Source: a bacterium
Lineage (GTDB): Bacteria; UBP6; UBA1177
NCBI GenBank assembly: GCA_017405875.1
Contig: JAFQZM010000017.1
Coordinates: 62,001 to 126,000 of the forward strand
Direction of reading: 5' to 3'
DNA length: 64,000 nucleotides
The translations under genes were made by a program, and so were the position numbers. Shown here piece by piece: positions 1 through 64,000 of this stretch (the stretch's first letter is position 1; every line of letters starts with the position of its first letter). The notes beneath the pieces are model-generated. The model saw only the letters and a program-made list of their open reading frames with translations, had not been told where the DNA came from and did no database searches.

Positions 1-1
1 C

Positions 2-1753
2 AAAAAACAGGATCCGTCATTTCCGATAAACGCATGCAGATTCGTTCTCGATCAGGCGGGGATCACTCTTGACGATGTCACGGCAGTCGCTTTTTACGAC
101 AAGCCATACATCAAGTTTGAAAGGCTTCTTGAAACGTACCACGCATTCGCTCCGAAAGGACTCAAAAGCTTCAATTCGGCAATTCCTGTCTGGATAAAGG
201 AAAAACTTTTCATGAAGGATATGCTTCGCGAAGAACTTGCAAAACTGGGCGGCAGAATCCCGAAACTCTATTTTCCCGAGCACCATCTGTCACATGCGGC
301 GAGCGCGTTTTATCCCTCTCCATTCGAAGACGCCGCGATACTCACCCTTGACGGAGTAGGCGAGTGGGGAACACTCACGATCTGTCACGGAAACGGCAAT
401 AAAATCAAGGTGTTGAAAGAACTCGATTTCCCGCACTCGATAGGCCTTTTCTACACTGCTTTCACCTATTACTGCGGTTTCAAAGTAAACAGCGGCGAAT
501 ACAAACTGATGGGGCTCGCTCCTTACGGCAACAAAAATGCCGAAGAGACCAAAGAAATAAAGCGCAAGATCATCGAAAACATGATTGACCTGCGTGAAGA
601 CGGCTCGTTCCTGCTCAACATGGACTATTTCGACTATGCGACGGGCTTAAGCATGACGAACGATGCAAAGTGGGAAAAACTTTTCGGCTTCCCGCGCAGA
701 AAATCGGAAAGCGAGCTCACTCAGCAGTACATGAACATGGCTTATGCGATTCAGGAAATCACCGAAGAGATGGTTCTCAAACTTGCTGAAACGGCAAAAG
801 AGCTCACGAAATCTGAAAATATCGTCCTTGCAGGCGGTGTTGCTTTGAATTGTGTTGCAAACGGCAAACTTCTCCGCACGAAAATGTTCAAAGGGCTCTG
901 GGTTCAGCCGGCATCCGGAGACGCAGGCGGCTCACTCGGCGCGGCGCTTGCCGTCCGCTACATTTCATTCGGTCACGAAAGAACGAACATTGAAAAACGC
1001 GATTCGATGAAAGGTGCTTATTTAGGTCCCGAGTTCAGCGAGCGCGACATTGAAAACGTAGCCCGCAGATACGACGCAAAATACAAAAAATTCAACGATT
1101 TCAGTGAATTGTGTGAAAAGACGGCCGATCTTTTAAACAACGATACCGTCATCGGCTGGTTTCAGGGAAGAATGGAATTCGGTCCGCGCGCTTTGGGAAA
1201 CCGCTCGATTTTAGGTGACCCGAGATGCCCCGAAATGCAGAAAAAACTCAACCTCAAAATCAAGTACAGAGAGGGTTTCAGACCGTTCGCGCCGTCGGTT
1301 CTTGAAGAAGACATTTCGACATTTTTCGATATCGACACGATCTCTCCCTACATGCTTTTAGTCGCGCCGGTGCTTGAATCGAGACGGACAAAACTTCCCG
1401 AAAAATACGAAGAACTGCCGCTTTACGAAAGGCTTTACTTCCTGCGCAGCGACGTTCCGTCTATCACCCACATCGATTTTTCGGCACGAATCCAGAGCGT
1501 AAGCCGCGAAACCAACCCCAAATACTGGCAGCTCATCAACACTTTCAAGCAGAAAACGGGCTACGGAATCGTTGTCAACACTTCTTTCAATGTCCGAGGA
1601 GAGCCGATAGTCTGCTCGCCCGACGACGCTTACCGCTGCTTCATGCGCACCGAAATGGACTATCTCGTCATGGGAAACTATCTTTTCGACAAAAAAGAGC
1701 AGCCCAACTGGGATAAGGCCGACAACTGGAAAGAAGAATTCAAACTCGACTGA
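2..1753 (+). CDS. Carbamoyltransferase, NodU/CmcH family (5' end outside window)
   Basis: The reading frame is open from base 2, so the N-terminus lies outside the window; 583 residues are visible, close to the 560-620 usual for the family. Seen: a Kae1/ASKHA-like N-terminal domain with the metal-binding signature EHHLSHAASAF (about visible residue 92) followed by LDGVGEW, and the C-terminal carbamoyltransferase signature MEFGPRALGNRS (about residue 390) with VVNTSFNVRGEPIV near the end. The family transfers a carbamoyl group from carbamoyl phosphate, through an adenylate intermediate, to a hydroxyl on a sugar, antibiotic or Nod factor. The acceptor cannot be told from sequence; polysaccharide or glycolipid decoration is the likeliest role. 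An internal ATG at 212 is not the real start, because conserved family sequence continues upstream of it. The gene ends head-to-head with the minus-strand cluster, with no bases between the stop codons. The family is certain; the substrate is unknown. Confidence 0.93.
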   Translation, partial: KKQDPSFPINACRFVLDQAGITLDDVTAVAFYDKPYIKFERLLETYHAFAPKGLKSFNSAIPVWIKEKLFMKDMLREELAKLGGRIPKLYFPEHHLSHAASAFYPSPFEDAAILTLDGVGEWGTLTICHGNGNKIKVLKELDFPHSIGLFYTAFTYYCGFKVNSGEYKLMGLAPYGNKNAEETKEIKRKIIENMIDLREDGSFLLNMDYFDYATGLSMTNDAKWEKLFGFPRRKSESELTQQYMNMAYAIQEITEEMVLKLAETAKELTKSENIVLAGGVALNCVANGKLLRTKMFKGLWVQPASGDAGGSLGAALAVRYISFGHERTNIEKRDSMKGAYLGPEFSERDIENVARRYDAKYKKFNDFSELCEKTADLLNNDTVIGWFQGRMEFGPRALGNRSILGDPRCPEMQKKLNLKIKYREGFRPFAPSVLEEDISTFFDIDTISPYMLLVAPVLESRRTKLPEKYEELPLYERLYFLRSDVPSITHIDFSARIQSVSRETNPKYWQLINTFKQKTGYGIVVNTSFNVRGEPIVCSPDDAYRCFMRTEMDYLVMGNYLFDKKEQPNWDKADNWKEEFKLD

Positions 1754-2392
1754 TTATTTGTCCTCAAACATTTTTTTTCTGAACTCGTAATCCGGAAGGA
1801 CAACAGAAAGTGTTATAGAAGCAAGATTTTCCCCGACAGATGACGAAATATTGTCGTAAAATTCACGACTTATCTTTATGATTTCTTCTCCGTATTCGGT
1901 GTCAGTGATTTCATTGCGATACCATTGGAGCAGAACATCTTTGCTTTTTTCGAGAGTGTTTTTGTATTCTGTGACGCAGACTTCGGTTTCTTCAGGCTTG
2001 AATCCGAAACTTGCCAGTCTTTTCGTCAGTTCGATATCGACGAAAGTTTTTACATTTTCAAGTGCTGTATCCCAAACCTGATCCTCACGTTCTTTGTTGT
2101 CATGTTTGTTTTCAGATTTAAGCCGCCTGATTTCTTCTCTCATAGCCTGAAACTTCTGATGCTGCTGAACGGCAAAATCGTTTGATGGTGCGGTCTTACG
2201 ACTGTTTTCAAGCGCCTGAAACTTTTTTCTCAGCATTTCCAGATCTATTTTCAGCGATTCGTTCTCTTTGGCGTAAGTTTCCGAAATGCTTTTCAAGCGT
2301 TCCAATTCCAGATTGTCCTGATAGATGATGAAAGCGAAAGCTGCAAATATTACAATGTCAGAAATCAGAAGCAGCAACAATGTTTTATTCAT
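1754..2392 (-). CDS. Membrane-anchored coiled-coil protein, function unknown
   Basis: Not recognised as a named family. About 212 residues: a single N-terminal transmembrane segment (LLLLISDIVIFAAFAFIIY), a coiled coil rich in Lys/Glu/Leu over roughly residues 27-105, then a more globular helical C-terminal half. I chose ATG 2392 because the AGGAG at 2402-2406 sits 9 bases from it; a GTG six bases upstream (2398) is too close to that site. The gene overlaps the end of the upstream secreted-protein gene by 8 bases, which suggests translational coupling. It is the last gene of a three-gene unit headed by the 1711-aa coiled-coil protein, so it may anchor or connect that protein to the inner membrane; this is inference from position only. 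Confidence 0.75.
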   Translation of the reverse strand: MNKTLLLLLISDIVIFAAFAFIIYQDNLELERLKSISETYAKENESLKIDLEMLRKKFQALENSRKTAPSNDFAVQQHQKFQAMREEIRRLKSENKHDNKEREDQVWDTALENVKTFVDIELTKRLASFGFKPEETEVCVTEYKNTLEKSKDVLLQWYRNEITDTEYGEEIIKISREFYDNISSSVGENLASITLSVVLPDYEFRKKMFEDK

Positions 2393-3218
2393 GCTCACAA
2401 ACTCCTTTTTTTAAGAATTTTTCCTGCCAAATTTCTAGGTTTTTTTCTGTAAATCCAAGTTTTTTCAGTGATTTGAGTGCATCTTTGCTGTTTTTTGAAG
2501 AACGGATGAGAGAAATCAGCGTTTTGCTCTCCGAGGTTTCCGAAGAATTTTCCGTCATTTCAAAAAAAAGTTCTCTCGAGTTCTGAATATCTTCAAAATA
2601 CGGGAAGCAGAAGGAATCGAAAAACGCGCTGAATGCTCTGCTTTTGTCGCGACTGTCAAAATTTTTCACCGACAGATTGGACTTTGCCGATTTCGTAAAC
2701 CCCTGTCTTGCCGCGCTTTTCAGATTTTTATCGGAAAGAACGGTTATTCCCGTTTTTTCATTTTTTTCTTCAACCTTGACCGACACGAAATATATCCCTT
2801 TTTCATAAGTTCCCTTCAAAACGGCGTAACCCCGGTCTGATGAAAGCGATATTTTTCCGCGTTTCATTCCGTTTACCGAAACTTCTCCTTTGCTGATTCC
2901 GTGAAAAAGAATCGCCGCATCGGTGTGGGCGGGGATTTCGATATAAAGGTAAAGATAGGAAGTGCTTCCGGAAAGTCCCTGGATTTCCTTGAATTTCGGT
3001 GCGTTCCCGAATTTGCGCACTTTGGAAAACGGCAGACCGTAAAGTGTGGCGAAAACTTCTTTGAAACTGTCGTTTTTATCGGTTTTCAGCCATGTCTGAT
3101 ATTTTGTCTGGGGGAGATAGAAAACCCTGTAATAATCTTCCAGCGAACTTTCCGCATATACCGAAAAACATAAAAAAAATAAGGGGAGCAAAGCCCCCCT
3201 TTTCAAAAATGAACTCAT
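2385..3218 (-). CDS. Secreted/periplasmic protein of unknown function
   Basis: 277 residues with a Sec signal peptide (hydrophobic core LLPLFFLCFSV, predicted cleavage after VYA). The middle (about 90-170) looks beta-rich, with the pattern VSVNGMKRGKISL that is reminiscent of small sugar-binding or PEGA-like beta-sandwiches, but I cannot assign a family. The C-terminal third is helical and charged. The gene starts 5 bases after the stop of the giant coiled-coil gene and has no good ribosome-binding site of its own, so it is probably read by coupling. Codons 6-18 also encode an intrinsic-terminator-like hairpin (described separately), which would make expression of this gene and the next depend on read-through. 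Function unknown; envelope location is well supported. Confidence 0.75.
   Translation of the reverse strand: MSSFLKRGALLPLFFLCFSVYAESSLEDYYRVFYLPQTKYQTWLKTDKNDSFKEVFATLYGLPFSKVRKFGNAPKFKEIQGLSGSTSYLYLYIEIPAHTDAAILFHGISKGEVSVNGMKRGKISLSSDRGYAVLKGTYEKGIYFVSVKVEEKNEKTGITVLSDKNLKSAARQGFTKSAKSNLSVKNFDSRDKSRAFSAFFDSFCFPYFEDIQNSRELFFEMTENSSETSESKTLISLIRSSKNSKDALKSLKKLGFTEKNLEIWQEKFLKKGVCEHE
3168..3201 (-). terminator. Intrinsic terminator-like hairpin inside the signal-peptide codons
   Basis: Read on the minus strand, AAGGGGGGC pairs with GCTCCCCTT around a three-base loop (9 pairs, one of them G-U) and is followed at once by TTATTTTTTTT. This is the canonical form of a Rho-independent terminator. 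It lies about 25 bases after the stop of the 1711-aa gene but inside codons 6-18 of the following gene. It could end most transcripts of the coiled-coil gene and let the two downstream genes be expressed only when a ribosome covers the hairpin. Confidence 0.6.
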
Positions 3219-3223
3219 GTTTC

Positions 3224-6200
3224 TTATTTAAGTTCTTCGAGAAGCAGCATCGATTTGAGGTAGATTTCATCTGTCGGAAGAAGACTCTTCATAAGTGTTT
3301 CGAGTGTTCTGACAGCTTTCGATTTGTTGGTCTCCTTCATTCCGAAAGCTTCCCAGTAAAGAGCCTGAGCCTTTGTAGAGATAGCTTTCAATCCCTCTTT
3401 CGCCGATTTGCTGTTGTCATCAAGATAGAGAGCTTCGTTGAAATCCTTTCTTGCGCCTGCAAAATCGTTCTTGTCGAGTTTTGCAAGACCCGATTTCGAG
3501 TAAGCGTCTGCCATCGAGGATTCGATCTGTTTCGTAACTTTCGTAAGCTGGACTTCGCGGACGCCTTCTTCCTTGTATTCCTGTTTGAATTTCTGTTTTA
3601 CCTGCTGAAGTTCAGCCTTGTTGATCTTGTCGATGCTCTCCTGATATTTTTTGGAAACCTGCTCTTTCTTAGCCTTTGCTTCCGCTTTGTCTTTTTCCGA
3701 GCTTTCAGGTTTCTTTGCATTCAGAGCGTCGATTTCTTCTCTCGTTTTTTCGATCTGCATCTTGTAGTTGTCGGAAGTCTTTTCCCAGTTCTGTTTTTCC
3801 TTGTCGAGGATAGCCTGTCTCTTTTCTTTTCTCTTTTCCTTTTCGGCAAGCAGCTTGTCTCTCTTTTCCATCATCTGCTGTTTGCGTTTTTCCCTGTCCT
3901 CTTTCTCCTTGATCTCCATATTGTCGTATTTGTCGGTGATGTTCGTCTTGCCTTTCTCGTACTGCTGTTCCTTGGCAGCTTCCTGCTTCTGCCATGCAGC
4001 TTCCTGCTTTTTGCTTTCCGCATGGTGTTTTGCCTGCATTCCTTCAAGTCTTACAGCCCAGGCGTTGTTGGCATTGTCGATTTCTTTTGCAAGAGCATCG
4101 ATCTGCTTGTCGTTGTTCGCCATATTAGCTCTGTCGGTAGCTGTCTTTCTTTCAAAAGCGGCAGCACGGGCAGCTCTTTCCTTATTCCAGGTTTCCTGCT
4201 GTCTGTCTCTCTCTTTCTTTCTTGCTTCGATCTTGGCGTCTCTCTCTTTCTGAGCCTGTGCGATCTGCTGATCGATTCCCGCTTTCGTTTTGTTCTTGTC
4301 AGCCAGGAATGCCTGATGCTGTTTTCTTGCAGCAGCTTCTTCAGCTTTTTTCTTCTTCTCGAATTCGCTGTTTTCCTTCTGAAGTCTCATGCTTTCGTTC
4401 ATGAGTTTTGCATCGAGGTCTGCGAAAATCTTTTCATATTTTTTGTCGATTTTCGAAGTTTCCTTCTGAATGTATGCGTCATGCGACTTTTCGTGCTGTG
4501 CGAGCTGTTTCGAAACTTTCGCGTGCTCTGCTTTCATTGCGCCGAGTTCTTTGTTTCTTTCGGACGTTAGTTTTGCCAGTTCGGTAGCGAGAGCTTTTTT
4601 GAAACCGCTTTCAGCAACAGCTTTTTTCTTCATGTTTGCATTCGTATCGGCTTTGAGTGCACCGATTTTCTGCTTCTTTTCCTGCTGAAGTTTCGCGATA
4701 TCGCCTTTGATTTTGACTCTGATATCGTTGTATTTCTGAGCTATAGCGGCATTCTCGGCCTTGACTTTTTCGTCGATTCCTTTCGATCCTTCGACAGCTG
4801 CGGCTTTTTTTGCATTAAGATTGTCGATAGTCTTTTTGTGACCTGCGGTTACGACTGCAAGTTTGTTTGCTTTTTCCTTGTTGAGATTTTTCTTTTCCTG
4901 CTGAAGTTTTGCGATCTCTTTTTCGTAAGGCGCTTTAACTTCTTTAAGTTTTGCCGGGTCGGGAGTATTCGACTTCTTTTCCCAGTTTTTCATCGCAACT
5001 GAATTTGCCTGAAGCTCTTTCTGTTTTGCCGCGATGCTGTTGCGGATAGCAGCCTTTTCCTTGTCGCCCTGTGCTTTGTATTTAGCGTTGAGATTTGCTT
5101 TTTCAGCCTGGATCTTCTTGATTTCGTTAGCTTTCTCGACGTTGACGGCATTCTTCTTAGCCTTTACGCTTGCTGCCGCGTTCTTTTCTTTCGCTGCGCC
5201 GTCAGCCTTGATCTTTTTCGAAACGCCCGCTCTCTGAGCCATCTGGTTTTTGTGAGCCGATTCAGCTGCTGCGACCTTTTTCTGGTGAGCCTTGAGAGCG
5301 TTTGATTTTTCCTGCTCGACGGCAGCGACGTCTTTCTTTATCGAAATAAGTTCGAGGTTTTTCTCTTTTTCGATCTTGGAAAGTTCGTTTTTGTTACCTT
5401 CGATCTTTCTTTCATATTTCGATTTTTCGAGATTTATCTTTCTGGTAGCGCTCTCTTCCTCGAATTTGATCTTTCTTTCGATCGAAGCTTTGTCGTTGTC
5501 GATCTTTCTGATAGCGGAAGCGTGTTCCCTTTCGAGTTTTGAAAGTTCAGCCTTGTTGTCTTTCGCAGCCTCTTTCTTGTCTGCGTAGTTCTGCATTTCG
5601 CTGTCTCTTGCCGAAGATATAGCGTCAAGAAGTTCCTGAAGCTTGTTGGTCGTTTCTATCTTTTTGTTTTCGAGTTCGGCAATCGACTGGTTCATTTCAT
5701 CGTTGATCGGATCAAGGCTGTACGGAGCCATTTTCTGCTCGTATTTTTTGTCGATCGAAGCGATCTGCTCGTCGTATTTCGCGATTTTTGCATCGTAGGA
5801 AGCAGCGATTTTGCCTTCTTCAGCAGAAAGGTCGCTCATCTTCTTTGCGTGAGCTTCTTCGAGTTTGGAATCTTCTGCGGCAGCCTTGTCGAGTTGTGAA
5901 GCGGTGTCGGCTTTTATCTTTTCGACATCTTTAGCAACATCGTCTTCAACTTTTGCCGCTTTCTGAGCGTAAGCGTCTTCGACTGCGGCAAGTTTAATTT
6001 CGAGCTTGTTGAGTTCTTCGGCTTTCTGCTGTTCGAGTTTGCCGTCGATCTCGGCCATTTTGCCTTTTTCCTCGTCGATCTGGCCTCTCAGCGCGTTGTC
6101 TTTAGCTGCAAGCTTGTCGATTTCTTTCGCAACATAGTCGCCCCAGTTGCCCTTGAAGTTTTCGACTGCTTCGGCCATTTTGTTCTTCTGTTCCATTATC

Positions 6201-8359
6201 TTGTCGTCGATGTTCGCCGATTTTGTGGCGTAATCGTCGTCAAGTTTCCCTTTGAAATCTGCGAATTTTCCGTTTTCGGTAGCGATCTGGTCGTCAATAT
6301 TTCCGACTTCCGAAAGAAGTTTTTCGTTTTCCGAACGGAGAGCGTTCTCTTTATTTGCTTTTTCGTTCTCTTCGTCATCGACTGTCTTTGCGATGACATC
6401 CTGAAGTTTAGCGATTTTTTCTTCGTATTCCTGCTCGGTTTTAGCAACAGCGTCTTCGTTTGCGGCGATTTTCTGTTCTGCGGCAGTGATCGTCTTTTCG
6501 TTCTCGGCGATCATCGTCTCTTCTTTCTTCGCCTTCATCGTCTCGGTGTCATCGGTGTGTTTTGCGATGGCTTCTTCGAGTTTTGCCTTCTGAGAAGCAA
6601 GCTGGTTGAGCTTGTCTTCGTAATCTTTTTCATGTTTCGTCTGCGCTGCTTCTTTTTCTTTTGCGTATTCGGCTTCGGCTTTAGCGCGGTCTTTCTCAAC
6701 GCTTTCCTGAATCTGTCCGAGAGTCGTCGCGCTCTTCATCATGAACTCTTCGATTTCCTGCTGGTATTTCTGGAGCTCTTTTTCTTTAGCCGATTCCTGA
6801 TCGTCGTATTTTACGAGGTTCTGGTTGAGGCTGTCGAATTTTTTCTGATACTCTTTTTCGACCTGGACATTGTATTTTCTGTCCTCGTCCTCGTTTTTCA
6901 TTCTGGTCGCTTCGTTCGCAGCCATGATCTTGCGTTCTTCAGCTTCGAATTCATCCGCCATTTTCTGGATTTTGGCATCTGTATCTCTGTTTTTAGCTTC
7001 GAGAGCCTGTTTGCGTTTTTCGAGTTCCGCAACTCTCTTCGTTACTTTCTCACCTTCAGTCGTTTCGAGCTTTTTCTGTCTTTCGTAGTAAGCGTCCTTT
7101 TCCTGCTGGTGTTTCTTTTTCCAGTCGCTGTAAGCCTTGTCGTTGGCTTTGAAATCGTTCTCTTTCGCTTCATCGCGTTTCTTGTTGGAAACTTTGATGA
7201 CGCCTTTTTCACGCTGTTCGATCTGCGTGATCTGGCTTTCGAGATTTACGATCTCCTGCTCGAGGCTGGTGTCATCCTTTTCCCACTGGTATTTCATGTC
7301 GCGGATTTTGTTTTTAAGGGCGGTCTCGGCATCCTTCTGCTGTTTTACGAGCTCTTTTTCCTTCGTCTTGAGGTCGTTTATAGCTTTTTCTCTGGCCTTG
7401 ATGTTGTTGTTTACCCAGTCGTCGATGTCGGAAAGCTGTTTTGCACGCCATTTTCTGAGTTCTTCGATCTTCGATTTGAAGGTTCTGTGGATCTGTTCTA
7501 CAGCCTGAGCATCCTGAGGATTCGGCTCGGTGTATCTCTTACGGTTGTTTTTGTCTTTTTTGAAAACCATCGCCTTGTAGCCCTGTTCACGGAGCTCGGT
7601 ATCCGATTTCCTGAGAGATTCGAGAGCTCTGAGAGCACCTTTATAGTCACCGTCATCGAGAGTGTCGGCAGCTTTCGGAAGACCTTTCTGGATCTTTTTG
7701 ACGGCATCGAGAAGCTGGCGTGCGATTTCGTTCTGCTGGCATTTGCAGTTGAGCTCGTTGGCCGCTCTGTCGAAAGTCTCGACTGCGCCGTCAAGGTCGC
7801 CCTTGTCGTAAGCCGCGAAACCTTTTTTGATCTCGTCTTTGACTTCGGAGTATGATGCGGTTCTGTTTGCTGCCGCTGCAGGTTTCTTCGGAGCTTCATC
7901 TTCATCGGGAGAAGCCGAAGCGATCAGCGATTTAAGTGCATTGAGCATATCGGAAGCGATATCTTCGCTGTCTGCATCCGAACCTGAAGTTACGGTTTTC
8001 GAGCCTTTCTTTTTACCGCTCGCGTCAAACATTGCGAGAACGACTTTTACATCGGACGAACCCTTTTTGATTTTCGGAACGATGACAAAGTCCGAAGATT
8101 CGCTTTTCGTAACGACCTGCGCCACGCACTTCGGATCTCCGTTGCATCTGTCTGTTTTCGCCGATTTTGCCGCTTTTACTTTTGCATTTTTGATACTTGA
8201 GAGCAGCAAGGACAAATTGTCGTCAATTTCTTTTGCAAGCTTTTTCTCCTGTGCGGTTTTCGAGATCGTCGAAGCGACGGAAACGGAATTTTCCGCAAAA
8301 ACCTGACAAGAAATGAAAACAATGATCAGGAAACTTAACGCATTAATAATCTTTTTCAC
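3224..8359 (-). CDS. Giant exported coiled-coil protein with N-terminal globular domain and C-terminal TPR
   Basis: 1711 residues, GTG start preceded by AGGGAGAG. Order: signal peptide (residues 1-22, cleaved after VFA); a globular domain to about 145 with a two-cysteine motif (RCNGDPKCVAQ) and a beta-rich stretch (SSDFVIVPKIKK, then VKVVLAMFDASGKKKG), resembling the small 'C-x(n)-C, ancient variant lipoprotein-like' domains seen at the front of TPR proteins in Myxococcota; a TPR-like helical region (about 160-260); an almost uninterrupted Lys/Glu/Ala coiled coil from about 270 to 1590; and a C-terminal TPR pair (AYSKSGLAKLDKNDFAGARKDF). No membrane anchor follows the signal peptide, so it should be periplasmic or exported further. 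It has its own promoter and heads a unit with two smaller envelope proteins. Antisense open frames across it are by-products of its codon use. Family unknown; a structural or scaffold role is inferred. Confidence 0.85.
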   Translation of the reverse strand: MKKIINALSFLIIVFISCQVFAENSVSVASTISKTAQEKKLAKEIDDNLSLLLSSIKNAKVKAAKSAKTDRCNGDPKCVAQVVTKSESSDFVIVPKIKKGSSDVKVVLAMFDASGKKKGSKTVTSGSDADSEDIASDMLNALKSLIASASPDEDEAPKKPAAAANRTASYSEVKDEIKKGFAAYDKGDLDGAVETFDRAANELNCKCQQNEIARQLLDAVKKIQKGLPKAADTLDDGDYKGALRALESLRKSDTELREQGYKAMVFKKDKNNRKRYTEPNPQDAQAVEQIHRTFKSKIEELRKWRAKQLSDIDDWVNNNIKAREKAINDLKTKEKELVKQQKDAETALKNKIRDMKYQWEKDDTSLEQEIVNLESQITQIEQREKGVIKVSNKKRDEAKENDFKANDKAYSDWKKKHQQEKDAYYERQKKLETTEGEKVTKRVAELEKRKQALEAKNRDTDAKIQKMADEFEAEERKIMAANEATRMKNEDEDRKYNVQVEKEYQKKFDSLNQNLVKYDDQESAKEKELQKYQQEIEEFMMKSATTLGQIQESVEKDRAKAEAEYAKEKEAAQTKHEKDYEDKLNQLASQKAKLEEAIAKHTDDTETMKAKKEETMIAENEKTITAAEQKIAANEDAVAKTEQEYEEKIAKLQDVIAKTVDDEENEKANKENALRSENEKLLSEVGNIDDQIATENGKFADFKGKLDDDYATKSANIDDKIMEQKNKMAEAVENFKGNWGDYVAKEIDKLAAKDNALRGQIDEEKGKMAEIDGKLEQQKAEELNKLEIKLAAVEDAYAQKAAKVEDDVAKDVEKIKADTASQLDKAAAEDSKLEEAHAKKMSDLSAEEGKIAASYDAKIAKYDEQIASIDKKYEQKMAPYSLDPINDEMNQSIAELENKKIETTNKLQELLDAISSARDSEMQNYADKKEAAKDNKAELSKLEREHASAIRKIDNDKASIERKIKFEEESATRKINLEKSKYERKIEGNKNELSKIEKEKNLELISIKKDVAAVEQEKSNALKAHQKKVAAAESAHKNQMAQRAGVSKKIKADGAAKEKNAAASVKAKKNAVNVEKANEIKKIQAEKANLNAKYKAQGDKEKAAIRNSIAAKQKELQANSVAMKNWEKKSNTPDPAKLKEVKAPYEKEIAKLQQEKKNLNKEKANKLAVVTAGHKKTIDNLNAKKAAAVEGSKGIDEKVKAENAAIAQKYNDIRVKIKGDIAKLQQEKKQKIGALKADTNANMKKKAVAESGFKKALATELAKLTSERNKELGAMKAEHAKVSKQLAQHEKSHDAYIQKETSKIDKKYEKIFADLDAKLMNESMRLQKENSEFEKKKKAEEAAARKQHQAFLADKNKTKAGIDQQIAQAQKERDAKIEARKKERDRQQETWNKERAARAAAFERKTATDRANMANNDKQIDALAKEIDNANNAWAVRLEGMQAKHHAESKKQEAAWQKQEAAKEQQYEKGKTNITDKYDNMEIKEKEDREKRKQQMMEKRDKLLAEKEKRKEKRQAILDKEKQNWEKTSDNYKMQIEKTREEIDALNAKKPESSEKDKAEAKAKKEQVSKKYQESIDKINKAELQQVKQKFKQEYKEEGVREVQLTKVTKQIESSMADAYSKSGLAKLDKNDFAGARKDFNEALYLDDNSKSAKEGLKAISTKAQALYWEAFGMKETNKSKAVRTLETLMKSLLPTDEIYLKSMLLLEELK

Positions 8360-8406
8360 TTAACTCTCCCTATGGTTCAATTGTAAATCTCCCAAAAAAT
8401 CTATGT

Positions 8407-8435
8407 ACCATACAATATAGATTTGATTTAGTCAA
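8407..8435 (-). promoter_or_regulatory. Probable sigma70-type promoter of the coiled-coil gene
   Basis: On the minus strand TTGACT and TATGGT are separated by 17 bases, placing a start of transcription roughly 35-45 bases before the GTG start at 8359. The rest of the 132-base gap to the M23 peptidase gene shows no other structure. Predicted by eye. Confidence 0.45.
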
Positions 8436-8491
8436 ATTTTTCGCGCTTTAAGGGACTTTAGGTGATTTTTGCCTTAAAATAAAACGTTTTG

Positions 8492-9601
8492 TTATTGTTT
8501 CATGAGGCTGTCGAGCTCGGAAATCCTGTTTTTGAAGTTTTCGCGCTCTGATTCCGGAAGTTTTTCGATTATCGTTTTGTGATACTTCATCGGATCAACT
8601 ACTTTTCCTTTTTCGCCGACGTTGATCTGGTAGTGCAGATGCGGTGCGGTCGATTTTCCGGTGTTCCCCGAAGCGGCGATCTGCTGGCCGACCGTAACTT
8701 TCTGTCCGGGTTCGACGTTGACTTCGCTCAAGTGCAGATATTTGAAGACGTAAGGGCTTCCTTTCGCCTCGATTTCAATGCAGTAGCCGTTGTAGCGGGT
8801 TTTCCAGTTGACTCTCGAAACAGTGCCGTTGACAGTGGCATAGACCGGCGTTCCGACATTGGCTTTGAAGTCGATTCCTTCGTGCTTCGGAGCCCTGTCG
8901 CCGATGGTGCTTGTGATTTGAATGTAGTTTTTAATCGGCGCTAACGGAGATATGATTTTTTCGAGCATTATTCCGTCGGAGTAATAATATTTTGCAATGG
9001 AATCTTTTGCTGCGTATTTGTATATGTTTATTTCTTTGTTGAATTTGTGAGAGAAATATTTGACGGCCAGAATTTCGAGAACATCGGGCAGATCGTTTCT
9101 CGTTCTTTTTTCTTCGTCCGGAATCGTACGGAAGACGAAATCAATCTTGTCACCTTTTCTGACGTCGTTTCTGAGCACGATATCCCAGATAAGAAGCCTT
9201 CCGACATGAGCGCTGATGATGTCGGCGAGGTTCGGCATTCCGAGCGCTTTCGCTATCTGTTTAAGATAATCGTTCGAATTGAAAGCGTTGTAAAAGTTGT
9301 CTTCGATCACTGCTGACGCGGCTATCAGCTCACCGGGATCGGTTTTTATCTGAATCTCTTTTTCAGGTTTTTCTGGTTCCGCCGGCTGAATTCCTTCCTG
9401 CTCGGCTGCTGCAGCCTGCTGTTCGACGGTTTCTGCGTTGTTTGCCGCAGTCTGGACTGGTTGAATCTCCTCTTTTTTGTCATTTTCGCCGGTTTTTACG
9501 GTGTAGACGATGAGGGCGATAAGGATCAGATTGAGGCAAAACGAAAGGACAAAGAGTGTTTTCCACTTTTTTACCTGCGGATTTGTGAAAAGATAGGTCA
9601 T
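8492..9601 (-). CDS. M23-family murein endopeptidase, membrane-anchored
   Basis: 369 residues. One N-terminal transmembrane helix (about 15-34), an Ala/Glu/Pro-rich periplasmic linker to about 85, a middle domain resembling the OapA/LysM-like region that precedes many M23 peptidases, and a C-terminal M23 (LytM) domain. Zinc ligands are intact: H240 and D244 in HEGID, and H323 in HLH (321-323), with H290 in YLH also conserved; GNTGKSTAPHLHYQ is typical. Family members cut peptide cross-links in peptidoglycan during growth and division. The start overlaps the stop of the glycosyltransferase gene by four bases (ATGA), so the two are co-translated. Confident as to family and catalytic competence; the exact cleavage bond is not predictable. 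Confidence 0.93.
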   Translation of the reverse strand: MTYLFTNPQVKKWKTLFVLSFCLNLILIALIVYTVKTGENDKKEEIQPVQTAANNAETVEQQAAAAEQEGIQPAEPEKPEKEIQIKTDPGELIAASAVIEDNFYNAFNSNDYLKQIAKALGMPNLADIISAHVGRLLIWDIVLRNDVRKGDKIDFVFRTIPDEEKRTRNDLPDVLEILAVKYFSHKFNKEINIYKYAAKDSIAKYYYSDGIMLEKIISPLAPIKNYIQITSTIGDRAPKHEGIDFKANVGTPVYATVNGTVSRVNWKTRYNGYCIEIEAKGSPYVFKYLHLSEVNVEPGQKVTVGQQIAASGNTGKSTAPHLHYQINVGEKGKVVDPMKYHKTIIEKLPESERENFKNRISELDSLMKQ

Positions 9602-11259
9602 TTCTCTCTCCTGAAAAGTGCGGAATAAAATACAGAATCGGTTGACGAAACCGCCAACGGTCTGACTGTTCCGAATTCGTAAGCTATATTGTTCAAAACA
9701 TGTTCATTCTGTTTCTCGTAGAAAAAGAAGGCGAAATCGGCTTCGTTAAGAGTGTTTGTGGCTCTGATGTCGCTTCTTATCATGCCGGCGTCCTGCATGA
9801 ATTTGAAAGAGTTCTGATTTATCCCTTCGTATCCGGTCATAATGAAAATTTTTGCATTTTTCGGAGCTTCCCTGTTGAGCGTACCGGCAAGATCGATCAT
9901 GTCGTAACCCCAGAAATTTCTTTGCATTCTAGTTTCGGCAGCTCCCTGTGCACCGCCGATAAGTTCGTTATAGAACGCTGCGCCCCGTTTTGCAAATTTT
10001 ATGTTGGGTGAAATTAAAGAAACTGCCGTCAGCGTAAAAAGTGCCAAAACCGCAAGATTTTTCTTAAAATTACTTGTTTTTATTAGCTTTTTAGCTGATT
10101 CTTCGATTGCGAAAACGCCCGCCGTAAGCATGAGCGGGTAACCTGTGAACCAGTGTTTTATGCCGCCGAAAATGGGAACGCTCGGCAGCGCGATGAGGAA
10201 AATCGGGAAAAGCGAGCCTGTAATCATCGCAAAAGCAGCCTCTTTTTCACGAGTTTTCTCACTTTTCAGAAAATCGCGGCAGAAATATATTATTCCTGCA
10301 AAAAAGCAGACGAGCTGCGGAGTCGGAGTGGTGAAAAAAGTCATCGCCCACGGAAAACTGAACGGGAACGGGCCCTGTTTGAGCGGTGTTCCAAAGTAGT
10401 AGTTGAGGTAGTTCACGTGTTTTCCGTGAAATTCGGCGTAAGTCATGAGCCTGTTGAAGGTGTTGAACCACATTCTCGGCCAGATTAGGAAATAAAGCGG
10501 AAGCGAAATTATAACCATAAAATAAAAAACTTTCGGGATTGCCCTGAAAAATCCGGTGAAAGAGCCGAAACCGGCCTCTTTGCGGTATGAAAAAGCGTAG
10601 AAAAAGATCCACGAAATGAATAGAACTATCGGAATAAAGAGGACATTGTGTTTTGTAGCCATGCCGAATGCAAAAAAGAGTGCGGTCAGTGCGTGGACGG
10701 AAGTTTTTTTAGTTTTAAGGCAAAAAATGTAGAGAATGAAAGTTGCGCTCCAGAAAAAAAGAATCGGCATATCGAAGCAGGCAAGATGCGAATGGAAAAA
10801 GATGTGCGGCATCATGAAAAACAGAATCGGGCTGACAGCCGCAGTGATCCTACTAAAGAAAAATAAACCGAAAAGATAGATCATAAGCGCCGTCAGAGCC
10901 GCAAATAGAGCTGCAACGAGACGCGCCGACATCGGAGCCGACATGATTCCGAGTTTTCTCGAAAAAATAAATTGCGACAGGCCGAAAAGCTCTTTCATAA
11001 AGGGCGGATGCTCAGAATTGTAGTTGAAATACCGGTCGATTTCCTTTTTCGAAAAAATCTTCCCGAAATCCCCGTTCGAAATGTTTGTTCCGATAGATTC
11101 GTACCAGTCTGCCATGTAGTTTGCCGCTTTCATGTAAAATCCTTCATCGCGGACAAAACCGATTGCGTCGGAAGTCAGAAAAATCATGAGAAAAACGAAA
11201 AGCGCGACTATCGCGGCAAGGAGAAAATCTATTTTTTCGAAGCGGTTTTTAAAGTTCAT
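9598..11259 (-). CDS. GT-C membrane glycosyltransferase, PMT/ArnT-like (GT39/GT83)
   Basis: 553 residues with about 11-12 transmembrane helices. The first loop holds FVRDEGFYMKAA, the acidic DE motif that in this fold (PMT, ArnT, PglB-like) binds the lipid-linked sugar donor; DYFxR-like and WPRMWFNTF sequences follow in later loops. The family moves a sugar from a polyprenyl-phosphate donor onto protein, lipid A or another glycan on the periplasmic side. The start codon overlaps the end of the 11249-12187 gene by 11 bases; that gene encodes a one-TM protein with a carbohydrate-binding-like tail, which may serve as partner or acceptor-recognition subunit. Acceptor unknown. A protein O-mannosyltransferase and a lipid A aminoarabinose transferase are both possible; the downstream M23 gene does not decide between them. 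Confidence 0.85.
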   Translation of the reverse strand: MNFKNRFEKIDFLLAAIVALFVFLMIFLTSDAIGFVRDEGFYMKAANYMADWYESIGTNISNGDFGKIFSKKEIDRYFNYNSEHPPFMKELFGLSQFIFSRKLGIMSAPMSARLVAALFAALTALMIYLFGLFFFSRITAAVSPILFFMMPHIFFHSHLACFDMPILFFWSATFILYIFCLKTKKTSVHALTALFFAFGMATKHNVLFIPIVLFISWIFFYAFSYRKEAGFGSFTGFFRAIPKVFYFMVIISLPLYFLIWPRMWFNTFNRLMTYAEFHGKHVNYLNYYFGTPLKQGPFPFSFPWAMTFFTTPTPQLVCFFAGIIYFCRDFLKSEKTREKEAAFAMITGSLFPIFLIALPSVPIFGGIKHWFTGYPLMLTAGVFAIEESAKKLIKTSNFKKNLAVLALFTLTAVSLISPNIKFAKRGAAFYNELIGGAQGAAETRMQRNFWGYDMIDLAGTLNREAPKNAKIFIMTGYEGINQNSFKFMQDAGMIRSDIRATNTLNEADFAFFFYEKQNEHVLNNIAYEFGTVRPLAVSSTDSVFYSALFRREK

Positions 11260-12187
11260 CGCTCAAGTATCCGTTAAAAACAAAGTGTCTCTGTCTGTCA
11301 TCGGCTGTGGTCAGCTTTATCTTGATTTCTTTAGTACTTTCAGGTAGTTTTGCGGTTTTTTCAGTCACTCTTGAAGTGAAGGGGCTTGCATATTTCAGCA
11401 GATTTTTTTCGTCAGCCCAGATTTCAACATTGACCGGAGCGCGGTTTTTCGAGCGGTATGCCGATTCAGCAAAAACTGAATTGAAGTAGAGTTTGGCGCT
11501 TTTTTCAGGCACGTCGAAAACAATTTCAAGTGTCTTCCCTGCAACCGGATGTGCCCAGACCGCCTGTTTTGAGCTGCCGTTGAAAGAAGCCGTTGTCAAA
11601 CCGACGTAATTCCAGCTTTCATCGGAGCACTGCCACTTGGTTTCGGAAACTTTTCGGCACTCTTCACTTTTTTCGCCGCCCACAAATGCGACACGCTTTG
11701 CCTTGCCGATATCACGCGGGAAAACAAGAGTTCTTTTCACCGTTTTGAAAAGCGTTTCCGCGAGAATGACTTCGCCTTTGCCGGCTTTGAAAGTTTCGAT
11801 TACCTTCAAATTTAATTTTTTAACATATTTTTCGTGCGATTGTTCTGATTTCAACAGCAGGAAAACGCGGTCGTCGCTGCTTTTCAACATCGCTACCGAT
11901 CTTTCAGTCGCATTTTTGAGGTCTAAAAAAACCGGAAAAACGCCGTTTTTGAGATTTTTCAAAAAGTCCAGATCCCAGTCGTTTTCTGTAAAAACAATGT
12001 CTCCGCGTCTGAAATTTTCATTGAGGATTTCGGCAAATTTCCGCTCTGTTTCTTCATCGAGTGCGTTTCTGTCAGTGAGTCCGCTCCACCAGAAAATAAA
12101 TGTCGAAAAAATCGAAAGTACGAATAGTGTAAGAAAAATTTTTCCGATAATTTCTGAATATTTTCCGATGGTTGCGGGTAGAGACAA
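11249..12187 (-). CDS. Single-pass membrane protein with C-terminal beta-sandwich, glycosyltransferase-linked
   Basis: Function unknown. I place the start at TTG 12187: GAGGAG lies six bases before it and the codon comes one base after the iorAB stop; a longer frame from 12241 would run 53 bases into iorAB with no ribosome-binding site. About 312 residues: a TM helix (IFLTLFVLSIFSTFIFWW), a globular extracytoplasmic domain (about 40-150; DIVFTENDWDLDFLKN, then VILAETLF) reminiscent of the soluble domains that accompany GT39 transferases, and a C-terminal beta-sandwich (about 185-312; LEIVFDVPEKSAKLYFNSVF and VNVEIWADEKNLL) resembling NPCBM/carbohydrate-binding folds. It sits directly before, and overlaps, the GT-C transferase, so a role in recognising glycan acceptors or products is plausible. 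Family assignment is inference from pattern only. Confidence 0.7.
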   Translation of the reverse strand: MSLPATIGKYSEIIGKIFLTLFVLSIFSTFIFWWSGLTDRNALDEETERKFAEILNENFRRGDIVFTENDWDLDFLKNLKNGVFPVFLDLKNATERSVAMLKSSDDRVFLLLKSEQSHEKYVKKLNLKVIETFKAGKGEVILAETLFKTVKRTLVFPRDIGKAKRVAFVGGEKSEECRKVSETKWQCSDESWNYVGLTTASFNGSSKQAVWAHPVAGKTLEIVFDVPEKSAKLYFNSVFAESAYRSKNRAPVNVEIWADEKNLLKYASPFTSRVTEKTAKLPESTKEIKIKLTTADDRQRHFVFNGYLSDEL

Positions 12188-12188
12188 A

Positions 12189-14699
12189 CTATTCTCCTCT
12201 TCCTGCGACGAATGCCGCGTAGTTTGCCGCCTTAGCCGCATCGGTGGGCGAAAGTTTCATCAGTGCCTTAAGCCAGATCTCTTTTGGAATCGCCGAGAAA
12301 GGCTCGATCGAAGACATGAGTCCGAGCATTGCGATATTTGCAGTTTTGCCCGATTTGTCGCCGATTTTAGCAACTGTTTCGATGACATCCGTTTCGATGA
12401 CTTTGTAGTTTGCAAGAGCAGCTCTAATGTCTTCGATTTTCGGGTAATCCTCTTTTTTCGCATTCGCCGGAAGCGACTCGAATCTGTTGAGGATTATCGT
12501 TCCGTCAGGTTTCAGCAGATCCAAAAATCCGTTGCAGAAAACTTCGGAAGTCTCCATTACAACGAGGACATCTGCACTTTTCGGTGAAAGAATCGGGCTG
12601 AAAACATTGCCGCATGCGAAAGTCGAAATTACGCTGCCGCCCAACTGTGCCATTCCGTGTGTGTCGCCTTTTACGATGCCGGTTTCGCCGTATGGAGTGT
12701 GAAGAGCGACTTCGCTTAAAATCTTGCCGAAGAAAAGGTTTCCCTGTCCGCCGATGCCTCTGATAGCGATTCTGATCGATTCCGGAAGGAGTTCTTTTGC
12801 AACTGTAACTTCCTTGATTTCTTCAGGAATTTTGACTTCTGCAACAGCTTTTTCTTTCTTTTCGGTGGCTTCAATCGGAACTATCGCTCCGAACGGGCAT
12901 CTCTGCATGCAGATCTGTTTGTTTCCGCCGCAGTTTATGCACATGTTCGTGAACTCAGGACCTTTCTCCTTGTCGAATTTGATTCCGGGGCAGACGTTGC
13001 ATCTTCCGCACTTCTTGCACTTTTCGGCGTCAATTCTGATCGTTCTTTTCTTCTGTGATTTATCCATGATCTGCTGGCACGGTCCTTCGATGACGAGGTT
13101 TGTGAATTTGCCGGTTTCGGCGTCGTCCAAAGCCTTTTCGAGAGCTTTTTCAATACCTGCGAGATCATAAGCGTTGACTGCGACGACATCGCATTTTTCA
13201 GCCGCGATCGCATCTTTCAGTCTGAATTTGTTGGGAACACCGGCAAGGTTTGCATAGCTCGTCGGAGCGGGCTGGCCGCCTGTCATAGCCGTTACGCTGT
13301 TATCGAGAATGACTTTTACGCCGGGAACGTTTCTGAAAACGCCGTTGCGCGTTGCGTCAAGGCCGCTGTGGCATTCGCACGAGTCTCCGATTACGCTGAC
13401 GACTTTCGACGCCATTTCAGGTCTGCTCAGGCAGAAACCCTGCCTCATCGAGTCGCTTCCGCCCATGCAGAGAACGGTGTCGATCCCTTTGTTTATGAAA
13501 AGAAGGGTAGAACAGCCGATTTCGCCGAAACCTGCAAAAAGTTTTCCTTTCTTTCTTAAATTTTCAGCCGAAAGCGCGTATCCGCGGAACGGGCATCCGG
13601 GGCAGATTGAAGGCGGTCTGACAAGAGGTTTGATCGTCGGTCTGTCAGATTCATTATGAAGTTTGATCTCAATAAAATCTTTAAGGAAATCAATGACATC
13701 CTGCGGAGTCCAGTCGGTAAGGACTGAATATTCGGGCTTTCCGATGACTTTGATTCCCGCAGCTTCGATCTTTTCCTGCAGAAATCTGTCGCCGTCTTCA
13801 AAAACGAAGAGTTTCCCTTTGATTTTCGAAGCGAAATCGCGGATCCTGCTTATCGGAACCGGGTTTGCGATCGACATTGAAAGGATGGAAGGCTCAAGCC
13901 CGACGTTGAGAAGAGCTTCTTTGACGATGATTTCGCTTTCGCCTACAACGACGATACCGAAGTCGTCTTTTCCAATCGTCTCTTTTATGAAAGTATCGTT
14001 CTGCTCAGTGAATTTAAGCACATCAGGAATTCTATGAGTGGTCGCTTCATTGTAGTTTCTTCTTGCGATTCCCGGCATGAGCATCCATTTTGAAAGATCT
14101 GCAGGAACGGGCTGCGGCTCGATTTTGCGCGGTTCTCTCGTGACCACCAGGCCTTCGCTGTGAGCTAAAATGCCGCTCGGCAGAATGCAGACCTGAGTTT
14201 TGAACATTCTCGAAAGGTCGGCTGCGATGAAAGCCATGTCGTAAAGTTCCTGATGGTTTCTCGGCTCGAGAACGGGAATTCTCGCCGCGCTCAGAAAGTA
14301 TCTTGCGTCAATTACGTGCTGCGTGCTCGACGGAACATAATCTGTTGCCGCGTAAACTACGAAAGCACCCATCTGACCTGTGTAAAATGCGGAAGTCGTG
14401 ATGGTGTCGGCTGCCTGGAAAAGTCCGGGGATCTTCATCGTTACGACGCTGTCCATGCCTGCGACGGCGTGGCCGATAGTGACTGCTACGGCGTTTGCTT
14501 CGTTTACGCTCCAGCCGACAGTCATTCTGTCCTGAACATATTTGAGGTTTTTATCGATGACTTCGGTGCTCGGAGTGCCCGGATAACCGTCAGCAGCGTG
14601 GTAGCCCGCATGAACTACGCCGAGAGCGAAAGCGCTGTTACCCTGAAGAATGAGTCGCGTTCCCGCCGGCGAATCGACAAGTTTCAAAAAATCAGCCAT
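12189..14699 (-). CDS. iorA: Indolepyruvate:ferredoxin oxidoreductase, alpha and beta subunits fused
   Basis: 836 residues, ATG with AGGAG seven bases upstream. It catalyses CoA-dependent oxidative decarboxylation of aryl pyruvates (from Trp, Phe, Tyr) with ferredoxin as acceptor, or the reverse. Domains: pyrimidine-binding domain (YPGTPSTEVID near residue 40), domain II, TPP-binding domain with GDSCECHSG and DNSVTAMTGGQP (about 440-480), a 2[4Fe-4S] ferredoxin domain (about 553-605; CKKCGRCNVCPG and CINCGGNKQICMQRCP), a short linker, then a complete gamma/IorB-type domain (about 636-836; IRGIGGQGNLFFGKIL, GDTHGMAQLGGSV). In most bacteria and archaea iorA and iorB are separate genes; here both lie in one chain. 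All cluster ligands and the TPP signature are present, so it should be active. It points to anaerobic amino-acid metabolism. The following gene starts one base after its stop. Confidence 0.93.
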   Translation of the reverse strand: MADFLKLVDSPAGTRLILQGNSAFALGVVHAGYHAADGYPGTPSTEVIDKNLKYVQDRMTVGWSVNEANAVAVTIGHAVAGMDSVVTMKIPGLFQAADTITTSAFYTGQMGAFVVYAATDYVPSSTQHVIDARYFLSAARIPVLEPRNHQELYDMAFIAADLSRMFKTQVCILPSGILAHSEGLVVTREPRKIEPQPVPADLSKWMLMPGIARRNYNEATTHRIPDVLKFTEQNDTFIKETIGKDDFGIVVVGESEIIVKEALLNVGLEPSILSMSIANPVPISRIRDFASKIKGKLFVFEDGDRFLQEKIEAAGIKVIGKPEYSVLTDWTPQDVIDFLKDFIEIKLHNESDRPTIKPLVRPPSICPGCPFRGYALSAENLRKKGKLFAGFGEIGCSTLLFINKGIDTVLCMGGSDSMRQGFCLSRPEMASKVVSVIGDSCECHSGLDATRNGVFRNVPGVKVILDNSVTAMTGGQPAPTSYANLAGVPNKFRLKDAIAAEKCDVVAVNAYDLAGIEKALEKALDDAETGKFTNLVIEGPCQQIMDKSQKKRTIRIDAEKCKKCGRCNVCPGIKFDKEKGPEFTNMCINCGGNKQICMQRCPFGAIVPIEATEKKEKAVAEVKIPEEIKEVTVAKELLPESIRIAIRGIGGQGNLFFGKILSEVALHTPYGETGIVKGDTHGMAQLGGSVISTFACGNVFSPILSPKSADVLVVMETSEVFCNGFLDLLKPDGTIILNRFESLPANAKKEDYPKIEDIRAALANYKVIETDVIETVAKIGDKSGKTANIAMLGLMSSIEPFSAIPKEIWLKALMKLSPTDAAKAANYAAFVAGRGE

Positions 14700-14753
14700 T
14701 GCAATCTCCTGAAATTATTACTCTAAATAACCTTAATAAACAAAAAACCGCTG

Positions 14754-14781
14754 ATTATAGCGAAAATATTTAAAGTGGCAA
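14754..14781 (-). promoter_or_regulatory. Promoter of iorAB
   Basis: On the minus strand TTGCCA and a perfect TATAAT are separated by 16 bases, about 60 bases before the iorAB start. The 107-base gap between metK and iorAB holds nothing else that I can see, and no obvious terminator for metK. Confidence 0.65.
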
Positions 14782-14806
14782 ATCTTGTGATTTTTTTCCT
14801 GACGGG

Positions 14807-15970
14807 CTAAACCAGAGACTTGAGATCTTCAGTTCTGTCGGTCTTTTCCCAGCTGAAGCAGTTTCTGCCGAAGTGACCGTAAGCTGCTGTCTGTTTGTAT
14901 ATCGGACGGAGCAGGTCAAGCTGCTCGATGATCGCAGCCGGACGCATGTCGAAGCACTTTTTGACAGCTCTTTCGATGTCGCTTTCCTGTACTGCGGCAC
15001 TGCCGAAAGTGTTGACGTAAACCGATACCGAAACAGGCTGAGCAACTCCGATAGCATAGGCAAGCTGGACTTCGCATCTTTTCGCAAGTCCCGCCGCAAC
15101 GACGTTTTTCGCGATGTAACGGGCCATGTAGGATGCCGATCTGTCAACTTTCGACGGATCTTTGCCGGAGAACGCGCCGCCGCCGTGACGACCCATTCCG
15201 CCGTAAGTGTCAACGATTATTTTTCTGCCGGTAAGACCTGTGTCGGCAACGGGACCGCCGATAACGAATTTTCCAGTCGGATTGACGAAAATTTCGGTTT
15301 TGTCGTGCAGAAGGTGAGCCGGAATTACCGGTTTGATGACCGTGTCAATGACTGTCTGTCTTATCATTTCGTAGTCGGCTTCTTCCTTGTGCTGCGTACT
15401 GACGACGATTTTGTCGACCGCGACGGGCATATCGTCTTCGTAACGGACTGTAACCTGAGTTTTGCCGTCGGGAAGAATGAAAGGCGCTTCGCCGGTTTTT
15501 CTGATTTGCGCAAGTTTGTGTGCAAGTTTGTGTGCAAGATGGATCGGAGTCGGCATGAAATCTTCGTTTTCATCGGTCGCATAGCCGAACATCATGCCCT
15601 GGTCGCCCGCACCCTGTTCTTTGAAAAGACCTTCGCCGGCGTTTACTCCCTGAGCGATATCGGGAGACTGCTTGTCGATTGTTGAAAGGACGCCGCAGGT
15701 ATGACCGTCAAATCCGCAGGTTTTCGTATCTTTATAGCCGATTTCCATGATCGTGTTTCTGACGATTTCAGGAATGTCAACGTATGTATTTGTAGTGATT
15801 TCACCGCCGACAACGACAAGTCCAGTCGTGACGAATGTTTCGCAGGCAACTCTTGCGAATCTGTCGCGCTCAAGAATGGCATCGAGAATGGAATCCGAAA
15901 CCTGATCGGCGACTTTATCGGGATGTCCTTCAGTGACTGATTCAGATGTGAAAAGGTAGGGTCTTGACAT
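14807..15970 (-). CDS. metK: S-adenosylmethionine synthetase
   Basis: 387 residues, the usual length. ATG 15970 has GGAGG eight bases upstream; an ATG seven codons earlier lies upstream of that site and is rejected. Signatures: [12 protein letters not shown] (ATP/Mg), [12 protein letters not shown], and [17 protein letters not shown] with the loop lysine and aspartate. It makes SAM from methionine and ATP in the cytoplasm. It follows the rpsI terminator and is separated from it by only about 10 bases, so its promoter must lie within the ribosomal transcript or it is read by leakage. No SAM-riboswitch-like leader is possible in that space. Confidence 0.97.
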
Positions 15971-15980
15971 AAATACCTCC

Positions 15981-16017
15981 AAAAAACACAAAAACCCCCT
16001 CTTTTGAGGAGAGGGGG
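15981..16017 (-). terminator. Intrinsic terminator of the rplM-rpsI operon
   Basis: CCCCCTCT and AGAGGGGG (8 pairs, 7-base loop, 15995-16017) form a strong hairpin; in the minus direction it is followed by TTTTTGTGTTTTTTT. It lies between the rpsI stop (16049) and the metK start (15970), with its T-tract abutting the metK ribosome-binding site. Confidence 0.85.
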
Positions 16018-16048
16018 CAGAAAAATCCGAGAAACCTTATATAAAATA

Positions 16049-16435
16049 TTATCTCTTCGAGAACTGGTATCTTGCTCTTGCGGAACGAAGACCGTATTTC
16101 TTTCTCTCTTTCATTCTTGCGTCTCTTCTCAGGAAACCTTCCTTTTTGAGAGCCGATCTCATTTCGGGATCGTATTCAACGAGAGCTTTAGAAATTCCGT
16201 GACGGACTGCTTCAGCCTGAGCGCAGATTCCGCCGCCGCAAACCGTGACGAGGATGTCGAATTTGCCCTGTGTCTTGGTGATTGCAAGCGGAGCATCGAT
16301 TTTCATAATGTTGCTGTCAGTGTAGAAATAATCTTTGGTGTTTTTGCCGTTGACAACGATTTCACCTTTTCCCGGTCTCAAAAAAACTCTTGCGACTGCT
16401 GTTTTTCTTTTGCCGGTAGCGTACCACTGTTCCAT
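16049..16435 (-). CDS. rpsI: 30S ribosomal protein S9 (uS9)
   Basis: 128 residues with the S9 core (YATGKRKTAVARV at the N-terminus, GISKALVEYDP in the middle) and the invariant basic tail ARYQFSKR, whose last residues reach the P-site tRNA. It lies 17 bases after rplM, the universal L13-S9 pair, and ends before a strong terminator. Confidence 0.98.
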   Translation of the reverse strand: MEQWYATGKRKTAVARVFLRPGKGEIVVNGKNTKDYFYTDSNIMKIDAPLAITKTQGKFDILVTVCGGGICAQAEAVRHGISKALVEYDPEMRSALKKEGFLRRDARMKERKKYGLRSARARYQFSKR

Positions 16436-16452
16436 TCTTTATCTCCAAATAG

Positions 16453-16911
16453 TTAAATTTTTTCCACTTTTCCGGTTACGTCAACTCTGAGCTTGGTCGG
16501 CTGCTGAGCTGTGTGGGCATGTTCGTTGCCTGCGAAGATTTTGAGCTTGGTCATAATCTGGTTCGCAAGTTTGTTCTTCGGCATCATCCCTTTTACTGCG
16601 TGAAGAATAAGGTAATCGGGGTGTTTCTGAATCATTTCAGCTGCCGAAAGCGATTTCATACCGCTCTGATAACCTGAATAATGGTAATAATTCTTTTCAG
16701 TCATTTTGCTGCCGGTAAGGTCGATCTTCTCGGCATTCGTGATAACTACATAGTCACCGCAGTCAACGCTCGGCGTGTAGTCAACTTTTGTTTTTCCGCG
16801 AAGGATGTTTGCAACAGCCGTCGCAAGTCTTCCGAGTCTGACGCCCGTTGCGTCGATCTCGAACCATTCTCTCTTAACGTCTTCTTTTCTTTTGTATTTT
16901 GTCAATTCCAT
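16453..16911 (-). CDS. rplM: 50S ribosomal protein L13 (uL13)
   Basis: 152 residues from ATG 16911, which has GAGGA about 8 bases upstream; the nine extra codons of the longer frame do not match the family and lack a site. Typical signatures are WFEIDATGVRLGRLAT, AVKGMMPKNKLANQIM and LKIFAGNEHAHTAQQP. It is the first gene of the L13-S9 operon, with a promoter at 16951-16978. Confidence 0.98.
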   Translation of the reverse strand: MELTKYKRKEDVKREWFEIDATGVRLGRLATAVANILRGKTKVDYTPSVDCGDYVVITNAEKIDLTGSKMTEKNYYHYSGYQSGMKSLSAAEMIQKHPDYLILHAVKGMMPKNKLANQIMTKLKIFAGNEHAHTAQQPTKLRVDVTGKVEKI

Positions 16912-16950
16912 GACACTCTTCCTCATGTCAGTTACCAAAAAAGCGGGAAG

Positions 16951-16978
16951 ATGTTACGCAATTAAACTTCAAAGTCAA
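16951..16978 (-). promoter_or_regulatory. Promoter of rplM-rpsI
   Basis: Minus-strand TTGACT, 16-base spacer, TAACAT, about 40 bases before the rplM start. The untranslated leader is too short for a large structured control element. Confidence 0.6.
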
Positions 16979-17079
16979 GAAAAAATTGCGGATTTTCGAA
17001 AATTTTCAGTAATTTCAATGCTTTGATGCTGCTGCAAGTTGTCTGAAAGAAATTTTGCACTGAAAAATCAAAAATTTTT

Positions 17080-17107
17080 TTGTACTCAAAATATTTATGA
17101 CTATATT
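17080..17107 (+). promoter_or_regulatory. Promoter of the epimerase/mscL unit
   Basis: TTGTAC, 16-base spacer, TATATT, about 64 bases before ATG 17171. The longer open frame upstream of 17171 would include this promoter, which supports the internal start. Confidence 0.55.
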
Positions 17108-17170
17108 TCCGCTTTTGTAAAAGTCTGCGGTTTGCGCGGGCGTGTTTATAGTTTTTTATTGGAGAAGAAA

Positions 17171-18130
17171 ATGAAAAAAATTCTTGTTATGGGTGCCAGT
17201 GGTCAGATCGGAAGTGAACTTGTTCCCGAACTCAGAAGAATTTACGGCGAAAGCAATGTCGTCGCGGCTGATCTCAAAGATCCGTCGCAGCTTGCTCCGA
17301 CGCTTGTCAACGGTATTTATGAACAGGCTGATATTCTTGATACGGAAAGAGTTGCCGGTATCATCAAAAAATACAACATCGACGCGGTTTACAACCTCGT
17401 TGCACTTCTTTCGAGCGTCGGCGAGCAGAAGCCGCAGCTTTCATGGAAGATCAACCTCGGCGGTCTTATGAACCTTCTCGAAATCGCGAGAGAGCTTCAT
17501 TTCCAGCTTTTCACTCCGAGTTCGATCGGTTCTTTCGGTCCGGCTACCCCGAAGGACAACACGCCTCAGGACACGATCCAGCGCCCGACTTCAATGTACG
17601 GCGTTACGAAAGTCGCGGGCGAACTTCTCTGTGACTACTACTATAAAAAATACGGCGTCGATACGAGAGGCGTCAGATTCCCCGGCATCATTTCGAACGT
17701 CACGCTTCCCGGCGGCGGAACGACCGACTACGCAGTAGATATTTACTACGAAGCAATCAAACATCATCACTACACCTGCTACATAAAAGCGGGAACATAT
17801 ATGGATATGATGTACATGCCGGACTGCCTCAAGGCTGCTATCGGCGTTATGGAAGCAGATTCGTCGAGATTTATCCACAGAAACTGCTTCAACGTAGCTT
17901 CGATGAGCTTCGAGCCTGAGCAGATCGCAGCGGCAATCAGAAAGGTCATCCCCGATTTCACGATGGATTATGATATTGATCCGGTCCGCCAGGGTATCGC
18001 TGAAAGCTGGCCCAACAAAATGGACGACTCCTGCGCGAGAGCGGAGTGGGGCTGGGCGCCTTCTTACGATTTGGACAGTATGACTGAGGATATGATCAAA
18101 GTTCTCAGCAAAAGATTGTTGAACAAATAA
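17171..18130 (+). CDS. L-threonine 3-dehydrogenase-like NAD-dependent epimerase/dehydratase
   Basis: 319 residues; ATG 17171 has GGAGAAG just before it and the Rossmann glycine motif GASGQIG follows at residues 8-14. Extended short-chain dehydrogenase with catalytic Y143xxxK147 (YGVTK), a serine-rich [10 protein letters not shown] before it, and RFPGIIS after it. Length and these signatures match the short-chain type of L-threonine 3-dehydrogenase (as in Thermoplasma, animals and some Bacteroidota), which oxidises threonine to 2-amino-3-ketobutyrate. The usual partner kbl (glycine C-acetyltransferase) is not in the window, so threonine to glycine conversion cannot be confirmed; a nucleotide-sugar epimerase is the alternative, but the [10 protein letters not shown] and [13 protein letters not shown] sequences favour threonine dehydrogenase. 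mscL follows after 17 bases. Confidence 0.8.
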
Positions 18131-18147
18131 CCAGTGGGAGAAAAAAA

Positions 18148-18597
18148 ATGAAAAATCTGCTTAAGGAATTTAAAGATTTCGCAATGAAGGGAAACGTTAT
18201 GGACATGGCTGTCGGTATCATCATCGGCGGTGCATTCGGCAAAATCGTAACCTCCGTTGTCAATGATGTCATCATGCCGCTCATCGGTCTTCTCGTCGGC
18301 GGTGTAAACTTTACCGATCTGGCTGTTACGCTTAAAGAAGCTGTTCCCGCTGCTGAAGGCGTTGCTGCTCAGCCGGCAGTCCTTCTGAAATACGGAAACT
18401 TCCTTCAGACCACTTTCGATTTCCTCATCGTTGCTTTTTCGATCTTCCTTTTCATCAAGCTCATCAATACTGCTAAGGAAAAACTTGAAAAGGCTGCTAA
18501 GGCTGCGGAAGAAGCTGCTGCAGCTGCTGCTCCGGCACCGGCTCCGGATCCTCAGATCGTTCTTCTTACCGAAATCAGGGATCTTCTCAAAAAGTAA
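18148..18597 (+). CDS. mscL: Large-conductance mechanosensitive channel
   Basis: 149 residues with the MscL pattern: amphipathic N-terminal helix ([20 protein letters not shown]), TM1 with the glycine-rich pore lining ([21 protein letters not shown]), a periplasmic loop, TM2 ([15 protein letters not shown]), then a charged cytoplasmic helix bundle ([11 protein letters not shown]). A homopentamer that opens under membrane tension to release solutes in hypo-osmotic shock. The linker before the last helix is an unusual run of Ala and Pro. It is probably transcribed with the epimerase gene. Confidence 0.97.
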
Positions 18598-18647
18598 GTT
18601 TGTTTTTTCCGCTCCGTTTGACGGATCCTTTAATTAAAAGGTAAAAA

Positions 18648-19733
18648 ATGTCGCAGACTCTTAAAATCCTTAAAATTTTGTATTCGGCTTTCGGTTTCCG
18701 CTTCAAATACATCGGGATCCTCATTTTCAGGACTTTTATCGGCGCGCTGATGAAGGTGACGCTGTTTCTGGATAAAATTTTCTTTCCTGGCGCAGCTAAG
18801 CAGAAAATAGAAAAGCCTGTGTTTTTGATCGGACACTTGCGCAGCGGAACGACTTTCCTCCACCGTTTCCTGACAGAAAACTGCGGTGAACTGCGCGGTT
18901 TCGCGATGTGGGAGATGGTTTTTCCTTCGATTTTTATGAGAAAAATAATAAAACCGTTCCTTCCGCTCGTGAAGAATCTCTCTTTTGACGGCGTCTGGGA
19001 TCCGAAGATCCACAAAACCGACCTTTTTTCGATGGAAACGGACGATATAGCCCTTTCGATGCGCTATTTCGACGGACTTCTCTCGTGGATCTACTTCTAC
19101 TGCTGGCAGGATTTCGACGAAAGCGATACATTTGAAAAAGAACTTGTCGAAGTCGCCGGACAGGAAAAATTTGCAGAGTATCTGCAGGATATCCACCGCA
19201 AAAACATCTGGAAAACAGTAAGAAGAATGTTCTCAAAGTCGTTCGCGCAGCTTTTTGCAGTCGATAAGATCGAAGAAATCTACGATGATCCGCGCATCAT
19301 GCTGATAATCAGAAACCCGCTTGAGGCAGTTCCTTCGATGATGTCGCTTGAAAAACGGGTCCAGGAATCGCTCAACAACTACAGTTCACAGCCCGTTGAA
19401 CTGCAGCAGCGTTTCCTCAAAAACATGTACCGGACCTCGCTTTTCTACTATAAAATGTTCGACGAAATCGCGGAAAAGAAGAAAAATTCTCCGAATTTTC
19501 TGCTGCTTACACACAAGCAGCTTATGACCGATTTCGACAACACTTTCGAGCGGATAATCTCTTTCTGCGACCTTAAAAAAGACGAAAAATTCGCGGCTGC
19601 TCTCAAGGCGCAGTCTGAAAAGCAGAAAACCTTCAAAACCGAGCACATCTATTCGCTTGAACAGTTCGGACTTACCGAAGAACAGGTGCGTAAAGACTTC
19701 GCATTCGTCTTTGAAAAGTACGACCTCGATTGA
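18648..19733 (+). CDS. PAPS-dependent sulfotransferase family protein
   Basis: 361 residues. The 5'-phosphosulfate loop is IGHLRSGTTF (61-70) and the 3'-phosphate motif is R222-N223-P224 with S230 (IIRNPLEAVPSMM), as in bacterial Sulfotransfer_1/3 proteins. The N-terminal 50 residues contain a hydrophobic stretch, suggesting membrane association. It would move sulfate from PAPS to a carbohydrate or lipid hydroxyl; the acceptor is unknown. It lies between mscL and ftsY and shows no operon partner for PAPS synthesis. The start ATG 18648 has AAGGT six bases upstream. The family is clear and the substrate open. Confidence 0.85.
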   Translation: MSQTLKILKILYSAFGFRFKYIGILIFRTFIGALMKVTLFLDKIFFPGAAKQKIEKPVFLIGHLRSGTTFLHRFLTENCGELRGFAMWEMVFPSIFMRKIIKPFLPLVKNLSFDGVWDPKIHKTDLFSMETDDIALSMRYFDGLLSWIYFYCWQDFDESDTFEKELVEVAGQEKFAEYLQDIHRKNIWKTVRRMFSKSFAQLFAVDKIEEIYDDPRIMLIIRNPLEAVPSMMSLEKRVQESLNNYSSQPVELQQRFLKNMYRTSLFYYKMFDEIAEKKKNSPNFLLLTHKQLMTDFDNTFERIISFCDLKKDEKFAAALKAQSEKQKTFKTEHIYSLEQFGLTEEQVRKDFAFVFEKYDLD

Positions 19734-19749
19734 TTAAATCAGCATTTTC

Positions 19750-19777
19750 TTGATTTAGCGCACTTTTTGGCAATAAT
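19750..19777 (+). promoter_or_regulatory. Promoter of ftsY
   Basis: TTGATT, 16-base spacer, AATAAT, about 52 bases before ATG 19830, starting 14 bases after the sulfotransferase stop. Confidence 0.5.
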
Positions 19778-19829
19778 TACGCGTTTTTCGGCAGTTAGCC
19801 GATTTTTTTTGACAAATTTGGAGTTGAAT

Positions 19830-21101
19830 ATGCAAGCGTGGATCGAAGAAAGCCTTAAAAACGGCGAATTGTTTTTCTATATCGTGCCGGCAGTTCTCTT
19901 GATACTGCTTCTGATCGTAATTTTCTGGCCTGAAAAGAAGAAAAAAACAAAAGAGGAAAACGAAGAAACCGAGCTCGACAAGCTCATAAAAGCCGACAAA
20001 AAACTGAAAGCGGAGATCGAACCTGTTGTTGAAAACAAGGAAGAACCTCCTTTCAAAGAGGCCGGCAAGGAAATCCAATTGTTCGAGGAACAGGATGTAC
20101 AGACGTTTCCCGAAACGTCTCAAAAACCGATTGAACCCGAACAACCTGCGGAACCCGCACCTGTAGAGACGTTACCTGAAACGTCTCCAGAACCCGAACA
20201 ACCCGCCGCGACGATAAAAAGCGGTCTCGAAAAGACGAAAAAAGGCGGCTTCATGTCGCGTCTTCTCGGCCTTTTCAAAAACAGCGTGGTCGATGACGAT
20301 CTTATCGAAGAGCTCGAAGAGATCCTCTACACTGCCGACATGGGTGTTACGACGGTTTCGTGGCTCATGGATCTCGTCAACAAAAACCGCTTGAAATTCA
20401 CAAGCGGCGACGATGTCAAACAGTTCCTCAAAGAGCAGATCAGAGAAGTTCTCGTCGCAAACCATAAATCTTTCCCCGAAATCACCGAAAAACCGACGAT
20501 ATTCCTCATGGTGGGCGTAAACGGTGCGGGAAAAACTACGACTATCGGCAAACTCGCCCACAAGTTCATTGCTCAGGGCAAAGTCCCGATGCTGGCTGCA
20601 GGAGACACTTTCAGGGCTGCGGCGGTAGAGCAGCTCAAAGTCTGGGGCGAGCGCAACAACTGCACAGTTATCAGCGACAAAGACGGTGCAGATCCGGCAT
20701 CGGTCGCCTTCAATGCGGTAAACAGCGCAATCAGCAAGGATGTCGACGTTCTTCTTGTCGATACGGCGGGAAGACTTCAGAACAGAGTCAATCTGATGGA
20801 AGAACTTGTCAAGATAAACCGCGTCATCGGCAAGGCAAAACCCGGCGCGCCGCATGAGACCATCATCGTAATCGACGCGAACAACGGCCAGAATGCGCTT
20901 ACTCAGGCGAAACAGTTCAGCGAAGCCGTAAAAGTGACGGGAATCATCGTCACGAAGCTCGACGGCAGCGCGAAAGGCGGTGTTATAATCGGCATTTCGA
21001 AAGAGTTGGGCCTTCCGGTATATCTTGTCGGAGTAGGTGAAAAAATCGAAGATCTTAAGCCCTTCGATCCGAATGAATTCGTTGAGGCACTTTTTGAATA
21101 A
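19830..21101 (+). CDS. ftsY: Signal recognition particle receptor FtsY, with N-terminal membrane anchor
   Basis: 423 residues from ATG 19830 (GGAG seven bases upstream; the longer frame would run through the promoter). An N-terminal TM helix (about 14-34, IVPAVLLILLLIVIFW) is followed by an acidic/Pro linker and the NG domain: G1 GVNGAGKTTT (about 229-238), DTFRAAAVEQL, DTAGRLQ, TKLDGSAKGG. It docks the SRP-ribosome complex at the membrane. Most FtsY proteins attach through an amphipathic helix; a true TM anchor is a variant. The linker contains two imperfect copies of a PETSxxPEPEQPA-type unit (20098-20205) whose DNA also carries two short inverted repeats (AGACGTTxCCxGAAACGTCT). Confidence 0.95.
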   Translation: MQAWIEESLKNGELFFYIVPAVLLILLLIVIFWPEKKKKTKEENEETELDKLIKADKKLKAEIEPVVENKEEPPFKEAGKEIQLFEEQDVQTFPETSQKPIEPEQPAEPAPVETLPETSPEPEQPAATIKSGLEKTKKGGFMSRLLGLFKNSVVDDDLIEELEEILYTADMGVTTVSWLMDLVNKNRLKFTSGDDVKQFLKEQIREVLVANHKSFPEITEKPTIFLMVGVNGAGKTTTIGKLAHKFIAQGKVPMLAAGDTFRAAAVEQLKVWGERNNCTVISDKDGADPASVAFNAVNSAISKDVDVLLVDTAGRLQNRVNLMEELVKINRVIGKAKPGAPHETIIVIDANNGQNALTQAKQFSEAVKVTGIIVTKLDGSAKGGVIIGISKELGLPVYLVGVGEKIEDLKPFDPNEFVEALFE

Positions 21102-21138
21102 TGACCTGATTTTATCTAATATTTTGTGAGGCAAAACC

Positions 21139-22368
21139 ATGGAAGACAAAAAATCCGTTGCAATTCTCTGCTCCGGCGGCCCGGCGCCTGGAATAAACAC
21201 TGTCGTCTGCTCGATAGCGAAAGTTTTTCTGAAGGCGCACTACAGAGTCATCGGCATCAATTACGGCACGAAGACACTTTTCACCGACAAAGTCGATACG
21301 GTCGATATCGATTTTGACCTTGCCGACCACTACTTCAACCGCGGTGGTTCCTTCCTCAAAATGAGCCGCTATAAACCGAAAGACAGCGAGTTCAAGCCCG
21401 ATTTCTTCATCAAAAACAACGTTGAACTGCTTGTAACGATCGGTGGAGACGACACCGCATCCACTGCGAACAGGATCACGAAATATTTGAACGAGAAAAA
21501 CCTTCCCGTCAGAAACATCCACGTTCCGAAGACGATAGACAACGACCTTCCGCTTCCCGAAAGACTTCCCACTTTCGGCTATCAGTCGGCTAAAAACGAA
21601 GGCGTCCGCATCGCGACCACGATCTACGAAGATGCAAGAACTAGCGGAAACTGGTTTGTTGTCTCCTCGATGGGACGTGAAGCGGGTCACCTCGCTTTCG
21701 GAATCGGCGCGGCTTGCCACTATCCGATGATAATCATCCCCGAAATGTTCAAAAACGTCGAAGTAACATTCGACAGGATCATAAAAATGATGATCTCTTC
21801 TATCGTAAAAAGAAAGATCTACGGCATGGATTACGGCGCTATCATGATCAGCGAAGGCGTTTTCCACTTCATGTCGGATGAAGAAATCGTCAGCTCGGGC
21901 ATCAAGTTCTCGTTCGACGAACACGGACATCCTGAACTCGGAAACGTCTCGAAAGCGCATATATTCAACGTTCTCCTCAACGAAGAACTGAAAAAACTCG
22001 GCCTCAAAGTCAAATGCAGACCGACCGAGATCGGCTACGAAGTCCGCTGCTGCGCTCCATGCGCGTTCGACCTCAAATACTGCACGCTGCTCGGTTTCGG
22101 CGTGAAAGAGCTTTTCGACCGCGGCGTTTCGGGCTGCATTGTAGTCTGCCACAACGACGGCACCGTTTCCCCGCTCTACCTCGAAGACGTTGAAGATCCA
22201 GAGACCGGCAAAATCAGACCGCGCCTTGTCGATACCGAAGCCGACGACTACAAAATGTTAGTCGAAAATTTCCACTGCATTGACGAAAACGACTACGAAA
22301 AAGCTTCGAAATGGCTTAAAAATCCGCAGCTTTACGACCTTAAACACATTCTCGGACTCAAAAAGTAG
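21139..22368 (+). CDS. 6-phosphofructokinase, probably PPi-dependent
   Basis: 409 residues. PFK fold with LCSGGPAPGINTV at the N-terminus, GGDDT (102-106), PKTIDND (130-136), SMGREAGHLAFGIG and EIGYEVRCCAPCAFD. In ATP-dependent enzymes the two active-site positions are glycines (GGDG and PGTIDND); here they are D105 and K131, the combination that excludes the ATP alpha-phosphate and marks pyrophosphate:fructose-6-phosphate 1-phosphotransferases. It would carry out the reversible PPi-linked step of glycolysis. No other glycolytic gene is nearby. It begins 37 bases after ftsY and may be co-transcribed. Donor specificity is an inference from two residues. Confidence 0.88.
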   Translation: MEDKKSVAILCSGGPAPGINTVVCSIAKVFLKAHYRVIGINYGTKTLFTDKVDTVDIDFDLADHYFNRGGSFLKMSRYKPKDSEFKPDFFIKNNVELLVTIGGDDTASTANRITKYLNEKNLPVRNIHVPKTIDNDLPLPERLPTFGYQSAKNEGVRIATTIYEDARTSGNWFVVSSMGREAGHLAFGIGAACHYPMIIIPEMFKNVEVTFDRIIKMMISSIVKRKIYGMDYGAIMISEGVFHFMSDEEIVSSGIKFSFDEHGHPELGNVSKAHIFNVLLNEELKKLGLKVKCRPTEIGYEVRCCAPCAFDLKYCTLLGFGVKELFDRGVSGCIVVCHNDGTVSPLYLEDVEDPETGKIRPRLVDTEADDYKMLVENFHCIDENDYEKASKWLKNPQLYDLKHILGLKK

Positions 22369-22530
22369 GATTCTGACCCGAAAACTATAAAAATTTGTGT
22401 AAAAAATTCTAAATAAAATCAAATAGTTTCCAACTTTTTTGGGGGTGTGGTAAAATTTTCTCAATAAAAATCGGATTTTGTGCTACTAAATATATGTCGA
22501 GTTTGTTTTTTTAACTTTAAGGAGGACGAC

Positions 22531-23055
22531 ATGAAAAGATTCTTGATTTTGTCAGCTGCGGTTTTCGCAATGTTTTTTGCTGCAAGCTGCGGCGGCAGTG
22601 ACAGCAACAACGACGAAAATGACAACAACAGCAGTGAAAGCGGTTTCAAAGCAGTCGATGTCGGTGAGTGCCGCCATGCCGAACCGCCGCTATCTTTCAG
22701 AGACAGGATCTATACCGAAAAAGAGAATGAATTTGTCGATTCCTGCAATGAGTATGTCGAAGTCACTGAGAAAAAAGAGAACACTATAAAATTCAACTGG
22801 TTCGGCGAGATGCACTGCGGTTTTGACTGGGAATACGGCTATAAAGTTGAAGGAATTGAAAAAAATGTTCTGAAAGTAAACATTCTTGAGCGCGACACCG
22901 ACCTTGATCTTGCTGCCGATTGTGATGAATGCTGCTATCTTATGCCGATAGAATACACCGCTTCAACTGCTGAAGAGATCAATTCTGTCAAAGCGATAGA
23001 GATCAACTACGAAGGCAAGAACCACAGAGCTTCCTTCCCGATTGACGGGGAATAA
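22531..23055 (+). CDS. Lipoprotein of unknown function
   Basis: 174 residues, ATG 22531 with AAGGAGG eight bases upstream. Lipobox AASC with the lipidated cysteine at position 20, then a low-complexity Ser/Asp/Asn stretch (SDSNNDENDNNSSES), typical of surface-exposed lipoprotein spacers in this genome. The mature domain has seven further cysteines, including a DCDECC cluster, suggesting disulfides or metal binding in the periplasm. No family recognised. It is followed by copy A of the intergenic repeat. Confidence 0.7.
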   Translation: MKRFLILSAAVFAMFFAASCGGSDSNNDENDNNSSESGFKAVDVGECRHAEPPLSFRDRIYTEKENEFVDSCNEYVEVTEKKENTIKFNWFGEMHCGFDWEYGYKVEGIEKNVLKVNILERDTDLDLAADCDECCYLMPIEYTASTAEEINSVKAIEINYEGKNHRASFPIDGE

Positions 23056-23067
23056 AAAGTAAATCCG

Positions 23068-23093
23068 CCGGCTGTTCAATGCTCTTCATCTAA
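23068..23093 (+). repeat. Intergenic repeat, copy A
   Basis: 26 bases containing GGCTGTTCAATGCT, 12 bases after a stop codon. It matches copy B (24409-24434) at 21 of 26 positions, and the similarity to B extends a few bases further on both sides (ATCCG before, ATATT and TTAAAA after). Confidence 0.6.
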
Positions 23094-23148
23094 ATATTAT
23101 TCGTTAAAAAATCACAATAACGCTTGATTTTTACAAAGTTTTATTTGC

Positions 23149-23178
23149 ACTACTCGTGAGTAGTCTACTTTTGAGTAG
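23149..23178. promoter_or_regulatory. Two adjacent operator-like palindromes
   Basis: ACTACTC-GT-GAGTAGT (23149-23164, perfect 7-bp arms) is followed immediately by CTACT-TTTG-AGTAG (23165-23178, perfect 5-bp arms), so GAGTAGT occurs twice. They lie about 85 bases upstream of the mnmA -35 box. They look like a binding site for a dimeric regulator, or a weak RNA hairpin; there is no T-tract. Confidence 0.45.
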
Positions 23179-23260
23179 TTAAAATCTTTTTATTGTATGA
23201 AGATAAAAATCGCAGGCGAGCAGACCTAAGCTCCGGCAAAACAAATTCGACTCTAACCAC

Positions 23261-23288
23261 TTGTTTTTAGTCCGTTTTTCACTATAAT
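23261..23288 (+). promoter_or_regulatory. Promoter of mnmA
   Basis: TTGTTT, 16-base spacer, perfect TATAAT, about 30 bases before ATG 23318. Confidence 0.6.
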
Positions 23289-23317
23289 TCCGCGGTTTGA
23301 CTTGAATTGGAGGCAAA

Positions 23318-24397
23318 ATGACTGGAAAAAAAGTTGCGGTGGGCTTAAGCGGCGGTGTCGATTCCGCTGTTTCGGCGGCACTTCTCAAGGAACAGGGTTA
23401 TGACGTTATCGGCGTGACGATGGCGAACTGGGACAAGTCGCTCCACTTCGACACTCCGATCCCCGATTCGTGCTACGGCCCGTGCGAGGGCGAAAGTCTA
23501 GAAGCTGTCGCGACAATCGCAGAAGTGCTTGATATTCCTTATAAAATCTTTGATCTGAGTGACGCTTACCGCGACAACATAATCTCGTATTTCAAGCGTG
23601 AATATATGTGCGGAAGGACACCGAATCCGTGCGTCAGATGCAACTTCAAAATGAAGTTCGGACTTCTTTTTGAGAAGGCAAGAGCTGAACTCGGAACGGA
23701 ACTTTTTGCGACCGGTCACTATGCGAGGATCATTGAAGAAAACGGCAGATTTTACCTTGCAAAGGCGCTGAATACGGCGAAAGACCAGAGCTATTTTCTG
23801 CAGATGCTCAAGCGCGACTGGCTGCGGCACATAATTTTTCCGCTCGGCGAAATGACGAAAGACGAAGTCCGCGCCACTGCGAAAAAGTTTGCCCTTCCGG
23901 TCGCCGAAAAAGAGGAAAGTCAGGATTTCATGGGCGGGAAACACGCCGTCCTTTTTGAAGACGAACCGATAAAAGAGGGGAATATCGTTGACGAAAACGG
24001 CAAAATCCTCGGCCGCCACAAAGGGATAATCCACTACACGATAGGGCAGCGCAAAGGGCTCGGCATCAGTAATCCGAAGCCTCTTTTCGTGCTGAAAATC
24101 GATGCGGAAAAGAACGAAGTCGTCGTCACCGAAAAGGAGCATTTATTTTCAAACGGGCTTGAAGGGGCTGAACTCAATCTGCTTGACGATATAGAAAATC
24201 CTAATGAATTCAAAGCGTTGGTCAAAATAAGACAGAAGCACAAAGAGTGCCCTGCCACAGTTTCGATCCTGGAAGGCGGCAGATTCAAAGTCGTTTTTGA
24301 AACGCCGCAGCTTTCGGTAACTCCCGGTCAGGCAGTCGCAATTTATCGCGAAGACGGAATCCTTATCGGCGGCGGAATAATCGAGGAAGGAATCTGA
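23318..24397 (+). CDS. mnmA: tRNA-specific 2-thiouridylase MnmA
   Basis: 359 residues with GGAGG seven bases before the ATG. It activates U34 of Lys/Glu/Gln tRNAs with ATP and inserts sulfur. Visible: the PP-loop SGGVDS (11-16), the catalytic cysteine motif NPCVRCN (C105, C108), GHYAR, KDQSYFL, and the C-terminal beta-barrel. Odd: the second catalytic cysteine, normally in a sequence like S-x-x-I-C-F-I, is replaced by ESQDFMGG with D203 at the expected place. This suggests a mechanism that does not use the disulfide relay, perhaps an iron-sulfur version using C105 and C108. An extra DSCYGPC motif lies near residue 50. It stands alone between two repeat copies. Confidence 0.93.
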   Translation: MTGKKVAVGLSGGVDSAVSAALLKEQGYDVIGVTMANWDKSLHFDTPIPDSCYGPCEGESLEAVATIAEVLDIPYKIFDLSDAYRDNIISYFKREYMCGRTPNPCVRCNFKMKFGLLFEKARAELGTELFATGHYARIIEENGRFYLAKALNTAKDQSYFLQMLKRDWLRHIIFPLGEMTKDEVRATAKKFALPVAEKEESQDFMGGKHAVLFEDEPIKEGNIVDENGKILGRHKGIIHYTIGQRKGLGISNPKPLFVLKIDAEKNEVVVTEKEHLFSNGLEGAELNLLDDIENPNEFKALVKIRQKHKECPATVSILEGGRFKVVFETPQLSVTPGQAVAIYREDGILIGGGIIEEGI

Positions 24398-24408
24398 TTG
24401 CAGATCCG

Positions 24409-24434
24409 ACGGCTGTTCAATGCTGTCTGTCTAA
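24409..24434 (+). repeat. Intergenic repeat, copy B
   Basis: 26 bases containing GGCTGTTCAATGCTGT, 12 bases after the mnmA stop. It matches copies A and C at 21 of 26 positions each. Confidence 0.6.
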
Positions 24435-24491
24435 GAAATATTCTTTAAAATAAATTCTCTTCACTTTAATTAAAATTTCTAATTTTTAGTC

Positions 24492-24519
24492 TTGACAATA
24501 AAGAAAAGTTGAATAGAAT
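24492..24519 (+). promoter_or_regulatory. Promoter of the RNA/nuclease cassette
   Basis: A perfect TTGACA, 16-base spacer, TAGAAT. Transcription should begin near 24526, about 160 bases before the nuclease start codon, leaving a long leader that ends in a terminator. Confidence 0.65.
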
Positions 24520-24525
24520 AGATGT

Positions 24526-24676
24526 TGCAAGTAACTCGTGTGCTTGCTTTGCGTTGATCCGAAGTTCTGGGCTGGCATCCAGTTCTTCGTGGAGCTCTCG
24601 ACGGGTTCGGCATTCAGCCACAAGCCAGCAACTAAAATGTCATTAAAATGCTTGCTTCCTGCAAGCATTTTTTTTT
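24526..24676 (+). ncRNA. Candidate structured RNA (leader or antitoxin-type RNA) upstream of nuclease gene
   Basis: About 150 nt between a consensus promoter and a strong intrinsic terminator, with no plausible open frame. The ends GTTGC (near 24524-24528) and GCAAC (about 24628-24632) can pair, as can GCTTG/CAAGC and CCGAA/TTCGG inside them, with an apical GAAGTTCTGG/CCAGTTCTTC hairpin (8 of 10 pairs). That gives one long irregular hairpin. Two related segments, GGGCTGGCATCCAG (24569) and GGGTTCGGCATTCAG (24603), start 34 bases apart. It does not match SRP RNA, tmRNA or RNase P signatures I know. Alternatives: an attenuator leader of the downstream gene, or a dispersed REP-like element, since the reverse strand reads like repeat sequences often seen in uncultured genomes. 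Confidence 0.4.
24645..24676 (+). terminator. Intrinsic terminator between RNA candidate and nuclease gene
   Basis: AAAATGCTTGC and GCAAGCATTTT form 11 perfect pairs around TTCCT, followed by a run of T up to 24676. The nuclease ribosome-binding site GGAG starts at the next base and its ATG is at 24686, so only read-through transcripts can express the nuclease. Confidence 0.85.
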
Positions 24677-24685
24677 GGAGTTAAA

Positions 24686-25264
24686 ATGGATGTTTTATAT
24701 AAAGTTGCTTCTCTTTTTAAAGAACTGCTTGATACAGAGTATGTTTTTGTTCTTGGGAAAAAGAATGTCGAAGCAACAATTCATCTGATTTTTCAAGAGA
24801 GACATTTTCCTCATCTTGCAGGCTTGCAGCATCTTCCAGACCTTGTATTTTTGAAGCAGGATAACAGAATCATCTTTAATGAACTCATAAATCGAAGAAT
24901 AAAAATAGAAGATATTCAAAAATCGCTGTTTTATAAAAGTATAGAACGGAGACTTGCTACACTGCCATCTTTGCAGGCTTTGTTGGACAGCAATAAGACA
25001 ATTTTTAAATACAACAAGCAAAACAATAATTTTTCTCTGATAGATGCTGATTATCTGCTTGAAAACACTTCCGAAAAACAAACAATTTATATTTTTCTTG
25101 CTGAAAATCAGGATAGCAATTTTTTCTGCCGTTCATTTTTTCCGAAAGACAAAAAAGATTATTCGGTCGGGCAAACGAGATGGACTCTGCTTTTCAAGAA
25201 GAAAATCAATAAATCCACGAAGACTGAAGAAGTTTTGTTCCGTCATAAAAATTTTAAGGGATAA
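24686..25264 (+). CDS. PBECR4-type nuclease domain protein (Barnase/EndoU/ColicinE5-D/RelE-like)
   Basis: 192 residues. The pattern ERHFPHLAGLQHLPDLVF (about 38-55), then KSIERRLATLPSLQALLDSN and a late RSFFPKDKKDYSVGQTRWT segment with LLFKKKI, matches what I recall of the phage-type Barnase-EndoU-ColicinE5/D-RelE-like nuclease family 4. These are predicted RNases of mobile elements and conflict systems. Base composition is clearly more AT-rich than its neighbours. It follows a promoter, a structured RNA candidate and a terminator, and is bracketed by repeat copies B and C; together this looks like a laterally acquired cassette. No protein antitoxin gene is adjacent. The family call is from memory of motifs, and the activity is unproven for the family. 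Confidence 0.65.
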   Translation: MDVLYKVASLFKELLDTEYVFVLGKKNVEATIHLIFQERHFPHLAGLQHLPDLVFLKQDNRIIFNELINRRIKIEDIQKSLFYKSIERRLATLPSLQALLDSNKTIFKYNKQNNNFSLIDADYLLENTSEKQTIYIFLAENQDSNFFCRSFFPKDKKDYSVGQTRWTLLFKKKINKSTKTEEVLFRHKNFKG

Positions 25265-25290
25265 GTGGCTGTCCGATGCTGTTTGTCTAA
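25265..25290 (+). repeat. Intergenic repeat, copy C
   Basis: 26 bases (GTGGCTGTCCGATGCTGTTT and six more) starting at the base after the nuclease stop codon. It matches copy B at 21 of 26 positions, including an identical final GTCTAA. Confidence 0.5.
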
Positions 25291-25325
25291 AAATGCAGTC
25301 TGTCTGCTCATTTCCGCAACAATTT

Positions 25326-25353
25326 TTGACTTAAATACGATATTGTATAAACT
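25326..25353 (+). promoter_or_regulatory. Promoter of the DUF1566 lipoprotein
   Basis: TTGACT, 16-base spacer, TAAACT, about 45 bases before ATG 25398. Confidence 0.45.
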
Positions 25354-25397
25354 TCCAAACTCGTTCTTTCTTTTAGCAACTGATTTATGAGGAAACA

Positions 25398-26036
25398 ATG
25401 AAAAAAATCTTTATTTTGGTGTTTGCTTTGCTTGTTCTTCTATCCTGCGGTGAGCAGTGGTCGGAAGCCTCAAAAGAAGCTATGACTTGGGAAGAAGCTG
25501 TAAAATATTGTGATAATCTCGGTGAAAAGGGCTATACCGACTGGCATTTGCCGACCATTGATGAACTTAGAGCCTTAATAGTGTACTGCGAAACGACAGA
25601 ACCTATGGGAAATTGTCTGGTGTCCGAAAAAGCAGAAGTGTGCAGGATAAGAGAAACGGAAGAATTCGAATGTTTCACGGCACCTGATTGCTATGCTCCA
25701 AGCAACACAAAACATGAAGAACTCAATCATCTTACATGGGACGATTTGAACCCTGCTCCAGTTAAACTTGCGCAAGATGCAAATTCCAATCCGCTTGAAT
25801 ATTGCATAAACTGTCTTACTTTCAGTGCAGACAATACGCAGTGCAGAGAGTGTGCCGACTGCAAAGGTTGTCAGGACGGAAAAAATCACAGCACTTTCGG
25901 TGATACTGGATGGTTCTGGTCTTCTTCGGCACGTTCGGAAGATGCTATTGTCGCTTTCCGGGTTAATTTCGACACAGGAGAAGTCGGAAATTACAATAAA
26001 GATCATAACGCCAAAGTCCGTTGTATAAGAAAATAG
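25398..26036 (+). CDS. DUF1566 (Lcl C-terminal-like) lipoprotein with cysteine-rich insert
   Basis: 212 residues. Lipobox LLSC (C17), then the DUF1566 pattern: MTWEEAVKYCDNLGEKGYTD, WHLPTIDELRALI, and near the end GWFWSSSARSEDAIVAFRVN and KVRCIRK. The domain is common on the surface of Gram-negative bacteria of this kind; in Legionella Lcl it takes part in glycosaminoglycan binding. Odd: between the halves is an insert with ten or so cysteines (CRECADCKGCQDGK), which could bind metal or form a disulfide knot. Composition is AT-rich compared with sppA downstream. Probably outer-membrane, surface-facing; ligand unknown. Confidence 0.8.
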   Translation: MKKIFILVFALLVLLSCGEQWSEASKEAMTWEEAVKYCDNLGEKGYTDWHLPTIDELRALIVYCETTEPMGNCLVSEKAEVCRIRETEEFECFTAPDCYAPSNTKHEELNHLTWDDLNPAPVKLAQDANSNPLEYCINCLTFSADNTQCRECADCKGCQDGKNHSTFGDTGWFWSSSARSEDAIVAFRVNFDTGEVGNYNKDHNAKVRCIRK

Positions 26037-26073
26037 TTCGTCTTTTTGCTGAAACTCCGAATAGAGGTGGTAA

Positions 26074-27870
26074 ATGTGGAATTTTATTAAAAAAGTTATA
26101 ACAAGATTCTTCGTGGTCATCGGTTTTTTGACAGTTCTTAATATTGCTCTTCTTGTCTGGCTCATTTCGAGCATAGATTTTATGGGAGCTAAAAAAGAGG
26201 TGCAGGAAAAAACGCTGCTTACGATCAGCACCGGTGCGATAAGCGGAGACGTATTCCCCGAAACGAACTACATGATGCTGAGTTCGTTTTTGTCTAAGCA
26301 GATCTCTCTTATCGATACTCTGACGGCTGTGAGAAAGGCGGCTGAGGATCCGAAAATTCTGGGAATCTTCATTGATCAGAGCGAACTCAACCTCAGTTAC
26401 GCTCAGGTGGAAGAGTTACGTAATGAGCTGATTTTATTCAAAAATACCGGTAAAAAAGTTTGGGTCTGGAGCGATTCTTACGGCGAATACTCAAGCGGCA
26501 CGAAAAGCTACTACTTGGCAAGTGCTGCTGACAAGATCTTTCTTCAGCCGTCGGGTTTCGTCACTTTCAACGGCATCAGCTCGACTTCGCCTTTCTTAAA
26601 AAATCTGCTTGAAAAGATAAAAGTTGAACCGATCGGCGCGGCGCGGAAGGAGTATAAGACCTACTGGAACATGTACAGCGAGGAAAAATTTACCGAAGCA
26701 CACCGCGAAGCGACGGAAAGCCTTTTAAATTCGATATTCTCCAAAGTCGCGGCGGAAGTCTCCGAAAGCAGAAAGATCCCGATCGACAAAGTTTACGAGA
26801 TCGCTGACAGAGTCACGATGACATCTCCCGAAGCGGTCAAATACCAGTTTGTCGATGCAGTGCGCTACAAAGACGAAGTAGTCGAAGAGATGAAAAATCA
26901 GACTGGTTTTGAGAATAAAATGTCACTTCTTGCCTACAAAAATATCGATAGAGACATTCTCGACATAAAGCCGGTTTCAGGACCGAAGATCGCGGTCATA
27001 GAGATCCCGGGTTCGATCCACCGCGGCGTAAGCGACATGTCACCTTCGGGCAAGCCGGAATCAAGCGGATCGGCGACAGTCGTATCGCTTCTTAAAAAGG
27101 CGTGGAAAGATGAAAATGTCAAAGGAATAATTCTCCGCGTTAATTCACCCGGCGGCTCGGTGATTGCCTCCGAAACTATCTGGAATCAGGTCGAAACGAT
27201 GAAGAAAATCAATGCAAAACCGATAATCGTCTCGATGGGAAGCGTCGCGGCGTCGGGCGGCTACTACGTTTCGATGAATGCCGACAGGATCTTTGCCGAC
27301 CACAATACGATAACCGGCTCGATCGGAGTCGTTATCGGCAAATTCTACACGAAAGACCTCTTCGAATCGCTCGGAATCACCTTTGACAGCGTGACTATCG
27401 GCAAAAACAACGGATTTTTGTCCGCACTTGAAAAATTCACGCCGGAGCAGGAAGAATATTTGAGCAGAAACCTCGACGAAACATATAATACCTTTGTCCA
27501 GAGGGCGGCTGACGGCAGAAAAATGAATGTCATGGATCTCGAAAAATTCGCTCACGGCCGCGTCTGGTCGGGCGGGCTGGCACATTCTAACGGACTCGTT
27601 GATGAAATCGGCGGATTCATGGCTGCATACAGCTACATGAAGGAAAAAATCGGCGTTCCTGACTGCCAGTTTGTCAAATACCCAGACACAAACGGGCTCC
27701 TCAGCCTTTTCCAGGATGAGGAAGAGGAAGAAAACCAGTCGGATTCAGTTCTCGGCACGATCAACCGCTTTGCAGCGACACTTTTCAAAGCTGCAACGCT
27801 TGTAAACCGCGAGATCAGAATGCAATCCGAAGAAGTGATGCAGAGCAGGGAAGAATCGGTGCTGGAGTAA
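26074..27870 (+). CDS. sppA: Signal peptide peptidase SppA, 67-kDa type (protease IV)
   Basis: 598 residues, the long tandem-domain form. N-terminal TM anchor (about 10-32), then two ClpP-like domains. The catalytic lysine is K195 in ARKEYKTYW of the N-terminal domain and the nucleophile is S394 in GSVAASGGYYVS of the C-terminal domain, as in the E. coli enzyme. NTITGSIGV and GRVWSGGLAHSNGLVDEIGG are also typical. It degrades released signal peptides within the inner membrane. The last 50 residues are an acidic tail not needed for the fold. It is directly followed by the amidohydrolase gene (stop and start touch), so the two form a unit. Confidence 0.95.
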   Translation: MWNFIKKVITRFFVVIGFLTVLNIALLVWLISSIDFMGAKKEVQEKTLLTISTGAISGDVFPETNYMMLSSFLSKQISLIDTLTAVRKAAEDPKILGIFIDQSELNLSYAQVEELRNELILFKNTGKKVWVWSDSYGEYSSGTKSYYLASAADKIFLQPSGFVTFNGISSTSPFLKNLLEKIKVEPIGAARKEYKTYWNMYSEEKFTEAHREATESLLNSIFSKVAAEVSESRKIPIDKVYEIADRVTMTSPEAVKYQFVDAVRYKDEVVEEMKNQTGFENKMSLLAYKNIDRDILDIKPVSGPKIAVIEIPGSIHRGVSDMSPSGKPESSGSATVVSLLKKAWKDENVKGIILRVNSPGGSVIASETIWNQVETMKKINAKPIIVSMGSVAASGGYYVSMNADRIFADHNTITGSIGVVIGKFYTKDLFESLGITFDSVTIGKNNGFLSALEKFTPEQEEYLSRNLDETYNTFVQRAADGRKMNVMDLEKFAHGRVWSGGLAHSNGLVDEIGGFMAAYSYMKEKIGVPDCQFVKYPDTNGLLSLFQDEEEEENQSDSVLGTINRFAATLFKAATLVNREIRMQSEEVMQSREESVLE

Positions 27871-29142
27871 ATGAACATGAACAAAATCCTTCTTAAATCG
27901 GCGGTTGTTGATGTCTGCTGCGGCAACACAACACGCAAGGATATTCTTATCGGTAACGGAAAATTTTTGAAAATCGCTGACAAAGTTTTGGCAGAAGACT
28001 GTGACGGGTGCGAAGTCGTTGACTGCTCGGATTTTGCGGTGCTTCCCGCATTTTACAACGGACATACCCACGCGGCGATGACGCTTTTGCGCGGTTATGC
28101 CGACGACATGGAGCTTTCCCGCTGGCTGAACGAATACATCTGGCCGTTCGAAGCGAAACTCACCGATGAAGATATCGAAATCGCAAGCAGGCTCGCAGTT
28201 CTGGAAATGATAAAATCGGGAACAGTTTTCTTTTCCGACATGTACTGGCACCGCGAATGGACGATGAAGGTCGTCGAAGAAATGGGTATCCGCGCAACGA
28301 TCGGCGTCACGATTTCCGACATGCTGACGCCTCCTGACGAGCTTGAAGAAAATTTTGCCTTTCTTGCGGCTCATACAAAAGAATCGGAGCGCGTTCACCT
28401 TGCAGTGATGCCTCATTCGGTTTATACCGTGAGCGAAAAAGTGCTCAGACGCTGCATTGAAATCGCCCGTGCTGAAAATTATATCCTTCACACTCATCTT
28501 TCGGAAACACAGAAAGAGGTCGATGACTGCATTAAGCAATACGGCTGCACTCCTGTGCGGCTTTTCGAGCGTCTGGGCGGGCTCAGAGACAACCTTATTG
28601 CCGCGCACTGCGTTCATTTTACAGATGAAGATATGAAAATCTTTGCAGATTCCGGGGCAACAGCCGTGCTGAACCCGTGTTCGAACCTGAAGCTTTCAAG
28701 CGGGATCCCGCAGATTCAGAAGCTGCTTGAAGCTGGGATAAAACTTGCGCTCGGAACGGACGGAGTTTCGTCAAACAACAACCTCGATATGCGTGAAGAG
28801 ATGAAATTTGCTGCTCTGCTGGCTAAAGTCTGCGGTTCTGCCGAGACACTTCCGGCGCATGACGCACTTAAAATGGCGACTTCAAAAGTGGCGGAAACTT
28901 ACGGGATCAACGCCGGAACTATCGCTGAAGGAAAACTTGCCGACTGTATTTTAGTCAGTCTGAATGACGAGCGCATGGTTCCCTGTCACGACCTTGTGAG
29001 CAACTGGGTCTACGCCGCAGATTCCAGATGTATCGATTCAGTCATCTGCAACGGAAAATTCGTTATGAAAAACCGTCATGTCGACGGTGAAGAAGATATT
29101 CTGAAAGAGGCTGCAGCCTGCGCCGCGCGCCTGACACACTAA
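27871..29142 (+). CDS. Amidohydrolase, S-adenosylhomocysteine / 5'-methylthioadenosine deaminase-like
   Basis: 423 residues. Metal-dependent hydrolase of the MtaD/SsnA/ATZ-TRZ group: NGHTHAAMTLLRGYADD (first metal histidines and substrate loop), LHTHLSET, AAHCVHFTDED and ALGTDGVSSNNN carry the expected His/Glu/His/Asp ligands; the C-terminal ADCILVSLNDERM is usual. Members deaminate SAH, MTA or adenosine to inosyl compounds and thereby recycle SAM by-products; that would complement metK in this genome. ATG 27871 and ATG 27877 are both possible; the latter has the better distance (9 bases) to GGAG. Its stop overlaps by four bases the convergent yihY stop. Substrate choice is inference. Confidence 0.85.
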   Translation: MNMNKILLKSAVVDVCCGNTTRKDILIGNGKFLKIADKVLAEDCDGCEVVDCSDFAVLPAFYNGHTHAAMTLLRGYADDMELSRWLNEYIWPFEAKLTDEDIEIASRLAVLEMIKSGTVFFSDMYWHREWTMKVVEEMGIRATIGVTISDMLTPPDELEENFAFLAAHTKESERVHLAVMPHSVYTVSEKVLRRCIEIARAENYILHTHLSETQKEVDDCIKQYGCTPVRLFERLGGLRDNLIAAHCVHFTDEDMKIFADSGATAVLNPCSNLKLSSGIPQIQKLLEAGIKLALGTDGVSSNNNLDMREEMKFAALLAKVCGSAETLPAHDALKMATSKVAETYGINAGTIAEGKLADCILVSLNDERMVPCHDLVSNWVYAADSRCIDSVICNGKFVMKNRHVDGEEDILKEAAACAARLTH

Positions 29143-30041
29143 TTTTTTTCCGGATAGATTTTCGACAAAGTTTTTATAAATTCCATGCAGAGAAGAAGTA
29201 TCAGCGCGCTGTAGTAGACCCAGAGTATGCTTGTGATTATCCAGGCCGCCGAGCCATAGATGAAAGAGAAGTTCGATATTTCGGTTATATAGAAATTATA
29301 CAATAATTTCGCGGCATTCCACAAAACGCTGAAAAGAAGCGCGCCGCAAAGTATTGCCTTTTTCGAAAGTTTTATTCCGTAAGTGAAATAGTTGATGAGT
29401 ATCCAGAAAAACAGGATTATAATTACAGTTGAAACTGCGAAACTGTATGTCTGACCGCTTGAAATCACGTCGATGAGGTTTTGCAGGATCGGAATTTTGT
29501 TGGCAATGTTTCCTGCAAATGAAAGAAAAAGACTCAAAAAATACTGGACGAAAAATAGGACGATCGCGAGTGTAAGCAGAAAAACCGCCCCCATGAGCCT
29601 TGAAAGGATGAAATTTATCGATTTTCCGCCGAAAATCCTGAAAAAAGAGTAGTGCAGAGTCGAAAAAAGGAGTGTTGCAGAAACTGCAAGCGAAACAAGA
29701 CCGATAGTCGTGAGTCCAGCTTTGTAGTTTGCGATGTCTACTACGCTCGAAACATATTTTTCACTTAAAAACGGGATCGCCATATTGAGCGAATCCATGA
29801 TGTAGGAAATAAGCTGCTCTGATGTTAAATTGTGAATATCTTTAATGTAATCAACGATGTATCCGACTGATGCACCTAGCAGGATTAAAAACGGAATGAA
29901 GCTCAGAAGGAAGTAGAAACTTATCGCCGCAGTGAAAGTGAAGCAGTCGTCGTTGTAAAAACCGAATCCCGTTTCCCATATGACTTTCAGGAATCTGTTC
30001 TTTTCAACTGTGTCGAAAAATTTCTTTTTCAGGTTGTCCAA
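29139..30041 (-). CDS. YihY/BrkB family inner membrane protein
   Basis: 300 residues starting at TTG 30041, with AGGAG seven bases upstream. Six or so transmembrane helices and the family sequences FTFTAAISFYFLLSFIPF near residue 35, FFVQYFLSLF in the middle and FIYGSAAWIITSILWVYYSA before the last helix. The family was once annotated as ribonuclease BN, wrongly; its function is unknown, with transport or envelope roles suggested. Convergent with the amidohydrolase gene. Confidence 0.9.
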   Translation of the reverse strand: MDNLKKKFFDTVEKNRFLKVIWETGFGFYNDDCFTFTAAISFYFLLSFIPFLILLGASVGYIVDYIKDIHNLTSEQLISYIMDSLNMAIPFLSEKYVSSVVDIANYKAGLTTIGLVSLAVSATLLFSTLHYSFFRIFGGKSINFILSRLMGAVFLLTLAIVLFFVQYFLSLFLSFAGNIANKIPILQNLIDVISSGQTYSFAVSTVIIILFFWILINYFTYGIKLSKKAILCGALLFSVLWNAAKLLYNFYITEISNFSFIYGSAAWIITSILWVYYSALILLLCMEFIKTLSKIYPEKN

Positions 30042-30056
30042 AGCGCTCTCCTGTAA

Positions 30057-30106
30057 AACCTCACCCCTTTTGTTCCCCTCTCCATTGTGGAGATGGGTTA
30101 GAGGTT
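30057..30106. repeat. REP-like palindromic element
   Basis: AACCTC (30057) pairs with GAGGTT (30106), with ACCC/GGGT inside and a perfect 6-bp TCTCCA-TTG-TGGAGA apex. The sequence resembles palindromic elements scattered in many bacterial genomes. It lies between the end of the efflux operon and the yihY start and may act as the operon's 3' hairpin. Confidence 0.5.
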
Positions 30107-30161
30107 AGGTCAAAACTGAGGAATTTTAATGTTGTTGTTTTATTTCTCAACTTTTTGTGGT

Positions 30162-30185
30162 GTGACGGCGTGACGACGTGACGAT
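30162..30185. repeat. Three tandem copies of GTGACGNN
   Basis: GTGACGGC, GTGACGAC, GTGACGAT in direct succession, ending one base before the tolC-like stop codon. A short tandem repeat in non-coding DNA; no function is evident. Confidence 0.6.
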
Positions 30186-30186
30186 C

Positions 30187-31563
30187 TTACAGCTCGCTTC
30201 CTGTGATTATCGCGAGTTCGTCGAGTGCGATTTTGTATTTGTAGAGGTTTGCGATCTCTTCGGTTTTCGATTTTTTGACCATGAGCTGTGCGTTGAGTAA
30301 CTCGGTTTCGGTGGTCATCTGCTTTTCGAATTTGGCTTCCTGAATTTTCTGCGTAAGTTCTGCCGATTTGATCTGCGTCTTGTTCTGTTCAAGCGCTTTT
30401 TCAAGGACTTTGATGTCAGCCAAAAGTTTTTTGACCTGAAGTGTCATGTCCTTTTTGAGTTTTACGCTTTCAAGTTCGGTAGAAACCGACGAAGCTTTTA
30501 CAGCCTGATATTCGTAATACTGTCTTGCGGTGTCGAAGCCGAATTCCCATCTTGCGACTGCGCCGAAGAACATGACTCCTTCGGGGTTGATGAGGGTCGA
30601 ATCCCAGTTTTTCTTGAATCCGAAAGTAAGTCCAACCTGCGGAATGAAAGTCTGTACCGCCCTTTTGTTGAGTCTCTCCTGGATCTCGATATTTTTGTTC
30701 ACCATCTGCATTTCAGTGCGGTTGCTTGCCTGCTCTGCGATGATCTCGTCTTCGCTTTTCGTGATTTCGCGGAATTCAGGCTTGTCGTATTTGATCTCGA
30801 AGCTCTCTTCATCGCGGTTCATGAACATTGCAAGCGCCGCTTTGATTACCGACTGGTTTCCCTGATACTTTTCTTTTTCAACTTCCAGAGAGGCTCTTTC
30901 AACCTGGATTTTAAGGAGAGCAGTCTCGTCAATAAGTCCGGCTTCGTGGAATTTTTTCGCGTTTTTCTCGTAGCGGTCAAGCTGTTCGAACGATTCGTCC
31001 AGAAGTTTCAGAATGTCTGTCAGCATATTGTATGAGTTGTAGACTTTGACGATCTCGAGCTTGATTTTGTCCTTTGTCAGCTCCGATTTCAGTTTCGAAA
31101 TTTCCGATTTCAGCTCAAGAGCCTTGTAACCCTGATAGATTCCCCAGAGCGGAGTGAGCGGCTGAACTACCGTGAGATCAAGTGTTCTCTGGTGTGTCGG
31201 AACGCCGAGGTCGATCTCCATCGGAGGAAGCTGGTCGGGAAGGTCTATCGGAATCGGGCTCGATGAGTTTATCGACTGTTCAAGCAGACCTATCATCGGA
31301 GAAAGATCGACTGTGAGTTTGTCGGGTTCAGGGAAGTATTCGAGTTTGAGCAGTTTCGCTTCGAGTGAAATTGTCGGGAAAAAGCGCATCATGACCGCTT
31401 TCTTTTCGTATTCGTCCTTGCCCGATTTGGAATCTTCCGCCTTTATCGCTTCACTGTTTTCTACTGCGATCGAGATTATTTCATCAATGCCGAGTTCTTC
31501 AGCACTCAGATTGCAAGTGAGCGCAAGTAACAAGCAAAGTATAGAAATTATAGATTTTTTCAT
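30187..31563 (-). CDS. TolC-family outer membrane efflux protein
   Basis: 458 residues from ATG 31563 (GGAGG seven bases upstream); the longer frame into the preceding gene is rejected. Signal peptide (cleaved after LSA), then the two-repeat OEP pattern of long amphipathic helices and short beta hairpins; KLKLEIVKVYNSYN-type and LLNAQLMVKKSKTEEIANLY helices are typical. It forms the trimeric outer-membrane duct of an RND pump. Last gene of the five-gene efflux operon, starting one base after the small protein's stop codon. Confidence 0.9.
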   Translation of the reverse strand: MKKSIISILCLLLALTCNLSAEELGIDEIISIAVENSEAIKAEDSKSGKDEYEKKAVMMRFFPTISLEAKLLKLEYFPEPDKLTVDLSPMIGLLEQSINSSSPIPIDLPDQLPPMEIDLGVPTHQRTLDLTVVQPLTPLWGIYQGYKALELKSEISKLKSELTKDKIKLEIVKVYNSYNMLTDILKLLDESFEQLDRYEKNAKKFHEAGLIDETALLKIQVERASLEVEKEKYQGNQSVIKAALAMFMNRDEESFEIKYDKPEFREITKSEDEIIAEQASNRTEMQMVNKNIEIQERLNKRAVQTFIPQVGLTFGFKKNWDSTLINPEGVMFFGAVARWEFGFDTARQYYEYQAVKASSVSTELESVKLKKDMTLQVKKLLADIKVLEKALEQNKTQIKSAELTQKIQEAKFEKQMTTETELLNAQLMVKKSKTEEIANLYKYKIALDELAIITGSEL

Positions 31564-31564
31564 C

Positions 31565-31885
31565 TTATTCCTCCTTTTTCTCATCGGAATAGACATAATC
31601 TTCACATTCCCATGACGCGGCAAGAATACGCTCGTTTTCGTTGACGATTTCCGTATTCATTCTGCGGATTGTATCGAGCAGTTCTTTGCATTTTTCGGGA
31701 GTTACCTGCAGAAAAATTACCGCGTTCGTTCCGGGCCATACCGAAGTATTCATCCTCGGGTTGCCGTGTTCGAAAGAGCCTGCCGTGTCTTCAACGATCT
31801 GGAAAGTCTTTATGCCGAGATTTCTGATCTCTTCAGTAGTCTGTTCGAGTTTGGAAATGTTGCAGCTTATATAAACGAATTTCAT
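31565..31885 (-). CDS. Small ferredoxin-fold (P-II/CutA-like) protein of the efflux operon
   Basis: 106 residues, GGAGG before the ATG, four-base overlap (ATGA) with the RND permease gene. The alternation MKFVYISCNI - helix - IKTFQIVEDTAGSF - NAVIFLQVTPEKCKELLDTIRRMN is a beta-alpha-beta pattern like that of P-II, CutA and DUF3240 proteins, some of which sit in efflux operons. No TM or signal peptide, so cytoplasmic. A trimeric regulator that reads a metal or metabolite and touches the pump is plausible. Not assigned to a family with certainty; two cysteines (C8 and that in AASWECED) could bind metal. Confidence 0.7.
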   Translation of the reverse strand: MKFVYISCNISKLEQTTEEIRNLGIKTFQIVEDTAGSFEHGNPRMNTSVWPGTNAVIFLQVTPEKCKELLDTIRRMNTEIVNENERILAASWECEDYVYSDEKKEE

Positions 31886-34800
31886 TTTGCACCTCCTTCA
31901 GCTTCTGCTGCCGCTTTTGCAGCTTTGGCTTCCTTTATCATCTCTCTCGTGTGCATTATCGCGTATATTGCAGGGATAAGAAGCAGCGTGACGAGCGTGG
32001 AAACCGTAAGTCCTCCGATGACGGTGATTCCGAGCGGCTTCCAGATTTCCGATCCTGCGCCGCTGTTGAGTGCCATCGGTACCATACCGATGATTGTCGT
32101 GATTGCCGTCATCAAAACGGGTCTAAGTCTTGATCTTCCGCCTTCCTTGATCGCTTCGACTATCGAATATCCTCTTGCACGCAGAAGGTTCGTGTAGTCA
32201 ACAAGAACGATACCGTTGTTTACGACGATACCTAGGAGCATGATGACTCCGACGAAGGTAACTGCACTCAAAGTCGTTCCGGTAAGGATGAATGCCCAGA
32301 TTACGCCGATAATCGAAAGGGGAACTGTGAACATGATGATGAACGGATCTCTGAGCGATTCGAACTGGCTTGCCATGATTGCGTAAATAAGGAAAAGGCT
32401 TATCAGGAAAAGAAGTTTCATGTCGCCGAAAGTCGACTGCTGGTCAACTACCTGACCTCCGAGCTCGATGTAAACATCGGGGTCGATTTCTTCGTTTTTG
32501 ATTATTTCCATTACGTTTTTCGTCGCTTCACCGAGTGAAATGTCGTTGAGTGTGAGTTTTAAATAAACGATTCTCTGCTGCGTTTCGTGAAGAATCTGTG
32601 TAGGTCCGTCAGTCTCTTCGATGATGCCGACCGCGCTCAAAGGAATGAGTTCTCCGCTGGCAGAGGTGAGCATTATGTTTTTGAGGTCGCTTATCCTGCT
32701 GCGTTTTTCCTTGTCGTAGCGGATCACGATGTCGTATTCGTCGTTATCCTGCTTGTAGTCGCCCGAATCTGCTCCGTAAAGGCTCTCGCGCACAGCAAGC
32801 GCCGCCATTCCTGCGTTGATTCCGAGACGCGCAAGTTTTACTCTGTCGAATTTGACTGTGATCTCCGGTTTGCCGCGGTCGACTGTCGATTCTACATCCT
32901 GAAGATAAGGCTGTTCCTCGAGTATCTTCTGCAGTCTGTCGCCTGTTTCGGCAAGTTTTTTGAGGTCGTTACCTTTGATTTTAAGCTCGATGGGCTTGCT
33001 TGAACCGAGCATTGCGCTCTGGAGAAGAGAGCCCGCCGTCATATTGAACGAAACGACTTCCGGAATTTCCTCGACCTCTTTTCTTATCTTTGCCGCAACG
33101 GTTTTGATGTGGTAGCTTCGTTTGTTGCGGTTGACGATCTTTACCATTATCGTCGCGATATTCTTGCCTTCCGAGAATCCGAACATCGAGAGAAGACCGT
33201 TGTCAGTCTGACCGGTGATCGTGTAGTAACTTCTTACATCCTTTTCATCGATGTTTCTCTTGACGATCGCTTCGATTTTCTTTGCAACTTCCGCAGTCTG
33301 ATCGGCATTGACGCTTGATTCAAGCTCCGCCGTCGCAACTATATCGCCCATATCGAATTCGGGAATGTAGTCGGTTCCCGTGCTGAGTCCCGCCTTTATC
33401 GTGAAGAAGAATACTGCGGCAACTATGATGACTACGAACCATCTTAATCTTATGTTGAGGCCGAGCAGCGATTTGTAGAGATTTTCAACGAAAACAAAGA
33501 GCTTTTCCGAAATATTGTACAAAAATCCGTGTTTTTTCTCTTTTATCTTACGCTTCATAAGGATCGAGCTCAGCATCGGAGCAAGCGAAAGCGAAACGAG
33601 AAGGGATGCCGCGATAGTTACTGACGCAACGAAGGCAAGCTGTTTGAAGAGAAGTCCGACGATACCGCTGACAAATGCGAGCGGAATGAAAACCGCGATA
33701 GTTGTGAGAGTCGAAGCCGAGATCGCCGAAGTCATTTCTCCAGCGCCGAAAATAGCCGCTTCTGCCGGACGCGAACCTTCCTCGATGTGCCGCGTGATGT
33801 TCTCGAAAACGACGACCGTGTTATCGACGACCATACCGAGCGTGATCGAAAGAGCCATAAGTGAGAAGATGTTGATCGTATATCCCCAGACATACATGAA
33901 AATGAGACCTATGATAAGCGAGAAGGGGATGGTGAGCGTGATGATGAGGCTTCCGCGCCATTCACGCAGGAAGAAAAGAATGACCAAAATGACGAAGATC
34001 ATAGCGTAAGCTGCGGTCGTCGCCAGGTTTTTGATCGAAAGCTCGATGACTTCCGAAGCGTCGTTGAGTTCTTCGATGACTACGTCTTTCGGAACATTTT
34101 TGCGGATCTCTTCCATTGCAGCCTTGATGTTTCTTGCAACTTCGAGAGTGTTTGCGCCGCTCTGCTTCTGGGTCATGATGACAGCCATCGTCTTTCCTTC
34201 CGCACGGACTGAAAGATCCTGATCTTTGAGTCTGTCCTTGATCTCTGCAAGAGAAGAAAGTTTGACCATGCTGCCGTCACGCGCCGGGATCTGTATCTCG
34301 CCGATCTCGTCAACCGATTCGAATTCGGCAGGAACGCGCACCGAAAGATCCATTCCGCCCGTTTTTATGTTGCCGCCTGGAACTGAAATATTCTGCGTTT
34401 CAAGAAGTTTTGCGATCATTGCGACCGAGATCCCGCTCGAACGGAGTTTTACCGGATCAACTACGATCTCGATCTCTCTTTTCGGTGCGGCTAAAGTTAT
34501 AAGACCGCCGATACCGTCAACCTGTTTGAGTCTTCCTTCGATTCGGTCATCAATGATTTTTGCAAGTCCCGCCTCGCTTTCCTTGGCAGAAATACCGTAC
34601 ATGATTACCGGCACCATCGAACTGTCGACTTTTAAGATCATCGGATCGAATGCGTAGGAGGGAAGGATCTTTTTGACTGGGTCGATCCTGTCTCTGACAT
34701 CGTTTGTAGCATCTCCGATGACGGTTCCGAAGTTGAACTCAAGCATGATGAAGCTGACGTTTTCCTTCGAAACCGACTTCAGCGATTTGATTTTGGGAAC

Positions 34801-35019
34801 ACCGGCAAGCTGTTTTTCAAGCAGTTTCGTGACCTGCTGCTCGACATCTTCCGAAGATGCTCCCGGAAGGACCGTGACGACAGTGAGCGAAGGATATTCG
34901 GCCTGAGGAAGTATATCGAGTTTCAGCGCGGAGAATGCAAGCAGTCCGAAAATCAGAATGCCCGTAAATATCATCGATATCGTGACGGGCTTTTTTACAG
35001 CAATCTGTGAGAGTCTCAT
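31882..35019 (-). CDS. RND efflux transporter permease (AcrB/HAE-1-like)
   Basis: 1045 residues, normal size. Twelve TM helices and two large periplasmic loops; KPVTISMIFTGILIFG at the first helix, LPGASSEDVEQQVT in the porter domain, and SITLGMVVDNTVVVFENI in TM4 with the paired acidic residue (D) used for proton relay, followed by GIVVNNGIVLVDY in TM10. Uses the proton gradient to drive substrates through the TolC-type duct. The sequence looks more like multidrug/lipid (HAE) pumps than heavy-metal CusA, since the Met-rich metal sites are absent. In operon: tetR, adaptor, permease, small protein, tolC. Confidence 0.94.
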   Translation of the reverse strand: MRLSQIAVKKPVTISMIFTGILIFGLLAFSALKLDILPQAEYPSLTVVTVLPGASSEDVEQQVTKLLEKQLAGVPKIKSLKSVSKENVSFIMLEFNFGTVIGDATNDVRDRIDPVKKILPSYAFDPMILKVDSSMVPVIMYGISAKESEAGLAKIIDDRIEGRLKQVDGIGGLITLAAPKREIEIVVDPVKLRSSGISVAMIAKLLETQNISVPGGNIKTGGMDLSVRVPAEFESVDEIGEIQIPARDGSMVKLSSLAEIKDRLKDQDLSVRAEGKTMAVIMTQKQSGANTLEVARNIKAAMEEIRKNVPKDVVIEELNDASEVIELSIKNLATTAAYAMIFVILVILFFLREWRGSLIITLTIPFSLIIGLIFMYVWGYTINIFSLMALSITLGMVVDNTVVVFENITRHIEEGSRPAEAAIFGAGEMTSAISASTLTTIAVFIPLAFVSGIVGLLFKQLAFVASVTIAASLLVSLSLAPMLSSILMKRKIKEKKHGFLYNISEKLFVFVENLYKSLLGLNIRLRWFVVIIVAAVFFFTIKAGLSTGTDYIPEFDMGDIVATAELESSVNADQTAEVAKKIEAIVKRNIDEKDVRSYYTITGQTDNGLLSMFGFSEGKNIATIMVKIVNRNKRSYHIKTVAAKIRKEVEEIPEVVSFNMTAGSLLQSAMLGSSKPIELKIKGNDLKKLAETGDRLQKILEEQPYLQDVESTVDRGKPEITVKFDRVKLARLGINAGMAALAVRESLYGADSGDYKQDNDEYDIVIRYDKEKRSRISDLKNIMLTSASGELIPLSAVGIIEETDGPTQILHETQQRIVYLKLTLNDISLGEATKNVMEIIKNEEIDPDVYIELGGQVVDQQSTFGDMKLLFLISLFLIYAIMASQFESLRDPFIIMFTVPLSIIGVIWAFILTGTTLSAVTFVGVIMLLGIVVNNGIVLVDYTNLLRARGYSIVEAIKEGGRSRLRPVLMTAITTIIGMVPMALNSGAGSEIWKPLGITVIGGLTVSTLVTLLLIPAIYAIMHTREMIKEAKAAKAAAEAEGGAK

Positions 35020-35027
35020 GTTTGCAC

Positions 35028-36077
35028 CTACTTACTGCTGACAGTAACTGAAACGCCGTCTCTGAGTTTTGTCTTTCCGGCACTGACGACCGCTTCGCCG
35101 TTTTCGATCCCCTTGACTGCGTAAAAATCGCCGAGATCCTCGATGATCTCAACGTTTTTGAGGACTGCCGTGCTGTTTTCGATTACGAAAACGTGATGCT
35201 GGTTCGTTCCCGCCTGACGTATCAGCGAAAGACGCGGTACCATGACAGCCTTGACTTCGGGAAGGGAAATTTTGACTCTGCCGAACATGCCGGGTTTTAT
35301 CAGCTTTTTCGCGTTATTGATCTCGATTTTGACTACCGCCGTCCTCGAAATTACCGAGACGAGCGTTTCAGTTGAGTAGATTTTTCCCTTTATCTTCGTG
35401 TCGGGGTATGCGTCCGCGACGACTTCGATGTCTTTTATTTTCTGGATGAGCGGAAGTTCCTTTTCATCGACCTGGATCTCAAGGAAAAGTTTGTTGAGAT
35501 CCATGAATCTGATGATCCCGTTTGCATGCGAAAAACCGGGAGTAAGGCCGGGGTTGAGAAGCATGAACTCTTCGCCTTCTCTGAGCATGTGTTCAGCCAC
35601 CATGCCGTCGAAAGGAGCGATGATCTCCATATTTTCTTTCGTCATTTTGACTTTCGCTTTCGATGCGTTGAGTTTCGCTTCAAGGTGATCGAGCTGCTGC
35701 TGCGGAAGAACGCCCGAATCGACTAAGTCTTTAACTCTTTCGTAGTCTTTTTCGACCGCTTCGAGCTCTGCTTCGGCAGCTTCAGCCATTTCGCCCGAAA
35801 GTGTAACGATTACCGAGCCTTTCGGAACAGTCGCACCTTCGCGGTAGTGGATCTTTTTGATTTTTCCGGGCATTCTTGCCGAAAGGTTCGCCTCTCTGAA
35901 AGGCTTGAACGAACCGCCGAATTCAAGAACAGGGGAATAAGCCTCTTCTTTTGCTTCAACAACTGCTACTACTGGCTTTTTTTCAACCGGAGCCGACTGC
36001 TCCTGCGTCTCCTCTTTTTCAAGGCAGGCGGTGAGAAGAAAAACCGAAACAGATAACAAAATCAATAACTTTTTCAT
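35028..36077 (-). CDS. RND efflux periplasmic adaptor lipoprotein (membrane fusion protein)
   Basis: 349 residues. Lipobox LLTAC (C18), Gln/Glu-rich spacer, then the usual order: beta strand (ANLSARMPGKIKKIHYREGA), lipoyl half (VPKGSVIVTLSG), alpha hairpin (about 95-145), second lipoyl half (APFDGMVAEHMLREGEEF), beta-barrel and membrane-proximal domain (VRRLSLIRQ-like segment, then a GENAVVSAGKTKLRDG-like end). It joins the RND pump to the TolC-type channel. Begins 16 bases after the tetR stop and ends 8 bases before the permease. Confidence 0.93.
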   Translation of the reverse strand: MKKLLILLSVSVFLLTACLEKEETQEQSAPVEKKPVVAVVEAKEEAYSPVLEFGGSFKPFREANLSARMPGKIKKIHYREGATVPKGSVIVTLSGEMAEAAEAELEAVEKDYERVKDLVDSGVLPQQQLDHLEAKLNASKAKVKMTKENMEIIAPFDGMVAEHMLREGEEFMLLNPGLTPGFSHANGIIRFMDLNKLFLEIQVDEKELPLIQKIKDIEVVADAYPDTKIKGKIYSTETLVSVISRTAVVKIEINNAKKLIKPGMFGRVKISLPEVKAVMVPRLSLIRQAGTNQHHVFVIENSTAVLKNVEIIEDLGDFYAVKGIENGEAVVSAGKTKLRDGVSVTVSSK

Positions 36078-36093
36078 AGCAACCTCACAAACA

Positions 36094-36684
36094 TTATTTT
36101 AAAAGTCCATAATTAAAAACATTCACAAAAGTTTCTTTGACCCGCATGTAATCGTCAGCTTCGGGCGAAATGTCCTTTGTCAGACAGAAGCTCTGCGAGA
36201 CGAGGTTCAGCATCTTGACTAAGATTTCAAGATCGACGTTTTTTACTTTTCCCGCTTCGACACCGCTCTGGAGTTTGTCGAGAATGATTTTCATCTTTTC
36301 CCTGTGAAGCTCGTGAAAGAAATTTATTGAGTTCTGCGGCATCTGGAGAATCGCGTTCGCAACGAGCATGTAAGTCTCTTCATGTTCGCGGTAGTAGTCC
36401 ATGTGGGCATCAAAAAGAACGCCGACGAAATCTTCGTAACGGACGTTTTCGAGCTTTTTTCCGATCTCCTCGTACATCTCGTCCATGCAGTATTTGACCG
36501 ACTCGAAAAAGAGATCCTCTTTATTCTGGAAGTAGCGGTAAAGCGTTCCTTTGCCGACACCTGCATTTTTTGCGATTTTGTCGATATCGGAAATGTGAAA
36601 ACCGAAAGTGGCAAAACTTACGGCAGCTGCCTTTAAAATTTTGAGCTTGCGCTCCAACTGGTTTTTTGTCATCTTGAAAAACAT
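36094..36684 (-). CDS. TetR-family transcriptional regulator of the efflux operon
   Basis: 196 residues from ATG 36684, which has GAGG at six bases; a second ATG at 36669 is possible. N-terminal HTH: ILKAAAVSFATFGFHISDID then AGVGKGTLYRYFQNKEDLF, the textbook TetR/AcrR recognition helix. The C-terminal two-thirds are helical ligand-binding. Being first in the efflux operon, it probably represses its own promoter, whose -35/-10 region holds an inverted repeat (see the operator entry), and is released by a pump substrate. Confidence 0.93.
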   Translation of the reverse strand: MFFKMTKNQLERKLKILKAAAVSFATFGFHISDIDKIAKNAGVGKGTLYRYFQNKEDLFFESVKYCMDEMYEEIGKKLENVRYEDFVGVLFDAHMDYYREHEETYMLVANAILQMPQNSINFFHELHREKMKIILDKLQSGVEAGKVKNVDLEILVKMLNLVSQSFCLTKDISPEADDYMRVKETFVNVFNYGLLK

Positions 36685-36698
36685 TGTAAACCTCATAT

Positions 36699-36756
36699 TT
36701 CAGTACGAGCAAGTTCCGCAAAATGGAACCAAACAGTTCTGCTTTTTAGTACTGAA
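36699..36756. promoter_or_regulatory. Inverted-repeat operator pair of the TetR/efflux promoter
   Basis: TTCAGTAC (36699-36706) and GTACTGAA (36749-36756) are perfect 8-bp inverted copies 42 bases apart. The outer one overlaps the core promoter and is part of a TGACCGTTCAGT sequence, close to the TGACCGNNCGGTCA operators of several TetR-family repressors; the inner one lies just before the ribosome-binding site. Binding at both could loop the short DNA between them. Confidence 0.5.
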
Positions 36757-36770
36757 CGGTCATTTGTCAA
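36743..36770 (-). promoter_or_regulatory. Promoter of the TetR/RND operon
   Basis: Minus-strand TTGACA, 16-base spacer, TAAAAA. The spacer contains the proposed operator half-site, as expected for a self-repressed promoter. Confidence 0.5.
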
Positions 36771-36830
36771 GAGAAAAATAGAAAAATTTCTATGTTTTTG
36801 AATTTACAGAGGAATCTATTCGGCTTTGTT

Positions 36831-39791
36831 TCAGCCTTTCTTTTTCGTCAGCTTCTCATACATCTTGAAAAGCTCGGCAACTATCTCAGATTCACCCATT
36901 TTCAGATTGAAACCGTAAGCCTGCATAACAGCTTTATCGTTTTCTTTGTGGGCTTTGCGGAGTTCCGGCGGCATCAATGTTTCGTCGTACAGATTTGCAA
37001 GGGAGGAATCTGGATATTTTGCTCTCGCATCTAAAATTGCCTGTGCTGTCTGCTCAATTTTGGCTTTCTGTGCATCTGTCGGATCGCACCAGGGAAAGTT
37101 ATTGTAAACCAAAGAAGCCGAATAGCGGTATCTGCTTTCAAGTCTGCCGCAGACAGACCGCATCCAAGCATTATGAACGCTGCTTGTCATAATTCCGAAC
37201 TCGTAAAGCGTTGCGTTTGGAATAATCAGGACAAGATTGCTTGCTATTGTTTCAGCAGATAAAAATCCAATAGGAATATATGATCGTTTTTCAGATGACA
37301 CACTTGGAATCAAAAGGTAGCTGCCGCTTTCAGGCTGGCGATTTTCGGTGAAAAGATATGGATAAGCAGCCCAATTACGTGTTGCTTCTTTTTTACTGGA
37401 TGAACGCATTGTTTTTACGGCTTCAACGCGCTTCATAACAAGTGGCATTTTTCTCAATTCTGCAGGAGTTGCGTTCGTCAGCCATAAACAATAACGCTTT
37501 ATGCCATTGATAAATTCTTCCGCACCCAAAAATTCATGAATAAACTTTTGGGCATGGGGTTCTTTCTTTATAAAATCATCATATTCTTCAGCCGATATAA
37601 TGAGATTTCCTCCGTCGGTAGGTTGGTTTCCTTTATTCATTAAAGGTACGTTACAAATCGGTTTAGATCTGCTTTCCACAAAAATATCCGGCAGATCCAG
37701 AAGATATCCGTTTATATTTTTTGCCTCTATTTTCTCATGCTCATTCTCAAAAATAATTTTCGGTTTTGTCTTTTCCGCAATACTGAATCCGATAACAACA
37801 CAATGGACTGCAGCCATATTTTTCTTATCAGGTGTTTCGTTAGCCCATTTGAATGTGCGCCATGCAAAATCAAAATGAAGCCCGTCGGCAAAAAGCGGCT
37901 TCCACAGATTTGCGACAGATGTTCCCTGAGTAACGGAATTTGTCGAAACAAATGCACATCTGGTATCTGAACCTTTGATTGTTTCCAATGCCTTTTTATA
38001 CCAGCAGCAGACATAATCAAGATCCCCTGCTCCGTGCCAATTCTTGCCGAAAGTAGAAATTACATCTTCTTTCTGCCGTTTATCCATAAAGCGTGCACCG
38101 ACAAACGGCGGATTTCCGATAATGTAGTCATAAACAAGAGACTTTTTATCATCTTTTTCAGGAAATTTCCTTTCGGTGATTTCAGGAGTCACAACATTTA
38201 ATTCCGTATAATGAGCATTGTATGGAACTTCAGGTTCACATACCATATTTACTCCCGATTTTTCGTTGATTTTGTAGACATTCAGCCTGTCGGCAAAGAC
38301 AAAATCATTTTTAGTTTCGGTTTCAAGTGTTGTCCAGTCCATTCTTAAAGCGTTTCCTTCAACAATCGTCGCGCTTGTCGAAAGCGGAAGAAAATCAAGA
38401 TTCTGTTCGACGATTTCTTCGGTTTCCTTCATCATCTGGCTTTCTGCGATCCAAAGAGCGGTTTTTGCTACAGTCACGGCAAAATCGTTGATTTCTATGC
38501 CGTAAAACTGCGAAATTCTGACTTTTATTGGTGAAAAATCCTTACTAGACAAAAGCATCTGTGAACCGTGAATAACTTTCAGGCTCTCATTTTCCAAACG
38601 ACGCAGAGAAATATAGGTTTCAGTTAAGAAATTGCCGCTTCCGCAGGCGGGATCGAGGAATCTCAAACCGGCAAGTTTGTTGCGGAAATCTTCTAATTTG
38701 GTTTTTAAAGACACACCGCGGCACGTTTTTACAATTTTTGCAAATTCAGCTTTCAGATCATCCATAAACAGCGGATCAATCACTTTGTGGATATTTTTAA
38801 TCGAAGTGTAGTGCATGCCGTCTTTGCGCCGTGTTTCGGGATTGAGTGTCGATTCAAAAACCGCTCCGAAAATAGTCGGTGAAATCTCCGACCAGTCGAA
38901 AGGAGCACAGTAATTCACTATAACATCAACTATTTCTTTGGTAAAATTAGGAATTTCTATGTTGTCATTGGCAAAAAGCCCGCCGTTTACATAAGGAAAA
39001 GAATTCGGCGTTGAGTCGTATTTGTCACGGTTTTCCAATTTCGTATCCAGCGCCTTGAACAGCTTTATGATTCCGTCTCTCAGATTAGGCAGGTTAAAAG
39101 ATTTTATGTAGTCTTCAAAAGCCGTTCGCGTCTCGAAAAGTCCTGCATCTTCGGCATAAAGACAGAAAACTATTCTGACACACAGAATGTTTAGACTGCG
39201 CAGACTGTTCTCATCAGGTTCGATGTATTCTTTGTAAAGAGCGTCATAAAGTTTGCCGACAAGCTCGCCCGCTTTTAAGGAAATCTGTTCTTCCGGCGAA
39301 ACAGAAGTCTTTTGGGAATCAATCATGAACTGCAGGCATTCGAATTTATCAGGCAGATCCTCAAGCAGAACCTGAACCGGCTCGTCATGCGGCTTTTCCA
39401 TGTCATAAATCAGAAACTCACGGAAGTTGCAGACAATAATCCAGTCTGGACGCAGCGAATTTGGCATTTCATCTGCATAGCGCTTAGCCTGACGGTAAGG
39501 CGTGAGCATTGCGCCGTCAGACTGTTTAGCCTCTTTTCTCAGATCAACATCAACGCTTTTCTGCTCGATCAAAACCTTGGTTTCAGGAATATACGCATCG
39601 ATAAAACTCGTGTGTTTAAGCTGGACTTTCTTTTCAAATTCGATGCGCTCTGCAGGATTTTCCATTCCGAGAACTTTTTCTAAAATTCCGATCCAGAAAC
39701 GCGCCGTTTCCTGCCTTTCATCACCTTTGTTTTTCCAGAAATCCGCGAATTCCTTAGCTGCTTTCTTCTGATTCATGCCGCTTTTTGTCAT
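36831..39791 (-). CDS. Single-chain type IIL/IIG restriction-modification enzyme, MmeI-like
   Basis: 986 residues from ATG 39791 (GGAG five bases upstream). Order: N-terminal PD-(D/E)xK endonuclease (D65, E76-Q-K78 in IDAYIPETKVLIEQK), helical connector (about 130-330), SAM-dependent adenine methyltransferase with motif I DPACGSGNFL (about 379) and motif IV NPPF (about 558), then a C-terminal target-recognition domain (about 700-950). This is the MmeI/TaqII-type architecture in which one protein cuts at a distance from its site and methylates one strand for protection. All catalytic motifs appear intact and there are no frameshifts. The gene stands alone. The gene has its own AT-rich upstream region with a TATAAT box on the minus strand at 39824-39829. 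Confidence 0.9.
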   Translation of the reverse strand: MTKSGMNQKKAAKEFADFWKNKGDERQETARFWIGILEKVLGMENPAERIEFEKKVQLKHTSFIDAYIPETKVLIEQKSVDVDLRKEAKQSDGAMLTPYRQAKRYADEMPNSLRPDWIIVCNFREFLIYDMEKPHDEPVQVLLEDLPDKFECLQFMIDSQKTSVSPEEQISLKAGELVGKLYDALYKEYIEPDENSLRSLNILCVRIVFCLYAEDAGLFETRTAFEDYIKSFNLPNLRDGIIKLFKALDTKLENRDKYDSTPNSFPYVNGGLFANDNIEIPNFTKEIVDVIVNYCAPFDWSEISPTIFGAVFESTLNPETRRKDGMHYTSIKNIHKVIDPLFMDDLKAEFAKIVKTCRGVSLKTKLEDFRNKLAGLRFLDPACGSGNFLTETYISLRRLENESLKVIHGSQMLLSSKDFSPIKVRISQFYGIEINDFAVTVAKTALWIAESQMMKETEEIVEQNLDFLPLSTSATIVEGNALRMDWTTLETETKNDFVFADRLNVYKINEKSGVNMVCEPEVPYNAHYTELNVVTPEITERKFPEKDDKKSLVYDYIIGNPPFVGARFMDKRQKEDVISTFGKNWHGAGDLDYVCCWYKKALETIKGSDTRCAFVSTNSVTQGTSVANLWKPLFADGLHFDFAWRTFKWANETPDKKNMAAVHCVVIGFSIAEKTKPKIIFENEHEKIEAKNINGYLLDLPDIFVESRSKPICNVPLMNKGNQPTDGGNLIISAEEYDDFIKKEPHAQKFIHEFLGAEEFINGIKRYCLWLTNATPAELRKMPLVMKRVEAVKTMRSSSKKEATRNWAAYPYLFTENRQPESGSYLLIPSVSSEKRSYIPIGFLSAETIASNLVLIIPNATLYEFGIMTSSVHNAWMRSVCGRLESRYRYSASLVYNNFPWCDPTDAQKAKIEQTAQAILDARAKYPDSSLANLYDETLMPPELRKAHKENDKAVMQAYGFNLKMGESEIVAELFKMYEKLTKKKG

Positions 39792-39928
39792 TTTTACTCC
39801 GCTAATCACAATTAAAGCGCTAAATTATATCAGATAGAAAAACTGAAAACAAGTTTTAGATGAAATTTTATTTATAAAACTTTTTTCCTGTGCGTTAAAC
39901 CTTAGTTTTTTGCCGAATTTCATAATTT

Positions 39929-39956
39929 TTGCCGTAAAAAAGAAAATCGCTATAAT
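39929..39956 (+). promoter_or_regulatory. Promoter of ridA
   Basis: TTGCCG, 16-base spacer, perfect TATAAT, 44 bases before ATG 40001. Confidence 0.6.
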
Positions 39957-40000
39957 TCAGCGTTTTTTTTTGTGTTTATAACTGTTTTTTGGAGGAAAAA

Positions 40001-40378
40001 ATGAAAAAAATCATCAGTTCGCCGAACGCTCCGGCAGCAATCGGTCCTTACAGTCAGGCAGTTGAGGCAAACGGCACGGTTTATGTTTCGGGTCAGCTTC
40101 CGGTTGATGTAAAAACGGGCAAATTCGTTGAAGGCGGCATAAAGGAACAGACCGAGCAGTCGCTTAAAAATATCGGTGAAATCCTTAAAGCTGCGGGCTG
40201 CGGCTATGAAAATGTCGTAAAAACCACGGTATTCTTAAGTGATATGAACAATTTCAAGGATATGAACGAAGTTTATGCGAAATTTTTCACGTCCGAGTGC
40301 CCGGCAAGAGCCGCTTTTCAGGTTGTGAAACTTCCGCTCGGCGCAATGGTCGAGATCGAGTGCATTGCCGTCAAATAG
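40001..40378 (+). CDS. ridA: RidA family enamine/imine deaminase
   Basis: 125 residues, ATG with GGAGG ten bases upstream. Signatures [23 protein letters not shown] at the N-terminus (in two pieces), [14 protein letters not shown], and the C-terminal [23 protein letters not shown] with the arginine that binds the carboxylate (RAAFQV). It hydrolyses reactive 2-aminoacrylate made by PLP enzymes such as serine/threonine dehydratases. The lipoprotein gene starts 4 bases after its stop. Confidence 0.96.
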
Positions 40379-40382
40379 CGTG

Positions 40383-41153
40383 ATGCGCATGAGAAAACTA
40401 TTTTTATCCTTTTTTGCCTTTTTTCTTCTGATTTCCTGTTCGACTCTGCCGCAGAAAACTGTGGACGAGAAGGGAAGTTACGCATGGAAGCCTGAAAAAT
40501 TCGAGCTTAATCCGCAGAATGCGGCGTTTTCGGCAGAAGGTGCGGTCACGATGTGGATCGATGTCGAGCAGTTCAAAGGCAAATTCACAGGTGACTACCA
40601 GATACTTTCCTCCGACCCGGAAAAATGGCGGATGATAATTACCGGACCTTTCAATATTTCGGTCGCAACGGTGATAATAAACGGCGAAACCGCGAACATT
40701 TTCCACGAAGGAAGCTGGGACAGCGGCCCGTGGAACGAAATTTCGAAACAGCTTTTCAACGCTTCGGTTGACGGCGACCTTTTTTCGGTGATGCTTGGCG
40801 GCAGATTCCGCTTTGAAGGGGAGTGCGCCGAACTCGGAAACGGTGAAAAACTGTGCCGCAAAAACGGGATCTACTATAAAGTTGCAAAAGGAAAAGTTGT
40901 TGAAATCGCAAGCGGCGACCTTTACATCGTTTCCGAAAAGAAAACCCCGATACCTGCCGGCAAAGGGAGAAGCAGAAAGAATAAAACCCGATCTGAAAAC
41001 GCTGTTAAAAAGGTTCAGCGCTGGATAGGAGTGAGCCGCGGAAAACCCGCTTTTATCTTTGAAAACAAATATCTGGATTCTTCAGCCGAGCTTCCTGAAT
41101 CTCTGTTCGAAATGCCGAAATCGGACGAGCCCGACATTTTCGACGAACTTTAA
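40383..41153 (+). CDS. LolB-like outer-membrane lipoprotein
   Basis: About 256 residues, lipobox LISC (C19 from ATG 40383; ATG 40389 is equally possible and no good ribosome-binding site decides). The mature part resembles the LolA/LolB half-barrel: AAFSAEGAVTMWIDVEQFKG, DPEKWRMIITGPFNISVA, later LCRKNGIYYKVAKGKVVE. LolB receives lipoproteins at the outer membrane. The match is in pattern only; a DUF4292-type relative is possible. The C-terminus has a basic stretch (GKGRSRKNKTRS) and an acidic end. Confidence 0.6.
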   Translation: MRMRKLFLSFFAFFLLISCSTLPQKTVDEKGSYAWKPEKFELNPQNAAFSAEGAVTMWIDVEQFKGKFTGDYQILSSDPEKWRMIITGPFNISVATVIINGETANIFHEGSWDSGPWNEISKQLFNASVDGDLFSVMLGGRFRFEGECAELGNGEKLCRKNGIYYKVAKGKVVEIASGDLYIVSEKKTPIPAGKGRSRKNKTRSENAVKKVQRWIGVSRGKPAFIFENKYLDSSAELPESLFEMPKSDEPDIFDEL

Positions 41154-41172
41154 TTCCTATATATTTTAATAA

Positions 41173-41200
41173 TTGACTTATAATTCGGAAAATATATTAT
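41173..41200 (+). promoter_or_regulatory. Promoter of the cytoplasmic TPR gene
   Basis: TTGACT, 16-base spacer, TATTAT, 26 bases before ATG 41227. Confidence 0.55.
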
Positions 41201-41226
41201 AGCGCGTTTTGTTGAGGCGGGGTTCT

Positions 41227-42264
41227 ATGGCGTCGAAACTTATCGATAAAATAGTCGGCTTCTTAAAAAAGGATGTCGGAGATATTTTTTCTGCGGAAAC
41301 GCTGAAAGAGCTCGGTAAACTCGCGAACACCGACGTCTCTGACATTATGAGTGATGCCAAGGCTTCAAAACTTCTTTCCGAGATCGAAAAAAATCCCGAC
41401 AAAGTTGAAAACTATATCCAGCTTGCAGAGCTTTACCGCTATAAAAACAAGATCGACAAGGCTGTGGATGTCTATCTCGGCATGGCGCAGCGCGAACTTG
41501 ACGCAAAGCACCTCGATCTTGCTGCAAGTTATGTCAAAATGGGGCTTAATGCTGCGCCGGACAACGGCATTCTGAACAAATTCAGCGCCGATATCGATAT
41601 CCGTAAAGGCAAATTCTCGGATGCAGCCGACAAATACCGCGCCGCCGTCAATTATTACATCAAAAAGAACGACAGAATGACGGCGATCTATCTTCTTCAT
41701 ACGATAAAGGAGATGAACAAGGCAACGGTTCGCGACCTTCTCAACCTTTCGAGCATTCTGATACGCGAAAACATGACCGATGAGGCCGAAAAAATACTGA
41801 TGTCGATCAGAGAAAGCCACAAAAAGGGGGAAATCAGCAACGTCAGAGACCTTGAAGCGTGCCTGATGATGCTCTATTCGATAAAAAAGGACGATGATGT
41901 CATTCTGGCCGAACTTATAGAGGCAAGGATCGAGATGGGGCAGTATGAAAGCGTCATGGTCCTGCTTAAGAAACTTATTGCGAAAGATCCCCAAAACGTC
42001 AATTTCCTCAAGCGTCAGGCTTTTGTCTACAAACAGATGGGCGATATAAACAACTGCGTGAAAATATTCAAGATGATCGCCAACATATACGCCAAGGAAA
42101 ACAATCTTATTTACAGAAACATCTACTATCATAAAGTTCTGAAATATGCCCCGGACGATGTCGAGGCTCTCACTGTTCTGAAAATGGATGACCAGATCCG
42201 CGAAAAACTCGACAGCAGGATCGAAAATACAGATTCCAGGATCAAAATTTTTGATCATCTGTAA
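41227..42264 (+). CDS. Cytoplasmic tetratricopeptide-repeat protein
   Basis: 345 residues without signal peptide or TM. ATG 41227 follows GAGGCGGGG; a TTG six codons upstream is less likely. After an N-terminal helical segment, TPR units can be seen from about residue 60: NYIQLAELYRYKNKIDKAVD, DLAASYVKMGLNAAPDN, AADKYRAAVNYYIKKND, and a second set from about 240 (SVMVLLKKLIAKDPQNVNFL, RQAFVYKQMGDINNCVKIFK). Such proteins act as scaffolds. Partner unknown; no operon neighbour. Confidence 0.8.
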   Translation: MASKLIDKIVGFLKKDVGDIFSAETLKELGKLANTDVSDIMSDAKASKLLSEIEKNPDKVENYIQLAELYRYKNKIDKAVDVYLGMAQRELDAKHLDLAASYVKMGLNAAPDNGILNKFSADIDIRKGKFSDAADKYRAAVNYYIKKNDRMTAIYLLHTIKEMNKATVRDLLNLSSILIRENMTDEAEKILMSIRESHKKGEISNVRDLEACLMMLYSIKKDDDVILAELIEARIEMGQYESVMVLLKKLIAKDPQNVNFLKRQAFVYKQMGDINNCVKIFKMIANIYAKENNLIYRNIYYHKVLKYAPDDVEALTVLKMDDQIREKLDSRIENTDSRIKIFDHL

Positions 42265-42365
42265 AAAAAACACTTTTTTTAAATTTTTTTCACTTTAGAG
42301 TCAGAAAAATCGGCACTTAGTGGAACTAAATAAGTGTTATTAACTTTCTTTGTCGAGGTCTTTCT

Positions 42366-44126
42366 ATGAAAAAGTCAGTGATTTCCATGTTTTTTGTTGT
42401 TTTGCTCTTTTTTATGGCCGCTTGTGACGGCGGTTCTGCAAAAAATGCTGCGGACATCGGTGATGACGGCTATTACGAGAACGGTGACACAGGCAGTTAC
42501 AACGACAACTACGATTCGTCCGATTCCGACTATGGTGCAGATACCGGTTCCAATGCTCCCAATCCTGCAGACCCTGGAGATACCGGTTATGAAGACTGGG
42601 AATCTACCGACGGCGAGAACTATGAGGAAACTGATCCGGCAGACACCGCGCCATCGCCTGAACCTGCTGAAGAACCGGAACCTGGAGAGCTCATCGAAAA
42701 CGACTGGGTCGAGACTGCAACGGAAAACACTTCTACTTTTTCGATAGATGTCGATACGGCAAGTTACACGCTGATCAGAAACTATCTCTTGAAATCCCAT
42801 TATATGCCGCCGAAAGATTATGTCAGAATTGAAGAGATGATAAACTATTTCGACTATGACTATCCGCAGCCCGAAGAGGGAAGACCTTTCTCGGTAACGA
42901 TGGAAATGGCCGATTCTCCGTGGAACAAGGATACCAAACTCGTTATGTTCGGTCTTCAGGGGAAAATGCTCGATCCCGACAAAGTTCCGGCGCACAATCT
43001 GGTTTTCCTCATCGATGTTTCCGGCTCGATGTTCGGTGACGACAGGCTCGGTCTCCTTAAAAAATCGTTCAAAAAACTCGTTGAAAAGCTCGACAAGGAC
43101 GACAAAGTTTCGATCGTTACCTATGCAAGCGGAGTCAACACTCTCCTCGATTCTGTAAGCGGCGACAAAAAAGATGAAATAATCGAGGCGATAGAAAACC
43201 TCGAAGCTGGCGGTTCGACTGCCGGTTACGACGGTATACAGAGAGCTTACGCTCTTGCTGAAAAGAATTACAGCAAAGATGCCAACAACAGGATAATCCT
43301 TGCTACCGACGGCGATTTCAATGTCGGAATTTCAAACACGGCCCAGCTTGTTTCATACATTGAAGAAGAACGCAACAAAGGTATTTATCTCACGATTTTG
43401 GGCTTCGGAATGGGCAACTATCAGGATGACAGGATGGAACAGCTTTCCAATGCCGGCAACGGAAACTACTTCTATGTCGACAACGAAAGGGAATCCGACA
43501 AGATCTTCACTTACGATCTTATGGGAACGATGTTCACGATCGCGAAAGACGTAAAACTTCAGGTCGTCTTCAATCCTGAGAAAATCGCGAAATACCGCCT
43601 CATCGGCTACGAAAACCGCGTTATGGCAAATGAAGACTTCAACGACGACACCAAAGATGCTGGTGAAATCGGCGCAGGTCACAGAGTTACGGCGTTTTAT
43701 GAAGTAATCTTTGCTGAAAAGAAACCGGCTGAAACTCCCGAAACCGATCCTGAAACTGAAGAAGGCGGAGAACCTGCTGAAACCGATCCGAACGAAGATG
43801 ACCCTGCGGCTGAGCCTGAAACTGTATTCGGCGAAGATGATTTCCTCGTTCTCAAGATGCGCTACAAAGAGCCTGATCAGGATATCAGCAAATATATGGA
43901 TACAGTTATGACTTCGGCCAATATTCTCGCTGAAATGAGCCAGAATATGGGATTCGCTTCATCTGTTGCCGAGTTCGGAATGCTTCTCAGAGATTCGAAA
44001 TTCAAGGCTGATTCAAGCTATAACTCAGTTCTCTCCCGCGCAAAGGCTAATATCGGCAAAGATACGTTCGGTTTCCGCGGTGAATTCATTGAACTCGTCG
44101 AAATAGCTAAATCTCTTGATCACTAA
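42366..44126 (+). CDS. VWA-domain lipoprotein, YfbK-like
   Basis: 586 residues. Lipobox MAAC (C20), a 90-residue Asp/Gly/Asn/Pro-rich spacer, then an N-terminal YfbK-type domain (TFSIDVDTASYTLIRNYL, YVRIEEMINYFDYDYP), a von Willebrand A domain with a complete MIDAS (DVSGSM, D217-S219-S221, then GGSTAG and ATDGDFN), and the C-terminal DUF3520-like domain interrupted by an acidic Pro/Glu/Thr insert (about residues 455-490). Metal-dependent protein-protein binding at the cell surface is likely. The two low-complexity segments share composition with the other lipoproteins in this window. Function of the family is unknown. Confidence 0.9.
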   Translation: MKKSVISMFFVVLLFFMAACDGGSAKNAADIGDDGYYENGDTGSYNDNYDSSDSDYGADTGSNAPNPADPGDTGYEDWESTDGENYEETDPADTAPSPEPAEEPEPGELIENDWVETATENTSTFSIDVDTASYTLIRNYLLKSHYMPPKDYVRIEEMINYFDYDYPQPEEGRPFSVTMEMADSPWNKDTKLVMFGLQGKMLDPDKVPAHNLVFLIDVSGSMFGDDRLGLLKKSFKKLVEKLDKDDKVSIVTYASGVNTLLDSVSGDKKDEIIEAIENLEAGGSTAGYDGIQRAYALAEKNYSKDANNRIILATDGDFNVGISNTAQLVSYIEEERNKGIYLTILGFGMGNYQDDRMEQLSNAGNGNYFYVDNERESDKIFTYDLMGTMFTIAKDVKLQVVFNPEKIAKYRLIGYENRVMANEDFNDDTKDAGEIGAGHRVTAFYEVIFAEKKPAETPETDPETEEGGEPAETDPNEDDPAAEPETVFGEDDFLVLKMRYKEPDQDISKYMDTVMTSANILAEMSQNMGFASSVAEFGMLLRDSKFKADSSYNSVLSRAKANIGKDTFGFRGEFIELVEIAKSLDH

Positions 44127-44131
44127 TCAGA

Positions 44132-47100
44132 CTATTTACAAGTCATAATATCCAGAATGACCTGATCGGTCTTTTCCATTCCTTCTGAAGCGACTGTTGC
44201 CAGATTTTTGATGGTCTTTTCGATGTCGCGCTCGATTATTCCGTCAGTTTCTGAAATTTCGATGTTTTCTATTGCCAGAAGTGCGCTTTGGAGCGCCGCG
44301 TTTATCGTAGTAGAGACTTTGAGCGCGCATCCCGCCTTCGCGCCGTCGCAGATCATGCCGGAGATGTTTCCGATCATGTTTTTGATTGCGTAATTTATCT
44401 GCGGAAGTCCGCCGCCCATGATGTAAACCATGCCGCACGAAGCTCCTGTTGAAGCGGTGACCGTGCCGCAGAGAGCAGAAAGTTTCGACATGAATTCTTT
44501 GAGGTGTATTGCAATCAGGTTGCCGAGATAGAGCGCACGGATGAGCTTTTCTTCGCTTGAGCCTAATCTTTCAGCAGTTGCGACTATCGGCATCATTACG
44601 GTGATCCCCTGATTTCCGCTACCTGAATTGCTCATGACTGAAAGCGTGCAGCCCGCCATTCTCGCGTCACTTGCCGCAGCGGTGAGAGCCATCGCGTAGT
44701 TTGCAAGGTCATCGCACAAAATCCCTTTTTTGACATTGAGGCGCAGCGTTTTACCGACGCGAAGACCGTAGTCGCCGTTTAAGCCTTCGAGCGCGATCCT
44801 TCTATTCATCTCGGCACCTTCGAGCACATAGCGGATCTTTTCAAGAGGAACTTTGTTGATGAAATTCCAGATTCCTTCGACCGTCATGTGGTATTCCTGC
44901 GTCTTCGATTCGCTCTCTTTGTCGAATGAAAATGCGTTGCACGATTTCTGCGAGACGATTTTTCCGTTAAGTTCGGTGAGGACGATGTTCGTGTGGCTTC
45001 CGCAGATGACCGTTCTTGCGCTGTTTTTGCCGCTGAAACAGGTCGCTTCGATGTAGAGTTTGTCGACTTTATCCTTCATGAAGACTTTGATCTTGTCAGT
45101 TTTCACCATCTCTTTCGCGAGTGTGATGTGTTCAGGAGTGACGCCGTTCAAAACTTCAAGTTCCTTCGTCGGGTCTCCGCCTGTGATACCGAGTGCAGCC
45201 GCGATCGGAAGACCTACCATGCCTGTTCCCGGAATGCCGACACCGAGACCGTTTTTCATTATGTTTCCGCTGAGCGCGATCTCCGCTCTTTCGATCTTGC
45301 CGCCCAGAAGTTTCGTCGAAGTTGCCGCCGCAAGTGCAACTGCGATAGGTTCGGTGCAGCCGAGTGCCGGAACGACCTCGCTGTTGAAAGCGTCAATGTA
45401 AAGCTGGTAATCCATTTCTTCCTCTTTTTCTCTATTTTCTACTACTTTAAAATCGGTGAAAACGCGGTATTCGTAGGCTTTGAGCTGCATAAAGAATCCG
45501 TGTTCGAAAATGTCGTCAATGCTCAGAGTGTACTCCTGCCCCGAAACCAGCTCTTTGAAATGAACAAAAGCCCCTTTTTCTTTTTTAAGTCCGAGCGCGA
45601 AATCGAGATTTATCCTCTTCAAAGCGCCGTCGGATTTGTCGAGCCAGGCACAGCTCTGCTTGATCCAGCCTGAGGTCTCGGCAAATTTGTTGTGGTAAAA
45701 AACAAGGACTTTGCTTTCTCCCCAGCCGTTTGAATATGCGAAAACGTTCTCGTCGACCGAGCCGTCAGACTTGTAGAAATCGTAGAAGTGGAAATCGTCA
45801 ACGTGAGCGAAAAGGCGGCGCAGGTGAAGCAGCGGGAAAATTTCTCTTTCATGCCGCTCTACAAGAGCCTGGTTTACACTCTCGTTTTTGTAGGCGCGAC
45901 GGTATTCCATGCCGTATTTTTCCGAAAAACCTTCGATCTGACCGTGTCCGAACATCGGAAGACCCGGCATCGTGATCATAAGCAGCGTCACGCCGAAGTA
46001 CTTGTCGTTGTCGCCGAACTGCGCGACTGCCGTTTCCTCATCGGGGTTGTTGAGAAAATTGACATATCTTTCGAGAATGTGCGGGTCGAATTCGAGAACG
46101 CTTTTGACCGACTGCCTGTATTTCGCGTTCTCCTCGTTTTTCATGAAGTTCATGAACGCGCTGTTGTAAACGCGGTGCATTCCCAGAGTCCTGACAAAAT
46201 AGCCTTCCATAAGCCAGAAAGCCTCGGCCAAAAGCAGCGTTTCGGGTGCCTCTACTGCGACTCTGTCAACGACTTCGCGCCAGAATTCCTTCGGGAAAAG
46301 TTTGTTGAATTCTTCGGTCGTAAGTCCGTGTTCGGCACGAGATGCGATGTCACCGCCGCTTCCCGGTTCGGGGAACCAGAGCCTGTGATAGTGCCTTTTG
46401 GCAAGCGTCATCGCCGCGTCAAACCTGATGACGGGGAAGTTTTTCGCGATCTTTATTATCGTGTTGATTACCTGCTCTCGGACATCTTCACGCATATAGT
46501 TGAGCTGCGCCGTATCGTTCCACGGCATGCAGGTCCCGTCGTTTCCGTGGTATATGTAGTCAGTCTTTCCGTTTCTGAAATCAACCCGTTTGAATGTGAC
46601 CGCCGCATCGCTTTTTGAATAGTAGTGATCTTCGATATAAATGCCGATATTCGGGTCACTGGAAAGGTTTTCTCCGTTGTATGTGTAAGCAGGGAAGGGC
46701 GGGTTGTCAGCAGAAATAAACCATTCGGGATGCTCGCTCACCCACTTTGAATCGATTGCCGTGTGGTTGGGGACCATGTCGCTTGCAAGCCTGATACCGT
46801 ATCTCCAGGCTCTTTCGCGCAGGTTCTGCATCGCCGCTTCGCCGCCTAGTTCTGAAGCGATCTCGTAATCGTAAAGCGAATACGCGCTTGCCGCAGCTTC
46901 GGGATTTCCCATTATCTGCTTTATCCTTTTTGAAGCCTTGCTGCGCTCCCACAAACCTATCAGCCAGAGTGCCGTGAAACCGCGTCTGGACAAGGTTTCG
47001 AGCTCTTCATCGGGAATTTTGTCGAGCGTGCGGATGTCGGATGAATGCTGTTTTGAAAGCTGGTTGAGCCAGACGAAAACGTTTTTCGCGATCATGACGA

Positions 47101-47989
47101 CGCGCGGCATCCAGAGCGAATCTTCGGAAAAATTTTCGTTTTCAGGGTCGCCGTCGCCCCAGCCGTAACGCAGAGAATCCTTTGTTATTGCGGGAAATTC
47201 GGCATTCGAGACTGATCCGAAAACGGGTTTTGTCTCTTCTTTTATGATGTCGGCGGATAGAAGAAGCATTTTCGAAAAACGCGCTGAAATTTTTACTCCC
47301 CAGTTTTTGCGGATGAATTCAAGCTGACCCGCCAAGGAATCAGGGCTTGCCTTGAAGGGAGCGCGAAGAAGTTCGAGCACCGAAATTTTTTCGCCGCCGA
47401 AACCGATTTTCGGACTTCCCTCGAAAAATTTTTCAGCAACACCGAAAAAGCGGCCGTATGCCGGATTTTTTTCAAGATTTGCATCTCCGAAAAGCTCTTC
47501 AAACTGCGAAAAAGCGGGGTTTTCATTGGCGATTTTAAGAAGAATGAGCTCTTCAAGTTCGGTAAGTTTGTTTTCAGTTCCGTTGGTCGTTGCCGCAAAA
47601 AACTCAGCCGCACTTATTCCGCCCGTCATAACCTGCTGAGTAGGGAATTCTTTGATAAAATCAACGACAAGAGCTTTGAAAGCCTCTTCTCCAAGCTCGT
47701 TTTCAGCCTTTTCAAACAGTTTTTTCAAGAAATCGGGAAAGATCTCCGTCCTGTAAAGATGAAAAATATAGTGCTCGATCTCGTCGATAAGCCCCATCGC
47801 GAAAAGGTTTCCCGGAGTTATGTGCTTTTTACTTTTTTCTTCGGCAAACTTCGTATTGAGTTTGTGGGCGAAATCCTTTGCCGCCGCAAAATCGGCAAAA
47901 ACGACGTTTCCCGAAATCGAAAAAAGTTCTTTTGAAAGCTGAAAACGCTCTCTCGAAGCGCGTTTTACGTGAAAATGATTTGTCTGCAT
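44132..47989 (-). CDS. In-frame fusion: GH13 alpha-amylase-type hydrolase + L-cysteine desulfidase (CyuA/YhaM family)
   Basis: 1285 residues in one open frame; ATG with GGAGG six bases upstream. Residues 1-858: a long helical N-terminal region (about 1-290) and a GH13 barrel with DMVPNH (about 406), IRFDAAMTLAKRH with the nucleophile Asp (about 523), LLLAEAFW with the acid Glu (about 586) and a region IV reading QFGDNDKYFG. Residues 859-1285: a complete UPF0597/L-cysteine desulfidase protein, ALGCTEPIAVALAAA, SNSGSGNQGI, GASCG and CDGAKAGC, the four cysteines that in the methanogen enzyme serve catalysis and the [4Fe-4S] cluster. The junction NREKEEEMDYQ has GAGG five bases before the internal ATG at 45415, so the second enzyme may also be made separately, or a lost stop joins two genes. 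The two activities have no known metabolic link. Confidence 0.88.
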   Translation of the reverse strand: MQTNHFHVKRASRERFQLSKELFSISGNVVFADFAAAKDFAHKLNTKFAEEKSKKHITPGNLFAMGLIDEIEHYIFHLYRTEIFPDFLKKLFEKAENELGEEAFKALVVDFIKEFPTQQVMTGGISAAEFFAATTNGTENKLTELEELILLKIANENPAFSQFEELFGDANLEKNPAYGRFFGVAEKFFEGSPKIGFGGEKISVLELLRAPFKASPDSLAGQLEFIRKNWGVKISARFSKMLLLSADIIKEETKPVFGSVSNAEFPAITKDSLRYGWGDGDPENENFSEDSLWMPRVVMIAKNVFVWLNQLSKQHSSDIRTLDKIPDEELETLSRRGFTALWLIGLWERSKASKRIKQIMGNPEAAASAYSLYDYEIASELGGEAAMQNLRERAWRYGIRLASDMVPNHTAIDSKWVSEHPEWFISADNPPFPAYTYNGENLSSDPNIGIYIEDHYYSKSDAAVTFKRVDFRNGKTDYIYHGNDGTCMPWNDTAQLNYMREDVREQVINTIIKIAKNFPVIRFDAAMTLAKRHYHRLWFPEPGSGGDIASRAEHGLTTEEFNKLFPKEFWREVVDRVAVEAPETLLLAEAFWLMEGYFVRTLGMHRVYNSAFMNFMKNEENAKYRQSVKSVLEFDPHILERYVNFLNNPDEETAVAQFGDNDKYFGVTLLMITMPGLPMFGHGQIEGFSEKYGMEYRRAYKNESVNQALVERHEREIFPLLHLRRLFAHVDDFHFYDFYKSDGSVDENVFAYSNGWGESKVLVFYHNKFAETSGWIKQSCAWLDKSDGALKRINLDFALGLKKEKGAFVHFKELVSGQEYTLSIDDIFEHGFFMQLKAYEYRVFTDFKVVENREKEEEMDYQLYIDAFNSEVVPALGCTEPIAVALAAATSTKLLGGKIERAEIALSGNIMKNGLGVGIPGTGMVGLPIAAALGITGGDPTKELEVLNGVTPEHITLAKEMVKTDKIKVFMKDKVDKLYIEATCFSGKNSARTVICGSHTNIVLTELNGKIVSQKSCNAFSFDKESESKTQEYHMTVEGIWNFINKVPLEKIRYVLEGAEMNRRIALEGLNGDYGLRVGKTLRLNVKKGILCDDLANYAMALTAAASDARMAGCTLSVMSNSGSGNQGITVMMPIVATAERLGSSEEKLIRALYLGNLIAIHLKEFMSKLSALCGTVTASTGASCGMVYIMGGGLPQINYAIKNMIGNISGMICDGAKAGCALKVSTTINAALQSALLAIENIEISETDGIIERDIEKTIKNLATVASEGMEKTDQVILDIMTCK

Positions 47990-48239
47990 GTTTTCCTCCG
48001 GTTAAAAAAGAGCATTTGAGTATAGTTGCATCTTGTCTGATGTCAACGCGGGCAGGGAAAGAACGAAAAGTATATAATAACCATATTACAACTTTTGAAG
48101 AATCAAATTTAAGATAAAAATAGAACTTGATTTTTTTGAACTTTATATTCATAATATATTTGTTAAAAGTTTTTTATAAATTCAAAATATGGAAGAAAAA
48201 TATATGTTGTGTATAACGCAAATAAAAAGGGGCGAGAAA

Positions 48240-49073
48240 ATGGATTTAGTGAAGTATGACGAGAATTTGTTCGAGAGCATTAAACATGTGAACGAATACG
48301 GACAGGAATTCTGGTATGCAAGGGATTTGCAGAAAATTCTTGAATATACGGAATGGAGAAATTTCACCAAAGTAATTGACAGAGCAAAAGAGGCTTGTAA
48401 CGGTGCGGGGCACGAGGTTTCTGAATGTTTTGTTGAGGTCAACAAAACATCGGAAATGCCTAACGGCGGTACAAAACGAATCAATGATTTCATGCTTTCC
48501 CGCTATGCATGCTATCTGATTGTGATGAACGGAGATCCGCGAAAAGAAGTCATCGCACTTGGTCAAACTTATTTTGCGGTGAAAACCCGTCAGCAGGAAC
48601 TTATTGAAGATTATGAAAAACTGACAGAAGAACAAAAGCGTTTAGCTATCAGAAATGAGATGAAACGGCATAATATCGCACTTGCTGATGCAGCTCACAA
48701 AGCTGGAGTCCAGCAGCCGATCGATTATGCTGTTTTTCAGAATTACGGTTATATGGGATTATATAACGGTCTTAAAGCGCAGGATATAAAGGAGCGCAAA
48801 GGGTTGAAGAAAAACCAGAATATCCTTGATTTTATGGGAAGTACCGAACTTGCAGCAAATCTTTTCCGCGCAACACAAACAGAAGAAAAACTTCGCCGAG
48901 AGAATATTCAGGGCAAAAACGAAGCCAATCAGACCCATTACGAAGTCGGCAAAAAAGTCCGTCAGACAATAGCCGATCTGGGCGGAACTATGCCGGAAGA
49001 TCTTCCGACACCCGAAAAAAGCACCAGGCAGATCGAAAAAGAGCATGAAAAGAAAAAAATCGAAGATAAATAA
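48240..49073 (+). CDS. dinD: DNA damage-inducible protein D-like (DinD)
   Basis: 277 residues from ATG 48240 (AAGGGGCGAG before it). Opens with the BRO-N-type domain seen in DinD: FESIKHVNEYGQEFWYARDL and LQKILEYTEWRNFTKVI; GGTKRINDFMLSRYACYLIVMNGDP and VALGQTYFAVKTRQQELIE are DinD signatures. In E. coli DinD is LexA-controlled and inhibits RecA-mediated strand exchange. The gene is AT-rich, alone, and of the type often found on mobile elements. No LexA box I can recognise lies upstream. The C-terminus is charged and helical. Confidence 0.92.
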   Translation: MDLVKYDENLFESIKHVNEYGQEFWYARDLQKILEYTEWRNFTKVIDRAKEACNGAGHEVSECFVEVNKTSEMPNGGTKRINDFMLSRYACYLIVMNGDPRKEVIALGQTYFAVKTRQQELIEDYEKLTEEQKRLAIRNEMKRHNIALADAAHKAGVQQPIDYAVFQNYGYMGLYNGLKAQDIKERKGLKKNQNILDFMGSTELAANLFRATQTEEKLRRENIQGKNEANQTHYEVGKKVRQTIADLGGTMPEDLPTPEKSTRQIEKEHEKKKIEDK

Positions 49074-49118
49074 GAATCGCTGACTGTGGTTAGCGAAATC
49101 CAGATCGTCAAAACTCTC

Positions 49119-49147
49119 TTGAAACTCAAGTCCTTATTTTGTAAAAT
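49119..49147 (+). promoter_or_regulatory. Possible promoter of the second DUF1566 lipoprotein
   Basis: TTGAAA, 17-base spacer, TAAAAT, about 90 bases before ATG 49239. A short inverted repeat (CTTGA-AAC-TCAAG, 49118-49130) overlaps the -35 box. Confidence 0.4.
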
Positions 49148-49238
49148 TAAAGATTCGGATAACAATCCAAAATTTGCGTTTTTCCTGTTTTACCTTAAAA
49201 TCATTTGTTTTTTTGTACTCGCATTTGTGGGGGAAAAC

Positions 49239-50522
49239 ATGAAAAAGCTCTTTTTATTTTTGATTTTTTTCTCGATTTTCGTCCTTGCAGGCTGCGAAAA
49301 CGGTTCCACTAATAATAAACCCGACAATTCAACAGATCTTCAAAATGATGAAGATATCATTAGTTCTGAGGCTGATAATGATCCGGACAATGATGATGAT
49401 TTTGATCCAGAATCGACTGATGATAATGATGACACTGATTCAAAATCGACGGACGATGATGACAAAACTGAAGCAGATCCTGCAGACGAGGAAAAATGCC
49501 TTGCCAGAGAAGGTTTTGCCTGGGTCGCTTCCGGTAAAGCGTGCATTCCTAAGGTTTTCGGAAGAATCTGCACGGGGCAGACCCAATGTTTTAATGAAGA
49601 AAGTGTAATCTACTGCTCATCAGGAAATTATAATAATAAATTTTCAGGACAGGATGCTTACTATGCCATCAATGGAATGTGCATTCCGCAAAGTTTCAAC
49701 TTTGAAAAAATTGACGGAGTAAATGTAATAAAAGATTTGAATACTGGACTTCGCTGGAAATATCTGAGTTCCTCTGAAAAATACACTTATGCAGATGCTG
49801 CGGCTTACTGCGGCGAAAGCTGGCGTATTCCGACTTTAAAGGAATTTCTCACGACTGTTGATGACTCGGAATTCTTTCTTGCACAGAATCGGTGGTTTTT
49901 ACCGTATCCTGTTAGTTTCATGGGATCCGATGACACCTATTTTTGGACTTCAACCACATTTGCCGGTGATGACAGCTACAAGATAATCTGGAATCCTATT
50001 TACGGAGATGTAAAACACGGCAAAATCACACCTGACGGAACTGAAAAATATGTTATGTGTGTCGGTGGAAATGAGTTGCCCGACAGCGATTTGACAGAGG
50101 AAAACAAAAAAGGAGACATCGTATACACAGACAAAACTACTGAGCTTATCTGGCAGGGACATATTCCGGACACCGCAAAAAGCTGGGAAGAAGCACTAAA
50201 ATATTGCGAAACTCTGGATTACGCAGGGTACACGGACTGGAGAATGCCGAATAAAAACGAACTTGCATCAATAATCAACTTTAACAAAAATCATTCCCCT
50301 TTTTCTCACATTCCAATGACCCTCAAAAACAATTATTGCTGGACATCAACTCCAGTTCCACGTTACATCTATGAATCTGACATTGTAACTGGTGATTCAC
50401 ATCTCGTAGACACAATAATTTATATTCCGGTGGTTTATTTTGAGACCGGAGAAATAATATATATTGATGATTTTTCCGGCGGTAGATCTGTCATTTGCGT
50501 ACGGACCGGTAAGAATTCGTGA
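49239..50522 (+). CDS. DUF1566 (Lcl-like) lipoprotein with two domains and Asp-rich spacer
   Basis: 427 residues from ATG 49239 (GGGGG before it). Lipobox VLAGC (C19), an Asp/Asn/Ser/Thr-rich spacer of about 65 residues (NDDDFDPESTDDNDDTDS and neighbours), a cysteine-bearing segment (about 90-160), then two DUF1566 domains: DLNTGLRWKYLSSSEKYTY with AYCGESWRIPTLKEFL and YFWTSTTF, and KTTELIWQGHIPDTAKSW with CETLDYAGYTDWRMPNKNEL and YCWTSTPVP. Surface adhesin or carbohydrate-binding role is likely from the Lcl precedent. AT-rich composition like the gene at 25398. The spacer is Ca2+-binding in appearance but lacks a regular repeat. Confidence 0.82.
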   Translation: MKKLFLFLIFFSIFVLAGCENGSTNNKPDNSTDLQNDEDIISSEADNDPDNDDDFDPESTDDNDDTDSKSTDDDDKTEADPADEEKCLAREGFAWVASGKACIPKVFGRICTGQTQCFNEESVIYCSSGNYNNKFSGQDAYYAINGMCIPQSFNFEKIDGVNVIKDLNTGLRWKYLSSSEKYTYADAAAYCGESWRIPTLKEFLTTVDDSEFFLAQNRWFLPYPVSFMGSDDTYFWTSTTFAGDDSYKIIWNPIYGDVKHGKITPDGTEKYVMCVGGNELPDSDLTEENKKGDIVYTDKTTELIWQGHIPDTAKSWEEALKYCETLDYAGYTDWRMPNKNELASIINFNKNHSPFSHIPMTLKNNYCWTSTPVPRYIYESDIVTGDSHLVDTIIYIPVVYFETGEIIYIDDFSGGRSVICVRTGKNS

Positions 50523-50534
50523 AATATGCCGGTC

Positions 50535-50972
50535 TTATGAAAGTGCCTTTTTGACAAGTCCGCTTGCGGTCTTTCCGTCAAACTGTCCGTCATATTTTTT
50601 CTTGAGTTCAGCCATGACAGCACCCATCTGACGCGGAGACTTGTCGGGAAGCGTTGCAACGATTTCTTCAATAATTTTTGCAAGTTCAGCTTCGTCAAGC
50701 TGTTTGGGAAGAAGCGATTCAAGAATTTCTTTTTCGCGAAGGACCTGAGTTTTGTCTTTGCCGACTTCTTCCATAAGAGTAAGGGTTTCGTTCACGTTTT
50801 TGAGGAATTTTTTGATCATTGCGACCGTTTCGGCATCGGTCGTTTCGCGGTTTCCGTCGTTTTTGCCGACCATAACGGCTTCAGCGACTAAAGTCGAAAG
50901 GAGATTTCCTTTGACTGTATCTTTTTCAAGTTTTGCCTTCATCATCATTTTTCTGAGTTCGCCTAACAACAT
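50535..50972 (-). CDS. yqeY: GatB/YqeY domain protein
   Basis: 145 residues; GAGGTG five bases before the ATG. YqeY fold: KAKLEKDTVKGNLLSTLVAE, the DAETVAMIKKFLKNVNETL helix, LLPKQLDEAELAKIIEEIV, KSPRQMGAVMAELKKKYDGQ and DGKTASGLVKKAL at the end. Related to the tRNA-binding tail of GatB. Function unclear; it often lies beside rpsU and dnaG, and here it is divergent from rpsU. Confidence 0.95.
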   Translation of the reverse strand: MLLGELRKMMMKAKLEKDTVKGNLLSTLVAEAVMVGKNDGNRETTDAETVAMIKKFLKNVNETLTLMEEVGKDKTQVLREKEILESLLPKQLDEAELAKIIEEIVATLPDKSPRQMGAVMAELKKKYDGQFDGKTASGLVKKALS

Positions 50973-51053
50973 TTTACACCTCTTAATGAATATAAATAAA
51001 CCGCGAAAGTATATTGGAAGTTTCTTTTAAGTCAACGGGAATGAGGTCATTAA

Positions 51054-51079
51054 ATATCGATATCCCGATATATCGATAT
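51054..51079. promoter_or_regulatory. Pair of ATATCGATAT palindromes upstream of rpsU
   Basis: Two identical perfect 10-bp palindromes (51054-51063, 51070-51079) spaced 16 bases start to start, separated by CCCGAT. They lie between divergent yqeY and rpsU, 34 bases before the rpsU -35 box. Their equal helical-phase spacing (about 1.5 turns) suits two dimers or an AT-rich upstream element. Confidence 0.4.
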
Positions 51080-51112
51080 AACGAGATCAGATGCCAAGAT
51101 CAGCGGAATTTC

Positions 51113-51140
51113 TTGACAATCCGCCTTTTTTCCGTAATAT
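51113..51140 (+). promoter_or_regulatory. Promoter of rpsU
   Basis: A perfect TTGACA, 16-base spacer, TAATAT, 55 bases before ATG 51196. Strong, as expected for a ribosomal gene. Confidence 0.7.
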
Positions 51141-51195
51141 TCTCGCCGCTTCATGTTGTTTTAACAAATCAGAAGTATGAAAGGTGGTGAAAACC

Positions 51196-51411
51196 ATGCG
51201 TAGACAGAAAATCATCGCTCCTTTGGAAGTGTATGTATCCGACGATCTCGAGAAGGCGATAAAGATCCTCAAGAAAAAAATGGCTCTCGAAGGTCTTTAC
51301 AAAGAAATCAAAAAACGCCGTCACTACGAGCCGCCGTCAGTCCGTAACCGTCTGAAAAAGGAAGAAGCGGAGAGAAGACGCAGAAAAAACATGAAGAAAA
51401 AAAGAGGTTAA
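51196..51411 (+). CDS. rpsU: 30S ribosomal protein S21 (bS21)
   Basis: 71 residues from ATG 51196 with GGTGG nine bases upstream. Basic small protein with PLEVYVSDDLEKAIKILKKK and KKRRHYEPPSVRNRLKKEEA, ending in a Lys/Arg-rich tail. It helps start translation on the 30S subunit. Followed by an intrinsic terminator. Monocistronic here, without the dnaG-rpoD neighbours of enterobacteria. Confidence 0.97.
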   Translation: MRRQKIIAPLEVYVSDDLEKAIKILKKKMALEGLYKEIKKRRHYEPPSVRNRLKKEEAERRRRKNMKKKRG

Positions 51412-51430
51412 TCTCCTTTTTTTGGTTGAA

Positions 51431-51456
51431 GCCGCCCGAAAGGGCGGTTTTTTTTA
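51431..51456 (+). terminator. Intrinsic terminator after rpsU
   Basis: CCGCCC-GAAA-GGGCGG (6 perfect pairs with a GNRA loop) followed by eight T, 20 bases after the rpsU stop. Confidence 0.9.
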
Positions 51457-51500
51457 TCCTGAAAATCCTGAAAAATCGAAAATCCGATGAATTTTTAGAA

Positions 51501-52448
51501 CTATTTTTCTTCGCTGAGCGGGAGGAATCCTCTGCCGTAGATCTGGTTCGTGTCGAAAACCGAAAGGAATGCGTCTTTGTCGGTGTCTTTGACGAAATCC
51601 TGAAGCGCCGAAAGTTCGCGTCGGCTGAGAGCGGTGTAGATTACTTTCTTGTCGTCATGGCCGTACATTCCCTGTGCAAAGAAGAATGTGCCGCCTCTTC
51701 TCAGTTTGTGCAGGATGAATTCACTGATCTCCTCGTGTTTCGAGGAAACTACGAAGACTGCCTTTCTGTTGTTTCCGCCGAGAAGGACCGCGTCAAGCAC
51801 TTTGCCGGTGAGGTATATCGTGATGATGGCATATATCGCGAGAGAAAAGTCCTTGAAAGCGATGATACCTACGGAAACGATCGCCGAATCGATGAAGATA
51901 AGAAGCTGTCCGACCGAAATTTTAGTGTATTTGTTGATGATCTGGGCGATGATGTCGCTGCCGCCGGTAGTCGCCTTAGCCCTGAAGATAAGCGCAAGCC
52001 CGACACCGATGAGGACTCCGGCGACCAGGCTGGCAAGGATCGGATCCTGGACTGGAGAAGCCAGAAATTCCTGCCCTTCAGCCAGATCTTTCGGACGGAA
52101 CCAGCCTAAATTTTTTATCATCTGTGACTGGAAGTCGATGAAGAATGAAGTGGCGATAGTGCCGACGAAAGTCTTAACGCCGAAACGCGGGCCTAAAATG
52201 TAGATGCCGAGTGCGAAAAGCGGGATGTTGAACATTAAACCGACCGTTCCTGTGGGGAATCCGAAAACGTGGTGGATGACGATCGCGATGCCGTAAACGC
52301 CGCCGGGAACGATTTTGTGCGGGTCTGCAAAAAACGAATAGCCGGAAGCCATTATCATTGAGCCTAAGATTATAAGAAAGTAGGATTTGAACCATCTTGC
52401 CGAATAAAGTTTATCGGTAAAGAAGCGTTCTTTTGACAAAAGGGACAT
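51501..52448 (-). CDS. YitT-family membrane protein (DUF161/DUF2179)
   Basis: 315 residues from ATG 52448, with GGAG seven bases upstream; longer starts lie at or before that site. Five to six TM helices with LGSMIMASGYSFFADPHKIV near the start, PGGVYGIAIVIHHVFGFPTG, and KATTGGSDIIAQIINKYT, then the cytoplasmic DUF2179 domain (about 230-310; KAVFVVSSKHEEISEFILH, GTFFFAQGMYGHDDKKVIYT). Function unknown for the family; a transporter role is guessed. It follows plsC on the same strand after its own promoter. Confidence 0.92.
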   Translation of the reverse strand: MSLLSKERFFTDKLYSARWFKSYFLIILGSMIMASGYSFFADPHKIVPGGVYGIAIVIHHVFGFPTGTVGLMFNIPLFALGIYILGPRFGVKTFVGTIATSFFIDFQSQMIKNLGWFRPKDLAEGQEFLASPVQDPILASLVAGVLIGVGLALIFRAKATTGGSDIIAQIINKYTKISVGQLLIFIDSAIVSVGIIAFKDFSLAIYAIITIYLTGKVLDAVLLGGNNRKAVFVVSSKHEEISEFILHKLRRGGTFFFAQGMYGHDDKKVIYTALSRRELSALQDFVKDTDKDAFLSVFDTNQIYGRGFLPLSEEK

Positions 52449-52489
52449 TATTTTCTCCATTAAAAAAACCAAAAAAACAAAAGCGGCGC

Positions 52490-52517
52490 AATATACGGAA
52501 ATTTTGGGAAAAAGCAA
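52490..52517 (-). promoter_or_regulatory. Promoter of the yitT-like gene
   Basis: Minus-strand TTGCTT, 16-base spacer, TATATT, about 40 bases before the start codon. Confidence 0.55.
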
Positions 52518-52533
52518 GATTTTTTTAATTTTT

Positions 52534-53226
52534 TCAGTGCTTTTCGGATTCTACATAACCAGAAATCAGGGCGTTGAGCCTTTCGGCAAGCTCCTGCCGG
52601 GTTTCGTTTTCGCCGATCTGAGTCGAAGGGAAGATTTTGATTCTGACTTCGCCAGGATGGACGTCGAGTTCTCCGGTTTTGAGTATTTTGTCGGCTCCGA
52701 TAAGGGCGACAGGGAGGATTTTGCACCCTTTTTCAGTGAGGATAAGCGCTCCGGATTTGAATCTGCCGACGTGACCGTCGCGGCTTCTCGTTCCTTCGGG
52801 GAAAACCAGATATGAACAGTATTTCATCTTTTTTTCAGCGATTTCAAGGCTTTTTACCGCGCTGCGCCTGTTTTTGCGGTCGATCGCAATGAAGTCGTAA
52901 AGCCACATCGCCTGACCTAAAAACGGGAACATGAAAATCTCTTTTTTGGCAAGGACTCTGACGTTTATCGGCAGAATTGCTCCGATTATCGGGATGTCGG
53001 CAATGCTCTGGTGGTTTGCAGTGACGAGGTATGTTTCGTCGGACGTGATGTTTTCAAGCCCTTCGGTTTTACAGCGGACTCCGCATATTTTCAGCATGAC
53101 CGCCGAGCAGTGCCTGAAAACTATGCCGCCGAGTTTCCTTTTCGTGAGCAGATGGATAGGGAAAATCAGAAACGAAAGAAAGACGTAAAACGCCAGGATA
53201 GGAAGTGCAATAAAGAAACGGAACAT
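52534..53226 (-). CDS. plsC: 1-acyl-sn-glycerol-3-phosphate acyltransferase
   Basis: 230 residues with GAGG seven bases before ATG 53226. N-terminal TM helix (about 3-27), catalytic NHQSIAD (71-77; H72, D77), FLGQAMWLYDFIAIDR, and FPEGTRSRDGHVGRFKSGA as the glycerol-3-phosphate site. It makes phosphatidic acid at the inner membrane from acyl-CoA or acyl-ACP. Its upstream gap (53227-53403) is shared with the divergent outer-membrane protein gene. Confidence 0.95.
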   Translation of the reverse strand: MFRFFIALPILAFYVFLSFLIFPIHLLTKRKLGGIVFRHCSAVMLKICGVRCKTEGLENITSDETYLVTANHQSIADIPIIGAILPINVRVLAKKEIFMFPFLGQAMWLYDFIAIDRKNRRSAVKSLEIAEKKMKYCSYLVFPEGTRSRDGHVGRFKSGALILTEKGCKILPVALIGADKILKTGELDVHPGEVRIKIFPSTQIGENETRQELAERLNALISGYVESEKH

Positions 53227-53403
53227 AGTGCCTCACTCGCAAAAACGGATTATTGTAACGAAATTTTTGAAATATGAAAGAGGAGAAAGGCAAAAAAATC
53301 CCTTTATTTTGCCGGATAACGCTATTTTGACTTGATTTTTATTAAATAATGTTTAAGAGTAGTCAGATTTTTGTTTTTTTACTTTTGTTTTATGGAGGTT
53401 TTA

Positions 53404-55146
53404 ATGCGTAAATTCTTTTTGGCGTTTGCGATTGTTGCAGCGTTTTTTGCGTTGTCGGCACAGGACAACAGCAATGATCTGTATCAGCAGTATTTGAACC
53501 AGTATACCAATAACCAGCCTGCTCAGGCTGAACCGGCAAAACCGGCGGAACCGGCTCCGGCACAGCCCGCTGCGGAACCTGAAAAGAAGGAAGAGCCTGC
53601 ACCTGCTGCTGCTCCTGCTGAAGAAAAGAAAGAAGAGGCTGCTCAGCCCGAGGAAAAGAAGGAAGAAGCAGCTCCGGCAGAAGAAAACAAGGAAGAAGCG
53701 GCACCGGCAGAAGAGAAGAAGGAAGAGGCTGCACCCGCTGAGGAAGGTGATGACAAAATCGCTCCTTTCGAGACGAAACCTTTCTTTTCGGCAGACGCTT
53801 TCATGGCTCTTTCGAACTCGATCTACACTTTCGGTGGTGACGTTATGCCGCACAGCAGCTACAGATTCAGCATCGACAACGCTGTTGTTGACCTTAAAGG
53901 CGGAAACCGCATGTTCAACGCCAGAATCCTTTTCGATCTGGCAAAAGGATTGAAAACGACGAAAGAAGTTGAATTCAATTACGACCACGACAGCACCCTT
54001 CCGACGGACGGCACTAATCCGCTTGAATTCGTAGAAACAAGCGATTCTCCGAACGCTCTCGATGTTTTGAAGGATGTTTCCGTAAACATGGTTCATCCTT
54101 CATACAGAAACGCAGCCGGATCATTCGGTCTCAATGTCGAACTTCAGGCAGGTCTTTTCGGTATGCCTTTCGGAATCGAAAGCGGTTACGACCACGAAAT
54201 CACCTATGCTCACTCGGCAATCAAAAATGATTTCCTTGGCGGCGCTTTCAGAGATGTCGGTGTTTCTCTCGGTTTTGATTTCCTGATCGGAAGCAAGATG
54301 GATCTTGACCTCACCCTTTATGTTTTCAACGGCAAAAACGAAACTATGCTTGACGGCGAAGACAGATTCAAAGATCCGGCATTCGGAATGGATCTCAGAT
54401 ACAAATACAACAGCAGATTCTATGCAACGGCTGCTTTCTCACTTGTTGTCGGAAGCGCATACATGGGCTATGACGAAGAGACCGAAGGCGGCATCTTCCA
54501 GACGACGAACGGAACCTATCTCGATGAAAAGAACAAAATCGATGAAAACCTCATTCTTAAAGACGATACCGGCAGAAACGATTACGCTGTAAACAAAAAG
54601 AACATAATATTCGCAGTCGGTGCTGACCTCGGCTACCAGATCAACGATGATGTCAATGTAGGTTTTATGGGTGAATTCGCTTATTCGAACAGATCGATCT
54701 TCAACCCGTATGCAAACATCTACATCGGTGGAGACTACTACGAAAACGCACGTTTCATCCGTGACGGAAACGACGGAATGATCTGGGGCAAGAGCTCATA
54801 CAATCCGTGGGGATTCTTTGCAATGCCTTACGCTCATGTTTACTGGTTTGACATGATGGCAAGATTCTCCTACTTCAAACAGCCTTACCTCTACACGTTC
54901 ATTCAGGACAGCGAAAACACGAATATGGGAGTCGATTTCACTCTCATCTACAATTTCTGCGATTATGCGGGTGTCGAATTCGACTACAACTTCATCAGAG
55001 AAACTAGACATCTGTATGATGAAGCTTACAGCAAGGATCAATACTACACCAACACCTACAATACGCATGTTTTCACCATCGCACTTACCGGCTGGTTCGA
55101 TTTCCTCTGGGAAGGAAAAGAAGAAGCTGCAGCTGACGGCGAATAA
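53404..55146 (+). CDS. Large outer-membrane beta-barrel protein with Ala/Glu/Lys/Pro-rich N-terminal region
   Basis: 580 residues from ATG 53404 (GGAGG eight bases upstream). Signal peptide ends near ALSAQ. Residues 40-125 are a low-complexity region of repeated EEKKEEAAPAEE-type units, likely a flexible periplasmic arm that may touch peptidoglycan. The rest is rich in alternating aromatic/polar strands (AFSLVVGSAYMGYD, VNVGFMGEFAYSNRS, MGVDFTLIYNFCDYAGVEFD) and ends in ALTGWFDFLWEGKEEAAADGE; the acidic tail after the last strand is unusual for a BAM substrate. A porin-like fold is inferred; no named family recognised. Confidence 0.8.
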   Translation: MRKFFLAFAIVAAFFALSAQDNSNDLYQQYLNQYTNNQPAQAEPAKPAEPAPAQPAAEPEKKEEPAPAAAPAEEKKEEAAQPEEKKEEAAPAEENKEEAAPAEEKKEEAAPAEEGDDKIAPFETKPFFSADAFMALSNSIYTFGGDVMPHSSYRFSIDNAVVDLKGGNRMFNARILFDLAKGLKTTKEVEFNYDHDSTLPTDGTNPLEFVETSDSPNALDVLKDVSVNMVHPSYRNAAGSFGLNVELQAGLFGMPFGIESGYDHEITYAHSAIKNDFLGGAFRDVGVSLGFDFLIGSKMDLDLTLYVFNGKNETMLDGEDRFKDPAFGMDLRYKYNSRFYATAAFSLVVGSAYMGYDEETEGGIFQTTNGTYLDEKNKIDENLILKDDTGRNDYAVNKKNIIFAVGADLGYQINDDVNVGFMGEFAYSNRSIFNPYANIYIGGDYYENARFIRDGNDGMIWGKSSYNPWGFFAMPYAHVYWFDMMARFSYFKQPYLYTFIQDSENTNMGVDFTLIYNFCDYAGVEFDYNFIRETRHLYDEAYSKDQYYTNTYNTHVFTIALTGWFDFLWEGKEEAAADGE

Positions 55147-55170
55147 TTCTGACTTCTAATCCGGTCAAAT

Positions 55171-56310
55171 ATGACTTTCATTCAGATGCTCACTTTTGCG
55201 GCAGTCGTTCTGATTGTTGCGATATTTATGACCAGGTATTTTATCTTTTCTCTGGTTTGCGCCTTCCCGAGACTGAAACAATTTAAAAAGCTGCTGAATT
55301 TATTGTATGTTTTCAATCTTGCAGGGTTCGCGCTTTTTCAGGAAAAGACTTTTCTCAATACTGAAGCGTCTGAAATTTTCGCCCTTGCGGTCTATTTTTA
55401 CTTTACTTTCATGTTCGTTTTCGTCGCTTACGGTGTTTTTGCCGAGATTCTGATATTCTCGCGCCGTTTTTTCGGCGGTTTTTATGAAAAAAAGCTCACG
55501 GCAGGCAGAAGAAAGGTCGTCTTCGCCATTCTTTTTCTCGTAGCTTTAGAGACGGTGGCGGCCGGAAAATTCATGGCGGGGAATGTCGTTATCAAAAATG
55601 TCGAAGTGAAAAATCCGAAAATCTCGCAGTACACCAGAGCGGTTCAGATTTCGGACATACATTTCAGCCGCGTCATCGACGAGCGTTTTGCTGAAAAAAT
55701 CGTGCCGATGATAAACGCTCTCACGCCGGATATCGTTCTTTTTACTGGCGACTACATGGACAAAGGAATCGCCAATCCGCTGAAAATTGCCGAAATCATG
55801 AATAAAATCGAGGCGCCGCTCGGAAAATACGCGATAAGCGGCAACCACGAATTTTACACGGGCTACTTCGACTGCATCGAATTTATCGAGAAAAACGGTT
55901 TCGAGTTCATGGACGGAAGAGTCGTCGAAGTAGGGCGCAATATCGCGGTCGGCGGCGTCATGGACAGAAGCGCGGAACAGGCAGACGTTTTTTACCACGA
56001 GGACGAAAAGGTTTTGCGTCAGTTCAAAAACGAAAATTTCAATATTTATCTGAAGCACAGACCGGAATTCGAGGACGGTGATCCGGCGCACTTTGACCTC
56101 ATGCTTTCGGGGCATACGCACGGCGGACAGATTTTCCCGTTTTCGATCCTCGTGAAAATCGTCAACAGGTATCTCGCTGGGCTTTACGAACTCGAAAGCG
56201 GAGCAAAACTTTACGTCAGCCGCGGAACAGGCTCGTGGGGGCCGCCCGTAAGATTCGGCGCAACGCCCGAAATCACGCTGATCGAACTTAGACCTGAGGC
56301 GGGAAAATGA
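55171..56310 (+). CDS. Membrane-anchored calcineurin-like metallophosphoesterase (YkuE/LpxG-like)
   Basis: 379 residues. Four TM helices in the first 140 residues, then a catalytic domain with SDIHFSR, FTGDYMDKG, SGNHEFYTGY and SGHTHGGQIFPF, all metal ligands present, and a late YVSRGTGSWGPPVRFG typical of YkuE. Relatives hydrolyse UDP-2,3-diacylglucosamine (LpxG) or other phosphoester lipids. If it is LpxG-like it would act in lipid A synthesis, but this is not certain. Four-base overlap (ATGA) with the acyl-CoA dehydrogenase gene means coupled translation. Confidence 0.9.
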   Translation: MTFIQMLTFAAVVLIVAIFMTRYFIFSLVCAFPRLKQFKKLLNLLYVFNLAGFALFQEKTFLNTEASEIFALAVYFYFTFMFVFVAYGVFAEILIFSRRFFGGFYEKKLTAGRRKVVFAILFLVALETVAAGKFMAGNVVIKNVEVKNPKISQYTRAVQISDIHFSRVIDERFAEKIVPMINALTPDIVLFTGDYMDKGIANPLKIAEIMNKIEAPLGKYAISGNHEFYTGYFDCIEFIEKNGFEFMDGRVVEVGRNIAVGGVMDRSAEQADVFYHEDEKVLRQFKNENFNIYLKHRPEFEDGDPAHFDLMLSGHTHGGQIFPFSILVKIVNRYLAGLYELESGAKLYVSRGTGSWGPPVRFGATPEITLIELRPEAGK

Positions 56311-57851
56311 ATTTTTTCAGCGGCAGAATCAAAGAAACTCTTTCCCTTTTTTCAGCTGATTCGGAAAAAAGTTTCTCTTTTCTTGACGAAATCGGAAAAG
56401 TCTGCGGCGGAAAAATCGCGGCTAATGCGGCAAAAGTCGATAAAATCGGAGTGAAACTCGAAAAAAATTCGGTCATTCTGCCGGCTGAGACGCTTGAAAA
56501 CATCGAAAATCTCAAAAATTGCGGCTATCTCGGAGCTGCATTGCCTGAAATTTACGGCGGAAAGGCGCTTTCGAGGCTTGTAAACACCGCCGCGATCGAG
56601 ATGATTTCTCGCGCCGACGCCTCGCTTATGACCCTTGTTTCGCTGCAGGAAACCGGAGAGCTTATTCATTTGTACGGTACGGAAGAGCAGAAAAACCGTA
56701 TTCTGCCGGGGATCGCAAGCGGGAAACTGAGCTGTGCAATGGCTCTGTCTGAAAATTGCGCGGGCAGCGACCTTCAGGCGGTTGAAACGGTTGCGCGGGA
56801 AGAAAACGGAGAGTGGTATCTTTCGGGAACGAAGCATTTCGTGACGAACGGCGGTGCAGATATCATGCTCGTTCTGGCGCGCAGCGAGGAAGGAGTTTCG
56901 GGCGGCAGAAGCCTTTCGCTTTTCATCCGCGAAAAAGGTGCCGACGACAACTGCAGAATTCTGAATACTGCTGAAAAACACGGAATCTGCGGTTCTCCGA
57001 CATGCGATATCCGCTTTGAAAATGCAAAGTGCGAACTTCTGGGAAGAAGAAGATTCGGACTTGTGAAATATACGATGGAACTTCTGCTCGCGGCGAGACT
57101 TTCCGTTGCGGCTCAGGCTCTTGGAATCGCAGAAGCCGCCTTGTCGGAAGCTGAAAAATATGCGGAACACAGGGTTCAGTTCGGTAAAAAAATCGCGGAA
57201 CTTCCGCAGGTCGCGCGGATGCTTGAAGAGATGAACGAAACTCTCCGCTCGGTGCGCCTGCTGCTTTATTTTACTGCGGCGAAATACGATGAAATGCAGG
57301 AATTTCTTGCTTCGCCGCAAACTCCGGAAACGGCTGAAAAAGCCCGCGAAATCCGTTCCGTTGTCGAATTTCTGGTGCCTCTCGTAAAATTTTTTGCTGC
57401 CGTTGCTGCCGAAAAAGTTACCCGTGACGCTCTTCAGATCCACGGCGGGACCGGTTATCTCCGCGGAGTCGCAGTCGAAAGATTTATTAGGGACGCGCGC
57501 GTGACTTCTATTTATGAAGGAACGAACCAGATTCAGATTTCAGCCGTCGTTCACAAAATATCGAACGGCGCCTTTGCTCATTTTGCGGAAGAGATTTCTG
57601 CAGTCATAGAAAATCCTGAAACGGCCGGAAAAATCGCGCATCGCGTGAACCGGCTGACCTTGCTCGCCTCAACGACGGGTGAAAACGGAAAAATTGAATT
57701 CTGTGAAAAAGAACTTGCTTTTTCGGCTGCTTTTCTTTCGGTCACAATTCTTTCCGCGGCATACGAATCCGAAAATTTTTCCCGCGGAAATTTTTTCCCG
57801 CGTCTGTTGGCGAGAGTCGATTTTTTTATCTCCGTCATAGAAGCTATGTAG
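56307..57851 (+). CDS. Acyl-CoA dehydrogenase family protein
   Basis: 514 residues. Acyl-CoA dehydrogenase fold: LSENCAGSDLQAVETVA (FAD/substrate), GTKHFVTNGGADIMLVLAR, QFGKKIAELPQVARMLEEM, LQIHGGTGYLRGVAVERFIRD in pieces, and the catalytic base E404 in TSIYEGTNQIQ. The last 100 residues extend beyond the usual 380-residue core. It oxidises an acyl-CoA to the enoyl-CoA with electron-transfer flavoprotein. No etf or thiolase gene is near, and pairing with a phosphoesterase by overlap is unusual. Substrate chain length is unknown. Confidence 0.93.
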   Translation: MNFFSGRIKETLSLFSADSEKSFSFLDEIGKVCGGKIAANAAKVDKIGVKLEKNSVILPAETLENIENLKNCGYLGAALPEIYGGKALSRLVNTAAIEMISRADASLMTLVSLQETGELIHLYGTEEQKNRILPGIASGKLSCAMALSENCAGSDLQAVETVAREENGEWYLSGTKHFVTNGGADIMLVLARSEEGVSGGRSLSLFIREKGADDNCRILNTAEKHGICGSPTCDIRFENAKCELLGRRRFGLVKYTMELLLAARLSVAAQALGIAEAALSEAEKYAEHRVQFGKKIAELPQVARMLEEMNETLRSVRLLLYFTAAKYDEMQEFLASPQTPETAEKAREIRSVVEFLVPLVKFFAAVAAEKVTRDALQIHGGTGYLRGVAVERFIRDARVTSIYEGTNQIQISAVVHKISNGAFAHFAEEISAVIENPETAGKIAHRVNRLTLLASTTGENGKIEFCEKELAFSAAFLSVTILSAAYESENFSRGNFFPRLLARVDFFISVIEAM

Positions 57852-57960
57852 CGCTCTTTGAATCAAAAAAAGCTGTACAAAAATTAGCCTCAAGAATAAA
57901 GTGTCCGAAAAGTCCAATGTTATCAATGAGATAAAAAGTTGTCCGTCTGCTTAAAAATTC

Positions 57961-57988
57961 TTGACATTATTTTCAAATCCGCTAATTT
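57961..57988 (+). promoter_or_regulatory. Promoter of the Glt-like cluster
   Basis: A perfect TTGACA, 16-base spacer, TAATTT, about 48 bases before ATG 58037. The 185-base gap upstream has no terminator that I can see. Confidence 0.6.
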
Positions 57989-58036
57989 GCTTTCCGACTT
58001 TTTGGTGGTTTAACAATTCTATTTAGGTAAGGAGTC

Positions 58037-58903
58037 ATGAAACACAGTAAATTAGTCGCTTTAACACTTGCTTTTTTTGCATTTGTTTCTTTTCAGGTTT
58101 TTGCAGATGACCTTTTCGATTTAGACGGCGGAGCTGCAGGTCCAGAAGATCCGACCGCTGCTGAGGCCGCTCCTGCTGAGGAAGGTGAAGCAGCAGCTGC
58201 TGAAGCTCCTCAGAATGCAGACGCACCGAAGACTGCACAGCTTGATGCAGGTGCTGCTGCCGCTGACTCGGAGGCCGAGAAGGAACTCAGAGACCTTAAT
58301 GTTGAAAAGAAGAAACAGATTAAAGTCGTTCAGAAGAAGGACTTTACGAAGGACAAACGCTTTGAGCTCGGAATCGATATCGGTTTCGCATGCGGCGACT
58401 GGGAAGATCTTCTTGCAGTCGGCATCAGAGCGGCTTATCACTTCAATGAATACATCGCTCTGCAGGCTCGTTTCCTCTACGGCGCTGTTTCATGGGAAAA
58501 CGAAACCCTTAAACAGGCTAAGGAGGCTGATGCTTACGTTGCGAAGAGCAATCTTATGCTTACTGCAGGAGCAAGTGCCGTTTTCACTCCTTTCTACGGC
58601 AAACTCAGCGTTTTCGGCGACTTTATTCCGAAGTATGACCTTAACGCTTCTGTCGGTGTTTACTACTACAGAACAGTTGCTGAAGGCGAAGGCGTAAAGA
58701 AAATGAACAACAACAACGTAGCGTTCCAGGTTGGTTTCGCTCCGAGAATTTTCCTGGGCAAAAACGCAAGTCTCAGCTTGAATTTCGACTGGTTCATCAT
58801 GAAGGATAAACGCCCGAAACAGGAAGGCGGAAGCTCGGCTTATCTCAAGTCAGACTTTTTGTTCACGATCAATGCAAGCATGTTCCTTCCCTTTGCTAAG
58901 TAG
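58037..58903 (+). CDS. Outer-membrane beta-barrel protein of the Glt-like cluster
   Basis: 288 residues, AAGGAG before the ATG. Signal peptide to VFA, then an acidic Ala/Glu/Pro region (about 24-90) and an 8-strand-like barrel from about residue 108: RFELGIDIGFACGDWEDLL, LQARFLYGAVSW, AGASAVFTPFYGKLSVFG, ASVGVYYYRT and a final aromatic-containing strand (FTINASMFLPFAK). It resembles the small outer-membrane barrel domains (GltA/GltB-type) found next to gliding-motility TPR proteins in Myxococcus. First gene of a cluster whose next gene begins 12 bases later. Function inferred from synteny. Confidence 0.75.
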   Translation: MKHSKLVALTLAFFAFVSFQVFADDLFDLDGGAAGPEDPTAAEAAPAEEGEAAAAEAPQNADAPKTAQLDAGAAAADSEAEKELRDLNVEKKKQIKVVQKKDFTKDKRFELGIDIGFACGDWEDLLAVGIRAAYHFNEYIALQARFLYGAVSWENETLKQAKEADAYVAKSNLMLTAGASAVFTPFYGKLSVFGDFIPKYDLNASVGVYYYRTVAEGEGVKKMNNNNVAFQVGFAPRIFLGKNASLSLNFDWFIMKDKRPKQEGGSSAYLKSDFLFTINASMFLPFAK

Positions 58904-58915
58904 TGGGGTGGTACT

Positions 58916-60541
58916 ATGAAAAAAATACTGACTCTTGTTCTTATCTCCTTCGCGGTGATGCTGGTTACGTCCTGCGCGACGCAGCTTACCGTCCGCGAAA
59001 AGGAAATGAAAAAATACGAGAAGATCGATGCATCTCTCGTTGAAGGTATGCCTGAAGCGATCACGAAAGTCGTAAACGCATACAACAGCGAAGATTACTT
59101 CACCTCCGCTGTAGGTTTTTATGCGATTATGAAAAACCAGGAATGGGACAGACTGCATGATACCGCAAGATACTACTATGCAGAGTCTCTTTTCAGAATG
59201 GGGCTCTATCAGGCTTCCGAATATCAGCTCGCAGAAATCCTTTTCGAAGGTTCGGAATCTCACTACTTCGTATCGAGCCTTCTGAAACTTCTTGCCGTTA
59301 CCTACAAAACGGAAGATGAAAAGGTTCTTTTTGCAGTCCTTTCAAACGTTGACTACGAAGCTCTCCCGAAGAAGTTCGCCAACGAGTTGACTTACTACCT
59401 CGGCAAAATCAACTTCTACAACGGTCAGGACGAGCAGGCTCTCAAAATGTTCTCGCAGGTAAAGGACTACAGCTCCTTCTACCCGAAAGCGAAATACTTC
59501 CTCGGTGTCATTCAGGTTCGTCAGCAGATGTTCGCGGACGCAATGAAGAGCTTCACCGAGATCAAAGAGATGCCGGATGACAAATACATCGGCACCGACA
59601 TCAAAAAGTTGAAAGGTATGGCTGAACTTGCACTCGGTGAACTTTACTACGCAGCTGCTTGGCAGTCGCAGAACAAGCTCGCGATGTTCAACGTTGCACT
59701 CAACTACTTCTCGAACGTCGGAAGAGACAACGCTCAGTGGTTCGAATCACTTTTCGCAAGAACGTGGGCTTCACTCATGATCGGAAGATTCGATTCGACA
59801 CTCGGTACGGTTGTAACGCTCAGATCCCCGTTCTTCACTGATATTTATTTCCCGGAAGTAAACATCGTTGAAGCGGTTACCTACTACAACCTCTGCCAGT
59901 ACGACGAAGTAAACAACGTCATCGACTATTTCTTCGGCGTTTACCCCGATTATCAGAAGAAAATGGCTTCATGGCTTGAAAACGTTTCCACGAAGACCGG
60001 TCTCGACATTTATAAGGAACTCCTTGTAATGTACAAACAGGCTCAGGCAGGCGAGGCTACGGAACTTCCGGAAGCTGTTCTCAGAAATATCCTTACCGAA
60101 TCGCTGTTCGTAAGAAAATACAACCACATCAAGGAGATCGAAAGAGAACTTGTTATCATCGAAAAATCTCCGGAATCCTTCAAAAACAGCGTCATTGCTC
60201 AGGATGTCTCCAAGAAAATGATGTATCAGCTGACAACTCTCAGAAACGAAGCAGGCGTATGGCTTGTTCAGAGAGTTCAGAATCTCAACAACGAACTCGG
60301 TCAGCTCATCGCAGATATGAGAGCAATACGTTTCGAGATGACGGATAGTATGAAATCTTCTCTCGAAAAAGAAGAGCTTTACGGCAAAGAGGTAAAGGAA
60401 GAAGAGGAAACGGTTCAGAAGAAGACCGAAATGAATCCTTCCGTTCCGCAGAATTCCTACTACTACCCGTTTGACGGCGAATATTGGGAAGACGAGCTCG
60501 GCTACTACTTCTTCAATGTCGACAATTTGTGCAAAGAGTAA
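58916..60541 (+). CDS. TPR lipoprotein, GltE-like (gliding/focal-adhesion type)
   Basis: 541 residues with GGGGTGG before the ATG. Lipobox VTSC (C20), then about 400 residues of helical repeats recognisable as TPR/sel1-like units (HDTARYYYAESLFRMGLYQA, YYLGKINFYNGQDEQALKMF, AKYFLGVIQVRQQMFADAMK), a coiled-coil stretch (about 400-500) and a conserved C-terminal tail PFDGEYWEDELGYYFF. That closing motif is what I recall in GltE (AglT) lipoproteins of Myxococcus, which hold outer-membrane barrels to the periplasmic gliding machinery. Confidence in the TPR lipoprotein call is high; the GltE identity is inference from the tail and the neighbours. Confidence 0.78.
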   Translation: MKKILTLVLISFAVMLVTSCATQLTVREKEMKKYEKIDASLVEGMPEAITKVVNAYNSEDYFTSAVGFYAIMKNQEWDRLHDTARYYYAESLFRMGLYQASEYQLAEILFEGSESHYFVSSLLKLLAVTYKTEDEKVLFAVLSNVDYEALPKKFANELTYYLGKINFYNGQDEQALKMFSQVKDYSSFYPKAKYFLGVIQVRQQMFADAMKSFTEIKEMPDDKYIGTDIKKLKGMAELALGELYYAAAWQSQNKLAMFNVALNYFSNVGRDNAQWFESLFARTWASLMIGRFDSTLGTVVTLRSPFFTDIYFPEVNIVEAVTYYNLCQYDEVNNVIDYFFGVYPDYQKKMASWLENVSTKTGLDIYKELLVMYKQAQAGEATELPEAVLRNILTESLFVRKYNHIKEIERELVIIEKSPESFKNSVIAQDVSKKMMYQLTTLRNEAGVWLVQRVQNLNNELGQLIADMRAIRFEMTDSMKSSLEKEELYGKEVKEEEETVQKKTEMNPSVPQNSYYYPFDGEYWEDELGYYFFNVDNLCKE

Positions 60542-60573
60542 TTTGTTTGTCAATTAGTTAGAGGTTTCTGAAG

Positions 60574-63500
60574 ATGTTAAATAACAAAACATTGAGAGTT
60601 TTTTTAGCAGTTTTGTTAGTTCTTTCTTTCACCCTGACGCTCTCTGCTCAGAGAAAGAAAAGAGATGACGAAACGACTACCTCCAACGGTCCGGCAAAGG
60701 CTAGAATCGAAACGAACGATGTCAAGACCGACAGCAGATCGATGGAAAAAAGAGACGAGGCTATCAAACAGCTTAACGATCTTATAAAGGATTATCCGGA
60801 AGGTCCGAGAAAAGCTGAGGTTTACAGACGTCTTGCCGAGCTTTACTGGGAGAAGGCAAGAGGCATCAAAGCCGTCATCATGGACGAGTACAACAAAAAA
60901 ATCGATAAGTACTACGAAATGAACGACCCGAACGCTCCGATGCCGGAACTTAACCTTGAAGCTTCACTTGACTGGAACAAAAAAGCTATCGAAGTCTGCG
61001 ATTACATTATAAAGAAGTATCCGACCTTCCAGAACCTGGACGAGGTTTACTTCTTCATGGCTTCCAACTTGATGGAAACCGGTCAGGCTCTCGCAGCAGT
61101 CCGTTACTACACACTCGTTGTCGAGAAATTCCAGAACTCGAAGTTCGCTTCTGACGCTTACTTCGAAATGGGTGAATATTTCTTCAACAACAACAACGTT
61201 TTCAAGGCTATTCCGAACTACAAAGCCATCATCGACAAGTATCCTGACAACAAATTCTATGGATTTGCTCTTTATAAGTATGCTTGGTGTATGTACAATG
61301 TCGGCGAATACGAGCAGTCGGTAAAACTTTTCCAGCAGGTTGTTGAAGTCGCTGAGAAAATCAACGACCAGTCGCTGAAGGAAGATGCTCTTAACGACAT
61401 GGTTGCTCCGTATGCAGAAGCAGGTTCGGTTGACGAAGCTGAAAAATACTTCAAGACGATCGTCAAAGAACAGAAATACTTCATCGCCGTTCTTAAAAGA
61501 CTCGCTCAGATCTACTTCGATCAGGACAGATCTGAAGAAGCTATAAAAATCTATAGAAAGTTGCAGCAGGAAGCTCCGGAAAGACCGGAAGGTCCGACCT
61601 GGCAGAAACAGATTGTTGAGTGCTACAAAAAGCTCAACAACAAAGACGCCGTCAGAAAGGAGATCGTTGTTCTCGTTGCCAACTACGCAGACAAAAACGC
61701 ACGCTGGGTAAAAGCAAACGAAAAAGACGAGGCTACTCTTGAAAGCGCACAGCAGACTGCTGAAGCTGCTCTCAGAATTTTGACGGTTGACTACCACAAC
61801 GAAGCTAGAAAGACAAAATCTCCGGAAACATGGAAGATCGTCGGCGAACTTTACCCGACATACCTTAAATATTTCCCGAAATCGGAAGCTTCGTACGATA
61901 TGCGTTTCAACTACGCTGAGTATCTTTACGACCACAAAAAATACACGGAAGCCGGTGACGAATATCAGAAAGTTGCAGACATGAACCCGAAAGGTCACCA
62001 CTTCGAAGACGCTTCTTTCGGTGCAGTAAGCTGCTTCGGTGCTCTTCTTGAGGAAGAACAGGAAAAGGCTAAGAAAGAGGCTCAGAACAGAATCGCAAAG
62101 GCAAAACAGGAAAAAACCGGTGAAATCAGTGCTGATCTCGTAAAGGCTGCTGACGACAAGGATGCGGACAAGAAAGATAAAGTCGCTGATGAAAACAAGG
62201 AAAAACCGATCCCCGAGCTTCATCAGAAGTTCATAACCGCTTGCGATACCTACATTAAAAACATCCCGAGATCGAAATATCTCGTTGATATCATTTACAA
62301 ACAGGCTATTACTTACTACGTTTTCAACCACTTTGAAAAGGCTGTTCCTGTTTTCGAAATGATCGTTCAGAAGTATCCGAGACACGAACTTGCAGAGTTC
62401 TCGGCTGACCTCATCATGGACTCTCTCAACATGGCGAGAGACTGGGAGGCAATCAATAATAAGTCAAGAGAATTCCTCAAGAATTCGGCTCTTCTTTCGG
62501 GAAGAAACAGACTTAAAACCGACCTTGAGAAGTTCAAGGAAATGGCAACATTCTACTCAGCTGACATTCCGCACAAAAACGGAAAGAGCCTTGAATCCGC
62601 TGACAGATACATGGCTTTCGTAAACGAATTCCAGAAATCGAAGTTCAACGATGTCGCTATGTACAACGCGATCGTTTACTACCAGAAAGGCGGCGACCTT
62701 TACAAGTCGATCCGTGTTCAGGAACAGTTCCTCAGAGAGTCCGACGATGTTTACAAGAAATCTCCGCACAGAGACAAAATCATGTTCGGACTTGCAAAGA
62801 ACTACGAAGCTATCGCTTACTATGACAAGGCTGCTCAGCTTTACATCGACTTCGTTGAAAAGTCTCCGAACAGCAAGGATGCAGGCGATGCGGTTTACAA
62901 TGCTGCAGTTCTTTACGAGAGCTTGGGCGAAACCGAAAAAGCTATCGACAACTACAGACTTTTTGTTGACAAGTATGCGAAAGACGACAAAGAAAAGGCT
63001 CAGATCGCTCTTCAGTACGGTTACATCTGGATGAGAAAGGGCAAAACTTTCTACGACAGAGCTGAAAAAGGTTTTGACAGATTTGTCGCTGACCATACCG
63101 ATATAAAAGGTCTCAAGGATTACTACTATATTGATGAAGCAGGCAAGAAAAAACCTGTTGATGCAGTCAATAAAGTCACTGTAGAAAAGGGCGAACCCAA
63201 TACTCTGCTTGCTCTTTACGGCGCAAAGGTAAAGATGTACAGAGAGCAGAACAATACGAAAGAATACTACAAGAGCATCGACAAAATCCTCCAGATCTCG
63301 AGAGGTGCCGAATTCAAAGAAAAGGCTGAACTTGACGAGATTTCGAGAGATATCGTTGCAGAAGCGCTTCTTGAAGAACTTCTTCCGGAATACAACGAAT
63401 ATATGTCGATCAAATTCGACAATATCCCGTTTGCTAAGAAGCACAAAGGCTACGAACTCCTTCAGCTCGGTTTCGACGTTGAAGACGGCAAGATCATCCA

Positions 63501-64000
63501 TCACGGCGATGCAAATCCCGATGAGCTTTATCCGGATGAAAAGGCTAATTTGAAGGCAGCTGCAAAAGTAAAGGACGAGTTCAACAAGATTTCTCAGGAG
63601 AGAATGACCAAGAAGATCGAGCTTACCGTTTCTCTTTCGCAGAAATACGAGCAGATCATCGCGATCACGACTTCTCCGAGATTCACACCGGCTGTTCTTT
63701 ACTACATCGGCAAGATCTACAAAGACCTCACCGACCAGATGTTCAATGCTCCGATCGCTCCGTGGCTCAGCGAAGCCCAGATTTCCGAGTATAAGAACTA
63801 CCTCGATGAAAAGGCTTTCGGTGCTCAGAAAAACGCCGTTACCTACTTCGAAACGGCTATGAAGAAAGGTTACGAAAGCTCTGTTTACAACGAGTGGGTT
63901 GCTAAGGCTAAATACGAGCTTCGTTTCTTCCAGGAAGTTACCGGTGGAAAATATTACGATGAAAACGAGATTGTTCCGGCTTCCGACATGATCGAAACAT
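60574..64000 (+). CDS. Giant periplasmic TPR protein, GltD/AgmU-like (3' end outside window)
   Basis: Open from ATG 60574 (GAGG before it) to the last base, at least 1142 residues; the C-terminus is missing. Signal peptide to TLSA without a lipobox, so a soluble periplasmic protein. Repeated 34-residue TPR units fill most of it (LAELYWEKARGIKA, YFEMGEYFFNNNNVFKAI, KEYALYKYAWCMYNVGEYEQ-like region, LAKNYEAIAYYDKAAQLY, VLYESLGETEKAIDNYRLF), with a Lys/Glu-rich linker near residue 500 (EEEQEKAKKEAQNRIAKA). Near the visible end, PWLSEAQISEYKNYLDEKAF followed by YNEWVAKAKYELRFF resembles the closing segment of Myxococcota gliding TPR proteins such as AgmU/GltD. It would link the inner-membrane motor and outer-membrane parts. 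Family by pattern and gene order. Confidence 0.78.
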   Translation, partial: MLNNKTLRVFLAVLLVLSFTLTLSAQRKKRDDETTTSNGPAKARIETNDVKTDSRSMEKRDEAIKQLNDLIKDYPEGPRKAEVYRRLAELYWEKARGIKAVIMDEYNKKIDKYYEMNDPNAPMPELNLEASLDWNKKAIEVCDYIIKKYPTFQNLDEVYFFMASNLMETGQALAAVRYYTLVVEKFQNSKFASDAYFEMGEYFFNNNNVFKAIPNYKAIIDKYPDNKFYGFALYKYAWCMYNVGEYEQSVKLFQQVVEVAEKINDQSLKEDALNDMVAPYAEAGSVDEAEKYFKTIVKEQKYFIAVLKRLAQIYFDQDRSEEAIKIYRKLQQEAPERPEGPTWQKQIVECYKKLNNKDAVRKEIVVLVANYADKNARWVKANEKDEATLESAQQTAEAALRILTVDYHNEARKTKSPETWKIVGELYPTYLKYFPKSEASYDMRFNYAEYLYDHKKYTEAGDEYQKVADMNPKGHHFEDASFGAVSCFGALLEEEQEKAKKEAQNRIAKAKQEKTGEISADLVKAADDKDADKKDKVADENKEKPIPELHQKFITACDTYIKNIPRSKYLVDIIYKQAITYYVFNHFEKAVPVFEMIVQKYPRHELAEFSADLIMDSLNMARDWEAINNKSREFLKNSALLSGRNRLKTDLEKFKEMATFYSADIPHKNGKSLESADRYMAFVNEFQKSKFNDVAMYNAIVYYQKGGDLYKSIRVQEQFLRESDDVYKKSPHRDKIMFGLAKNYEAIAYYDKAAQLYIDFVEKSPNSKDAGDAVYNAAVLYESLGETEKAIDNYRLFVDKYAKDDKEKAQIALQYGYIWMRKGKTFYDRAEKGFDRFVADHTDIKGLKDYYYIDEAGKKKPVDAVNKVTVEKGEPNTLLALYGAKVKMYREQNNTKEYYKSIDKILQISRGAEFKEKAELDEISRDIVAEALLEELLPEYNEYMSIKFDNIPFAKKHKGYELLQLGFDVEDGKIIHHGDANPDELYPDEKANLKAAAKVKDEFNKISQERMTKKIELTVSLSQKYEQIIAITTSPRFTPAVLYYIGKIYKDLTDQMFNAPIAPWLSEAQISEYKNYLDEKAFGAQKNAVTYFETAMKKGYESSVYNEWVAKAKYELRFFQEVTGGKYYDENEIVPASDMIET

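Follow-up and report, generated by a model that had tools for sequence, protein, structure and literature searches.

Does a promoter followed by a structured RNA, a terminator, and a nuclease gene constitute a toxin-antitoxin module in which the RNA restrains the nuclease? The question is raised by a cassette on the forward strand of a 64,000-nucleotide stretch of bacterial DNA (hereafter the window), in which the RNA belongs to the drum family (Rfam RF02958) and the protein to the PBECR4 family. The type III systems ToxIN/AbiQ, CptIN, and TenpIN possess the same succession of promoter, non-coding RNA, intrinsic terminator, and RNase gene, are likewise mobile, and also carry a pseudoknotted RNA. 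Their toxins have a MazF/Kid-like fold and their RNAs consist of a tandem repeat of ~34-50 nt (PMC5086642, PMC12373285), whereas the window has PBECR4 as the putative toxin and a single drum unit as the RNA. We put the probability at roughly three in four that the drum-PBECR4 pair is a toxin-antitoxin module resembling type III, in which the toxin comes from a new family and one folded RNA serves as the antitoxin. An RNA-inhibited toxin of a new family was already proposed in the initial annotation of the window; its RNA partner, its nuclease other than ToxN, and its type III layout are strongly supported by the linkage, the covariation, and the related RNAs described below, whereas its 34-base repeat is not.

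The cassette starts with a sigma-70-type promoter, TTGACA-16-TAGAAT (24492-24519), which matches 11 of the 12 consensus positions and from which we predict transcription to begin at approximately 24526. The predicted start coincides with the beginning of a 5' hairpin, P0 (24527-24547), located outside the Rfam model and followed by the drum RNA as Rfam delimits it (24549-24656). An intrinsic terminator (24645-24676), composed of an 11-pair stem with a 5-nt loop (24645-24671) and a subsequent T run, forms the boundary between the RNA and the ORF. The ribosome-binding site GGAG (24677-24680) and the PBECR4 ORF of 192 residues (24686-25264, ATG at 24686) follow. As read from consensus matches in the DNA alone, the locus has one promoter and a terminator between the RNA and the toxin gene, which is the arrangement of type III systems. 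The GC content of this patch is 34-41%, against ~48% in the flanking genes, and two copies of one genus-dispersed repeat bracket it: the left copy (24400-24437) has many matching places in 15 genomes of the genus, and the right copy (approximately 25265-25293) also has repeat matches in the genus. The initial annotation had described the promoter, the 11-bp terminator, the ribosome-binding site and ORF, the AT-rich composition, and the bracketing repeats correctly. Its foldable RNA of about 150 nt exists as a drum RNA of ~120-150 nt; folding of the single sequence is not better than that of shuffles (z = -0.76), and foldability alone therefore proves nothing.

The RNA of the window is a drum by model score. 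It reaches 45.5 bits with the Rfam model against a gathering score of 43, and 108.7 bits at 24506-24650 with R1, our own covariance model based on 30 drums, among which only some of the 77 PBECR4 loci introduced below are represented. Rfam types drum as an sRNA gene, and the motif reportedly stems from a 2017 NAR study of 224 candidate RNAs. In the freely accessible journal literature searched, beyond which earlier reports may exist, RF02958 occurred only in RNA-structure or Rfam papers, where we found no function, partner, or toxin link for drum.

The evidence for the drum structure is covariation, which had been suggested as a check and turned out to be strong, including a loop pseudoknot and the conserved 5' hairpin that the window transcript adds to the Rfam consensus line, from which both are absent. 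The seven pairs of P0 are 86% paired in 30 sequences, with compensatory change in five of them, and 97% paired in 80 distinct rows. Helix P2 (24559-24570 with 24579-24590) shows compensatory changes in all ten pairs. Its loop, GCUGG (24571-24575), pairs with CCAGC (24625-24629) to form a pseudoknot like those expected of type III RNAs, with 96% of cells paired and compensatory change in 5/5 pairs; the support holds on a larger alignment whose underlying model lacked these pairs. Helix P4 (24610-24612 with 24638-24640) is 100% and 88% paired in two alignments, all three pairs showing compensatory change. Taken over the 30 sequences, 92% of the proposed pairs are standard, 25 of 27 pairs change on both sides, and the pairing is far above every shuffle (in four of five measures) and column slide. 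This covariation is by itself not independent, because the helices were first chosen by scanning the same alignment; the larger alignment is better in this respect, yet has some sequences in common with it. Two related segments had been proposed to start 34 bases apart, but the repeat finder detected no internal repeat in the window RNA, making drum one folded unit rather than an array. Two or three drum copies per locus occur in L066 (1535-1940), L054 (1503-1955), and L029 (1796-3269), possibly representing an array or decayed modules.

The ORF matches PF18813 over residues 4-186 of 192 (E = 3.1e-37, 129 bits against a cut-off of 27), and PBECR4 is the only domain that Pfam finds in it. PBECR4 is a predicted BECR-class RNase domain that takes its name from polyvalent proteins of phages and plasmids, and BECR-fold RNases share a BECR core with a catalytic histidine in the N-terminal helix and a C-terminal Ser/Thr (PMC5512222). 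Based on Pfam and this domain analysis, the window protein is predicted to be an RNase. It has the PBECR4 domain and the conserved N-terminal-helix histidine in common with the phage polyvalent proteins; unlike these multidomain proteins (PMC5512222), PBECR4 of the window type is encoded on its own, by small genes that are paired with an RNA. His43, within the helix of residues 38-45, is conserved across all RNA classes, in drum and repeat clades alike, and position 89 is basic throughout, being Arg in the drum clade and Lys in the repeat clade. By analogy with BECR enzymes, the conservation of both positions fits a catalytic role (PMC5512222).

The AlphaFold model of the protein has a pLDDT of 95. 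The fold search against the PDB with Foldseek gave no match at E<=0.001; the best, non-significant matches include contact-dependent inhibition toxins, and ToxN is absent from the best 50 listed, in keeping with the earlier assignment of the nuclease to none of the known type III toxin families. No significant relative emerged from the PDB sequence search, no match from PADLOC and NCBIfam, and no paper naming PBECR4 from the freely accessible journal literature searched. Since no ToxN-like fold was found here and the tandem repeats that related PBECR4 clades possess are missing from the window RNA, the drum-PBECR4 pair should not be filed under ToxIN relatives.

The source genome contains two drums and two PBECR4 genes, forming two adjacent pairs. 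Within the phylum, where we searched for the RNA upstream of PBECR4 genes as had been recommended, drum and PBECR4 are confined to the identical 7 of 28 genomes, and PBECR4 lies ~40-50 nt downstream in eight of the nine cases; the ninth drum (L013) is solitary and without a terminator. The genomic surroundings differ among these cassettes. The mnmA gene and an sppA-like gene directly adjoin in G017 (L189) with no cassette between them, and G014 (L193) retains only a brief stretch of similarity, to the 3'-terminal part of PBECR4. The flanking repeat is present at many places in the genus, and this short dispersed element may aid the movement of the cassette. Cassette matches in other loci run into the repeat copies at 24400-24437 and 25265-25293 of the window. 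Further downstream, an Lcl_C-type lipoprotein gene (25398-26036) belongs to a multi-copy family, and segments of it match many places in the genus.

The linkage extends to other bacteria, as assessed with one genome per species and many metagenome-assembled genomes. A PBECR4-first scan of genome contigs yielded 77 loci in Bacillota, Spirochaetota, and the phylum of the window, of which 69 have a drum upstream according to R1. With the independent Rfam model, drum was found in 45 of 50 genomes, and 53 of 58 drums were located 38-329 nt before PBECR4. Because these 50 genomes had been selected by PBECR4 presence, we assembled another sample solely on taxonomic grounds, comprising 397 genomes of the family to which Hungatella hathewayi belongs. 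Of these, 35 contained drum and 63 contained PBECR4 (both in 29, drum only in 6, PBECR4 only in 34; Fisher p=8e-21), a p value that overstates independence because the genomes are related, and drums are undercounted because few candidates were scored per genome. Among the 42 drum matches in this draw, L139 lies at a contig edge and L164 (G403:C14) was not confirmed by R1; both were left out, resulting in 40 testable drums. PBECR4 follows 47-141 nt downstream in 28 of these, and five precede PBECR4 remnants (L142, L146, L154, L162, L163), which fits loss of the toxin with retention of the antidote. The remaining seven are solitary, with no detectable PBECR4 or remnant, and drum may therefore have another role. 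The RNA standing elsewhere without the nuclease had been named in advance as contrary evidence; this is the situation of the seven solitary drums and not of the majority.

The pair is present in Hungatella hathewayi and Eisenbergiella tayi. It also resides on plasmids of Enterococcus and Streptococcus suis, and an IS3-like transposase (HTH_21) element is inserted between drum and PBECR4 in L040. The co-travelling of both components across several phyla suggests a toxin-antitoxin system of a new kind, neutralised by RNA, with drum acting as the antidote; neutralisation itself is inferred from this linkage. A Planococcus plasmid carries a truncated PBECR4 gene (L023, 2974-3378) with no drum detectable upstream, and in L007 (833-1331; the same region as L035) an abiF RNA (RF03085) and an Abi_2 gene lie just upstream of drum-PBECR4, placing two modules of the RNA-toxin type side by side.

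PBECR4 genes lacking drum are often preceded by a different RNA and a terminator. With a tandem repeat counted when it outscored 99 or more of 100 dinucleotide shuffles, 28 of the 54 drum-less upstream regions had one, as opposed to a single one of the 58 regions with drum. Three kinds recurred. In the first, units of 32-33 nt fold into H-type pseudoknots, the stems of which vary while complementarity is kept in most units; L218, L224, L225, L226, L228, and L230 have two or three such units, then a terminator and PBECR4. In repeats of ~50-54 nt, the loops of three hairpins each bind a tail located at another place in the RNA, with 100% pairing in the 14 sequences in which these pseudoknots were first spotted by eye. 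Such unnamed structured RNAs with three covarying loop-tail pseudoknots are found upstream of PBECR4 among L167-L180 and L201-L240, and none of the 14 such loci compared with Rfam gave a match. RNAs with repeats spaced by ~82-84 nt precede PBECR4 in L205, L206, L217, L219, and L240 (by eye in L206 and L240). The RNA class follows the toxin tree, requiring 13 changes against 45 with shuffled labels on a FastTree phylogeny with many weak branches, and the seeming exception, L232, carries a divergent drum. Solo PBECR4 proteins probably constitute a large family of RNA-restrained toxins, paired with at least three unrelated RNAs: drum, the 32-nt H-type repeats, and the ~50-nt three-pseudoknot repeats.

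That RNA type and toxin clade evolve so tightly in step would fit any obligate ribonucleoprotein, including a defence effector in which drum is a cofactor or guide required by PBECR4 rather than an inhibitor, and the neighbours of drum-PBECR4 in G018 do include an abiF RNA together with an Abi_2 gene. We regard this reading as unlikely: drum has no variable guide segment that we could see, its changes are compensatory so that one fold is kept, and solitary drums outlive the protein, which would be odd for a cofactor. It is similarly improbable that drum acts in cis as an attenuator, its fold setting terminator readthrough into PBECR4 upon a signal without direct neutralisation. The position of drum in the leader, with the terminator just before the ribosome-binding site, and the linkage in both samples (53/58 and 28/40) would agree with attenuation, but drum survives, often near the full model score, beside decayed or missing toxins, and related PBECR4 genes carry unrelated multi-unit pseudoknotted RNAs at the same place, a habit of type III systems rather than of riboswitches. 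That drum is an independent trans-acting sRNA riding on the same mobile DNA, as its Rfam type and the solitary copies might indicate, is very doubtful given the narrow spacing in nearly all linked pairs, the constant order and strand across phyla, and the genome co-occurrence (p=8e-21). A REP element, offered initially as a simpler explanation besides attenuation, or a chance hairpin describes the flanks with their dispersed repeat and is ruled out for the RNA by drum family membership and covariation.

The layout, the pseudoknotted RNA, the co-variation of RNA type and toxin clade, the mobility, the occurrence on plasmids, and the persistence of the RNA after toxin loss jointly fit a type III-like toxin-antitoxin module. 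In such a module, one promoter would drive a drum RNA of ~120-150 nt, with most transcripts ending at the terminator and a minority reading through to produce the PBECR4 RNase. Once folded with its pseudoknot, drum would bind PBECR4, presumably also when supplied in trans, and block the active site around His43 and Arg89. When the RNA supply falls, for example because a phage halts host transcription, the block would be lost, and the freed, presumably toxic RNase would cleave cellular RNA.

Toxins without the ToxN fold have precedents in AbiF and the deaminase AvcD with AvcI (PMC10511110). In AbiF-RCd22 of C. difficile, comprising an abiF RNA (RF03085) and an Abi_2 protein, the RNA neutralises the toxin via direct binding (PMC12373285). 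Like drum-PBECR4, this system has a motif RNA upstream of the toxin; its protein and RNA are unrelated to those of the window, and the RNA contains two short motifs rather than a single drum. The orphan structured RNA drum and the solo PBECR4 genes of plasmids and gut bacteria gain a testable function from the proposed module. If solo PBECR4 proteins are RNA-restrained toxins, orphan drum would be explained, and a nuclease family would be added to the type III-like systems, RNA-neutralised toxins having arisen anew. If true, the acceptance of several RNA folds by one toxin family would also allow direct comparison of how RNA antitoxins evolve.

Among viral contigs, we found one drum-PBECR4 locus (L025). 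Phage records contained no relative of the PBECR4 proteins of the window or of Streptococcus, and two weak relatives of the repeat-clade PBECR4. In the Erysipelothrix phage phi1605 (L241, 1700-2060), a PBECR4 gene is preceded by a terminator and a repeat-type RNA that by eye resembles the ~50-nt kind.
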